Shown here piece by piece: positions 1 through 64,000 of a stretch of 64,000 bases of DNA. Positions within the stretch are counted from its first letter, which is position 1; every line of letters begins with the position of its first letter. A program made the position numbers and the translations under genes. Origin of the DNA: Rugalucina vietnamica (Eukaryota > Mollusca > Bivalvia > Lucinida > Lucinidae); NCBI GenBank assembly GCA_964017185.1, contig OZ024880.1, forward strand, positions 42,855,071 to 42,919,070. Reading direction: 5' to 3'. Under the pieces are notes generated by a model. That model did no database searches. It had not been told where the DNA came from and saw nothing but the letters and a program-made list of their open reading frames with translations.

Positions 1-88
1 ACAAATTCAAAAACTCAAATACAAATACATACTGCACTCAACAGGGGAAAGTTTATTTTACAAAATTTTGATACAAAATCAAAAAAAG
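1..88. other. AT-rich flank outside the satellite array
   Basis: This stretch is rich in A and in ACAAAT/CAAAA words and shows no match to the 177-bp monomer. Satellite sequence starts at about 89 with GGCCATTTTCA, directly after a run of seven A residues. I see no gene, promoter or TE end here. It is the only sequence in the window outside both arrays and the insert, so it probably marks the true left edge of the array, although a longer insertion truncated by the window cannot be excluded. Confidence 0.7.
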
Positions 89-356
89 GCCATTTTCAGA
101 TAGCTTTGAAACTATGGGCCATTTTCAAGTTAGCAGTACGTATAGTCAGAGAGCTTTGAAACTAATGAAATAGTACGTATAGTCAGAGAGTTTTGAAACT
201 AATGAAATTTGGGTCAAACTTAGGACTGGTCAGGACCTTGAAACAGGGCAAGTTTAAAGAAAATCGTTCGCTCAGTTTTCGAGATATCGAAGTTCGAAAT
301 AGCCGACCCCATACCCAATATGGGCAGTATGGGCCATATTCAAGTTAGCAGATCGT
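89..356 (+). repeat. Decayed edge monomers of the satellite
   Basis: Three truncated pieces of the monomer are joined out of register. One runs from about 89 to 113 (GGCCATTTTCA, then a piece beginning TAGCTTTGAAACTATGGG). The second runs from about 116 to 171 and ends within ATGAAAT. The third restarts at about 171 with AGTACGTATAGTCAGAGAG. Regular 177-bp spacing is established by about 330. The pieces carry TATAGTCAGAGAG, whereas almost every interior monomer of this array reads TATAGCACAGAG. Broken, out-of-phase, variant-rich monomers are typical of the edge of a tandem array, where unequal exchange does not homogenise copies. Confidence 0.85.
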
Positions 357-3300
357 ATAGCACAGAGTTTTGAAACTAATGAAATTTGGGTCAAACTTAG
401 GACTGGCCAGGACCTTGAAACTGGGCAAGTTTAAAGAAAATCGTTCGCTCAGTTTTCGAGATATCGAAGTTCGAAATAGCCGACCCCATACCCAATATGG
501 GCAGTATGGGCCATTTTCAAGTTAGCAGTACGTATAGCACAGAGTTTTGAAACTAATGAAATTTGGGTCAAACTTAGGACTGGTCAGGACCTTGAAACAG
601 GGCAAGTTTAAAGAAAATCGTTCGCTCAGTTTTCGAGATATCGAAGTTCGAAATAGCCGACCCCATACCCAATATGGGCAGTATGGGCCATTTTCAAGTT
701 AGCAGTACGTATAGCACAGAGTTTTGAAACTAATGAAATTTGGGTCAAACTTAGGACTGGTCAGGACCTTGAAACTGGGCAAGTTTAAAGAAAATCGTTC
801 GCTCAGTTTTCGAGATATCGAAGTTCGAAATAGCCGACCCCATACCCAATATGGGCAGTATGGGCCATTTTCAAGTTAGCAGTACGTATAGCACAGAGTT
901 TTGAAACTAATGAAATTTGGGTCAAACTTAGGACTGGTCAAGACCTTAAAACTGGGCAAGTTTAAAGAAAATCGTTCGCTCAGTTTTTGAGATATCGAAG
1001 TTCGAAATAGCCGACCCCATACCCAATATGGGCAGTATGGGCCATTTTCAAGTTAGCAGTACGTATAGCACAGAGTTTTGAAACTAATGAAATTTGGGTC
1101 AAACTTAGGACTGGTCAGGACCTTGAAACAGGGCAAGTTTAAAGAAAATCGTTCGCTCAGTTTTCGAGATATCGAAGTTCGAAATAGCCGACCCCATACC
1201 CAATATGGGCAGTATGGGCCATATTCAAGTTAGCAGTACGTATAGCACAGAGTTTTGAAACTAATGAAATTTGGGTCAAACATAGGACTGGTCAGGACCT
1301 TGAAACTGGGCAAGTTTAAAGAAAATCGTTCGCTCAGTTTTCGAGATATCGAAGTTCGAAATAGCCGACCCCATACCCAATATGGGCAGTATGGGCCATT
1401 TTCAAGTTAGCAGTACGTATAGCACAGAGTTTTGAAACTAATGAAATTTGGGTCAAACTTAGGACTGGTCAAGACCTTAAAACTGGGCAAGTTTAAAGAA
1501 AATCGTTCGCTCAGTTTTTGAGATATCGAAGTTCGAAATAGCCGACCCCATACCCAATATGGGCAGTATGGGCCATTTTCAAGTTAGCAGTACGTATAGC
1601 ACAGAGTTTTGAAACTAATGAAATTTGGGTCAAACTTAGGACTGGTCAGGACCTTGAAACTGGGCAAGTTTAAAGAAAATCGTTCGCTCAATTTTGGAGA
1701 TATCGAAGTTCGAAATAGCCGACCCCATACCCAATATGGGCAGTATGGGCCATTTTCAAGTTAGCAGTACGTATAGCACAGAGTTTTGAAACTAATGAAA
1801 TTTGAGTCAAACTTAGGACTGGTCAGGACCTTGAAACTGGGCAAGTTTAAAGAAAATCGTTCGCTCAGTTTTCGAGATATCGAAGTTCGAAATAGCCGAC
1901 CCCATACCCAATATGGGCAGTATGGGCCATTTTCAAGTTAGCAGTACGTATAGCACAGAGTTTTGAAACTAATGAAATTTGGGTCAAACTTAGGACTGGT
2001 CAGGACCTTGAAACAGGGCAAGTTTAAAGAAAATCGTTCGTTCAGTTTTCGAGATATCGAAGTTCGAAATAGCCGACCCCATACCCAATATGGGCAGTAT
2101 GGGCCATTTTCAAGTTAGCAGTACGTATAGCACAGAGTTTTGAAACTAATGAAATTTGGGTCAAACTTAGGACTGGTCAGGACCTTGAAACTGGGCAAGT
2201 TTAAAGAAAATCGTTCGCTCAGTTTTCGAGATATCGAAGTTCGAAATAGCCGACCCCATACCCAATATGGGCAGTATGGGCCATTTTCAAGTTAGCAGTA
2301 CGTATAGCACAGAGTTTTGAAACTAATGAAATTTGGGTCAAACTTAGGACTGGTCAGGACCTTAAAACTGGGCAAGTTTAAAGAAAATCGTTCGCTCAGT
2401 TTTCGAGATATCGAAGTTCGAAATAGCCGACCCCATACCCAATATGGGCAGTATGGGCCATATTCAAGTTAGCAGTACGTATAGCACAGAGTTTTGAAAC
2501 TAATGAAATTTGGGTCAAACTTAGGACTGGTCAGGACCTTGAAACTGGGCAAGTTTAAAGAAAATCGTTCGCTCAGTTTTCGAGATATCGAAGTTCGAAA
2601 TAGCCGACCCCATACCCAATATGGGCAGTATGGGCCATATTCAAGTTAGCAGATCGTATAGCACAGAGTTTTGAAACTAATGAAATTTGGGTCAAACTTA
2701 GGACTGGCCAGGACCTTGAAACTGGGCAAGTTTAAAGAAAATCGTTCGCTCAGTTTTCGAGATATCGAAGTTCGAAATAGCCGACCCCATACCCAATATG
2801 GGCAGTATGGGCCATTTTCAAGTTAGCAGTACGTATAGCACAGAGTTTTGAAACTAATGAAATTTGGGTCAAACTTAGGACTGGTCAGGACCTTGAAACA
2901 GGGCAAGTTTAAAGAAAATCGTTCGCTCAGTTTTCGAGATATCGAAGTTCGAAATAGCCGACCCCATACCCAATATGGGCAGTATGGGCCATTTTCAAGT
3001 TAGCAGTACGTATAGCACAGAGTTTTGAAACTAATGAAATTTGGGTCAAACTTAGGACTGGTCAGGACCTTGAAACTGGGCAAGTTTAAAGAAAATCGTT
3101 CGCTCAGTTTTCGAGATATCGAAGTTCGAAATAGCCGACCCCATACCCAATATGGGCAGTATGGGCCATTTTCAAGTTAGCAGTACGTATAGCACAGAGT
3201 TTTGAAACTAATGAAATTTGGGTCAAACTTAGGACTGGTCAAGACCTTAAAACTGGGCAAGTTTAAAGAAAATCGTTCGCTCAGTTTTTGAGATATCGAA

Positions 3301-6300
3301 GTTCGAAATAGCCGACCCCATACCCAATATGGGCAGTATGGGCCATTTTCAAGTTAGCAGTACGTATAGCACAGAGTTTTGAAACTAATGAAATTTGGGT
3401 CAAACTTAGGACTGGTCAGGACCTTGAAACAGGGCAAGTTTAAAGAAAATCGTTCGCTCAGTTTTCGAGATATCGAAGTTCGAAATAGCCGACCCCATAC
3501 CCAATATGGGCAGTATGGGCCATATTCAAGTTAGCAGTACGTATAGCACAGAGTTTTGAAACTAATGAAATTTGGGTCAAACATAGGACTGGTCAGGACC
3601 TTGAAACTGGGCAAGTTTAAAGAAAATCGTTCGCTCAGTTTTCGAGATATCGAAGTTCGAAATAGCCGACCCCTTACCCAATATGGGCAGTATGGGCCAT
3701 TTTCAAGTTAGCAGTACGTATAGCACAGAGTTTTGAAACTAATGAAATTTGGGTCAAACTTAGGACTGGTCAAGACCTTAAAACTGGGCAAGTTTAAAGA
3801 AAATCGTTTGCTCAGTTTTTGAGATATCGAAGTTCGAAATAGCCGACCCCATACCCAATATGGGCAGTATGGGCCATTTTCAAGTTAGCAGTACGTATAG
3901 CACAGAGTTTTGAAACTAATGAAATTTGGGTCAAACTTAGGACTGGTCAGGACCTTGAAACTGGGCAAGTTTAAAGAAAATTGTTCGCTCAATTTTGGAG
4001 ATATCGAAGTTCGAAATAGCCGACCCCATACCCAATATGGGCAGTATGGGCCATTTTCAAGTTAGCAGTACGTATAGCACAGAGTTTTGAAACTAATGAA
4101 ATTTGAGTCAAACTTAGGACTGGTCAGGACCTTGAAACTGGGCAAGTTTAAAGAAAATCGTTCGCTCAGTTTTCGAGATATCGAAGTTCGAAATAGCCGA
4201 CCCCATACCCAATATGGGCAGTATGGGCCATTTTCAAGTTAGCAGTACGTATAGCACAGAGTTTTGAAACTAATGAAATTTGGGTCAAACTTAGGACTGG
4301 TCAGGACCTTGAAACAGGGCAAGTTTAAAGAAAATCGTTCGCTCAGTTTTCGAGATATCGAAGTTCGAAATAGCCGACCCCATACCCAATATGGGCAGTA
4401 TGGGCCATATTCAAGTTAGCAGATCGTATAGCACAGAGTTTTGAAACTAATGAAATTTGGGTCAAACTTAGGACTGGCCAGGACCTTGAAACTGGGCAAG
4501 TTTAAAGAAAATCGTTCGCTCAGTTTTCGAGATATCGAAGTTCGAAATAGCCGACCCCATACCCAATATGGGCAGTATGGGCCATTTTCAAGTTAGCAGT
4601 ACGTATAGCACAGAGTTTTGAAACTAATGAAATTTGGGTCAAACTTAGGACTGGTCAAGACCTTAAAACTGGGCAAGTTTAAAGAAAATCGTTCGCTCAG
4701 TTTTTGAGATATCGAAGTTCGAAATAGCCGACCCCATACCCAATATGGGCAGTATGGGCCATTTTCAAGTTAGCAGTACGTATAGCACAGAGTTTTGAAA
4801 CTAATGAAATTTGGGTCAAACTTAGGACTGGTCAGGACCTTGAAACAGGGCAAGTTTAAAGAAAATCGTTCGCTCAGTTTTCGAGATATCGAAGTTCGAA
4901 ATAGCCGACCCCATACCCAATATGGGCAGTATGGGCCATATTCAAGTTAGCAGTACGTATAGCACAGAGTTTTGAAACTAATGAAATTTGGGTCAAACAT
5001 AGGACTGGTCAGGACCTTGAAACTGGGCAAGTTTAAAGAAAATCGTTCGCTCAGTTTTTGAGATATCGAAGTTCGAAATAGCCGACCCCATACCCAATAT
5101 GGGCAGTATGGGCCATTTTCAAGTTAGCAGTACGTATAGCACAGAGTTTTGAAACTAATGAAATTTGGGTCAAACTTAGGACTGGTCAAGACCTTAAAAC
5201 TGGGCAAGTTTAAAGAAAATCGTTCGCTCAGTTTTTGAGATATCGAAGTTCGAAATAGCCGACCCCATACCCAATATGGGCAGTATGGGCCATTTTCAAG
5301 TTAGCAGTACGTATAGCACAGAGTTTTGAAACTAATGAAATTTGGGTCAAACTTAGGACTGGTCAGGACCTTGAAACTGGGCAAGTTTAAAGAAAATCGT
5401 TCGCTCAATTTTGGAGATATCGAAGTTCGAAATAGCCGACCCCATACCCAATATGGGCAGTATGGGCCATTTTCAAGTTAGCAGTACGTATAGCACAGAG
5501 TTTTGAAACTAATGAAATTTGAGTCAAACTTAGGACTGGTCAGGACCTTGAAACTGGGCAAGTTTAAAGAAAATCGTTCGCTCAGTTTTCGAGATATCGA
5601 AGTTCGAAATAGCCGACCCCATACCCAATATGGGCAGTATGGGCCATTTTCAAGTTAGCAGTACGTATAGCACAGAGTTTTGAAACTAATGAAATTTGGG
5701 TCAAACTTAGGACTGGTCAGGACCTTGAAACAGGGCAAGTTTAAAGAAAATCGTTCGTTCAGTTTTCGAGATATCGAAGTTCGAAATAGCCGACCCCATA
5801 CCCAATATGGGCAGTATGGGCCATTTTCAAGTTAGCAGTACGTATAGCACAGAGTTTTGAAACTAATGAAATTTGGGTCAAACTTAGGACTGGTCAGGAC
5901 CTTGAAACTGGGCAAGTTTAAAGAAAATCGTTCGCTCAGTTTTCGAGATATCGAAGTTCGAAATAGCCGACCCCATACCCAATATGGGCAGTATGGGCCA
6001 TTTTCAAGTTAGCAGTACGTATAGCACAGAGTTTTGAAACTAATGAAATTTGGGTCAAACTTAGGACTGGTCAGGACCTTAAAACTGGGCAAGTTTAAAG
6101 AAAATCGTTCGCTCAGTTTTCGAGATATCGAAGTTCGAAATAGCCGACCCCATACCCAATATGGGCAGTATGGGCCATATTCAAGTTAGCAGTACGTATA
6201 GCACAGAGTTTTGAAACTAATGAAATTTGGGTCAAACTTAGGACTGGTCAGGACCTTGAAACTGGGCAAGTTTAAAGAAAATCGTTCGCTCAGTTTTCGA

Positions 6301-9300
6301 GATATCGAAGTTCGAAATAGCCGACCCCATACCCAATATGGGCAGTATGGGCCATATTCAAGTTAGCAGATCGTATAGCACAGAGTTTTGAAACTAATGA
6401 AATTTGGGTCAAACTTAGGACTGGCCAGGACCTTGAAACTGGGCAAGTTTAAAGAAAATCGTTCGCTCAGTTTTCGAGATATCGAAGTTCGAAATAGCCG
6501 ACCCCATACCCAATATGGGCAGTATGGGCCATTTTCAAGTTAGCAGTACGTATAGCACAGAGTTTTGAAACTAATGAAATTTGGGTCAAACTTAGGACTG
6601 GTCAGGACCTTGAAACAGGGCAAGTTTAAAGAAAATCGTTCGCTCAGTTTTCGAGATATCGAAGTTCGAAATAGCCGACCCCATACCCAATATGGGCAGT
6701 ATGGGCCATTTTCAAGTTAGCAGTACGTATAGCACAGAGTTTTGAAACTAATGAAATTTGGGTCAAACTTAGGACTGGTCAGGACCTTGAAACTGGGCAA
6801 GTTTAAAGAAAATCGTTCGCTCAGTTTTCGAGATATCGAAGTTCGAAATAGCCGACCCCATACCCAATATGGGCAGTATGGGCCATTTTCAAGTTAGCAG
6901 TACGTATAGCACAGAGTTTTGAAACTAATGAAATTTGGGTCAAACTTAGGACTGGTCAAGACCTTAAAACTGGGCAAGTTTAAAGAAAATCGTTCGCTCA
7001 GTTTTTGAGATATCGAAGTTCGAAATAGCCGACCCCATACCCAATATGGGCAGTATGGGCCATTTTCAAGTTAGCAGTACGTATAGCACAGAGTTTTGAA
7101 ACTAATGAAATTTGGGTCAAACTTAGGACTGGTCAGGACCTTGAAACAGGGCAAGTTTAAAGAAAATCGTTCGCTCAGTTTTCGAGATATCGAAGTTCGA
7201 AATAGCCGACCCCATACCCAATATGGGCAGTATGGGCCATATTCAAGTTAGCAGTACGTATAGCACAGAGTTTTGAAACTAATGAAATTTGGGTCAAACA
7301 TAGGACTGGTCAGGACCTTGAAACTGGGCAAGTTTAAAGAAAATCGTTCGCTCAGTTTTCGAGATATCGAAGTTCGAAATAGCCGACCCCTTACCCAATA
7401 TGGGCAGTATGGGCCATTTTCAAGTTAGCAGTACGTATAGCACAGAGTTTTGAAACTAATGAAATTTGGGTCAAACTTAGGACTGGTCAAGACCTTAAAA
7501 CTGGGCAAGTTTAAAGAAAATCGTTCGCTCAGTTTTTGAGATATCGAAGTTCGAAATAGCCGACCCCATACCCAATATGGGCAGTATGGGCCATTTTCAA
7601 GTTAGCAGTACGTATAGCACAGAGTTTTGAAACTAATGAAATTTGGGTCAAACTTAGGACTGGTCAGGACCTTGAAACTGGGCAAGTTTAAAGAAAATCG
7701 TTCGCTCAATTTTGGAGATATCGAAGTTCGAAATAGCCGACCCCATACCCAATATGGGCAGTATGGGCCATTTTCAAGTTAGCAGTACGTATAGCACAGA
7801 GTTTTGAAACTAATGAAATTTGAGTCAAACTTAGGACTGGTCAGGACCTTGAAACTGGGCAAGTTTAAAGAAAATCGTTCGCTCAGTTTTCGAGATATCG
7901 AAGTTCGAAATAGCCGACCCCATACCCAATATGGGCAGTATGGGCCATTTTCAAGTTAGCAGTACGTATAGCACAGAGTTTTGAAACTAATGAAATTTGG
8001 GTCAAACTTAGGACTGGTCAGGACCTTGAAACAGGGCAAGTTTAAAGAAAATCGTTCGCTCAGTTTTCGAGATATCGAAGTTCGAAATAGCCGACCCCAT
8101 ACCCAATATGGGCAGTATGGGCCATTTTCAAGTTAGCAGTACGTATAGCACAGAGTTTTGAAACTAATGAAATTTGGGTCAAACTTAGGACTGGTCAGGA
8201 CCTTGAAACTGGGCAAGTTTAAAGAAAATCGTTCGCTCAGTTTTCGAGATATCGAAGTTCGAAATAGCCGACCCCATACCCAATATGGGCAGTATGGGCC
8301 ATTTTCAAGTTAGCAGTACGTATAGCACAGAGTTTTGAAACTAATGAAATTTGGGTCAAACTTAGGACTGGTCAGGACCTTAAAACTGGGCAAGTTTAAA
8401 GAAAATCGTTCGCTCAGTTTTCGAGATATCGAAGTTCGAAATAGCCGACCCCATACCCAATATGGGCAGTATGGGCCATATTCAAGTTAGCAGTACGTAT
8501 AGCACAGAGTTTTGAAACTAATGAAATTTGGGTCAAACTTAGGACTGGTCAGGACCTTGAAACTGGGCAAGTTTAAAGAAAATCGTTCGCTCAGTTTTCG
8601 AGATATCGAAGTTCGAAATAGCCGACCCCATACCCAATATGGGCAGTATGGGCCATTTTCAAGTTAGCAGTACGTATAGCACAGAGTTTTGAAACTAATG
8701 AAATTTGAGTCAAACTTAGGACTGGTCAGGACCTTGAAACTGGGCAAGTTTAAAGAAAATCGTTCGCTCAGTTTTCGAGATATCGAAGTTCGAAATAGCC
8801 GACCCCATACCCAATATGGGCAGTATGGGCCATTTTCAAGTTAGCAGTACGTATAGCACAGAGTTTTGAAACTAATGAAATTTGGGTCAAACTTAGGACT
8901 GGTCAGGACCTTGAAACGGGGCAAGTTTAAAGAAAATCGTTCGCTCAGTTTTCGAGATATCGAAGTTCGAAATAGCCGACCCCATACCCAATATGGGCAG
9001 TATGGGCCATTTTCAATTTAGCAGTACGTATAGCACAGAGTTTTGAAACTAATGAAATTTGGGTCAAACTTAGGACTGGCCAGGACCTTAAAACTGGGCA
9101 AGTTTAAAGAAAATCGTTCGCTCAGTTTTCGAGATATCGAAGTTCGAAATAGCCGACCCCATACCCAATATGGGCAGTATGGGCCATTTTCAAGTTAGCA
9201 GTACGTATAGCACAGAGTTTTGAAACTAATGAAATTTGGGTCAAACTTAGGACTGGTCAGGACCTTGAAACAGGGCAAGTTTAAAGAAAATCGTTCGCTC

Positions 9301-12300
9301 AGTTTTCGAGATATCGAAGTTCGAAATAGCCGACCCCATACCCAATATGGGCAGTATGGGCCATTTTCAAGTTAGCAGTACGTATAGCACAGAGTTTTGA
9401 AACTAATGAAATTTGGGTCAAACTTAGGACTGGTCAGGACGTTGAAACTGGGCAAGTTTAAAGAAAATCGTTCGCTCAGTTTTCGAGATATCGAAGTTCG
9501 AAATAGCCGACCCCATACCCAATATGGGCAGTATGGGCCATTTTCAAGTTAGCAGTACGTATAGCACAGAGTTTTGAAACTAATGAAATTTGAGTCAAAC
9601 TTAGGACTGGTCAGGACCTTGAAACTGGGCAAGTTTAAAGAAAATCGTTCGCTCAGTTTTTGAGATATCGAAGTTCGAAATAGCCGACCCCATACCCAAT
9701 ATGGGCAGTATGGGCCATTTTCAAGTTAGCAGTACGTATAGCACAGAGTTTTGAAACTAATGAAATTTGGGTCAAACTTAGGACTGGTCAGGACCTTGAA
9801 ACAGGGCAAGTTTAAAGAAAATCGTTCGCTCAGTTTTCGAGATATCGAAGTTCGAAATAGCCGACCCCATACCCAATATGGGCAGTATGGGCCATTTTCA
9901 AGTTAGCAGTACGTATAGCACAGAGTTTTGAAACTAATGAAATTTGGGTCAAACTTAGGACTGGTCAGGACCTTGAAACTGGGCAAGTTTAAAGAAAATC
10001 GTTCGCTCAGTTTTCGAGATATCGAAGTTCGAAATAGCCGACCCCATACCCAATATGGGCAGTATGGGCCATTTTCAAGTTAGCAGTACGTATAGCACAG
10101 AGTTTTGAAACTAATGAAATTTGGGTCAAACTTAGGACTGGTCAGGACCTTGAAACTGGGCAAGTTTAAAGAAAATCGTTCGCTCAGTTTTCGAGATATC
10201 GAAGTTCGAAATAGCCGACCCCATACCCAATATGGGCAGTATGGGCCATTTTCAAGTTAGCAGTACGTATAGCACAGAGTTTTGAAACTAATGAAATTTG
10301 GGTCAAACTTAGGACTGGTCAGGACCTTGAAACTGGGCAAGTTTAAAGAAAATCGTTCGCTCAGTTTTCGAGATATCGAAGTTCGAAATAGCCGACCCCA
10401 TACCCAATATGGGCAGTATGGGCCATTTTCAAGTTAGCAGTACGTATAGCACAGAGTTTTGAAACTAATGAAATTTGGGTCAAACTTAGGACTGGTCAGG
10501 ACCTTAAAACTGGGCAAGTTTAAAGAAAATCGTTCGCTCAGTTTTCGAGATATCGAAGTTCGAAATAGCCGACCCCATACCCAATATGGGCAGTATGGGC
10601 CATTTTCAAGTTAGCAGTACGTATAGCACAGAGTTTTGAAACTAATGAAATTTGGGTCAAACTTAGGACTGGTCAGGACCTTGAAACTGGGCAAGTTTAA
10701 AGAAAATCGTTCGCTCAGTTTTCGAGATATCGAAGTTCGAAATAGCCGACCCCATACCCAATATGGGCAGTATGGGCCATATTCAAGTTAGCAGTACGTA
10801 TAGCACAGAGTTTTGAAACTAATGAAATTTGGGTCAAACTTAGGACTGGTCAGGACCTTGAAACTGGGCAAGTTTAAAGAAAATCGTTCGCTCAGTTTTC
10901 GAGATATCGAAGTTCGAAATAGCCGACCCCATACCCAATATGGGCTGTATGGGCCATTTTCAAGTTAGCAGTACGTATAGCACAGAGTTTTGAAACTAAT
11001 GAAATTTGGGTCAAACTTAGGACTGGTCAGGACCTTGAAACAGGGCAAGTTTAAAGAAAATCGTTCGCTCAGTTTTCGAGATATCGAAGTTCGAAATAGC
11101 CGACCCCATACCCAATATGGGCAGTATGGGCCATTTTCAAGTTAGCAGTACGTATAGCACAGAGTTTTGAAACTAATGAAATTTGGGTCAAACTTAGGAC
11201 TGGTCAGGACCTTGAAACTGGGCAAGTTTAAAGAAAATCGTTCGCTCAGTTTTCGAGATATCGAAGTTCGAAATAGCCGACCCCATACCCAATATGGGCA
11301 GTATGGGCCATATTCAAGTTAGCAGATCGTATAGCACAGAGTTTTGAAACTAATGAAATTTGGGTCAAACTTAGGACTGGCCAGGACCTTGAAACTGGGC
11401 AAGTTTAAAGAAAATCGTTCGCTCAGTTTTCGAGATATCGAAGTTCGAAATAGCCGACCCCATACCCAATATGGGCAGTATGGGCCATTTTCAAGTTAGC
11501 AGTACGTATAGCACAGAGTTTTGAAACTAATGAAATTTGGGTCAAACTTAGGACTGGTCAGGACCTTGAAACAGGGCAAGTTTAAAGAAAATCGTTCGCT
11601 CAGTTTTCGAGATATCGAAGTTCGAAATAGCCGACCCCATACCCAATATGGGCAGTATGGGCCATTTTCAAGTTAGCAGTACGTATAGCACAGAGTTTTG
11701 AAACTAATGAAATTTGGGTCAAACTTAGGACTGGTCAGGACCTTGAAACTGGGCAAGTTTAAAGAAAATCGTTCGCTCAGTTTTCGAGATATCGAAGTTC
11801 GAAATAGCCGACCCCATACCCAATATGGGCAGTATGGGCCATTTTCAAGTTAGCAGTACGTATAGCACAGAGTTTTGAAACTAATGAAATTTGGGTCAAA
11901 CTTAGGACTGGTCAAGACCTTAAAACTGGGCAAGTTTAAAGAAAATCGTTCGCTCAGTTTTTGAGATATCGAAGTTCGAAATAGCCGACCCCATACCCAA
12001 TATGGGCAGTATGGGCCATTTTCAAGTTAGCAGTACGTATAGCACAGAGTTTTGAAACTAATGAAATTTGGGTCAAACTTAGGACTGGTCAGGACCTTGA
12101 AACAGGGCAAGTTTAAAGAAAATCGTTCGCTCAGTTTTCGAGATATCGAAGTTCGAAATAGCCGACCCCATACCCAATATGGGCAGTATGGGCCATATTC
12201 AAGTTAGCAGTACGTATAGCACAGAGTTTTGAAACTAATGAAATTTGGGTCAAACATAGGACTGGTCAGGACCTTGAAACTGGGCAAGTTTAAAGAAAAT

Positions 12301-15300
12301 CGTTCGCTCAGTTTTTGAGATATCGAAGTTCGAAATAGCCGACCCCATACCCAATATGGGCAGTATGGGCCATTTTCAAGTTAGCAGTACGTATAGCACA
12401 GAGTTTTGAAACTAATGAAATTTGGGTCAAACTTAGGACTGGTCAGGACCTTGAAACTGGGCAAGTTTAAAGAAAATCGTTCGCTCAATTTTGGAGATAT
12501 CGAAGTTCGAAATAGCCGACCCCATACCCAATATGGGCAGTATGGGCCATTTTCAAGTTAGCAGTACGTATAGCACAGAGTTTTGAAACTAATGAAATTT
12601 GAGTCAAACTTAGGACTGGTCAGGACCTTGAAACTGGGCAAGTTTAAAGAAAATCGTTCGCTCAGTTTTCGAGATATCGAAGTTCGAAATAGCCGACCCC
12701 ATACCCAATATGGGCAGTATGGGCCATTTTCAAGTTAGCAGTACGTATAGCACAGAGTTTTGAAACTAATGAAATTTGGGTCAAACTTAGGACTGGTCAG
12801 GACCTTGAAACAGGGCAAGTTTAAAGAAAATCGTTCGCTCAGTTTTCGAGATATCGAAGTTCGAAATAGCCGACCCCATACCCAATATGGGCAGTATGGG
12901 CCATTTTCAAGTTAGCAGTACGTATAGCACAGAGTTTTGAAACTAATGAAATTTGGGTCAAACTTAGGACTGGTCAGGACCTTGAAACTGGGCAAGTTTA
13001 AAGAAAATCGTTCGCTCAGTTTTCGAGATATCGAAGTTCGAAATAGCCGACCCCATACCCAATATGGGCAGTATGGGCCATTTTCAAGTTAGCAGTACGT
13101 ATAGCACAGAGTTTTGAAACTAATGAAATTTGGGTCAAACTTAGGACTGGTCAGGACCTTAAAACTGGGCAAGTTTAAAGAAAATCGTTCGCTCAGTTTT
13201 CGAGATATCGAAGTTCGAAATAGCCGACCCCATACCCAATATGGGCAGTATGGGCCATATTCAAGTTAGCAGTACGTATAGCACAGAGTTTTGAAACTAA
13301 TGAAATTTGGGTCAAACTTAGGACTGGTCAGGACCTTGAAACTGGGCAAGTTTAAAGAAAATCGTTCGCTCAGTTTTCGAGATATCGAAGTTCGAAATAG
13401 CCGACCCCATACCCAATATGGGCAGTATGGGCCATTTTCAAGTTAGCAGTACGTATAGCACAGAGTTTTGAAACTAATGAAATTTGAGTCAAACTTAGGA
13501 CTGGTCAGGACCTTGAAACTGGGCAAGTTTAAAGAAAATCGTTCGCTCAGTTTTCGAGATATCGAAGTTCGAAATAGCCGACCCCATACCCAATATGGGC
13601 AGTATGGGCCATTTTCAAGTTAGCAGTACGTATAGCACAGAGTTTTGAAACTAATGAAATTTGGGTCAAACTTAGGACTGGTCAGGACCTTGAAACGGGG
13701 CAAGTTTAAAGAAAATCGTTCGCTCAGTTTTCGAGATATCGAAGTTCGAAATAGCCGACCCCATACCCAATATGGGCAGTATGGGCCATTTTCAAGTTAG
13801 CAGTACGTATAGCACAGAGTTTTGAAACTAATGAAATTTGGGTCAAACTTAGGACTGGCCAGGACCTTAAAACTGGGCAAGTTTAAAGAAAATCGTTCGC
13901 TCAGTTTTCGAGATATCGAAGTTCGAAATAGCCGACCCCATACCCAATATGGGCAGTATGGGCCATTTTCAAGTTAGCAGTACGTATAGCACAGAGTTTT
14001 GAAACTAATGAAATTTGGGTCAAACTTAGGACTGGTCAGGACCTTGAAACAGGGCAAGTTTAAAGAAAATCGTTCGCTCAGTTTTCGAGATATCGAAGTT
14101 CGAAATAGCCGACCCCATATATGGCAGTATGGGCCATTTTCAAGTTAGCAGTACGTATAGCACAGAGTTTTGAAACTAATGAAATTTGGGTCAAACTTAG
14201 GACTGGTCAGGACGTTGAAACTGGGCAAGTTTAAAGAAAATCGTTCGCTCAGTTTTCGAGATATCGAAGTTCGAAATAGCCGACCCCATACCCAATATGG
14301 GCAGTATGGGCCATTTTCAAGTTAGCAGTACGTATAGCACAGAGTTTTGAAACTAATGAAATTTGAGTCAAACTTAGGACTGGTCAGGACCTTGAAACTG
14401 GGCAAGTTTAAAGAAAATCGTTCGCTCAGTTTTTGAGATATCGAAGTTCGAAATAGCCGACCCCATACCCAATATGGGCAGTATGGGCCATTTTCAAGTT
14501 AGCAGTACGTATAGCACAGAGTTTTGAAACTAATGAAATTTGGGTCAAACTTAGGACTGGTCAGGACCTTGAAACAGGGCAAGTTTAAAGAAAATCGTTC
14601 GCTCAGTTTTCGAGATATCGAAGTTCGAAATAGCCGACCCCATACCCAATATGGGCAGTATGGGCCATTTTCAAGTTAGCAGTACGTATAGCACAGAGTT
14701 TTGAAACTTATGAAATTTGGGTCAAACTTAGGACTGGTCAGGACCTTGAAACTGGGCAAGTTTAAAGAAAATCGTTCGCTCAGTTTTCGAGATATCGAAG
14801 TTCGAAATAGCCGACCCCATACCCAATATGGGCAGTATGGGCCATTTTCAAGTTAGCAGTACGTATAGCACAGAGTTTTGAAACTAATGAAATTTGGGTC
14901 AAACTTAGGACTGGTCAGGACCTTGAAACTGGGCAAGTTTAAAGAAAATCGTTCGCTCAGTTTTCGAGATATCGAAGTTCGAAATAGCCGACCCCATACC
15001 CAATATGGGCAGTATGGGCCATTTTCAAGTTAGCAGTACGTATAGCACAGAGTTTTGAAACTAATGAAATTTGGGTCAAACTTAGGACTGGTCAGGACCT
15101 TGAAACTGGGCAAGTTTAAAGAAAATCGTTCGCTCAGTTTTCGAGATATCGAAGTTCGAAATAGCCGACCCCATACCCAATATGGGCAGTATGGGCCATT
15201 TTCAAGTTAGCAGTACGTATAGCACAGAGTTTTGAAACTAATGAAATTTGGGTCAAACTTAGGACTGGTCAGGACCTTAAAACTGGGCAAGTTTAAAGAA

Positions 15301-16097
15301 AATCGTTCGCTCAGTTTTCGAGATATCGAAGTTCGAAATAGCCGACCCCATACCCAATATGGGCAGTATGGGCCATTTTCAAGTTAGCAGTACGTATAGC
15401 ACAGAGTTTTGAAACTAATGAAATTTGGGTCAAACTTAGGACTGGTCAGGACCTTGAAACTGGGCAAGTTTAAAGAAAATCGTTCGCTCAGTTTTCGAGA
15501 TATCGAAGTTCGAAATAGCCGACCCCATACCCAATATGGGCAGTATGGGCCATATTCAAGTTAGCAGTACGTATAGCACAGAGTTTTGAAACTAATGAAA
15601 TTTGGGTCAAACTTAGGACTGGTCAGGACCTTGAAACTGGGCAAGTTTAAAGAAAATCGTTCGCTCAGTTTTCGAGATATCGAAGTTCGAAATAGCCGAC
15701 CCCATACCCAATATGGGCTGTATGGGCCATTTTCAAGTTAGCAGTACGTATAGCACAGAGTTTTGAAACTAATGAAATTTGGGTCAAACTTAGGACTGGT
15801 CAGGACCTTGAAACAGGGCAAGTTTAAAGAAAATCGTTCGCTCAGTTTTCGAGATATCGAAGTTCGAAATAGCCGACCCCATACCCAATATGGGCAGTAT
15901 GGGCCATTTTCAAGTTAGCAGTACGTATAGCACAGAGTTTTGAAACTAATGAAATTTGGGTCAAACTTAGGACTGGTCAGGACCTTGAAACAGGGCAAGT
16001 TTAAAGAAAATCGTTCGCTCAGTTTTCGAGATATCGAAGTTCGAAATAGCCGACCCCATACCCAATATGGGCAGTATGGGCCATATTCAAGTTAGCA
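351..16097 (+). repeat. Long-period blocks of 13, 21, 27 and 28 monomers in the L array
   Basis: Rare variants recur in a fixed order at long exact multiples of 177. CAATTTTGGAG lies at about 1690, 3991, 5407, 7708 and 12487 (steps of 13, 8, 13 and 27 monomers). The CCCCTTACCC variant lies near 3670 and 7387 (21 monomers). GAAACGGGGC lies near 8911 and 13690 (27 monomers). GGACGTTGAAAC lies near 9441 and 14214 (27 monomers minus 6 bp). GGGCTGTATGG lies near 10942 and 15715 (same step). The array therefore grew by repeated segmental duplication of multi-monomer blocks of about 2.3 to 5 kb, with single-monomer gains and losses between copies. Confidence 0.85.
14117..14140 (+). repeat. Monomer with a private 6-bp deletion
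   Basis: The usual GACCCCATACCCAATATGGG is shortened here to GACCCCATATATGGCAG, a loss of 6 bp in the dyad region. Variants that bracket it are spaced 4,773 bp apart instead of the expected 4,779 (27 monomers). It is the only length change I could place inside the L array between 351 and 16098, and it is not copied into neighbouring blocks, so it is younger than the last block duplication. Confidence 0.85.
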
Positions 16098-18020
16098 GAT
16101 CGTATAGCACAGAGTTTTGAAACTAATGAAATTTGGGTCAAACTTAGGACTGGCCAGGACCTTGAAACTGGGCAAGTTTAAAGAAAATCGTTCGCTCAGT
16201 TTTCGAGATATCGAAGTTCGAAATAGCCGACCCCATACCCAATATGGGCAGTATGGGCCATTTTCAAGTTAGCAGTACGTATAGCACAGAGTTTTGAAAC
16301 TAATGAAATTTGGGTCAAACTTAGGACTGGTCAGGACCTTGAAACAGGGCAAGTTTAAAGAAAATCGTTCGCTCAGTTTTCGAGATATCGAAGTTCGAAA
16401 TAGCCGACCCCATACCCAATATGGGCAGTATGGGCCATTTTCAAGTTAGCAGTACGTATAGCACAGAGTTTTGAAACTAATGAAGTTTGGGTCAAACTTA
16501 GGACTGGTCAGGACCTTGAAACTGGGCAAGTTTAAAGAAAATCGTTCGCTCAGTTTTCGAGATATCGAAGTTCGAAATAGCCGACCCCATACCCAATATG
16601 GGCAGTATGGGCCATTTTCAAGTTAGCAGTACGTATAGCACAGAGTTTTGAAACTAATGAAATTTGGGTCAAACTTAGGACTGGTCAAGACCTTAAAACT
16701 GGGCAAGTTTAAAGAAAATCGTTCGCTCAGTTTTTGAGATATCGAAGTTCGAAATAGCCGACCCCATACCCAATATGGGCAGTATGGGCCATTTTCAAGT
16801 TAGCAGTACGTATAGCACAGAGTTTTGAAACTAATGAAATTTGGGTCAAACTTAGGACTGGTCAGGACCTTGAAACTGGGCAAGTTTAAAGAAAATCGTT
16901 CGCTCAATTTTGGAGATATCGAAGTTCGAAATAGCCGACCCCATACCCAATATGGGCAGTATGGGCCATTTTCAAGTTAGCAGTACGTATAGCACAGAGT
17001 TTTGAAACTAATGAAATTTGAGTCAAACTTAGGACTGGTCAGGACCTTGAAACTGGGCAAGTTTAAAGAAAATCGTTCGCTCAGTTTTCGAGATATCGAA
17101 GTTCGAAATAGCCGACCCCATACCCAATATGGGCAGTATGGGCCATTTTCAAGTTAGCAGTACGTATAGCACAGAGTTTTGAAACTAATGAAATTTGGGT
17201 CAAACTTAGGACTGGTCAGGACCTTGAAACAGGGCAAGTTTAAAGAAAATCGTTCGCTCAGTTTTCGAGATATCGAAGTTCGAAATAGCCGACCACATAC
17301 CCAATATGGGCAGTATGGGCCATTTTCAAGTTAGCAGTACGTATAGCACAGAGTTTTGAAACTAATGAAATTTGGGTCAAACTTAGGACTGGTCAGGACC
17401 TTGAAACTGGGCAAGTTTAAAGAAAATCGTTCGCTCAGTTTTCGAGATATCGAAGTTCGAAATAGCCGACCCCATACCCAAAATGGGCAGTATGGGCCAT
17501 TTTCAAGTTAGCAGTACGTATAGCACAGAGTTTTGAAACTAATGAAATTTGGGTCAAACTTAGGACTGGTCAGGACCTTAAAACTGGGCAAGTTTAAAGA
17601 AAATCGTTCGCTCGGTTTTCGAGATATCGAAGTTCGAAATAGCCGACCCCATACCCAATATGGGCAGTATGGGCCATATTCAAGTTAGCAGTACGTATAG
17701 CACAGAGTTTTGAAACTAATGAAATTTGGGTCAAACTTAGGACTGGTCAGGACCTTGAAACGGGGCAAGTTTAAAGAAAATCGTTCGCTCAGTTTTCGAG
17801 ATATCGAAGTTCGAAATAGCCGACCCCATACCCAATATGGGCAGTATGGGCCATTTTCAAGTTAGCAGTACGTATAGCACAGAGTTTTGAAACTAATGAA
17901 ATTTGGGTCAAACTTAGGACTGGCCAGGACCTTAAAACTGGGCAAGTTTAAAGAAAATCGTTCGCTCAGTTTTCGAGATATCGAAGTTCGAAATAGCCGA
18001 CCCCATACCCAATATGGGCA

Positions 18021-21000
18021 GTATGGGCCATTTTCAAGTTAGCAGTACGTATAGCACAGAGTTTTGAAACTAATGAAATTTGGGTCAAACTTAGGACTGG
18101 TCAGGACCTTGAAACAGGGCAAGTTTAAAGAAAATCGTTCGCTCAGTTTTCGAGATATCGAAGTTCGAAATAGCCGACCCCATACCCAATATGGGCAGTA
18201 TGGGCCATTTTCAAGTTAGCAGTACGTATAGCACATAGTTTTGAAACTAATGAAATTTGGGTCAAACTTAGGACTGGTCAGGACGTTGAAACTGGGCAAG
18301 TTTAAAGAAAATCGTTCGCTCAGTTTTCGAGATATCGAAGTTCGAAATAGCCGACCCCATACCCAATATGGGCAGTATGGGCCATTTTCAAGTTAGCAGT
18401 ACGTATAGCACAGAGTTTTGAAACTAATGAAATTGGAGTCAAACTTAGGACTGGTCAGGACCTTGAAACTGGGCAAGTTTAAAGAAAATCGTTCGCTCAG
18501 TTTTCGAGATATCGAAGTTCGAAATAGCCGACCCCATACCCAATATGGGCAGTATGGGCCATTTTCAAGTTAGCAGTACGTATAGCACAGAGTTTTGAAA
18601 CTAATGAAATTTGGGTCAAACTTAGGACTGGTCAGGACCTTGAAACAGGGCAAGTTTAAAGAAAATCGTTCGCTCAGTTTTCGAGATATCGAAGTTCGAA
18701 ATAGCCGACCCCATACCCAATATGGGCAGTATGGGCCATTTTCAAGTTAGCAGTACGTATAGCACAGAGTTTTGAAACTAATGAAATTTGGGTCAAACTT
18801 AGGACTGGTCAGGACCTTGAAACTGGGCAAGTTTAAAGAAAATCGTTCGCTCAGTTTTCGAGATATCGAAGTTCGAAATAGCCGACCCCATACCCAATAT
18901 GGGCAGTATGGGCCATTTTCAAGTTAGCAGTACGTATAGCACAGAGTTTTGAAACTAATGAAATTTGGGTCAAACTTAGGACTGGTCAGGACCTTGAAAC
19001 TGGGCAAGTTTAAAGAAAATCGTTCGCTCAGTTTTCGAGATATCGAAGTTCGAAATAGCCGACCCCATACCCAATATGGGCAGTATGGGCCATTTTCAAG
19101 TTAGCAGTACGTATAGCACAGAGTTTTGAAACTAATGAAATTTGGGTCAAACTTAGGACTGGTCAGGACCTTGAAACTGGGCAAGTTTAAAGAAAATCGT
19201 TCGCTCAGTTTTCGAGATATCGAAGTTCGAAATAGCCGACCCCATACCCAATATGGGCAGTATGGGCCATTTTCAAGTTAGCAGTACGTATAGCACAGAG
19301 TTTTGAAACTAATGAAATTTGGGTCAAACTTAGGACTGGTCAGGACCTTAAAACTGGGCAAGTTTAAAGAAAATCGTTCGCTCAGTTTTCGAGATATCGA
19401 AGTTCGAAATAGCCGACCCCATACCCAATATGGGCAGTATGGGCCATTTTCAAGTTAGCAGTACGTATAGCACAGAGTTTTGAAACTAATGAAATTTGGG
19501 TCAAACTTAGGACTGGTCAGGACCTTGAAACTGGGCAAGTTTAAAGAAAATCGTTCGCTCAGTTTTCGAGATATCGAAGTTCGAAATAGCCGACCCCATA
19601 CCTAATATGGGCAGTATGGGCCATATTCAAGTTAGCAGTACCTATAGCACAGAGTTTTGAAACTAATGAAATTTGGGTCAAACTTAGGACTGGTCAGGAC
19701 CTTGAAACTGGGCAAGTTTAAAGAAAATCGTTCGCTCAGTTTTCGAGATATCGAAGTTCGAAATAGCCGACCCCATACCCAATATGGGCTGTATGGGCCA
19801 TTTTCAAGTTAGCAGTACGTATAGCACAGAGTTTTGAAACTAATGAAATTTGGGTCAAACTTAGGACTGGTCAGGACCTTGAAACAGGGCAAGTTTAAAG
19901 AAAATCGTTCGCTCAGTTTTCGAGATATCGAAGTTCGAAATAGCCGACCCCATACCCAATATGGGCAGTATGGGCCATTTTCAAGTTAGCAGTACGTATA
20001 GCACATAGTTTTGAAACTAATGAAATTTGGGTCAAACTTAGGACTGGTCAGGACGTTGAAACTGGGCAAGTTTAAAGAAAATCGTTCGCTCAGTTTTCGA
20101 GATATCGAAGTTCGAAATAGCCGACCCCATACCCAATATGGGCAGTATGGGCCATTTTCAAGTTAGCAGTACGTATAGCACAGAGTTTTGAAACTAATGA
20201 AATTGGAGTCAAACTTAGGACTGGTCAGGACCTTGAAACTGGGCAAGTTTAAAGAAAATCGTTCGCTCAGTTTTCGAGATATCGAAGTTCGAAATAGCCG
20301 ACCCCATACCCAATATGGGCAGTATGGGCCATTTTCAAGTTAGCAGTACGTATAGCACAGAGTTTTGAAACTAATGAAATTTGGGTCAAACTTAGGACTG
20401 GTCAGGACCTTGAAACAGGGCAAGTTTAAAGAAAATCGTTCGCTCAGTTTTCGAGATATCGAAGTTCGAAATAGCCGACCCCATACCCAATATGGGCAGT
20501 ATGGGCCATTTTCAAGTTAGCAGTACGTATAGCACAGAGTTTTGAAACTAATGAAATTTGGGTCAAACTTAGGACTGGTCAGGACCTTGAAACTGGGCAA
20601 GTTTAAAGAAAATCGTTCGCTCAGTTTTCGAGATATCGAAGTTCGAAATAGCCGACCCCATACCCAATATGGGCAGTATGGGCCATTTTCAAGTTAGCAG
20701 TACGTATAGCACAGAGTTTTGAAACTAATGAAATTTGGGTCAAACTTAGGACTGGTCAGGACCTTGAAACTGGGCAAGTTTAAAGAAAATCGTTCGCTCA
20801 GTTTTCGAGATATCGAAGTTCGAAATAGCCGACCCCATACCCAATATGGGCAGTATGGGCCATTTTCAAGTTAGCAGTACGTATAGCACAGAGTTTTGAA
20901 ACTAATGAAATTTGGGTCAAACTTAGGACTGGTCAGGACCTTGAAACTGGGCAAGTTTAAAGAAAATCGTTCGCTCAGTTTTCGAGATATCGAAGTTCGA

Positions 21001-21560
21001 AATAGCCGACCCCATACCCAATATGGGCAGTATGGGCCATTTTCAAGTTAGCAGTACGTATAGCACAGAGTTTTGAAACTAATGAAATTTGGGTCAAACT
21101 TAGGACTGGTCAGGACCTTAAAACTGGGCAAGTTTAAAGAAAATCGTTCGCTCAGTTTTCGAGATATCGAAGTTCGAAATAGCCGACCCCATACCCAATA
21201 TGGGCAGTATGGGCCATTTTCAAGTTAGCAGTACGTATAGCACAGAGTTTTGAAACTAATGAAATTTGGGTCAAACTTAGGACTGGTCAGGACCTTGAAA
21301 CTGGGCAAGTTTAAAGAAAATCGTTCGCTCAGTTTTCGAGATATCGAAGTTCGAAATAGCCGACCCCATACCTAATATGGGCAGTATGGGCCATATTCAA
21401 GTTAGCAGTACCTATAGCACAGAGTTTTGAAACTAATGAAATTTGGGTCAAACTTAGGACTGGTCAGGACCTTGAAACTGGGCAAGTTTAAAGAAAATCG
21501 TTCGCTCAGTTTTCGAGATATCGAAGTTCGAAATAGCCGACCCCATACCCAATATGGGCT
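18021..21560 (+). repeat. Tandem duplication of a 10-monomer (1,770-bp) block
   Basis: A chain of rare variants occurs twice, always 1,770 bp apart: GCACATAGTT at 18231 and 20001, AATTGGAGTC near 18432 and 20202, CATACCTAATATGG near 19600 and 21370, AGTACCTATAGC near 19638 and 21408, and GGGCTGTATGG near 19787 and 21557. The boundaries are approximate (copy 1 about 18021-19790, copy 2 about 19791-21560). Because private substitutions are shared and I noticed no differences between the copies, this is one of the most recent amplification events in the L array. Confidence 0.85.
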
Positions 21561-23070
21561 GTATGGGCCATTTTCAAGTTAGCAGTACGTATAGCACAGA
21601 GTTTTGAAACTAATGAAATTTGGGTCAAACTTAGGACTGGTCAGGACCTTGAAACAGGGCAAGTTTAAAGAAAATCGTTCGCTCAGTTTTCGAGATATCG
21701 AAGTTCGAAATAGCCGACCCCATACCCAATATGGGCAGTATGGGCCATTTTCAAGTTAGCAGTACGTATAGCACAGAGTTTTGAAACTAATGAAATTTGG
21801 GTCAAACTTAGGACTGGTCAGGACCTTGAAACAGGGCAAGTTTAAAGAAAATCGTTCGCTCAGTTTTTGAGATATCGAAGTTCGAAATAGCCGACCCCAT
21901 ACCCAATATGGGCAGTATGGGCCATTTTCAAGTTAGCAGTACGTATAGCACAGAGTTTTGAAACTAATGAAATTTGGGTCAAACTTAGGACTGGTCAGGA
22001 CCTTGAAACAGGGCAAGTTTAAAGAAAATCGTTCGCTCAGTTTTCGAGATATCGAAGTTCGAAATAGCTTACCCCATACCCAATATGGGCAGTATGGGCC
22101 ATTTTCAAGTTAGCAGTACGTATAGCACAGAGTTTTGAAACTAATGAAATTTGGGTCAAACTTAGGACTGGTCAGGACCTTGAAACAGGGCAAGTTTAAA
22201 GAAAATCGTTCACTCAGTTTTCGAGATATCGAAGTTCGAAATAGCCGACCCCATACCCAATATGGGCAGTATGGGCCATATTCAAGTTAGCAGTACGTAT
22301 AGCACAGAGTTTTGAAACTAATGAAATTTGGGTCAAACTTAGGACTGGTCAGGACCTTGAAACTGGGCAAGTTTAAAGAAAATCGTTCGCTCAGTTTTGG
22401 AGATATCGAAGTTCGAAATAGCCGACCCCATACCCAATATGGGCAGTATGGGCCATTTTCAAGTTAGCAGTACGTATAGCACAGAGTTTTGAAACTAATG
22501 AAATTTGAGTCAAACTTAGGACTGGTCAGGACCTTGAAACTGGGCAAGTTTAAAGAAAATCGTTCGCTCAGTTTTCGAGATATCGAAGTTCGAAATAGCC
22601 GACCCCATACCCAATATGGGCAGTATGGGCCATTTTCAAGTTAGCAGTACGTATAGCACAGAGTTTTGAAACTAATGAAATTTGGGTCAAACTTAGGACT
22701 GGTCAGGACCTTGAAACAGGGCAAGTTTAAAGAAAATCGTTCGCTCAGTTTTCGAGATATCGAAGTTCGAAATAGCCGACCCCATACCCAATATGGGCAG
22801 TATGGGCCATTTTCAAGTTAGCAGTACGTATAGCACAGAGTTTTGAAACTAATGAAATTTGGGTCAAACTTAGGACTGGTCAGGACCTTAAAACTGGGCA
22901 AGTTTAAAGAAAATCGTTCGCTCAGTTTTCGAGATATCGAAGTTCGAAATAGCCGACCCCATACCCAATATGGGCAGTATGGGCCATTTTCAAGTTAGCA
23001 GTACGTATAGCACAGAGTTTTGAAACTAATGAAATTTGGGTCAAACTTAGGACTGGTCAGGACCTTGAAA

Positions 23071-26000
23071 CAGAGCAAGTTTAAAGAAAATCGTTCGCTC
23101 AGTTTTCGAGATATCGAAGTTCGAAATAGCCGACCCCATACCCAATATGGGCAGTATGGGCCATATTCAAGTTAGCAGTACGTATAGCACAGAGTTTTGA
23201 AACTAATGAAATTTGGGACAAACTTAGGACTGGTCAGGACCTTGAAACTGGGCAAGTTTAAAGAAAATCGTTCGCTCAGTTTTCGAGATATCGAAGTTCG
23301 AAATAGCCGACGCCATACCCAATATGGGCAGTATGGGCCATTTTCAAGTTAGCAGTACGTATAGCACAGAGTTTTGAAACTAATGAAATTTGGGTCAAAC
23401 TTAGGACTGGTCAAGACCTTAAAACTGGGCAAGTTTAAAGAAAATCGTTCGCTCACTTTTTGAGATATCGAAGTTCGAAATAGCCGACCCCATACCCAAT
23501 ATGGGCAGTATTGGCCATTTTCAAGTTAGCAGTACGTATAGCACATAGTTTTGAAACTAATGAAATTTGGGTCAAACTTAGGACTGGTCAGGACGTTGAA
23601 ACTGGGCAAGTTTAAAGAAAATCGTTCGCTCAGTTTTGGAGATATCGAAGTTCGAAATAGCCGACCCCATACCCAATATGGGCAGTATGGGCCATTTTCA
23701 AGTTAGCAGTACGTATAGCACAGAGTTTTGAAACTAATGAAATTTGAGTCAAACTTAGGACTGGTCAGGACCTTGAAACTAAGCAAGTTTAAAGAAAATC
23801 GTTCGCTCAGTTTTCGAGATATCGAAGTTCGAAATAGCCGACCCCATACCCAATATGGGCAGTATGGGCCATTTTCAAGTTAGCAGTACGTATAGCACAG
23901 AGTTTTGAAACTAATGAAATTTGGGTCAAACTTAGGACTGGTCAAGACCTTGAAACAGGGCAAGTTTAAAGAAAATCGTTCGCTCAGTTTTCGAGATATC
24001 GAAGTTCGAAATAGCCGACCCCATACCCAATATGGGCAGTATGGGCCATTTTCAAGTTAGCAGTACGTATAGCACAGAGTTTTGAAACTAATGAAATTTG
24101 GGTCAAACTTAGGACTGGTCAGGACCTTGAAACTGGGCAAGTTTAAAGAAAATCGTTCGCTCAGTTTTTGAGATATCGAAGTTCGAAATAGCCGACCCCA
24201 TACCCAATATGGGCAGTATGGGCCATTTTCAAGTTAGCAGTACGTATAGCACAGAGTTTTGAAACTAATGAAATTTGGGTCAAACTTAGGACTGGTCAGG
24301 ACCTTGAAACTGGGCAAGTTTAAAGAAAATCATTCGCTCAGTTTTTGAGATATCGAAGTTCGAAATAGCCGACCCCATACCCAATATGGGCAGTATGGGC
24401 CATTTTCAAGTTAGCAGTACGTATAGCACAGAGTTTTGAAACTAATGAAATTTGGGTCAAACTTAGGACTGGTCAGGACCTTGAAACTGGGCAAGTTTAA
24501 AGAAAATCGTTTGCTCAGTTTTTGAGATATCGAAGTTCGAAATAGCCGACCCCATACCCAATATGGGCAGTATGGGCCATTTTCAAGTTAGCATTACGTA
24601 TAGCACAGAGTTTTGAAACTAATGAAATTTGGGTCAAACTTAGGACTGGTCAGGACCTTGAAACTGGGCAAGTTTAAAGAAAATCGTTCGCTCAGTTTTG
24701 GAGATATCGAAGTTCGTAATAGCCGACCCCATACCCAATATGGGCAGAATGGGCCATTTTCAAGTTAGCAGTACGTATAGCACAGAGTTTTGAAACTAAT
24801 GAAATTTGAGTCAAACTTAGGACTGGTCAGGACCTTGAAACTGGGCAAGTTTAAAGAAAATCGTTCGCTCAGTTTTTGAGATATCGAAGTTCGAAATAGC
24901 CGACCCCATACCCAATATGGGCAGTATGGGCCATTTTCAAGTTAGCAGTACGTATAGCACAGAGTTTTGAAACTAATGAAATTTGGGTCAAACTTAGGAC
25001 TGGTCAGGACCTTGAAACAGGGCAAGTTTAAAGAAAATCGTTCGCTCAGTTTTCGAGATATCGAAGTTCGAAATAGCCGACCCCATACCCAATATGGGCA
25101 GTATGGGCCATTTTCAAGTTAGCAGTACGTATAGCACAGAGTTTTGAAACTAATGAAATTTGGGTCAAACTTAGGACTGGTCAGGACCTTAAAACTGGGC
25201 AAGTTTAAAGAAAATCGTTCGCTCAGTTTTCGAGATATCGAAGTTCGAAATAGCCGACCCCATACCCAATATGGGCAGTATGGGCCATTTTCAAGTTAGC
25301 AGTACGTATAGCACAGAGTTTTGAAACTAATGAAATTTGGGTCAAACTTAGGACTGGTCAGGACCTTGAAACAGAGCAAGTTTAAAGAAAATCGTTCGCT
25401 CAGTTTTCGAGATATCGAAGTTCGAAATAGCCGACCCCATACCCAATATGGGCAGTATGGGCCATATTCAAGTTAGCAGTACGTATAGCACAGAGTTTTG
25501 AAACTAATGAAATTTGGGACAAACTTAGATCTGGTCAGGACCTTGAAACTGGGCAAGTTTAAAGAAAATCGTTCGCTCAGTTTTCGAGATATCGAAGTTC
25601 GAAATAGCCGACCCCATACCCAATATGGGCAGTATGGGCCATTTTCAAGTTAGCAGTACGTATAGCACAGAGTTTTGAAACTAATGAAATTTGGGTCAAA
25701 CTTAGGACTGGTCAAGACCTTAAAACTGGGCAAGTTTAAAGAAAATCGTTCGCTCACTTTTTGAGATATCGAAGTTCGAAATAGCCGACCCCATACCCAA
25801 TATGGGCAGTATGGGCCATTTTCAAGTTAGCAGTACGTATAGCACAGAGTTTTGAAACTAATGAAACTTGGGTCAAACTTAGGACTGGTCAGGACGTTGA
25901 AACTGGGCAAGTTTAAAGAAAATCGTTCGCTCAGTTTTGGAGATATCGAAGTTCGAAATAGCCGACCCCATACCCAATATGGGCAGTATGGGCCATTTTC

Positions 26001-26943
26001 AAGTTAGCAGTACGTATAGCACAGAGTTTTGAAACTAATGAAATTTGAGTCAAACTTAGGACTGGTCAGGACCTTGAAACTAAGCAAGTTTAAAGAAAAT
26101 CGTTCGCTCAGTTTTCGAGATATCGAAGTTCGAAATAGCCGACCCCATACCCAATATGGGCAGTATGGGCCATTTTCAAGTTAGCAGTACGTATAGCACA
26201 TAGTTTTGAAACTAATGAAATTTGGGTCAAACTTAGGACTGGTCAGGACCTTGAAACAGGGCAAGTTTAAAGAAAATCGTTCGCTCAGTTTTTGAGATAT
26301 CGAAGTTCGAAATAGCCGACCCCATACCAAATATGGGCAGTATGGGCCATTTTCAAGTTAGCAGTACGTATAGCACAGAGTTTTGAAACTAATGAAATTT
26401 GGGTCAAACTTAGGACTGGTCAGGACCTTGAAACTGGGCAAGTTTAAAGAAAATCGTTCGCTCAGTTTTTGAGATATCGAAGTTCGAAATAGCCGACCCC
26501 ATACCCAATATGGGCAGTATGGGCCATTTTCAAGTTAGCAGTACGTATAGCACAGAGTTTTGAAACTAATGAAATTTGGGTCAAACTTAGGACTGGTCAG
26601 GACCTTGAAACTGGGCAAGTTTAAAGAAAATCGTTTGCTCAGTTTTCGAGATATCGAAGTTCGAAATAGCCGACCCCATACCCAATATGGGCAGTATGGG
26701 CCATTTTCAAGTTAGCATTACGTATAGCACAGAGTTTTGAAACTAATGAAATTTGGGTCAAACTTAGGACTGGTCAGGACCTTGAAACTGGGCAAGTTTA
26801 AAGAAAATCGTTCGCTCAGTTTTCGAGATATCGAAGTTCGATATAGCCGACCCCATACCCAATATGGGCAGTATGGGCCATTTTCAAGTTAGCAGTACGT
26901 ATAGCACAGAGTTTTGAAACTAATGAAATTTGGGTCAAACTTA
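23071..26943 (+). repeat. Tandem 13-monomer (2,301-bp) block, second copy short by one monomer
   Basis: Shared rare variants are 2,301 bp apart: GAAACAGAGCAAG at 23071 and 25372, ATTTGGGACA at 23211 and 25512, GCTCACTTTTTGAG at 23451 and 25752, and AACTAAGCAAG near 23781 and 26082. The next shared marker, TTAGCATTACG, lies at 24591 and 26715, only 2,124 bp apart, so the second copy has lost one 177-bp monomer between about 26082 and 26715. The second copy runs into the transposon insertion at 26944. Confidence 0.8.
26941..26943. repeat. Target-site duplication TTA, left copy
   Basis: Left flank reads CAAACTTA and the right flank at 29323 reads TTAGGACTGG. An uninterrupted monomer reads CAAACTTAGGACTGG. 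Removing the insert plus one TTA restores the monomer exactly, so TTA was duplicated on insertion. Confidence 0.9.
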
Positions 26944-26982
26944 TGCCTAGGTCACACTAGCAATTACGTACGCTGCGGATAG
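26944..26982 (+). repeat. Left terminal inverted repeat
   Basis: 39 bp beginning TGCCTAGGTCACACTAGC and ending TACGCTGCGGATAG. It pairs with the reverse complement of 29275-29322 with a few substitutions (CACACTAGCAATT against CACATTAGCACTT) and lacks a 9-bp GTCACTGCG segment present in the right copy. The outer 13 bp are identical at both ends. Confidence 0.9.
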
Positions 26983-27060
26983 TTGTGGATACTAAACGTA
27001 ACAATCCGCAGGAATTAGTGGGCGGGGCTAACTGTTTTTAATGAATTTACTTAATTATAA

Positions 27061-27470
27061 TTACCTTTAAATACGGATTCATACGGTATAGTTGCGGATA
27101 TATTCGGATACATACGGAAAGTAACTTGTCTACATACCTTTCGATACCATCTGTTACGTTTAGACACGGACATGCACCTTCAGATACGCATTTGTTACGC
27201 TTTCTTGCGTATAAAACGCTGCAATGTGATGCAACTACTCGCTGTTTATTGTCAAAGTACAGTCACACTAGCACATACGGATACGACGGACGCTACGGAC
27301 ATGTCATACGTATCTATCCGTTATATCCGTAACAATTCGCATCGTATACGTATATGACCGTAGCTGTACGTGTTGTATCCGCAGGGTCCGTAGAATCCGC
27401 GCACAAATTTTGAAAAAAGTCAAACTTTCGATACGGACGAAACATCCGTATCTGCACGTGAAGAAATTGT
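27061..27470. repeat. Left subterminal cluster of TACGG/CCGTA words
   Basis: About ten TACGG or CCGTA words in both orientations (ATACGGATAC, CTACGGAC, TATCCGTAAC, GATACGGACG and others) occur in roughly 400 bp, mirrored by a similar cluster at the right end. Dense short subterminal repeats next to terminal inverted repeats are known transposase-binding regions in several DNA transposon families; that role here is inference. A short open frame at 27126-27332 lies in this tract and I do not consider it a gene. Confidence 0.65.
27262..27273 (+). repeat. Internal copy of the terminal-repeat core
   Basis: GTCACACTAGCA here is identical to 26951-26962 inside the left terminal repeat, in the same orientation, 311 bp further in. 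It is followed by CATACGGATACG, in the style of the subterminal repeats. It may be a relic of an older terminus or of a tandem or nested relative of the same element. Confidence 0.6.
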
Positions 27471-27484
27471 AGAACATAATATGC

Positions 27485-27745
27485 TTTGATTGATTGTTTG
27501 TTTGATCAATTGGTCGGTCGATTGATTGCTCGATCGCGATCGATCTCTCGGTCGATCGATAGACTGATTGATCATGATCGATCAATTGATTGATCGAGTG
27601 AAAGTTCGAGTGATCGATCAAGACCGATCGGCTGATAGATCGATTGAGTGATCGTTCTTTCGATCATCGAGTGATTGATCGATGCGATCGATCGATTGAT
27701 TGAATCTTGACGGATATGTCGAGTGATTGATCAATCGAGTGATAG
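27485..27745. repeat. Degenerate GATC/GATT tetranucleotide tract
   Basis: About 260 bp composed mostly of GATT, GATC, GGTC and GAGT tetranucleotides (TCGATCGCGATCGATC, GATCGATCGATTGATTG and similar). GATC is self-complementary, so many overlapping short palindromes exist. Minus-strand open frames through this tract (27304-27621 and 27618-27821) are rich in Ser, Asp, Ile, Arg and Gln because they translate the tetranucleotide; they are not protein genes. Confidence 0.85.
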
Positions 27746-27807
27746 TCGTAAAACAATTTCTCATAAAACTATAATTTGAGTAACATTTGTGTGTTTGCTT
27801 TTCCGTT
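27746..27807. other. Short spacer between GATC tract and palindromic element
   Basis: About 60 bp of unremarkable AT-rich sequence. I see no recognisable motif, gene or repeat. Confidence 0.5.
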
Positions 27808-27915
27808 CCCAGCAGGCACATGACGTCACAATGACGTCAGATCGACGTCGATGCGACGTCATGACGTCGCATCGACGTTGATATGACGTCATTCTTACTT
27901 CATGTGCCCGATGGG
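27808..27915. mobile_element. 108-bp palindromic element rich in TGACGTCA/GACGTC
   Basis: The whole segment is symmetric about the 27861/27862 axis. Its ends are CCCAGCAGGCACATG and the reverse complement of CCCATCGGGCACATG. The central 24 bp (27850-27873) are a perfect palindrome, and the arms continue outward with few mismatches. It contains repeated GACGTC and TGACGTCA. This looks like a miniature inverted-repeat or foldback element nested in the larger transposon. TGACGTCA is also the CREB/ATF site, but here it follows from the palindrome, so I do not call a promoter. I cannot define a target duplication with confidence. Confidence 0.75.
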
Positions 27916-28008
27916 TTTGTTGGTTCTCCATGTTTTCTTAGATATTGCAGCCTGCTTCTCAACTATTGAAAGCAATGCAAAATCTCCTTCTGAGGAATCC
28001 GTATTTTT
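27916..28008. other. Spacer between two nested elements
   Basis: About 90 bp with no gene, motif or repeat that I recognise. Confidence 0.5.
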
Positions 28009-28106
28009 AGCTCACCTGAGCCGTAGGCTCACAAGGTGAGCTTATGGGATGGCAATGCTCCGTCCGTCGTCCGTCGTCGTCCGTCGTGGTCGTCCGTCCA
28101 CAATTT

Positions 28107-28398
28107 CAAAGATCTTCTCCTCTGAAACCGCTTTGTCAATCAAAGCCAAACTTCATATGGAGCATCCTTGGGAAGGTCGAAAGGAAGTTTATACAAGTGG
28201 TCATGGTCACATGACCAAGATGGCTGCCATGGCTATAAATAGAAAAAAAACTTTAAAAATCTTCTTCTCCAGAACCAGAAGGCCAATGATTTTGAAACTT
28301 GGTGTGAAGCATCAGGGAATAGAGCTCTACAAAGTTTATATAAATCATGTCCCTGGGATGACCATGACCTATTTTACGGCAAGGTCAACATAGGTCGC
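28107..28398 (+). repeat. Body unit A of the bivalve-type repeat
   Basis: About 292 bp from CAAAGATCTTCTCC to ATAGGTCGC. It aligns along its length with unit B starting 432 bp downstream, sharing ATCAAAGCCAAACTT, TATGGAGCAT, CCATGGCTATAAATAG, CCAGAACCAGAAGGCC, GAGCTCTACAAAGTTTATAT and GACCTATTTTA. A TATA-like TATAAATA is at 28234-28241. Confidence 0.8.
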
Positions 28399-28538
28399 TC
28401 ATGCATTTGAATGGGGAAAAGTGTTAAAATGTCATTTGTAGGAAAAAACTTGTAGGAAATGGGAAAATGGACTTCAGATTGATGATTCTGAAAAAATTTG
28501 GACCCCGGGGCAATATACATGTATATTACAGTGATATT
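28399..28538. other. Linker between body units A and B
   Basis: About 140 bp without similarity to either unit. It contains a perfect 16-bp palindrome AATATACATGTATATT at 28512-28527. Nothing else recognisable. Confidence 0.55.
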
Positions 28539-28832
28539 CAAAGATCTTCTTCTCTGAAACTGCTTGGCTAATCAAAGCCAAACTTTATATGGAGCATTGT
28601 TAGGAAGTGGGAATGAAAGTGTATGTAAATGGTCAAGGTCACATGTCCAAGATGGCCGCCATGGCTATAAATAGTAAAAACTTAAAAAAAAAATCTTCTT
28701 TTCCAGAACCAGAAGGCCTATGTTTTTGAAACTAAGCATGAAGCATCAGGAAGAGGAGCTCTACAAAGTTTATATAAATCATGACCCTGGGATGACCTTG
28801 ACCTATTTTATGGCAAGGTCAGCTGAGGTCGC
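28539..28832 (+). repeat. Body unit B of the bivalve-type repeat
   Basis: About 294 bp, a diverged direct copy of unit A. It carries TATAAATA at 28666-28673, directly after AAGATGGCCGCCATGGC. Two exact TCAAGGTCA words occur in opposite orientations, at 28633-28641 (plus) and 28793-28801 (minus, read as TGACCTTGA). TCAAGGTCA is the known half-site of ERR and NR5A nuclear receptors; whether it functions here is unknown. In unit A the equivalent positions read TCATGGTCA and TGACCATGA. Confidence 0.8.
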
Positions 28833-28855
28833 ATATCCCAGATCTCAGGTGAGCC

Positions 28856-29080
28856 TTTACAGGACCATTTGTCCTCTGGTTGTTAGTTATTCGTACTGGC
28901 TAAAGGAATGCATTGAAAGCACGAGCACATTTGTGAGCATTTGGACGCACGGGCGATTCAGTGAGTAAGCTGTATACTTTTCGTCACATAACTGTTCGCC
29001 GACAAAGACCGTAACCGAACAAAATAGCACATATGAAACAGTATCGATCCGCAACAAATGCTTACGATAAGATACGTTTA
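28856..29080. other. Unclassified interior of the transposon
   Basis: About 225 bp between the bivalve-type repeat and the right subterminal region. I see no gene, known motif or repeat. Confidence 0.5.
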
Positions 29081-29274
29081 GTTACGGAATAGATACGGTT
29101 TTCGATACCGATTAGATACGGACAATTACGGGTTTTTCATCCGTTTCTGATTTTTGACAATTCTCAAAGCTTAGCTGCGGATCTTCCGTGCCCTGAAAAT
29201 AATGCACGTACAGATACAGACTTTTACGGATATGATACGAATCGTTACGGACAGGACGGACAAATACGGAAGCC
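29081..29274. repeat. Right subterminal cluster of TACGG/CCGTA words
   Basis: Repeated TACGGA-type words (ATACGGACAATTACGGG, TTTTACGGATATG, GTTACGGAC, AATACGGAAG) fill the last ~200 bp before the right terminal repeat and mirror the left cluster in composition. I read it as the paired subterminal region of the same transposon. Confidence 0.65.
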
Positions 29275-29322
29275 CTATCCGCAGCGTACGCAGTGACCGT
29301 AAGTGCTAATGTGACCTAGGCA
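29275..29322 (-). repeat. Right terminal inverted repeat
   Basis: 48 bp ending in TGTGACCTAGGCA. On the reverse strand it reads TGCCTAGGTCACATTAGC, continues through TTACG, then a 9-bp GTCACTGCG absent from the left repeat, then TACGCTGCGGATAG. The pairing defines this end of the element to the base. Confidence 0.9.
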
Positions 29323-29325
29323 TTA
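29323..29325. repeat. Target-site duplication TTA, right copy
   Basis: TTA directly abuts the right terminal repeat and continues as TTAGGACTGG, the normal monomer sequence. Confidence 0.9.
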
Positions 29326-29864
29326 GGACTGGTCAGGACCTTGAAACTGGGCAAGTTTAAAGAAAATCGTTCGCTCAGTTTTTGAGATATCGAAGTTCGA
29401 AATAGCCGACCCCATACCCAATATGGGCAGTATGGGCCATTTTCAAGTTAGCAGTACGTATAGCACAGAGTTTTGAAACTAATGAAATTTAGGTCAAACT
29501 TAGGACTGGTCAGGACCTTGAAACTGGGTTATTTTAAAGAAAATCGTTCGCTCAGTTTTTGAGATATCGAAGTTCGAAATAGCCGACCCCATACCCAATA
29601 TGAACAGTATGGGCCATTTTCAAGTTAGCAGTACGTATAGTCAGAGAGTTTTGAAACTAATGAAATTTGGGTCAAACTTAGGACTGGTCAGGACCTTGAA
29701 ACTGGGCAAGTTTAAAGAAAATCGTTCGCTCAGTTTTCGAGATATCGAAGTTCGAAATAGCCGACCCCATACCCAATATGGGCAGTATGGGCCATTTTCA
29801 AGTTAGCAGTACGTATAGTCAGAGAGTTTTGAAACTAATGAAATTTGGGTCAAACTTAGGACTG
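29326..29864 (+). repeat. Subfamily L array resumed after the insertion
   Basis: About three plus-oriented monomers continue the phase broken at 26943. The first resumes at GGACTGGTCAGG. The next still has TATAGCACAGAG, but the last two carry TATAGTCAGAGAG (about 29635 and 29814), the form also found at the far left edge. Other irregularities are TTTAGGTC, GGGTTATTTTAAAG and ATATGAACAG. The last monomer breaks off at TTAGGACTG. An open frame at 29600-29806 is a product of the repeat. Confidence 0.9.
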
Positions 29865-29920
29865 AAAATGAAAATGGACTGACTGACTGACTGACTGGAC
29901 TGACTTTCAGGACTGACTGA
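29861..29920. repeat. GACT microsatellite at the inversion junction
   Basis: The plus monomer ends in TTAGGACTGAAAATG and passes into a broken run of GACT/ACTG tetranucleotides (29877-29920, with a TTTCAG interruption), which leads straight into CTTGAAAATGGCCC, a monomer in the opposite orientation. The seed is plausibly the GGACTG already present in the monomer, expanded by slippage or added during end joining. Confidence 0.85.
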
Positions 29921-31336
29921 CTTGAAAATGGCCCATACTGCCCATATTCGGTATGGGGTCGGCTATCTCGAACACCGATATCTCAAAAACTGAGCGAACG
30001 ATTTTCTTTAAACTCGCCCAGTTTCAAGGTCCTGACCAGTCCTAAGCTTGACCAAAATTTCATTTGTTTCAAAACTCTCTGACTATACGTACTGCTAACT
30101 TGAAAATGGCCCATACTGTCCTTATTGGGTATGGGGTCGGCTATCTCGAACACCGATATCTCGAAAACTGAGCGAACGATTTTCTTTAAACTCGCCCAGT
30201 TACAAGGTCCTGACCAGTCCTAAGTTTGACCAAAATTTCATTAGTTTCAAAACTCTCTAATATGCGTACTGCTAACTTGAAAATGGCCCATACTGCCCAT
30301 ACTGGGTATGGCGTAGGCTATCTCGAACACCGATATCTCGAAAACTGAGCGAACGATTTTCTTTTAACTCGCCCAGTTTCAAGGTACTGACCAGTCCTAA
30401 GATTGACCAAAATTTCATTTGTTTCAAAACTCTCTGACTATACGTACTGGTAACTTGAAAATGGCCCATACTGTCCATATTCGGTATGGGGTCGGCTATC
30501 TCGAACACCGATATCTCGAAAACTGAGCGAACGATTTTCTTTAAACTCGCCCAGTTTCAAGGTCCTGACCAGTCCTAAGTTTGACCCAAATTTCATTAGT
30601 TTCAAAACTCTCTAATATGCATACTGCTCACTTGAAAATGGCCCATAATGCCCATATTGGGTATGGCGTCGGCTATCTCGAACACCGATATCTCGAAAAC
30701 TGAGCGAACGATTTTCTTTAAACTCGCCCAGTTTCAAGGTCCTGACTAGTCCTAAGTTTTGACCAAAATTTCATTAGTTTCAAAACTCTCTGACTATACG
30801 TACTGCTAAATTGAAAATGGTCCATACTGTCCATATTGGGTATGGGGTCGGCTATCTCGAACACCGATATCTCAAAAACTGAGCGAACGATTCTCTTTAA
30901 ACTCGCCCAGTTTCAAGGTCCTGACCAGTCCTAAGTTTGACCAAAATTTCATTAGTTTCAAAACTCTGTGCTATACGCACTGCTAACTTGAAAATGGCCC
31001 ATACTGTCCATATTCGGTATGGGGTCGGCTATCTCGAACACCGATATCTCAAAAACTGAACGAACGATTTTCTTTAAACTCGCCCAGTTTTAAGGTCCTG
31101 ACCAGTCCTAAGTTTGACGAAAATTTCATTTGTTTCAAAACTCTCTAATATGCGTACTGCTAACTTGAAAATGGCCCATACTGTCCATATTCGGTATGGG
31201 GTCGGCTATCTCGAACACCGATATCTCGAAAACTGAGCGAACGATTTTCTTTAAACTCGCCCAGTTTCAAGGTCCTGACCAGTCCTAAGTTTGACCAAAA
31301 TTTCATTTGTTTCAAAACTCTCTAATATGCGTACTG
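29921..31336 (-). repeat. Diverged junction-proximal monomers of the R array
   Basis: The first eight or so monomers carry many private changes (GTCCTTATTGGG, AATATGCATACTGCTCAC, TAAGTTTTGACC, GTGCTATACGCACTGC, GTTACAAGG) and do not show the clean four-monomer order seen further right. This matches decay at an array edge, here at the inversion junction rather than at unique DNA. Confidence 0.75.
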
Positions 31337-32403
31337 CTAACTTGAAAATGGCCCATACTGCCCATATTGGGTATGGCGTCGGCTATCTCGAACACCGATA
31401 TCACGAAAACTGAGCGAACGATTTTCTTTAAACTCGCCCAGTTTCAAGGTCCTGACCAGTCCTAAGTTTGACCAAAATTTCATTAGTTTCAAAACTCTCT
31501 GACTATACGTACTGCTAACTTGAAAATGGCCCATACTGTCCATATTCGGTATGGGGTCGGCTATCTCGAACACCGATATCTCGAAAACTGAGCGAACGAT
31601 TTTCTTTAATCTCGCCCAGTTTTAAGGTCCTGACCAGTCCTAAGTTTGACCAAAATTTCATTTGTTTCAAAACTCTCTAATATGCGTACTGCTAACTTGA
31701 AAATGGCCCATACTGCCCATATTGGGTATGGCGTCGGCTATCTCGAACACCGATATCTCGAAAACTGAGCGAACGTTTTTCTTTAAACTCGCCCAGTTTC
31801 AAGGTCCTGACCAGTCCTAAGTTTGACCAAAATTTCATTTGTTTCAAAACTCTCTAATATGCGTACTGCTAACTTGAAAATGGCCCATACTGTCCATATT
31901 CGGTATGGGGTCGGCTATCTCGAACACCGATGTCTCGAAAACTGAGCGAACGATTTTCTTTAAACTCGCCCAGTTTCAAGGTTTTGACCAGTCCTATGTT
32001 TGACCAAAATTTCATTTGTTTCAAAACTCTCTAATATGCGTACTGCTAACTTGAAAATGGCCCATACTGCCCATATTGGGTATGGCGTCGGCTATCTCGA
32101 ACACCGATATCACAAAAACTGAGCGAACGATTTTCTTTAAACTCGCCCAGTTTCAAGGTCCTGACCAGTCCTAAGTTTGACCAAAATTTCATTAGTTTCA
32201 AAACTCTCTGACTATACGTACTGCTAACTTGAAAATGGCCCATACTGTCCATATTCGGTATGGGGTCGGCTATCTCGAACACCGTTATCTCGAAAACTGA
32301 GCGAACGATTTTCTTTAAACTCGCCCAGTTTCAAGGTCCTGACCAGTCCTAAGTTTGACCAAAATTTCATTTGTTTCAAAACTCTCTAATATGCGTACTG
32401 CTA

Positions 32404-35400
32404 ACTTGAAATTGGCCCATACTGCCCATATTGGGTATGGCGTCGGCTATCTCGAACACCGATATCTCGAAAACTGAGCGAACGATTTTCATTAAACTCG
32501 CCCAGTTTCAAGGTCCTGACCAGTCCTAAGTTTGACCAAAATTTCATTAGTTTCAAAACTCTCTGACTATACGTACTGCTAACTTGAAAATGGCCCATAC
32601 TGTCCATATTCGGTATGGGGTCGCCTAACTCGAACACCGATATCTCAAAAACTGAGCGAACGATTTTCTTTAAACTCGCGAGTTTTAAGGTCCTGACCAG
32701 TCCTAAGTTTGACCAAAATTTCATTGGTTTCAAAACTCTCTAATATGCGTACTGCTAACTTGAAAATGGCCCATACTGCCCATATTGGGTATGGCGTCGG
32801 CTATCTCGAACACCGATATCTCGAAAAATGAGCGAACGATTTTCTTTAAACTCGCCCAGTTTCAAGGTCCTGACCAGTCCTAAGTTTGACCAAAATTTCA
32901 TTTGTTTCAAAACTCTCTAATATGCGTACTGCTAACTTGAAAATGGCCCATACTGTCCATATCCGGTATGGGGTCGGCTATCTCGAACACCGATATCTCG
33001 AAAACTGAGCGAACGATTTTCTTTAAACTCGCCCAGTTTCAAGGTCCTGACCAGTCCTAAGTTTGACAAAAATGTCATTTGTTTCAAAACTCTCTAATAT
33101 GCGTACTGCTAACTTGAAAATGGCCCATACTGTCCATATTGGGTATGGCGTCGGCTATCTCGAACACCGATATCACGAAAACTGAGCGAACGATTTTCTT
33201 TAAACTCGCCCAGTTTCAAGGTCCTGACCAGTCCTAAGTTTGACCAAAATTTCATTAGTTTCAAAACTCTCTGACTATACGTACTGCTAACTTGAAAATG
33301 GCCCATACTGTCCATATTCGGTATGGGGTCGGCTATCTCGAACACCGATATCTCGAAAACTGAGCGAACGATTTTCTTTAAACTCGCCCAGTTTTAAGGT
33401 CCTGACCAGTCCTAAGTTTGACCAAAATTTCATTTGTTTCAAAACTCTCTAATATGCGTACTGCTAACTTGAAAATGGCCCATACTGCCCATATTGGGTA
33501 TGGCGTCGGCTATCTCGAACACCGATATCTCGAAAACTGAGAGAACGATTTTCTTTAAACTCGCCCAGTTTCAAGGTCCTGACCAGTCCTAAGTTTGACC
33601 AAAATTTCATTTGTTTCAAAACTCTCTAATATGCGTACTGCTAACTTGAATATGGCCCATACTGTCCATATTCGGTATGGGGTCGGCTATCTCGAACACC
33701 GATATCTCGAAAACTGAGCGAACGATTTTCTTTAAACTCGCCCAGTTTCAAGGTCCTGACCAGTCCTAAGTTTGACCAAAATTTCATTTGTTTCAAAACT
33801 CTCTAATATGCGTACTGCTAACTTGAAAATGGCCCATACTGCCCATATTGGGTATGGCGTCGGCTATCTCGAACACCGATATCACGAAAACTGAGCGAAC
33901 GATTTTCTTTAAACTCGCCCAGTTTCAAGGTCCTGACCAGTCCTAAGTTTGACCAAAATTTCATTAGTTTCAAAACTCTCTGACTATACGTACTGCTAAC
34001 TTGAAAATGGCCCATACTGTCCATATTCGGTATGGGGTCGGCTATCTCGAACACCGATATCTCGAAAACTGAGCGAACGATTTTCTTTAAACTCGCCCAG
34101 TTTCAAGGTCCTGACCAGTCCTAAGTTTGACCCAAATTTCATTTGTTTCAAAACTCTCTTATATACGTATTGCTAACTTGAAATTGGCCCATACTGCCCA
34201 TATTGGGTATGGCGTCGGCTATCTCGAACACCGATATCTCAAAAACTGAGCGAACGATTTTCTTTAAACTCGCCCAGTTTCAAGGTCCTGACCAGTCCTA
34301 AGTTTGACCAAAATTTCATTAGTTTCAAAACTCTCTGACTATACGTACTGCTAACTTGAAAATGGCCCATACCGTCCATATTCGGTATGGGGTCGGCTAA
34401 CTCGAACACCGATATCTCAAAAACTGCGCGAACGATTTTCTTTAAACTCGCCCAGTTTTAAGGTCCTGACCAGTCCTAAGTTTGACCAAAATTTCATTGG
34501 TTTCAAAACTCTCTAATATGCGTACTGCTAACTTGAAAATGGCCCATACTGCCCATATTGGGTATGGCGTCGGCTATCTCGAACACCGATATCTCGAAAA
34601 CTGAGCGAACGATTTTCTTTAAACTCGCCCAGTTTCAAGGTACTGACCAGTCCTAAGTTTGACCAAAATTTCATTTGTTTCAAAACTCCCTTATATGCGT
34701 ACTGCTAACTTGAATATGGCCCATACTGTCCATATTCGGTATGGGGTCGGCTATCTCAAACACCGATATCTCGAAAACTGAGCGAACGATTTTCTTTAAA
34801 CTCGCCCAGTTTCAAGGTACTGACCAGTCCTAAGTTTGACCAAAATTTCATTTGTTTCAAAACTCTCTAATATACGTACTGCTAACTTGAAAATGGCCCA
34901 TACTGCCCATATTGGGTATGGCGTCGGCTATCTCGAACACCGATATCACGAAAACTGAGCGAACGATTTTCTTTAAACTCGCCCAGTTTCAAGGTCCTGA
35001 CCAGTCCTAAGTTTGACCAAAATTTCATTAGTTTCAAAACTCTCTGACTATACGTACTGCTAACTTGAAAATGGCCCATACTGTCCATATTCGGTATGGG
35101 GTCGGCTATCTCGAACACCGATATCTCGAAAACTGAGCGAACGATTTTCTTTAAACTCGCCCAGTTTTAAGGTCCTGACCAGTCCTAAGTTTGACCAAAA
35201 TTTCATTTGTTTCAAAACTCTCTAATATGCGTACTGCTAACTTGAAAATGGCCCATACTGCCCATATTGGGTATGGCGTCGGCTATCTCGAACACCGATA
35301 TCTCGAAAACTGAGCGAACGATTTTCTTTAAACTCGCCCAGTTTCAAGGTCCTGACCAGTCCTAAGTTTGACCAAAATTTCATTTGTTTCAAAACTCTCT

Positions 35401-38400
35401 AATATGCGTACTGCTAACTTGAAAATGGCCCATACTGTCCATATTCGGTATGGGGTCGGCTATCTCGAACACCGATATCTCGAAAACTGAGCGAACGATT
35501 TTCTTTAAACTCGCCCAGTTTCAAGGTCCTGACCAGTCCTAAGTTTGACCAAAATTTCATTTGTTTCAAAACTCTCTAATATGCGTACTGCTAACTTGAA
35601 AATGGCCCATACTGTCCATATTGGGTATGGCGTCGGCTATCTCGAACACCGATATCACGAAAACTGAGCGAACGATTTTCTTTAAACTCGCCCAGTTTCA
35701 AGGTCCTGACCAGTCCTAAGTTTGACCAAAATTTCATTAGTTTCAAAACTCTCTGACTATACGTACTGCTAACTTGAAAATGGCCCATACTGTCCATATT
35801 CGGTATGGGGTCGCCTAACTCGAACACCGATATCTCAAAAACTGAGCGAACGATTTTCTTTAAACTCGCGAGTTTTAAGGTCCTGACCAGTCCTAAGTTT
35901 GACCAAAATTTCATTGGTTTCAAAACTCTCTAATATGCGTACTGCTAACTTGAAAATGGCCCATACTGCCCATATTGGGTATGGCGTCGGCTATCTCGAA
36001 CACCGATATCTCGAAAACTGAGCGAACGATTTTCTTTAAACTCGCCCAGTTACAAGGTCCTGACCAGTCCTAAGTTTGACCAAAATTTCATTTGTTTCAA
36101 AACTCTCTAATATGCGTACTGCTAACTTGAAAATGGCCCATACTGTCCATATTCGGTATGGGGTCGGCTATCTCGAACACCGATATCTCGAAAACTGAGC
36201 AAACGATTTTCTTTAAACTCGCCCAGTTTCAAGGTCCTGACCAGTCCTAAGTTTGACCAAAATTTCATTTGTTTCAAAACTCTCTAATATGCGTATTGCT
36301 AACTTGAAAATGGCCCATACTGCCCATATTGGGTATGGCGTCGGCTATCTCGAACACCGATATCACGAAAACTGAGCGAACGATTTTCTTTAAACTCGCC
36401 CAGTTTCAAGGTCCTGACCAGTCCTAAGTTTGACCAAAATTTCATTAGTTTCAAAACTCTCTGACTATACGTACTGCTAACTTGAAAATGGCCCATACTG
36501 TCCATATTCGGTATGGGGTCGGCTATCTCGAACACCGATATCTCGAAAACTGAGCGAACGATTTTCTTTAAACTCGCCCAGTTTTAAGGTCCTGACCAGT
36601 CCTAAGTTTGACCCAAATTTCATTTGTTTCAAAACTCTCTAATATGCGTACTGCTAACTTGAAAATGGCCCATTCTGCCCATATTGGGTATGGCGTCGGC
36701 TATCTCGAACACCGATATCTCGAAAACTGAGCGAACGATTTTCTTTAAACTCGCCCAGTTTCAAGGTCCTGACCAGTCCTAAGTTTGACCAAAATTTCAT
36801 TTGTTTCAAAACTCTCTAATATGCGTACTGCTAACTTGAAAATGGCCCATACTGTCCATATTCGGTATGGGGTCGGCTATCTCGAACACCGATATCTCGA
36901 AAACTGAGCGAACGATTTTCTTTAAACTCGCCCAGTTTCAAGGTACTGACCAGTCCTAAGTTTGACCAAAATTTCATTTGTTTCAAAACTCTCTAATATG
37001 CGTACTGCTAACTTGAAAATGGCCCATACTGCCCATATTGGGTATGGCGTCGGCTATCTCGAACACCGATATCACGAAAACTGAGCGAACGATTTTCTTT
37101 AAACTCGTCCAGTTTCAAGGTCCTGACCAGTCCTAAGTTTGACCAAAATTTCATTAGTTTCAAAACTCTCTGACTATACGTACTGCTAACTTGAAAATGG
37201 CCCATACTGTCCATATTCGGTATGGGGTCGGCTATCTCGAACACCGATATCTCGAAAACTGAGCGAACGATTTTCTTAAAACTCGCCCAGTTTCAAGGTC
37301 CTGACCAGTCCTAAGTTTGACCCAAATTTCATTTGTTTCAAAACTCTCTAATATGCGTACTGCTAACTTGAAATTGGCCCATACTGCCCATATTGGGTAT
37401 GGCGTCGGCTATCTCGAACACCGATATCTCGAAAACTGAGCGAACGATTTTCTTTAAACTCGCCCAGTTTCAAGGTCCTGACCAGTCCTAAGTTTGACCA
37501 AAATTTCATTTGTTTCAAAACTCTCTGACTATACGTACTGCTAACTTGAAAATGGCCCATACCGTCCATATTCGGTATGGGGTCGGCTAACTCGAACACC
37601 GATATCTCAAAAACTGAGCGAACGATTTTCTTTAAACTCGCCCAGTTTTAAGGTCCTGACCAGTCCTAAGTTTGACCAAAATTTCATTGGTTTCCAAACT
37701 CTCTAATATGCGTACTGCTAACTTGAAAATGGCCCATACTGCCCATATTGGGTATGGCGTCGGCTATCTCGAACACCGATATCTCGAAAACTGAGCGAAC
37801 GATTTTCTTTAAACTCGCCCAGTTTCAAGGTCCTGACCAGTCCTAAGTTTGACCAAAATTTCATTTGTTTCAAAACTCCCTAATATGCGTACTGCTAACT
37901 TGAAAATGGCCCATACTGTCCATATTCGGTATGGGGTCGGCTATCTCGAACACCGATATCTCGAAAACTGAGCCAACGATTTTCTTTAAACTCGCCCAGT
38001 TTCAAGGTACTGACCAGTCCTAAGTTTGACCAAAATTTCATTTGTTTCAAAACTCTCTAATATGCGTACTGCTAACTTGAAAATGGCCCATACTGCCCAT
38101 ATTGGGTATGTCGTCGGCTATCTCGAACACCGATATCACGAAAACTGAGCGAAAGATTTTCTTTAATCTCGCCCAGTTTCAAGGTCCTGACCAGTCCTAA
38201 GTTTGACCAAAATTTCATTAGTTTCAAAACTCTCTGACTATACGTACTGCTAACTTGAAAATGGCCCATACTGTCCATATTCGGTATGGGGTCGGCTATC
38301 TCGAACACCGATATCTCGAAAACTGAGCGAACGATTTTCTTTAAACTCGCCCAGTTTTAAGGTCCTGACCAGTCCTAAGTTTGACCAAAATTTCATTTGT

Positions 38401-38935
38401 TTCAAAACTCTCTAATATGCGTACTGCTAACTTGAAAATGGCCCATACTGCCCATATTGGGTATGGCGTCGGCTATCTCGAACACCGATATCGCGAAAAC
38501 TGAGCGAACGATTTTCTTTAAACTCGCCCAGTTTCAAGGACCTGACCAGTCCTAAGTTTGACCAAAATTTCATTTGTTTCAAAACTCTCTAATATGCGTA
38601 CTGCTAACTTGAAAATGGCCCATACTGTCCATATTGGGTATGGCGTCGGCTATCTCGAACACCGATATCTCGAAAACTGAGCGAACGATTTTCTTTAAAC
38701 TCGCCCAGTTTCAAGGTCCTGACCAGTCCTAAGTTTGACCAAAATTTCATTAGTTTCAAAACTCTCTGACTATACGTACTGCTAACTTGAAAATGGCCCA
38801 TACTGTCCATATTCGGTATGGGGTCGCCTAACTCGAACACCGATATCTCAAAAACTGAGCGAACGATTTTCTTTAAATTCGCGAGTTTTAAGGTCCTGAC
38901 CAGTCCTAAGTTTGACCAAACTTTCATTGGTTTCA
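32404..38935 (-). repeat. About 3.0-3.2-kb super-repeat marked by CTCGCGAG monomers
   Basis: A monomer in which CGCCCAG is replaced by CGCGAG (1 bp shorter), together with GGGGTCGCCTAACTCG, occurs at about 32677, 35867 and 38880. The steps are 3,190 and 3,013 bp, that is 18 and 17 monomers. Each stands in the same order relative to its neighbours, so the region was amplified as blocks of 17 to 18 monomers. The lost base joins two frames and gives the 110-codon open frames at 32401, 35591 and 38604, which are repeat artefacts. Confidence 0.8.
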
Positions 38936-41900
38936 AAACTCTCTAATATGCGTACTGCTAACTTGAAAATGGCCCATACTGCCCATATTGGGTATGGCGT
39001 CGGCTATCTCGAACACCGATATCTCGAAAACTGAGCGAACGATTTTCTTTAAACTCGCCCAGTTTCAAGGTCCTGACCAGTCCTAAGTTTGACCAAAATT
39101 TCATTTGTTTCAAAACTCTCTAATATGCGTACTGCTAACTTGAAAATGGCCCATACTGTCCATATTCGGTATGGGGTCGGCTATCTCGAACACCGATATC
39201 TCGAAAACTGAGCAAACGATTTTCTTTAAACTCGCCCAGTTTCAAGGTCCTGACCAGTCCTAAGTTTGACCAAAATTTCATTTGTTTCAAAACTCTCTAA
39301 TATGCGTATTGCTAACTTGAAAATGGCCCATACTGCCCATATTGGGTATGGCGTCGGCTATCTCGAACACCGATATCACGAAAACTGAGCGAACGATTTT
39401 CTTTAAACTCGCCCAGTTTCAAGGTCCTGACCAGTCCTAAGTTTGACCAAAATTTCATTAGTTTCAAAACTCTCTGACTATACGTACTGCTAACTTGAAA
39501 ATGGCCCATACTGTCCATATTCGGTATGGGGTCGGCTATCTCGAACACCGATATCTCGAAAACTGAGCGAACGATTTTCTTTAAACTCGCCCAGTTTTAA
39601 GGTCCTGACCAGTCCTAAGTTTGACCAAAATTTCATTTGTTTCAAAACTCTCTAATATGCGTACTGCTAACTTGAAAATGGCCCATACTGCCCATATTGG
39701 GTATGGCGTCGGCTATCTCGAACACCGATATCTCGAAAACTGAGCGAACGATTTTCTTTAAACTCGCCCAGTTTCAAGGTCCTGACCAGTCCTAAGTTTG
39801 ACCAAAATTTCATTTGTTTCAAAACTCTCTAATATGCGTACTGCTAACTTGAATATGGCCCATACTGTCCATATTCGGTATGGGGTCGGCTATCTCGAAC
39901 ACCGATATCTCGAAAACTGAGCGAACGATTTTCTTTAAACTCGCCCAGTTTCAAGGTCCTGACCAGTCCTAAGTTTGACCAAAATTTCATTTGTTTCAAA
40001 ACACTCTAATATGCGTACTGCTAACTTGAAAATGGCCCATACTGTCCATATTGGGTATGGCGTCGGCTATCTCGAACACCGATATCACGAAAACTGAGCG
40101 AACGATTTTCTTTAAACTCGCCCAGTTTCAAGGTCCTGACCAGTCCTAAGTTTGACCAAAATTTCATTAGTTTCAAAACTCTCTGACTATACGTACTGCT
40201 AACTTGAAAATGGCCCATACCCTCCATATTCGGTATGGGGTCGGCTAACTCGAACACCGATATCTCAAAAACTGAGCGAACGATTTTCTTTAAACTCGCC
40301 CAGTTTTAAGGTCCTGACCAGTCCTAAGTTTGACCAAAATTTCATTGGTTTCAAAACTCTCTAATATGCGTACTGCTAACTTGAAAATGGCCCATACTGC
40401 CCATATTGGGTATGGCGTCGGCTATCTCGAACACCGATATCTCGAAAACTGAGCGAACGATTTTCTTTAAACTCGCCCAGTTTCAAGGTCCTGACCAGTC
40501 CTAAGTTTGACCAAAATTTCATTTGTTTCAAAACTCCCTAATATGCGTACTGCTAACTTGAAAATGGCCCATACTGTCCATATTCGGTATGGGGTCGGCT
40601 ATCTCGAACACCGATATCTCGAAAACTGAGCGAACGATTTTCTTTAAACTCGCCCAGTTTCAAGGTACTGACCAGTCCTAAGTTTGACCAAAATTTCATT
40701 TGTTTCAAAACTCTCTAATATGCGTACTGCTAACTTGAAAATGGCCCATACTGCCCATATTGGGTATGGCGTCGGCTATCTCGAACACCGATATCACGAA
40801 AACTGAGCGAACGATTTTCTTTAAACTCGCCCAGTTTCAAGGTCCTGACCAGTCCTAAGTTTGACCAAAATTTCATTAGTTTCAAAACTCTCTGACTATA
40901 CGTACTGCTAACTTGAAAATGGCCCATACTGTCCATATTCGGTATGGGGTCGGTTATCTCGAACACCGATATCTCGAAAACTGAGCGAACGATTTTCTTT
41001 AAACTCGCCCAGTTTTAAGGTCCTGACCAGTCCTAAGTTTGACCAAAATTTCATTTGTTTCAAAACTCTCTAATATGCGTACTGCTAACTTGAAAATGGC
41101 CCATACTGCCCATATTGGGTATGGCGTCGGCTATCTCGAACACCGATATCTCGAAAACTGAGCGAACGATTTTCTTTAAACTCGCCCAGTTTCAAGGTCC
41201 TGACCAGTCCTAAGTTTGACCAAAATTTCATTTGTTTCAAAACTCTCTAATATGCGTACTGCTAACTTGAATATGGCCCATACTGTCCATATTCGGTATG
41301 GGGTCGGCTATCTCGAACACCGATATCTCGAAAACTGAGCGAACGATTTTCTTTAAACTCGCCCAGTTTCAAGGTCCTGACCAGTCCTAAGTTTGACCAA
41401 AATTTCATTTGTTTCAAAACTCTCTAATATGCGTACTGCTAACTTGAAAATGGCCCATACTGCCCATATTGGGTATGGCGTCGGCTATCTCGAACACCGA
41501 TATCACGAAAACTGAGCGAACGATTTTCTTTAAACTCGTCCAGTTTCAAGGTCCTGACCAGTCCTAAGTTTGACCAAAATTTCATTAGTTTCAAAACTCT
41601 CTGACTATACGTACTGCTAACTTGAAAATGGCCCATACTGTCCATATTCGGTATGGGGTCGGCTATCTCGAACACCGATATCTCGAAAACTGAGCGAACG
41701 ATTTTCTTTAAACTCGCCCAGTTTCAAGGTCCTGACCAGTCCTAAGTTTGACCCAAATTTCATTTGTTTCAAAACTCTCTAATATGCGTACTGCTAACTT
41801 GAAATTGGCCCATACTGCCCATATTGGGTATGGCGTCGGCTATCTCGATCACCGATATCTCAAAAACTGAGCGAACGATTTTCTTTAAACTCGCCCAGTT

Positions 41901-43894
41901 TCAAGGTCCTGACCAGTCCTAAGTTTGACCAAAATTTCATTAGTTTCAAAACTCTCTGACTATACGTACTGCTAACTTGAAAATGGCCCATACCGTCCAT
42001 ATTCGGTATGGGGTCGGCTAACTCGAACACCAATATCTCAAAAACTGAGCGAACGATTTTCTTTAAACTCGCCCAGTTTTAAGGTCCTGACCAGTCCTAA
42101 GTTTGACCAAAATTTCATTGGTTTCAAAACTCTCTAATATGCGTACTGCTAACTTGAAAATGACCCATACTGCCCATATTGGGTATGGCGTCGGCTATCT
42201 CGAACACCGATATCTCGAAAACTGAGCGAACGATTTTCTTTAAACTCGCCCAGTTTCAAGGTCCTGACCAGTCCTAAGTTTGACCAAAATTTCATTTGTT
42301 TCAAAACTCCCTAATATGCGTACTGCTAACTTGAAAATGGCCCATCCTGTCCATATTCGGTATGGGGTCGGCTATCTCGAACACCGATATCTCGAAAACT
42401 GAGCGAACGATTTTCTTTAAACTCGCCCAGTTTCAAGGTACTGAACAGTCCTAAGTTTGACCAAAATTTCATTTGTTTCAAAACTCTCTAATATGCGTAC
42501 TGCTAACTTGAAAATGGCCCATACTGCCCATAATGGGTATGGCGTAGGCTATCTCGAACACCGATATCATGAAAACTGAGCGAACGATTTTCTTTAAACT
42601 CGCCCAGTTTCAAGGTCCTGACCAGTCCTAAGTTTGACCAAAATTTCATTAGTTTCAAAACTCTCTGACTATACGTACTGCTAACTTGAAAATGGCCCAT
42701 ACTGTCCATATTCGGTATGGGGTCGGCTATCTCGAACACCGATATCTCGAAAACTGAGCGAACGATTTTCTTTAAACTCGCCCAGTTTCAAGGTCCTGAC
42801 CAGTCCTAAGTTTGACCCAAATTTCATTTGTTTCAAAACTCTCTAATATGCGTACTGCTAACTTGAAATTGGCCCATACTGCCCATATTGGGTATGGCGT
42901 CGGCTATCTCGAACACCGATATCTCGAAAACTGAGCGAACGATTTTCTTTAAACTCGCCCAGTTTCAAGGTCCTGACCAGTCCTAAGTTTGACCCAAATT
43001 TCATTAGTTTCAAAACTCTCTGACTATACGTACTGCTAACTTGAAAATGGCCCATACCGTCCATATTCGGTATGGGGTCGGCTAACTCGAACACCGATAT
43101 CTCAAAAACTGAGCGAACGATTTTCTTTAAACTCGCCCAGTTTTAAGGTCCTGACCAGTCCTAAGTTTGACCAAAATTTCATTGGTTTCAAAACTCTCTA
43201 ATATGCGTACTGCTAACTTGAAAATGGCCCATACTGCCTATATTGGGTATGGCGTCGGCTATCTCGAACACCGATATCTCGAAAACTGAGCGAACGATTT
43301 TCTTTAAACTCGCCCAGTTTCAAGGTCCTGACCAGTCCTAAGTTTGACCAAAATTTCATTTGTTTCAAAACTCCCTAATATGGGTACTGCTAACTTGAAA
43401 ATGGCCCATACTGTCCATATTCGGTATGGGGTCGGCTATCTCGAACACCGATATCTCGAAAACTGAGCGAACGATTTTCTTTAAACTAGCCCAGTTTCAA
43501 GGTACTGACCAGTCCTAAGTTTGACCAAAATTTCATTTGTTTCAAAACTCTCTAATATGCGTACTGCTAACTTGAAAATGGCCTATACTGCCCATATTGG
43601 GTATGGCGTCGGCTATCTCGAACACCGATATCACGAAAACTGAGCGAACGATTTTCTTTAAACTCGCCCAGTTTCAAGGTCCTGACCAGTCCTAAGTTTG
43701 ACCAAAATTTCATTAGTTTCAAAACTCTCTGACTATACGTACTGCTAACTTGAAAATGGCCCATACTGTCCATATTCGGTATGGGGTCGGCTATCTCGAA
43801 CACCGATATCTCGAAAACTGAGCGAACGATTTTCTTTAAACTCGCCCAGTTACAAGGTCCTGACCAGTCCTAAGTTTGACCAAAATTTCATTTG

Positions 43895-43915
43895 TTTCAA
43901 AACTACTGCTAACTT
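43895..43915 (-). repeat. Monomer with a private 13-bp deletion
   Basis: The usual CAAAACTCTCTAATATGCG followed by TACTGCTAAC is cut to CAAAACTACTGCTAAC, removing 13 bp. The spacing of flanking equivalent sites is 519 instead of 532 bp. I did not see this deletion elsewhere in the array, so it postdates local block duplication. Confidence 0.85.
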
Positions 43916-46900
43916 GAAAATGGCCCATACTGTCCATATTCGGTATGGGGTCGGCTATCTCGAACACCGATATCTCGAAAACTGAACGAACGATTTTCTT
44001 TAAACTCGCCCAGTTTCAAGGTCCTGACCAGTCCTAAGTTTGACCAAAATTTCATTTGTTTCAAAACTCTCTAATATGCGTACTGCTAACTTGAAAATGG
44101 CCCATACTGTCCATATTGGGTATGGCGTCGGCTATCTCGAACACCGATATCAGGAAAACTGAGCGAACGATTTTCTTTAAACTCGCCCAGTTTCAAGGTC
44201 CTGACCAGTCCTAAGTTTGACCAAAATTTCATTAGTTTCAAAACTCTCTGACTATACGTACTGCTAACTTGAAAATGGCCCATACCGTCCATATTCGGTA
44301 TGGGGTCGGCTAACTCGAACACCGATATCTCAAAAACTGAGCGAACGATTTTCTTTAAACTCGCCCAGTTTTAAGGTCCTGACCAGTCCTAAGTTTGACC
44401 AAAATTTCATTGGTTTCAAAACTCTCTAATATGCGTACTGCTAACTTGAAAATGGCCCATACTGCCCATATTGGGTATGGCGTCGGCTATCTCGAACACC
44501 GATATCTCGAAAACTGAGCGAACGATTTTCTTTAAACTCGCCCAGTTTCAAGGTCCTGACCAGTCCTAAGTTTGACCAAAATTTCATTTGTTTCAAAACT
44601 CCCTAATATGCGTACTGCTAACTTGAAAATGGCCCATACTGTCCATATTCGGTATGGGGTCGGCTATCTCGAACACCGATATCTCGAAAACAGAGCGAAC
44701 GATTTTCTTTAAACTCGCCCAGTTTCAAGGTACTGACCAGTCCTAAGTTTGACCAAAATTTCATTTGTTTCAAAACTCTCTAATATGCGTACTGCTAACT
44801 TGAAAATGGCCCATACTGCCCATATTGGGTATGGCGTCGGCTATCTCGAACACCGATATCACGAAAACTGAGCGAACGATTTTCTTTAAACTCGCCCAGT
44901 TTCAAGGTCCTGACCAGTCCTAAGTTTGACCAAAATTTCATTAGTTTCAAAACTCTCTGACTATACGTACTGCTAACTTGAAAATGGCCCATACTGTCCA
45001 TATTCGGTATGGGGTCGGCTATCTCGAACACCGATATCTCGAAAACTGAGCGAACGATTTTCTTTAAACTCGCCCAGTTACAAGGTCCTGACCAGTCCTA
45101 AGTTTGACCAAAATTTCATTTGTTTCAAAACTGTCTAATATGCGTACTGCTAACTTGAAAATGGCCCATACTGCCCATATTGGGTATGGCGTCGGCTATC
45201 TCGAACACCGATATCTCGAAAACTGAGCGAACGATTTTCTTTAAACTCGCCCAGTTTCAAGGTCCTGACCAGTCCTAAGTTTGACCAAAATTTCATTTGT
45301 TTCAAAATTCTCTAATATGCGTACTGCTAACTTGAATATGGCCCATACTGTCCATATTCGGTATGGGCTCGGCTATCTCGAACACCGATATCTCCAAAAC
45401 TGAGCGAACGATTTTCTTTAAACTCGCCCAGTTTCAAGGTCCTGACCAGTCCTAAGTTTGACCAAAATTTCATTAATTTCAAAACTCTCTGACTATACGT
45501 ACTGCTAACTTGAAAATGGCCCATACTGTCCATATTGGGTATGGCGTCGGCTATCTCGAACACCGATATCACGAAAACTGAGCGAACGATTTTCTTTAAT
45601 CTCGCCCAGTTTCAAGGTCCTGACCAGTCCTAAGTTTGACCAAAATTTCATTAGTTTCAAAACTCTCTGACTATACGTACTGCTAACTTGAAAATGGCCC
45701 ATACCGTCCATATTCGGTATGGGGTCGGCTAACTCGAACACCGATATCTCAAAAACTGAGCGAACGATTTTCTTTAAACTCGCCCAGTTTTAAGGTCCTG
45801 ACCAGTCCTAAGTTTGACCAAAATTTCATTGGTTTCAAAACTCTCTAATATGCGTACTGCTAACTTGAAAATGGCCCATACTGCTCATATTGGGTATGGC
45901 GTCGGCTATCTCGAACACCGATATCTCGAAAACTGAGCGAACGATTTTCTTTAAACTCGCCCAGTTTCAAGGTCCTGACCAGTCCTAAGTTTGACCAAAA
46001 TTTCATTTGTTTCAAAACTCCCTCATATGCGTACTGCTAACTTGAAAATGGCCCATACTGTCCATATTCGGTATGGGGTCGGCTATCTCGAACACCGATA
46101 TCTCGAAAACTGAGCGAACGATTTTCTTTAAACTCGCCCAGTTTCAAGGTACTGACCAGTCCTAAGTTTGACCAAAATTTCATTAGTTTCAAAACTCTCT
46201 AATATGCGTACTGCTAACTTGAAAATGGCCCATACTGCCCATATTGGGTATGGCGTCGGCTATCTCGAACACCGATATCACGAAAACTGAGCGAACGATT
46301 TTCTTTAAACTCGCCCAGTTTCAAGGTCCTGACCAGTCCTAAGTTTGACCAAAATTTCATTAGTTTCAAAACTCTCTGACTATACGTACTGCTAACTTGA
46401 AAATGGCCCATACTGTCCATATTCGGTATGGGGTCGGCTATCTCGAACACCGATATCTCGAAAACTGAGCGAACGATTTTCTTTAAACTCGCCCAGTTTC
46501 AAGATCCTGACCAGTCCTAAGTTTGACCAAAATTTCATTCGTTTCAAAACTCTCTAATATGCGTACTGCTAACTTGAAAATGGCCCATACTGCCCATATT
46601 GGGTATGGCGTCGGCTATCTCGAACACCGATATCTCGAAAACTGAGCGAACGATTTTCTTTAAAGTCGCCCAGTTTCAAGGTCCTGACCAGTCCTAAGTT
46701 TGACCAAAATTTCATTTGTTTCAAAACTCTCTAATATGCGTACTGCTAACTTGAATATGGCCCATACTGTCCATATTCGGTATGGGGTCGGCTATCTCGA
46801 ACACCGATATCTCGAAAACTGAGCGAACGATTTTCTTTAAACTCGCCCAGTTTCAAGGTCCTGACCAGTCCTAAGTTTGACCAAAATTTCATTTGTTTCA

Positions 46901-49049
46901 AAACTCTCTAATATGCGTACTGCTAACTTGAAAATGGCCCATACTGTCCATATTGGGTATGGCGTCGGCTATCTCGAACACCGATATCACGAAAACTGAG
47001 CGAACGATTTTCTTTAAACTCGCCCAGTTTCAAGGTCCTGACCAGTCCTAAGTTTGACCAAAATTTCATTAGTTTCAAAACTCTCTGACTATACGTACTG
47101 CTAACTTGAAAATGGCCCATACCGTCCATATTCGGTATGGGGTCGGCTAACTCGAACACCGATATCTCAAAATCTGAGCGAACGATTTTCTTTAAACTCG
47201 CCCAGTTTTAAGGTCCTGACCAGTCCTAAGTTTGACCAAAATTTCATTGGTTTCAAAACTCTCTAATATGCGTACTGCTAACTTGAAAATGGCCCATACT
47301 GCCCATATTGGGTATGGCGTCGGCTATCTCGAACACCGATATCTCGAAAACTGAGCGAACGATTTTCTTTAAACTCGCCCAGTTTCAAGGTCCTGACCAG
47401 TCCTAAGTTTGACCAAAATTTCATTTGTTTCAAAACTCCCTAATATGCGTACTGCTAACTTGAAAATGGCCCATACTGTCCATATTCGGTATGGGGTCGG
47501 CTATCTCGAACACCGATATCTCGAAAACTGAGCGAACGATTTTCTTTAAACTCGCCCAGTTTCAAGGTACTGACCAGTCCTAAGTTTGACCAAAATTTCA
47601 TTTGTTTCAAAACTCTCTAATATGCGTACTGCTAACTTGAAAATGGCCCATACTGCCCATATTGGGTATGGCGTCGGCTATCTCGAACACCGATATCACG
47701 AAAACTGAGCGAACGATTTTCTTTAAACTCGCCCAGTTTCAAGGTCCTGACCAGTCCTAAGTTTGACCAAAATTTCGTTAGTTTCAAAACTCTCTGACTA
47801 TACGTACTGCTAACTTGAAAATGGCCCATACTGTCCATATTCGGTATGGGGTCGGCTATCTCGAACACCGATATCTCGAAAACTGAGCGAACGATTTTCT
47901 TTAAACTCGCCCAGTTTCAAGGTCCTGACCAGTCCTAAGTTTGACCAAAATTTCATTTGTTTCAAAACTCTCTAATATGCGTACTGCTAACTTGAAAATG
48001 GCCCATACTGCCCATATTGGGTATGGCGTCGGCTATCTCGAACACCGATATCTCGAAAACTGAGCGAACGATTTTCTTTAAACTCGCCCAGTTTCAAGGT
48101 CCTGACCAGTCCTAAGTTTGACCAAAATTTCATTTGTTTCAAAACTCTCTAATATGCGTACTGCTAACTTGAATATGGCCCATACTGTCCATATTCGGTA
48201 TGGGGTCGGCTATCTCGAACACCGATATCTCGAAAACTGAGCGAACGATTTTCTTTAAACTCGCCCAGTTTCAAGGTCCTGACCAGTCCTAAGTTTGACC
48301 AAAATTTCATTTGTTTCAAAACACTCTAATATGCGAACTGCTAACTTGAAAATGGCCCATACTGTCCATATTGGGTATGGCGTCGGCTATCTCGAACACC
48401 GTTATCACGAAAACTGAGCGAACGATTTTCTTTAAACTCGCCCAGTTTCAAGGTCCTGACCAGTCCTAAGTTTGACCAAAATTTCATTAGTTTCAAAACT
48501 CTCTGACTATACGTACTGCTAACTTGAAAATGGCCCATACCGTCCATATTCGGTATGGGGTCGGCTAACTCGAACACCGATATCTCAAAAACTGAGCGAA
48601 CGATTTTCTTTAAACTCGCCCAGTTTTAAGGTCCTGACCAGTCCTAAGTTTGACCAAAATTTCATTGGTTTCAAAACTCTCTAATATGCGTACTGCTAAC
48701 TTGAAAATGGCCCATACTGCCCATATTGGGTATGGCGTCGGCTATCTCGAACACCGATATCTCGAAAACTGAGCGAACGATTTTCTTTAAACTCGCCCAG
48801 TTTCAAGGTCCTGACCAGTCCTAAGTTTGACCAAAATTTCATTTGTTTCAAAACTCCCTAATATGCGTACTGCTAACTTGAAAATGGCCCATACTGTCCA
48901 TATTCGGTATGGGGTCGGCTATCTCGAACACCGATATCTCGAAAACTGAGCGAACGATTTTCTTTAAACTCGCCCAGTTTCAAGGTACTGACCAGTCCTA
49001 AGTTTGACCAAAATTTCATTTGTTTCAAAACTCTCTAATATGCGTACTG

Positions 49050-52000
49050 CTAACTTGAAAATGACCCATACTGCCCATATTGGGTATGGCGTCGGCTATC
49101 TCGAACACCGATATCACGAAAACTGAGCGAACGATTTTCTTTAAACTCGCCCAGTTTCAAGGTCCTGACCAGTCCTAAGTTTGACCAAAATTTCATTAGT
49201 TTCAAAACTCTCTGACTATACGTACTGCTAACTTGAAAATGGCCCATACCGTCCATATTCGGTATGGGGTCGGCTAACTCGAACACCGATATCTCAAAAA
49301 CTGAGCGAACGATTTTCTTTAAACTCGCCCAGTTTTAAGGTCCTGACCAGTCCTAAGTTTGACCAAAATTTCATTTGTTTCAAAACTCTCTAATATGCGT
49401 ACTGCTAACTTGAAAATGACCCATACTGCCCATATTGGGTATGGCGTCGGCTATCTCGAACACCGATATCACGAAAACTGAGCGAACGATTTTCTTTAAA
49501 CTCGCCCAGTTTCAAGGTCCTGACCAGTCCTAAGTTTGACCAAAATTTCATTAGTTTCAAAACTCTCTGACTATACGTACTGCTAACTTGAAAATGGCCC
49601 ATACTGTCCATATTCGGTATGGGGTCGGCTATCTCGAACACCGATATCTCGAAAACTGAGCGAACGATTTTCTTTAAACTCGCCCAGTTTCAAGGTCCTG
49701 ACCAGTCCTAAGTTTGACCAAAATTTCATTTGTTTCAAAACTCTCTAATATGCGTACTGCTAACTTGAAAATGGCCCATACTGCCCATATTGGGTATGGC
49801 GTCGGCTATCTCGAACACCGATATCTCGAAAACTGAGCGAACGATTTTCTTTAAACTCGCCCAGTTTCAAGGTCCTGACCAGTCCTAAGTTTGACCAAAA
49901 TTTCATTTGTTTCAAAACTCTCTAATATGCGTACTGCTAACTTGAATATGGCCCATACTGTCCATATTCGGTATGGGGTCGGCTATCTCGAACACCGATA
50001 TCTCGAAAACTGAGCGAACGATTTTCTTGAAACTCGCCCAGTTTCAAGGTCCTGACCAGTCCTAAGTTTGACCAAAATTTCATTAGTTTCAAAACTCTCT
50101 GACTATACGTACTGCTAACTTGAAAATGGCCCATACCGTCCATATTCGGTATGGGGTCGGCTAACTCGAACACCGATATCTCAAAAACTGAGCGAACGAT
50201 TTTCTTTAAACTCGCCCAGTTTTAAGGTCCTGACCAGTCCTAAGTTTGACCAAAATTTCATTGGTTTCAAAACTCTCTAATATGCGTACTGCTAACTTGA
50301 AAATGGCCCATACTGCCCATATTGGGTATGGCGTCGGCTATCTCGAACACCGATATCTCGAAAACTGAGCGAACGATTTTCTTTAAACTCGCCCAGTTTC
50401 AAGGTCCTGACCAGTCCTAAGTTTGACCAAAATTTCATTTGTTTCAAAACTCCCTAATATGCGTACTGCTAACTTGAAAATGGCCCATACTGTCCATATT
50501 CGGTATGGGGTCGGCTATCTCGAACACCGATATCTCGAAAACTGAGCGAACGATTTTCTTTAAACTCGCCCAGTTTCAAGGTACTGACCAGTCCTAAGTT
50601 TGACCAAAATTTCATTTGTTTCAAAACTCTCTAATATGCGTACTGCTAACTTGAAAATGGCCCATACTGCCCATATTGGGTATGGCGTCGGCTATCTCGA
50701 ACACCGATATCACGAAAACTGAGCGAACGATTTTCTTTAAACTCGCCCAGTTTCAAGGTCCTGACCAGTCCTAAGTTTGACCAAAATTTCATTAGTTTCA
50801 AAACTCTCTGACTATACGTACTGCTAACTTGAAAATGGCCCATACCGTCCATATTCGGTATGGGGTCGGCTAACTCGAACACCGATATCTCAAAATCTGA
50901 GCGAACGATTTTCTTTAAACTCGCCCAGTTTTAAGGTCCTGACCAGTCCTAAGTTTGACCAAAATTTCATTGGTTTCAAAACTCTCTAATATGCGTACTG
51001 CTAACTTGAAAATGGCCCATACTGCCCATATTGGGTATGGCGTCGGCTATCTCGAACACCGATATCTCGAAAACTGAGCGAACGATTTTCTTTAAACTCG
51101 CCCAGTTTCAAGGTCCTGACCAGTCCTAAGTTTGACCAAAATTTCATTTGTTTCAAAACTCCCTAATATGCGTACTGCTAACTTGAAAATGGCCCATACT
51201 GTCCATATTCGGTATGGGGTCGGCTATCTCGAACACCGATATCTCGAAAACTGAGCGAACGATTTTCTTTAAACTCGCCCAGTTTCAAGGTACTGACCAG
51301 TCCTAAGTTTGACCAAAATTTCATTTGTTTCAAAACTCTCTAATATGCGTACTGCTAACTTGAAAATGGCCCATACTGCCCATATTGGGTATGGCGTCGG
51401 CTATCTCGAACACCGATATCACGAAAACTGAGCGAACGATTTTCTTTAAACTCGCCCAGTTTCAAGGTCCTGACCAGTCCTAAGTTTGACCAAAATTTCA
51501 TTAGTTTCAAAACTCTCTGACTATACGTACTGCTAACTTGAAAATGGCCCATACCGTCCATATTCGGTATGGGGTCGGCTAACTCGAACACCGATATCTC
51601 AAAATCTGAGCGAACGATTTTCTTTAAACTCGCCCAGTTTTAAGGTCCTGACCAGTCCTAAGTTTGACCAAAATTTCATTGGTTTCAAAACTCTCTAATA
51701 TGCGTACTGCTAACTTGAAAATGGCCCATACTGCCCATATTGGGTATGGCGTCGGCTATCTCGAACACCGATATCTCGAAAACTGAGCGAACGATTTTCT
51801 TTAAACTCGCCCAGTTTCAAGGTCCTGACCAGTCCTAAGTTTGACCAAAATTTCATTTGTTTCAAAACTCCCTAATATGCGTACTGCTAACTTGAAAATG
51901 GCCCATACTGTCCATATTCGGTATGGGGTCGGCTATCTCGAACACCGATATCTCGAAAACTGAGCGAACGATTTTCTTTAAACTCGCCCAGTTTCAAGGT

Positions 52001-53481
52001 ACTGACCAGTCCTAAGTTTGACCAAAATTTCATTTGTTTCAAAACTCTCTAATATGCGTACTGCTAACTTGAAAATGGCCCATACTGCCCATATTGGGTA
52101 TGGCGTCGGCTATCTCGAACACCGATATCACGAAAACTGAGCGAACGATTTTCTTTAAACTCGCCCAGTTTCAAGGTCCTGACCAGTCCTAAGTTTGACC
52201 AAAATTTCGTTAGTTTCAAAACTCTCTGACTATACGTACTGCTAACTTGAAAATGGCCCATACTGTCCATATTCGGTATGGGGTCGGCTATCTCGAACAC
52301 CGATATCTCGAAAACTGAGCGAACGATTTTCTTTAAACTCGCCCAGTTTCAAGGTCCTGACCAGTCCTAAGTTTGACCAAAATTTCATTTGTTTCAAAAC
52401 TCTCTAATATGCGTACTGCTAACTTGAAAATGGCCCATACTGCCCATATTGGGTATGGCGTCGGCTATCTCGAACACCGATATCTCGAAAACTGAGCGAA
52501 CGATTTTCTTTAAACTCGCCCAGTTTCAAGGTCCTGACCAGTCCTAAGTTTGACCAAAATTTCATTTGTTTCAAAACTCTCTAATATGCGTACTGCTAAC
52601 TTGAATATGGCCCATACTGTCCATATTCGGTATGGGGTCGGCTATCTCGAACACCGATATCTCGAAAACTGAGCGAACGATTTTCTTTAAACTCGCCCAG
52701 TTTCAAGGTCCTGACCAGTCCTAAGTTTGACCAAAATTTCATTTGTTTCAAAACACTCTAATATGCGAACTGCTAACTTGAAAATGGCCCATACTGTCCA
52801 TATTGGGTATGGCGTCGGCTATCTCGAACACCGATATCACGAAAACTGAGCGAACGATTTTCTTTAAACTCGCCCAGTTTCAAGGTCCTGACCAGTCCTA
52901 AGTTTGACCAAAATTTCATTAGTTTCAAAACTCTCTGACTATACGTACTGCTAACTTGAAAATGGCCCATACCGTCCATATTCGGTATGGGGTCGGCTAA
53001 CTCGAACACCGATATCTCAAAAACTGAGCGAACGATTTTCTTTAAACTCGCCCAGTTTTAAGGTCCTGACCAGTCCTAAGTTTGACCAAAATTTCATTGG
53101 TTTCAAAACTCTCTAATATGCGTACTGCTAACTTGAAAATGGCCCATACTGCCCATATTGGGTATGGCGTCGGCTATCTCGAACACCGATATCTCGAAAA
53201 CTGAGCGAACGATTTTCTTTAAACTCGCCCAGTTTCAAGGTCCTGACCAGTCCTAAGTTTGACCAAAATTTCATTTGTTTCAAAACTCCCTAATATGCGT
53301 ACTGCTAACTTGAAAATGGCCCATACTGTCCATATTCGGTATGGGGTCGGCTATCTCGAACACCGATATCTCGAAAACTGAGCGAACGATTTTCTTTAAA
53401 CTCGCCCAGTTTCAAGGTACTGACCAGTCCTAAGTTTGACCAAAATTTCATTTGTTTCAAAACTCTCTAATATGCGTACTG
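49050..53481 (-). repeat. Super-repeat copy 1, 4,432 bp (25 monomers)
   Basis: Defined by the order of marked monomers: two AAAATGACCC monomers at 49050 and 49405, a CTTGAAACTCG monomer near 50029, two CAAAATCTGAG monomers near 50890 and 51600, AAATTTCGTTAG at 52203 and ATGCGAACTGC near 52763. The start point is arbitrary. The same order recurs exactly 4,432 bp later; I found no difference at the markers I compared. The segment 44618-49049 is a more diverged relative at the same spacing (its CGTTAG marker is at 47771). Confidence 0.85.
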
Positions 53482-56400
53482 CTAACTTGAAAATGACCCA
53501 TACTGCCCATATTGGGTATGGCGTCGGCTATCTCGAACACCGATATCACGAAAACTGAGCGAACGATTTTCTTTAAACTCGCCCAGTTTCAAGGTCCTGA
53601 CCAGTCCTAAGTTTGACCAAAATTTCATTAGTTTCAAAACTCTCTGACTATACGTACTGCTAACTTGAAAATGGCCCATACCGTCCATATTCGGTATGGG
53701 GTCGGCTAACTCGAACACCGATATCTCAAAAACTGAGCGAACGATTTTCTTTAAACTCGCCCAGTTTTAAGGTCCTGACCAGTCCTAAGTTTGACCAAAA
53801 TTTCATTTGTTTCAAAACTCTCTAATATGCGTACTGCTAACTTGAAAATGACCCATACTGCCCATATTGGGTATGGCGTCGGCTATCTCGAACACCGATA
53901 TCACGAAAACTGAGCGAACGATTTTCTTTAAACTCGCCCAGTTTCAAGGTCCTGACCAGTCCTAAGTTTGACCAAAATTTCATTAGTTTCAAAACTCTCT
54001 GACTATACGTACTGCTAACTTGAAAATGGCCCATACTGTCCATATTCGGTATGGGGTCGGCTATCTCGAACACCGATATCTCGAAAACTGAGCGAACGAT
54101 TTTCTTTAAACTCGCCCAGTTTCAAGGTCCTGACCAGTCCTAAGTTTGACCAAAATTTCATTTGTTTCAAAACTCTCTAATATGCGTACTGCTAACTTGA
54201 AAATGGCCCATACTGCCCATATTGGGTATGGCGTCGGCTATCTCGAACACCGATATCTCGAAAACTGAGCGAACGATTTTCTTTAAACTCGCCCAGTTTC
54301 AAGGTCCTGACCAGTCCTAAGTTTGACCAAAATTTCATTTGTTTCAAAACTCTCTAATATGCGTACTGCTAACTTGAATATGGCCCATACTGTCCATATT
54401 CGGTATGGGGTCGGCTATCTCGAACACCGATATCTCGAAAACTGAGCGAACGATTTTCTTGAAACTCGCCCAGTTTCAAGGTCCTGACCAGTCCTAAGTT
54501 TGACCAAAATTTCATTAGTTTCAAAACTCTCTGACTATACGTACTGCTAACTTGAAAATGGCCCATACCGTCCATATTCGGTATGGGGTCGGCTAACTCG
54601 AACACCGATATCTCAAAAACTGAGCGAACGATTTTCTTTAAACTCGCCCAGTTTTAAGGTCCTGACCAGTCCTAAGTTTGACCAAAATTTCATTGGTTTC
54701 AAAACTCTCTAATATGCGTACTGCTAACTTGAAAATGGCCCATACTGCCCATATTGGGTATGGCGTCGGCTATCTCGAACACCGATATCTCGAAAACTGA
54801 GCGAACGATTTTCTTTAAACTCGCCCAGTTTCAAGGTCCTGACCAGTCCTAAGTTTGACCAAAATTTCATTTGTTTCAAAACTCCCTAATATGCGTACTG
54901 CTAACTTGAAAATGGCCCATACTGTCCATATTCGGTATGGGGTCGGCTATCTCGAACACCGATATCTCGAAAACTGAGCGAACGATTTTCTTTAAACTCG
55001 CCCAGTTTCAAGGTACTGACCAGTCCTAAGTTTGACCAAAATTTCATTTGTTTCAAAACTCTCTAATATGCGTACTGCTAACTTGAAAATGGCCCATACT
55101 GCCCATATTGGGTATGGCGTCGGCTATCTCGAACACCGATATCACGAAAACTGAGCGAACGATTTTCTTTAAACTCGCCCAGTTTCAAGGTCCTGACCAG
55201 TCCTAAGTTTGACCAAAATTTCATTAGTTTCAAAACTCTCTGACTATACGTACTGCTAACTTGAAAATGGCCCATACCGTCCATATTCGGTATGGGGTCG
55301 GCTAACTCGAACACCGATATCTCAAAATCTGAGCGAACGATTTTCTTTAAACTCGCCCAGTTTTAAGGTCCTGACCAGTCCTAAGTTTGACCAAAATTTC
55401 ATTGGTTTCAAAACTCTCTAATATGCGTACTGCTAACTTGAAAATGGCCCATACTGCCCATATTGGGTATGGCGTCGGCTATCTCGAACACCGATATCTC
55501 GAAAACTGAGCGAACGATTTTCTTTAAACTCGCCCAGTTTCAAGGTCCTGACCAGTCCTAAGTTTGACCAAAATTTCATTTGTTTCAAAACTCCCTAATA
55601 TGCGTACTGCTAACTTGAAAATGGCCCATACTGTCCATATTCGGTATGGGGTCGGCTATCTCGAACACCGATATCTCGAAAACTGAGCGAACGATTTTCT
55701 TTAAACTCGCCCAGTTTCAAGGTACTGACCAGTCCTAAGTTTGACCAAAATTTCATTTGTTTCAAAACTCTCTAATATGCGTACTGCTAACTTGAAAATG
55801 GCCCATACTGCCCATATTGGGTATGGCGTCGGCTATCTCGAACACCGATATCACGAAAACTGAGCGAACGATTTTCTTTAAACTCGCCCAGTTTCAAGGT
55901 CCTGACCAGTCCTAAGTTTGACCAAAATTTCATTAGTTTCAAAACTCTCTGACTATACGTACTGCTAACTTGAAAATGGCCCATACCGTCCATATTCGGT
56001 ATGGGGTCGGCTAACTCGAACACCGATATCTCAAAATCTGAGCGAACGATTTTCTTTAAACTCGCCCAGTTTTAAGGTCCTGACCAGTCCTAAGTTTGAC
56101 CAAAATTTCATTGGTTTCAAAACTCTCTAATATGCGTACTGCTAACTTGAAAATGGCCCATACTGCCCATATTGGGTATGGCGTCGGCTATCTCGAACAC
56201 CGATATCTCGAAAACTGAGCGAACGATTTTCTTTAAACTCGCCCAGTTTCAAGGTCCTGACCAGTCCTAAGTTTGACCAAAATTTCATTTGTTTCAAAAC
56301 TCCCTAATATGCGTACTGCTAACTTGAAAATGGCCCATACTGTCCATATTCGGTATGGGGTCGGCTATCTCGAACACCGATATCTCGAAAACTGAGCGAA

Positions 56401-57913
56401 CGATTTTCTTTAAACTCGCCCAGTTTCAAGGTACTGACCAGTCCTAAGTTTGACCAAAATTTCATTTGTTTCAAAACTCTCTAATATGCGTACTGCTAAC
56501 TTGAAAATGGCCCATACTGCCCATATTGGGTATGGCGTCGGCTATCTCGAACACCGATATCACGAAAACTGAGCGAACGATTTTCTTTAAACTCGCCCAG
56601 TTTCAAGGTCCTGACCAGTCCTAAGTTTGACCAAAATTTCGTTAGTTTCAAAACTCTCTGACTATACGTACTGCTAACTTGAAAATGGCCCATACTGTCC
56701 ATATTCGGTATGGGGTCGGCTATCTCGAACACCGATATCTCGAAAACTGAGCGAACGATTTTCTTTAAACTCGCCCAGTTTCAAGGTCCTGACCAGTCCT
56801 AAGTTTGACCAAAATTTCATTTGTTTCAAAACTCTCTAATATGCGTACTGCTAACTTGAAAATGGCCCATACTGCCCATATTGGGTATGGCGTCGGCTAT
56901 CTCGAACACCGATATCTCGAAAACTGAGCGAACGATTTTCTTTAAACTCGCCCAGTTTCAAGGTCCTGACCAGTCCTAAGTTTGACCAAAATTTCATTTG
57001 TTTCAAAACTCTCTAATATGCGTACTGCTAACTTGAATATGGCCCATACTGTCCATATTCGGTATGGGGTCGGCTATCTCGAACACCGATATCTCGAAAA
57101 CTGAGCGAACGATTTTCTTTAAACTCGCCCAGTTTCAAGGTCCTGACCAGTCCTAAGTTTGACCAAAATTTCATTTGTTTCAAAACACTCTAATATGCGA
57201 ACTGCTAACTTGAAAATGGCCCATACTGTCCATATTGGGTATGGCGTCGGCTATCTCGAACACCGATATCACGAAAACTGAGCGAACGATTTTCTTTAAA
57301 CTCGCCCAGTTTCAAGGTCCTGACCAGTCCTAAGTTTGACCAAAATTTCATTAGTTTCAAAACTCTCTGACTATACGTACTGCTAACTTGAAAATGGCCC
57401 ATACCGTCCATATTCGGTATGGGGTCGGCTAACTCGAACACCGATATCTCAAAAACTGAGCGAACGATTTTCTTTAAACTCGCCCAGTTTTAAGGTCCTG
57501 ACCAGTCCTAAGTTTGACCAAAATTTCATTGGTTTCAAAACTCTCTAATATGCGTACTGCTAACTTGAAAATGGCCCATACTGCCCATATTGGGTATGGC
57601 GTCGGCTATCTCGAACACCGATATCTCGAAAACTGAGCGAACGATTTTCTTTAAACTCGCCCAGTTTCAAGGTCCTGACCAGTCCTAAGTTTGACCAAAA
57701 TTTCATTTGTTTCAAAACTCCCTAATATGCGTACTGCTAACTTGAAAATGGCCCATACTGTCCATATTCGGTATGGGGTCGGCTATCTCGAACACCGATA
57801 TCTCGAAAACTGAGCGAACGATTTTCTTTAAACTCGCCCAGTTTCAAGGTACTGACCAGTCCTAAGTTTGACCAAAATTTCATTTGTTTCAAAACTCTCT
57901 AATATGCGTACTG
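53482..57913 (-). repeat. Super-repeat copy 2, 4,432 bp (25 monomers)
   Basis: All markers of copy 1 recur at +4,432: the AAAATGACCC pair at 53482 and 53837, CTTGAAACTCG near 54461, CAAAATCTGAG near 55322 and 56032, CGTTAG at 56635 and GCGAACTGC near 57195. As in copy 1, the CTTGAAACTCG monomer is joined directly to CATTAGTTTC-GACTATACG, which indicates the loss of one monomer relative to copies 3 and 4. Confidence 0.85.
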
Positions 57914-60900
57914 CTAACTTGAAAATGACCCATACTGCCCATATTGGGTATGGCGTCGGCTATCTCGAACACCGATATCACGAAAACTGAGCGAACGATT
58001 TTCTTTAAACTCGCCCAGTTTCAAGGTCCTGACCAGTCCTAAGTTTGACCAAAATTTCATTAGTTTCAAAACTCTCTGACTATACGTACTGCTAACTTGA
58101 AAATGGCCCATACCGTCCATATTCGGTATGGGGTCGGCTAACTCGAACACCGATATCTCAAAAACTGAGCGAACGATTTTCTTTAAACTCGCCCAGTTTT
58201 AAGGTCCTGACCAGTCCTAAGTTTGACCAAAATTTCATTTGTTTCAAAACTCTCTAATATGCGTACTGCTAACTTGAAAATGACCCATACTGCCCATATT
58301 GGGTATGGCGTCGGCTATCTCGAACACCGATATCACGAAAACTGAGCGAACGATTTTCTTTAAACTCGCCCAGTTTCAAGGTCCTGACCAGTCCTAAGTT
58401 TGACCAAAATTTCATTAGTTTCAAAACTCTCTGACTATACGTACTGCTAACTTGAAAATGGCCCATACTGTCCATATTCGGTATGGGGTCGGCTATCTCG
58501 AACACCGATATCTCGAAAACTGAGCGAACGATTTTCTTTAAACTCGCCCAGTTTCAAGGTCCTGACCAGTCCTAAGTTTGACCAAAATTTCATTTGTTTC
58601 AAAACTCTCTAATATGCGTACTGCTAACTTGAAAATGGCCCATACTGCCCATATTGGGTATGGCGTCGGCTATCTCGAACACCGATATCTCGAAAACTGA
58701 GCGAACGATTTTCTTTAAACTCGCCCAGTTTCAAGGTCCTGACCAGTCCTAAGTTTGACCAAAATTTCATTTGTTTCAAAACTCTCTAATATGCGTACTG
58801 CTAACTTGAATATGGCCCATACTGTCCATATTCGGTATGGGGTCGGCTATCTCGAACACCGATATCTCGAAAACTGAGCGAACGATTTTCTTGAAACTCG
58901 CCCAGTTTCAAGGTCCTGACCAGTCCTAAGTTTGACCAAAATTTCATTTGTTTCAAAACACTCTAATATGCGTACTGCTAACTTGAAAATGGCCCATACT
59001 GTCCATATTGGGTATGGCGTCGGCTATCTCGAACACCGATATCACGAAAACTGAGCGAACGATTTTCTTTAAACTCGCCCAGTTTCAAGGTCCTGACCAG
59101 TCCTAAGTTTGACCAAAATTTCATTAGTTTCAAAACTCTCTGACTATACGTACTGCTAACTTGAAAATGGCCCATACCGTCCATATTCGGTATGGGGTCG
59201 GCTAACTCGAACACCGATATCTCAAAAACTGAGCGAACGATTTTCTTTAAACTCGCCCAGTTTTAAGGTCCTGACCAGTCCTAAGTTTGACCAAAATTTC
59301 ATTGGTTTCAAAACTCTCTAATATGCGTACTGCTAACTTGAAAATGGCCCATACTGCCCATATTGGGTATGGCGTCGGCTATCTCGAACACCGATATCTC
59401 GAAAACTGAGCGAACGATTTTCTTTAAACTCGCCCAGTTTCAAGGTCCTGACCAGTCCTAAGTTTGACCAAAATTTCATTTGTTTCAAAACTCCCTAATA
59501 TGCGTACTGCTAACTTGAAAATGGCCCATACTGTCCATATTCGGTATGGGGTCGGCTATCTCGAACACCGATATCTCGAAAACTGAGCGAACGATTTTCT
59601 TTAAACTCGCCCAGTTTCAAGGTACTGACCAGTCCTAAGTTTGACCAAAATTTCATTTGTTTCAAAACTCTCTAATATGCGTACTGCTAACTTGAAAATG
59701 GCCCATACTGCCCATATTGGGTATGGCGTCGGCTATCTCGAACACCGATATCACGAAAACTGAGCGAACGATTTTCTTTAAACTCGCCCAGTTTCAAGGT
59801 CCTGACCAGTCCTAAGTTTGACCAAAATTTCATTAGTTTCAAAACTCTCTGACTATACGTACTGCTAACTTGAAAATGGCCCATACCGTCCATATTCGGT
59901 ATGGGGTCGGCTAACTCGAACACCGATATCTCAAAATCTGAGCGAACGATTTTCTTTAAACTCGCCCAGTTTTAAGGTCCTGACCAGTCCTAAGTTTGAC
60001 CAAAATTTCATTGGTTTCAAAACTCTCTAATATGCGTACTGCTAACTTGAAAATGGCCCATACTGCCCATATTGGGTATGGCGTCGGCTATCTCGAACAC
60101 CGATATCTCGAAAACTGAGCGAACGATTTTCTTTAAACTCGCCCAGTTTCAAGGTCCTGACCAGTCCTAAGTTTGACCAAAATTTCATTTGTTTCAAAAC
60201 TCCCTAATATGCGTACTGCTAACTTGAAAATGGCCCATACTGTCCATATTCGGTATGGGGTCGGCTATCTCGAACACCGATATCTCGAAAACTGAGCGAA
60301 CGATTTTCTTTAAACTCGCCCAGTTTCAAGGTACTGACCAGTCCTAAGTTTGACCAAAATTTCATTTGTTTCAAAACTCTCTAATATGCGTACTGCTAAC
60401 TTGAAAATGGCCCATACTGCCCATATTGGGTATGGCGTCGGCTATCTCGAACACCGATATCACGAAAACTGAGCGAACGATTTTCTTTAAACTCGCCCAG
60501 TTTCAAGGTCCTGACCAGTCCTAAGTTTGACCAAAATTTCATTAGTTTCAAAACTCTCTGACTATACGTACTGCTAACTTGAAAATGGCCCATACCGTCC
60601 ATATTCGGTATGGGGTCGGCTAACTCGAACACCGATATCTCAAAATCTGAGCGAACGATTTTCTTTAAACTCGCCCAGTTTTAAGGTCCTGACCAGTCCT
60701 AAGTTTGACCAAAATTTCATTGGTTTCAAAACTCTCTAATATGCGTACTGCTAACTTGAAAATGGCCCATACTGCCCATATTGGGTATGGCGTCGGCTAT
60801 CTCGAACACCGATATCTCGAAAACTGAGCGAACGATTTTCTTTAAACTCGCCCAGTTTCAAGGTCCTGACCAGTCCTAAGTTTGACCAAAATTTCATTTG

Positions 60901-62522
60901 TTTCAAAACTCCCTAATATGCGTACTGCTAACTTGAAAATGGCCCATACTGTCCATATTCGGTATGGGGTCGGCTATCTCGAACACCGATATCTCGAAAA
61001 CTGAGCGAACGATTTTCTTTAAACTCGCCCAGTTTCAAGGTACTGACCAGTCCTAAGTTTGACCAAAATTTCATTTGTTTCAAAACTCTCTAATATGCGT
61101 ACTGCTAACTTGAAAATGGCCCATACTGCCCATATTGGGTATGGCGTCGGCTATCTCGAACACCGATATCACGAAAACTGAGCGAACGATTTTCTTTAAA
61201 CTCGCCCAGTTTCAAGGTCCTGACCAGTCCTAAGTTTGACCAAAATTTCGTTAGTTTCAAAACTCTCTGACTATACGTACTGCTAACTTGAAAATGGCCC
61301 ATACTGTCCATATTCGGTATGGGGTCGGCTATCTCGAACACCGATATCTCGAAAACTGAGCGAACGATTTTCTTTAAACTCGCCCAGTTTCAAGGTCCTG
61401 ACCAGTCCTAAGTTTGACCAAAATTTCATTTGTTTCAAAACTCTCTAATATGCGTACTGCTAACTTGAAAATGGCCCATACTGCCCATATTGGGTATGGC
61501 GTCGGCTATCTCGAACACCGATATCTCGAAAACTGAGCGAACGATTTTCTTTAAACTCGCCCAGTTTCAAGGTCCTGACCAGTCCTAAGTTTGACCAAAA
61601 TTTCATTTGTTTCAAAACTCTCTAATATGCGTACTGCTAACTTGAATATGGCCCATACTGTCCATATTCGGTATGGGGTCGGCTATCTCGAACACCGATA
61701 TCTCGAAAACTGAGCGAACGATTTTCTTTAAACTCGCCCAGTTTCAAGGTCCTGACCAGTCCTAAGTTTGACCAAAATTTCATTTGTTTCAAAACACTCT
61801 AATATGCGAACTGCTAACTTGAAAATGGCCCATACTGTCCATATTGGGTATGGCGTCGGCTATCTCGAACACCGATATCACGAAAACTGAGCGAACGATT
61901 TTCTTTAAACTCGCCCAGTTTCAAGGTCCTGACCAGTCCTAAGTTTGACCAAAATTTCATTAGTTTCAAAACTCTCTGACTATACGTACTGCTAACTTGA
62001 AAATGGCCCATACCGTCCATATTCGGTATGGGGTCGGCTAACTCGAACACCGATATCTCAAAAACTGAGCGAACGATTTTCTTTAAACTCGCCCAGTTTT
62101 AAGGTCCTGACCAGTCCTAAGTTTGACCAAAATTTCATTGGTTTCAAAACTCTCTAATATGCGTACTGCTAACTTGAAAATGGCCCATACTGCCCATATT
62201 GGGTATGGCGTCGGCTATCTCGAACACCGATATCTCGAAAACTGAGCGAACGATTTTCTTTAAACTCGCCCAGTTTCAAGGTCCTGACCAGTCCTAAGTT
62301 TGACCAAAATTTCATTTGTTTCAAAACTCCCTAATATGCGTACTGCTAACTTGAAAATGGCCCATACTGTCCATATTCGGTATGGGGTCGGCTATCTCGA
62401 ACACCGATATCTCGAAAACTGAGCGAACGATTTTCTTTAAACTCGCCCAGTTTCAAGGTACTGACCAGTCCTAAGTTTGACCAAAATTTCATTTGTTTCA
62501 AAACTCTCTAATATGCGTACTG
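57914..62522 (-). repeat. Super-repeat copy 3, 4,609 bp (26 monomers)
   Basis: Same markers as copies 1 and 2, but one extra 177-bp monomer lies after the CTTGAAACTCG monomer near 58891. It has CAAAACACTCTAATATGCG, GTCCATATTGGG and GATATCACG features. Total length is 4,609 bp, that is 4,432 plus 177. The extra monomer resembles those at equivalent points near 61800 and 57190, so this copy probably shows the undeleted form. Confidence 0.85.
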
Positions 62523-64000
62523 CTAACTTGAAAATGGCCCATACTGCCCATATTGGGTATGGCGTCGGCTATCTCGAACACCGATATCACGAAAACTGAG
62601 CGAACGATTTTCTTTAAACTCGCCCAGTTTCAAGGTCCTGACCAGTCCTAAGTTTGACCAAAATTTCATTAGTTTCAAAACTCTCTGACTATACGTACTG
62701 CTAACTTGAAAATGGCCCATACCGTCCATATTCGGTATGGGGTCGGCTAACTCGAACACCGATATCTCAAAAACTGAGCGAACGATTTTCTTTAAACTCG
62801 CCCAGTTTTAAGGTCCTGACCAGTCCTAAGTTTGACCAAAATTTCATTTGTTTCAAAACTCTCTAATATGCGTACTGCTAACTTGAAAATGACCCATACT
62901 GCCCATATTGGGTATGGCGTCGGCTATCTCGAACACCGATATCACGAAAACTGAGCGAACGATTTTCTTTAAACTCGCCCAGTTTCAAGGTCCTGACCAG
63001 TCCTAAGTTTGACCAAAATTTCATTAGTTTCAAAACTCTCTGACTATACGTACTGCTAACTTGAAAATGGCCCATACTGTCCATATTCGGTATGGGGTCG
63101 GCTATCTCGAACACCGATATCTCGAAAACTGAGCGAACGATTTTCTTTAAACTCGCCCAGTTTCAAGGTCCTGACCAGTCCTAAGTTTGACCAAAATTTC
63201 ATTTGTTTCAAAACTCTCTAATATGCGTACTGCTAACTTGAAAATGGCCCATACTGCCCATATTGGGTATGGCGTCGGCTATCTCGAACACCGATATCTC
63301 GAAAACTGAGCGAACGATTTTCTTTAAACTCGCCCAGTTTCAAGGTCCTGACCAGTCCTAAGTTTGACCAAAATTTCATTTGTTTCAAAACTCTCTAATA
63401 TGCGTACTGCTAACTTGAATATGGCCCATACTGTCCATATTCGGTATGGGGTCGGCTATCTCGAACACCGATATCTCGAAAACTGAGCGAACGATTTTCT
63501 TGAAACTCGCCCAGTTTCAAGGTCCTGACCAGTCCTAAGTTTGACCAAAATTTCATTTGTTTCAAAACACTCTAATATGCGTACTGCTAACTTGAAAATG
63601 GCCCATACTGTCCATATTGGGTATGGCGTCGGCTATCTCGAACACCGATATCACGAAAACTGAGCGAACGATTTTCTTTAAACTCGCCCAGTTTCAAGGT
63701 CCTGACCAGTCCTAAGTTTGACCAAAATTTCATTAGTTTCAAAACTCTCTGACTATACGTACTGCTAACTTGAAAATGGCCCATACCGTCCATATTCGGT
63801 ATGGGGTCGGCTAACTCGAACACCGATATCTCAAAAACTGAGCGAACGATTTTCTTTAAACTCGCCCAGTTTTAAGGTCCTGACCAGTCCTAAGTTTGAC
63901 CAAAATTTCATTGGTTTCAAAACTCTCTAATATGCGTACTGCTAACTTGAAAATGGCCCATACTGCCCATATTGGGTATGGCGTCGGCTATCTCGAACAC
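62523..64000 (-). repeat. Super-repeat copy 4, partial at window end
   Basis: Continues the same monomer order and has the longer form after CTTGAAACTCG (near 63500), as copy 3 does. Its first monomer reads AAAATGGCCC instead of the AAAATGACCC of copies 1 to 3, a visible difference. The repeat runs off the window. Confidence 0.8.

Follow-up and report, generated by a model that had tools for sequence, protein, structure and literature searches.

The point at which a 177-bp satellite reverses its orientation in the window (the whole stretch of DNA analysed, 64 kb, C12:42855071-42919070) almost certainly marks the axis of a giant DNA transposon, present here in one copy. The element is of the foldback type, with a build like that of Tetris from Drosophila virilis and a far larger size, and its copies inserted separately, with target-site duplications of 9 bp. 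The difference between the left (L) and right (R) satellite subfamilies that meet at the axis is a property of the transposon's two arms, not of the window locus.

Results

Structure of the junction

Profile matches and the tandem repeat finder showed that the window consists almost entirely of the 177-bp satellite. The + array terminates inside a monomer at 29864 (end ..CAAACTTAGGACTG), a GACT-rich linker of exactly 55 bp follows at 29865-29919, and the - array of the second subfamily opens at 29920 (ACTTGAAAATGGCCC). An earlier note on this DNA had described the same arrangement, with a stop of the + array in mid-monomer at about 29864, about 55 bp of GACT-type repeat and a restart in minus orientation, and all three observations held. 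The features of the window are as follows.

1-110, + strand: inner edge of the non-satellite left end, common to other copies, then unrelated flanks
111-26940, + strand: L satellite arm, built of 177-bp monomers and directed from the left end inward (profile matches, tandem repeat finder)
26944-29322, no strand given: separate later insertion into the L arm (sequence; inverted arms)
29326-29864, + strand: final three L monomers plus part of a fourth, adjoining the axis; two with the R-like TCAGAGAG
29865-29919, no strand given: 55-bp GACT-rich linker, which we read as the axis of the foldback element; the 101 bp at 29845-29945 are found at 7 loci
29920-64000, - strand: R satellite arm, running on past the window (right terminus C12:42954645)
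49177-62650, - strand: section of the R arm where 25-26 monomers make up a higher-order unit (4,432 and 4,609 bp)

The L words had also been said to stop, and the R words to start, at the same place, and word counts in the window bore this out, with no diagnostic word crossing the switch. The words GGGCAAG (149 on +, 0 on -) and GAAGTTCGAAATAG (152 on +, 0 on -) were confined to one strand, GGGCGAG (0 on +, 185 on -) and GGTGTTCGAGATAG (0 on +, 160 on -) to the other, and GACTGACTGACT to the linker. A patchwork (template-switch) origin of the linker is not claimed, because the coverage of the 55 bp by array words was not clearly above that of shuffled sequences: among 300 shuffles each, coverage as high was reached by 12 for 6-mers, 98 for 7-mers, 127 for 8-mers, and 33 for 9-mers.

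Divergence of the two subfamilies

From 349 profile hits in the window, 345 monomers of at least 160 bases were aligned (4 short pieces were left out), and these gave 132 distinct rows as input for the tree. The L (154) and R (191) monomers formed the two sides of one branch (SH-aLRT 96), and none of 500 label shuffles was as clean as the observed L/R split. Fixed or nearly fixed differences between L and R lie at alignment columns 28, 68, 69, 76, 139, 142, and 167. This tree, with the 100 or more monomers per side that the earlier note had called for, thus resolved two clean clades split by orientation. The claim that the switch is no recent inversion inside one homogeneous array stands, and L and R are clean, long-separated clades.

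The R-like TCAGAGAG was found in two junction-adjoining L monomers (29503 and 29681), and this R-family state also occurs at the left edge of the L array. The L-like GCACAGAG was present in one R monomer near the junction (30933). Both old shared variation and short conversion tracts would fit these mixed states close to the axis.

Recurrence of the junction

We searched the window's own genome (1.09 Gb, 47 contigs), in which the repeat counts obtained are lower bounds, with a 101-bp junction query (window 29845-29945). The search gave 10 matches, of which 7 were full-length and lay on 7 contigs, and 3 were partial matches of about 45 bp each within one-directional arrays. Identity of the full-length matches was 100% on C12, C10, C9, and C4, 98% on C13, 96% on C15, and 92% on C16. 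Since the same junction lies at 7 loci on 7 contigs, it cannot stem from a local event or from an assembly chimera. A chimera at the orientation switch would be conceivable because satellite arrays are easily misassembled. However, the same linker at 7 loci and the exact 9-bp duplication at the outer ends of the window copy (described below) make this explanation vanishingly improbable.

Two further head-to-head points with other breakpoints were observed on C4, at 53.71 Mb (L007) and 9.47 Mb (L008). At both of them R-type monomers meet R-type monomers without a GACT linker.

Termini and target-site duplications

The edge between the L array and other DNA (window 1-135) had 31 matches in the genome. 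Twenty-two of them made up 11 inverted pairs, each on a single contig and separated by 24-97 kb; identity to window 1-135 was 97-100% for one member of a pair and 83-90% for its partner, and the remaining 9 were unpaired among the matches listed. When the flanks of four copies were aligned, the common sequence extended 2,224 bp to the left of the window and ended at the same base, with different flanks beyond it in all four. The left terminus of the window copy is at C12:42852847 and starts with ATGTATGTGAAGTAAGCAGTAGCAG; the other terminus, read inward, starts with ACCGGTAGGAAGTCAGCAGTAGCAG and lies at C12:42954645 in the window copy. The expected terminus was present in 15 of 16 left ends and in 15 of 16 right ends.

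Thirteen copies were tried and both termini were read in 12; in C15a the left terminus was absent from the stretch read, which holds other DNA. The 9-bp target-site duplication was exact in 10 of the 12 copies, including the window copy (CTGTGTCAA), matched at 8 of 9 positions in C13b, and showed a one-T indel in C10a (GCTTTACAG / GCTTTTACAG, 5 of 9 without a gap). As a control, 132 wrong pairings of left and right flanks averaged 2.97 matches out of 9, with a maximum of 6. The target-site duplications indicate that each array pair is one insertion. Several results count against the transposon reading, among them the lack of a transposase in the searches described below, the fact that the C10a duplication fits only when a one-base indel is allowed, and the finding of the junction itself in 7 copies only.

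The span from terminus to terminus ranged from 20,273 to 101,799 bp, so that all 12 copies with both termini read were at least 20 kb long, and the window copy was the longest. The window contains 64 kb of this 101,799-bp copy, and beyond it the R arm continued as unbroken satellite through the next 30 kb read. The non-satellite end is about 2.3 kb on the left and about 3 kb on the right (measured in copy C10a). The non-satellite left ends of four copies were 99.4-99.7% identical to each other; against the one right end compared they were 74-75% identical over all aligned columns, with matching blocks at 81-95%. The copies thus have the architecture of foldback elements, with long inverted ends that contain internal tandem repeats, arms in inverted orientation, and a target-site duplication of about 9 bp.

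The termini start with a microsatellite-like run of GCAGTAGCAGTA / TACTGCTAGCAGT words (L019, 7777-7920). These terminal words and the monomer have TAGCAGTA in common.

Comparison of arms between copies

Mean monomer identity between copies was 0.968-0.991 for the L arms (C12, C9, C10a, C4a, C13a, and C16) and 0.956-0.963 for the R arms (C12, C9, C4a, and C10a), against 0.916-0.922 for L versus R within one copy. Since the identity of the arm outweighs that of the locus, the L/R split arose before these copies spread. It also predates the insertion at the window locus and arrived there with the element. In six further copies, all 18 short probes followed one rule, with each type of monomer, L or R, directed inward from its own end. 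The L/R switch was bracketed by probes in 4 of these 6 copies; in C2 all 3 probes fell in L and in C10b all 3 fell in R, and the switch was not seen between probes.

One copy, on C9, has 23 L monomers in reverse within its L arm (L028, C9:21427632-21437631), which is an inversion inside the arm.

The earlier note had explained the switch by a joining of two arrays or by an old inversion at this point. Such an inversion or fusion of satellite arrays at the window locus, with each side then homogenised separately, would agree with the two clean clades and with the array being least homogeneous at the switch. Against it, the same breakpoints and linker recur at 7 loci on 7 contigs, the same L/R split is found in other copies, and inverted ends, with the duplication CTGTGTCAA at the outer ends of the window copy, enclose the entire block. 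We consider this explanation highly improbable; at the window locus it is refuted, and it survives only as the origin of the inverted arms of the ancestral element. Junction recurrence and target duplications together rule out local inversion, array fusion, and assembly chimera.

A further alternative, modelled on a proposal for Tribolium, is that the dyad is a structural satellite feature of (peri)centromeric heterochromatin which ectopic exchange carried between chromosomes and which was retained because of its symmetry. The parts of the Tribolium work considered here (PMC13081366) describe conserved inversion sites, with inverted subarrays tens of kilobases long, that resemble the arrangement in the window. 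However, several separate copies lie on each of the contigs C4, C10, and C13, which makes one-per-chromosome centromeres unlikely, and short target-site duplications at unrelated sites are not a product of ectopic exchange. There is very little probability left for a dyad of this kind.

Growth of the arms

In the R arm of the window, similarity was lowest among the axis-adjoining monomers (nearest neighbour 0.981 over the first 12); every window monomer from 49,177 onward had an exact twin. This higher-order region consists of 4-monomer repeats stacked into the units of 25-26 monomers, and one exact run in it measured 6,114 bp. Monomer types D, F, and H (126 monomers) occurred in the window copy only, with none among about 240 R monomers from six other copies, whose arms were sampled in part for this comparison. 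Types I, J, and K are common to other copies and were found here only at 31.1-40.9 kb, near the axis (15 of 15 monomers). The private types together with the shared types close to the axis favour arms that grew where they had inserted, in the direction away from the axis. Towards the core of the R arm, monomers were no less identical to their nearest counterparts in other copies, so the picture of growth in place is not favoured by that measure. The inverted arms may have diverged through lack of exchange, inside the ancestral element.

Within the L arm (172-26942) there were long exact duplications, the largest of them 2,466 bp at a lag of 21 monomers; regular higher-order repeats like those of the R arm were absent.

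The 2.38-kb insertion in the L arm (26944-29322) lies three monomers from the axis and has terminal inverted repeats (TGCCTAGGTCACA..). A TTA duplication flanks it (26941-26943 and 29323-29325), and its inverted arms (26940-26977 and 29289-29326) are 84% complementary. Inside it there is a nested stretch at 28013-28855 with the ends GCTCACCTGAG / CAGGTGAGC. The axis-adjoining 1.5 kb of the L array was unbroken in C9, C10a, C13a, C15a, and C16.

Sister family and terminal motif

The R terminus was found with up to 3 mismatches at 59 sites in the genome, compared with 0 for the reversed control. These terminus-like sites comprised 18 exact, 11 of the ACCGGTGGG type, 11 of the ACCGGTATG type, and 19 others. 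In one ACCGGTATG-type copy, of which 3.6 kb was read, a 179-bp satellite started about 0.9 kb inside (15.2 copies in 2.7 kb), and it is related to the 177-bp one (alignment score 157; 50 shuffles reached 69). Ends of the ACCGGTATG type also occurred in inverted pairs, 7 in number and 33-62 kb apart. Two copies of this sister family were read at both termini and measured 40.6 and 34.6 kb. Both carried exact 9-bp duplications (CTGGAATAA and TCTCTATGT), and each was bounded by ACCGGT on one side and ATGTATGTG on the other, as is the main element.

A relative with the ACCGGTGGG terminus was also observed (L097 and L099, C1:82451500-82461530). Its terminal 700-781 bp were 99-100% identical at five sites, so this relative too looks recently mobile. 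There was no satellite-profile match in the 4 kb of L097 scanned and no long frame in 10 kb of one copy (longest 102 aa).

The motif AAGTNAGCAGTA stands nine bases from the end, facing inward, in both termini of the main element and of the sister copies. In the L arm all 146 occurrences were on + (0 on -) and in the R arm all 182 were on - (0 on +), with 0 in 15.4 kb of DNA outside the element. The best 12-base match between the R terminus and the monomer was 11 of 12, with a maximum of 10 in shuffled monomers (8 of 100). On the analogy of Galileo, studied in work to which the Tetris paper refers (PMC4079207), we tentatively suggest that the AAGTNAGCAGTA copies could be transposase-binding sites. 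Given a copy in each monomer, arm growth would multiply these possible sites. Two results count against this idea: AAGTNAGCAGTA is among the less variable monomer windows and not the least (13 of 178 windows vary less), and the sister satellite had no exact AAGTNAGCAGTA, only the similar GAGTTAGCAGTA.

Search for a transposase and for related sequences

No frame of at least 120 aa was present in the window or in the left non-satellite end, the two parts scanned, and no transposase was found among the frames of the parts read or in a genome-wide search, which covered the MULE domain only. That search gave 59 MULE-domain matches (scored candidates, a lower bound), none of them within 575 kb of the 59 terminus-like sites; the nearest was at 575 kb. 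Mutator-like (MULE) elements have target duplications of 8-11 bp, mostly 9 bp, and a 9-bp duplication is compatible with both foldback and Mutator-like elements. The MULE-typical duplication was present in the main element and in 2 of 2 sister copies.

RNA families gave no match at gathering scores in the window, L019, or L098. The exact 24-mer had 0 matches in viral contigs, the exact 20-mer had 0 in bacterial and archaeal contigs, and the satellite words had 0 in open-licence PMC papers. Text searches of the open-licence PMC literature, outside which most subscription papers lie, turned up no account of satellite-armed foldback elements as large as this one.

Discussion

The copies share one order: left terminus, non-satellite end of about 2.3 kb, L arm (+), 55-bp linker, R arm (-), non-satellite end of about 3 kb, and right terminus. 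A transposase supplied in trans would recognise the termini and move this unit. At each locus, unequal exchange would then lengthen and homogenise the arms in the direction away from the axis; being inverted, the arms would hardly exchange across it.

The closest known build is that of Tetris, to which we liken the element by architecture alone. In the parts of PMC4079207 on which we draw, Tetris is described as a foldback transposon whose inverted ends have an outer flanking domain and inner tandem repeats of about 220 bp, with a non-coding middle, target duplications of 8-10 bp, and a transposase that was not found. Its repeats were amplified into satellite arrays, with long arrays of up to 66 repeats, its ends reach 1,735 bp, and three copies only are given there as structurally complete (PMC4079207). 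The element described here has in common with it the inverted ends with an outer domain and inner tandem repeats, the non-coding middle, the short target duplications, the amplification of repeats into satellite arrays, and the lack of a transposase among the sequences searched. Unlike Tetris as portrayed in those parts, it has 12 copies of 20-102 kb, hundreds of monomers, diverged arms, and higher-order repeats.

The macro-dyads of Tribolium madens, in the portions of PMC13081366 used here, consist of two inverted satellite subarrays of tens of kilobases with conserved inversion sites, and are presented as an architecture of multi-megabase (peri)centromeric regions. The main text of that paper (PMC13081366) makes no use of the word foldback. 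Inverted satellite subarrays that meet at a conserved inversion site are found in both cases; in contrast to what those portions describe, termini and target-site duplications bound each dyad here, and the sites are scattered.

In the Pacific oyster, satellite-like arrays have reportedly been found on Helentron elements, and the element described here is like them in that satellite-like repeats are dispersed on non-autonomous mobile elements. Helitron and Helentron elements are not known to have target-site duplications or terminal inverted repeats. Identity with them was rejected, as 9-bp duplications and inverted ends are present here.

A broader and rather doubtful reading is that this is a transposon lineage whose inverted ends have turned into satellite and still move as units of tens of kilobases. 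Each monomer would keep the inward-facing terminal motif, growth of an arm would amplify the array and multiply the transposase sites in a single process, and head-to-head dyads like those of Tribolium might be footprints of such elements and not centromere structure.

How one satellite spreads to many chromosomes is an old question. Because whole arrays, together with their switch, are bounded by termini and target duplications, spread by transposition can here be tested copy by copy. The element provides a concrete mechanism by which subfamilies come to lie in inverted pairs and inversion sites come to be shared, patterns that are otherwise read as inversions, fusions, or centromere structure. 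Its two inverted arms, present in many copies, are natural replicates for homogenisation within, and not across, an inversion point.
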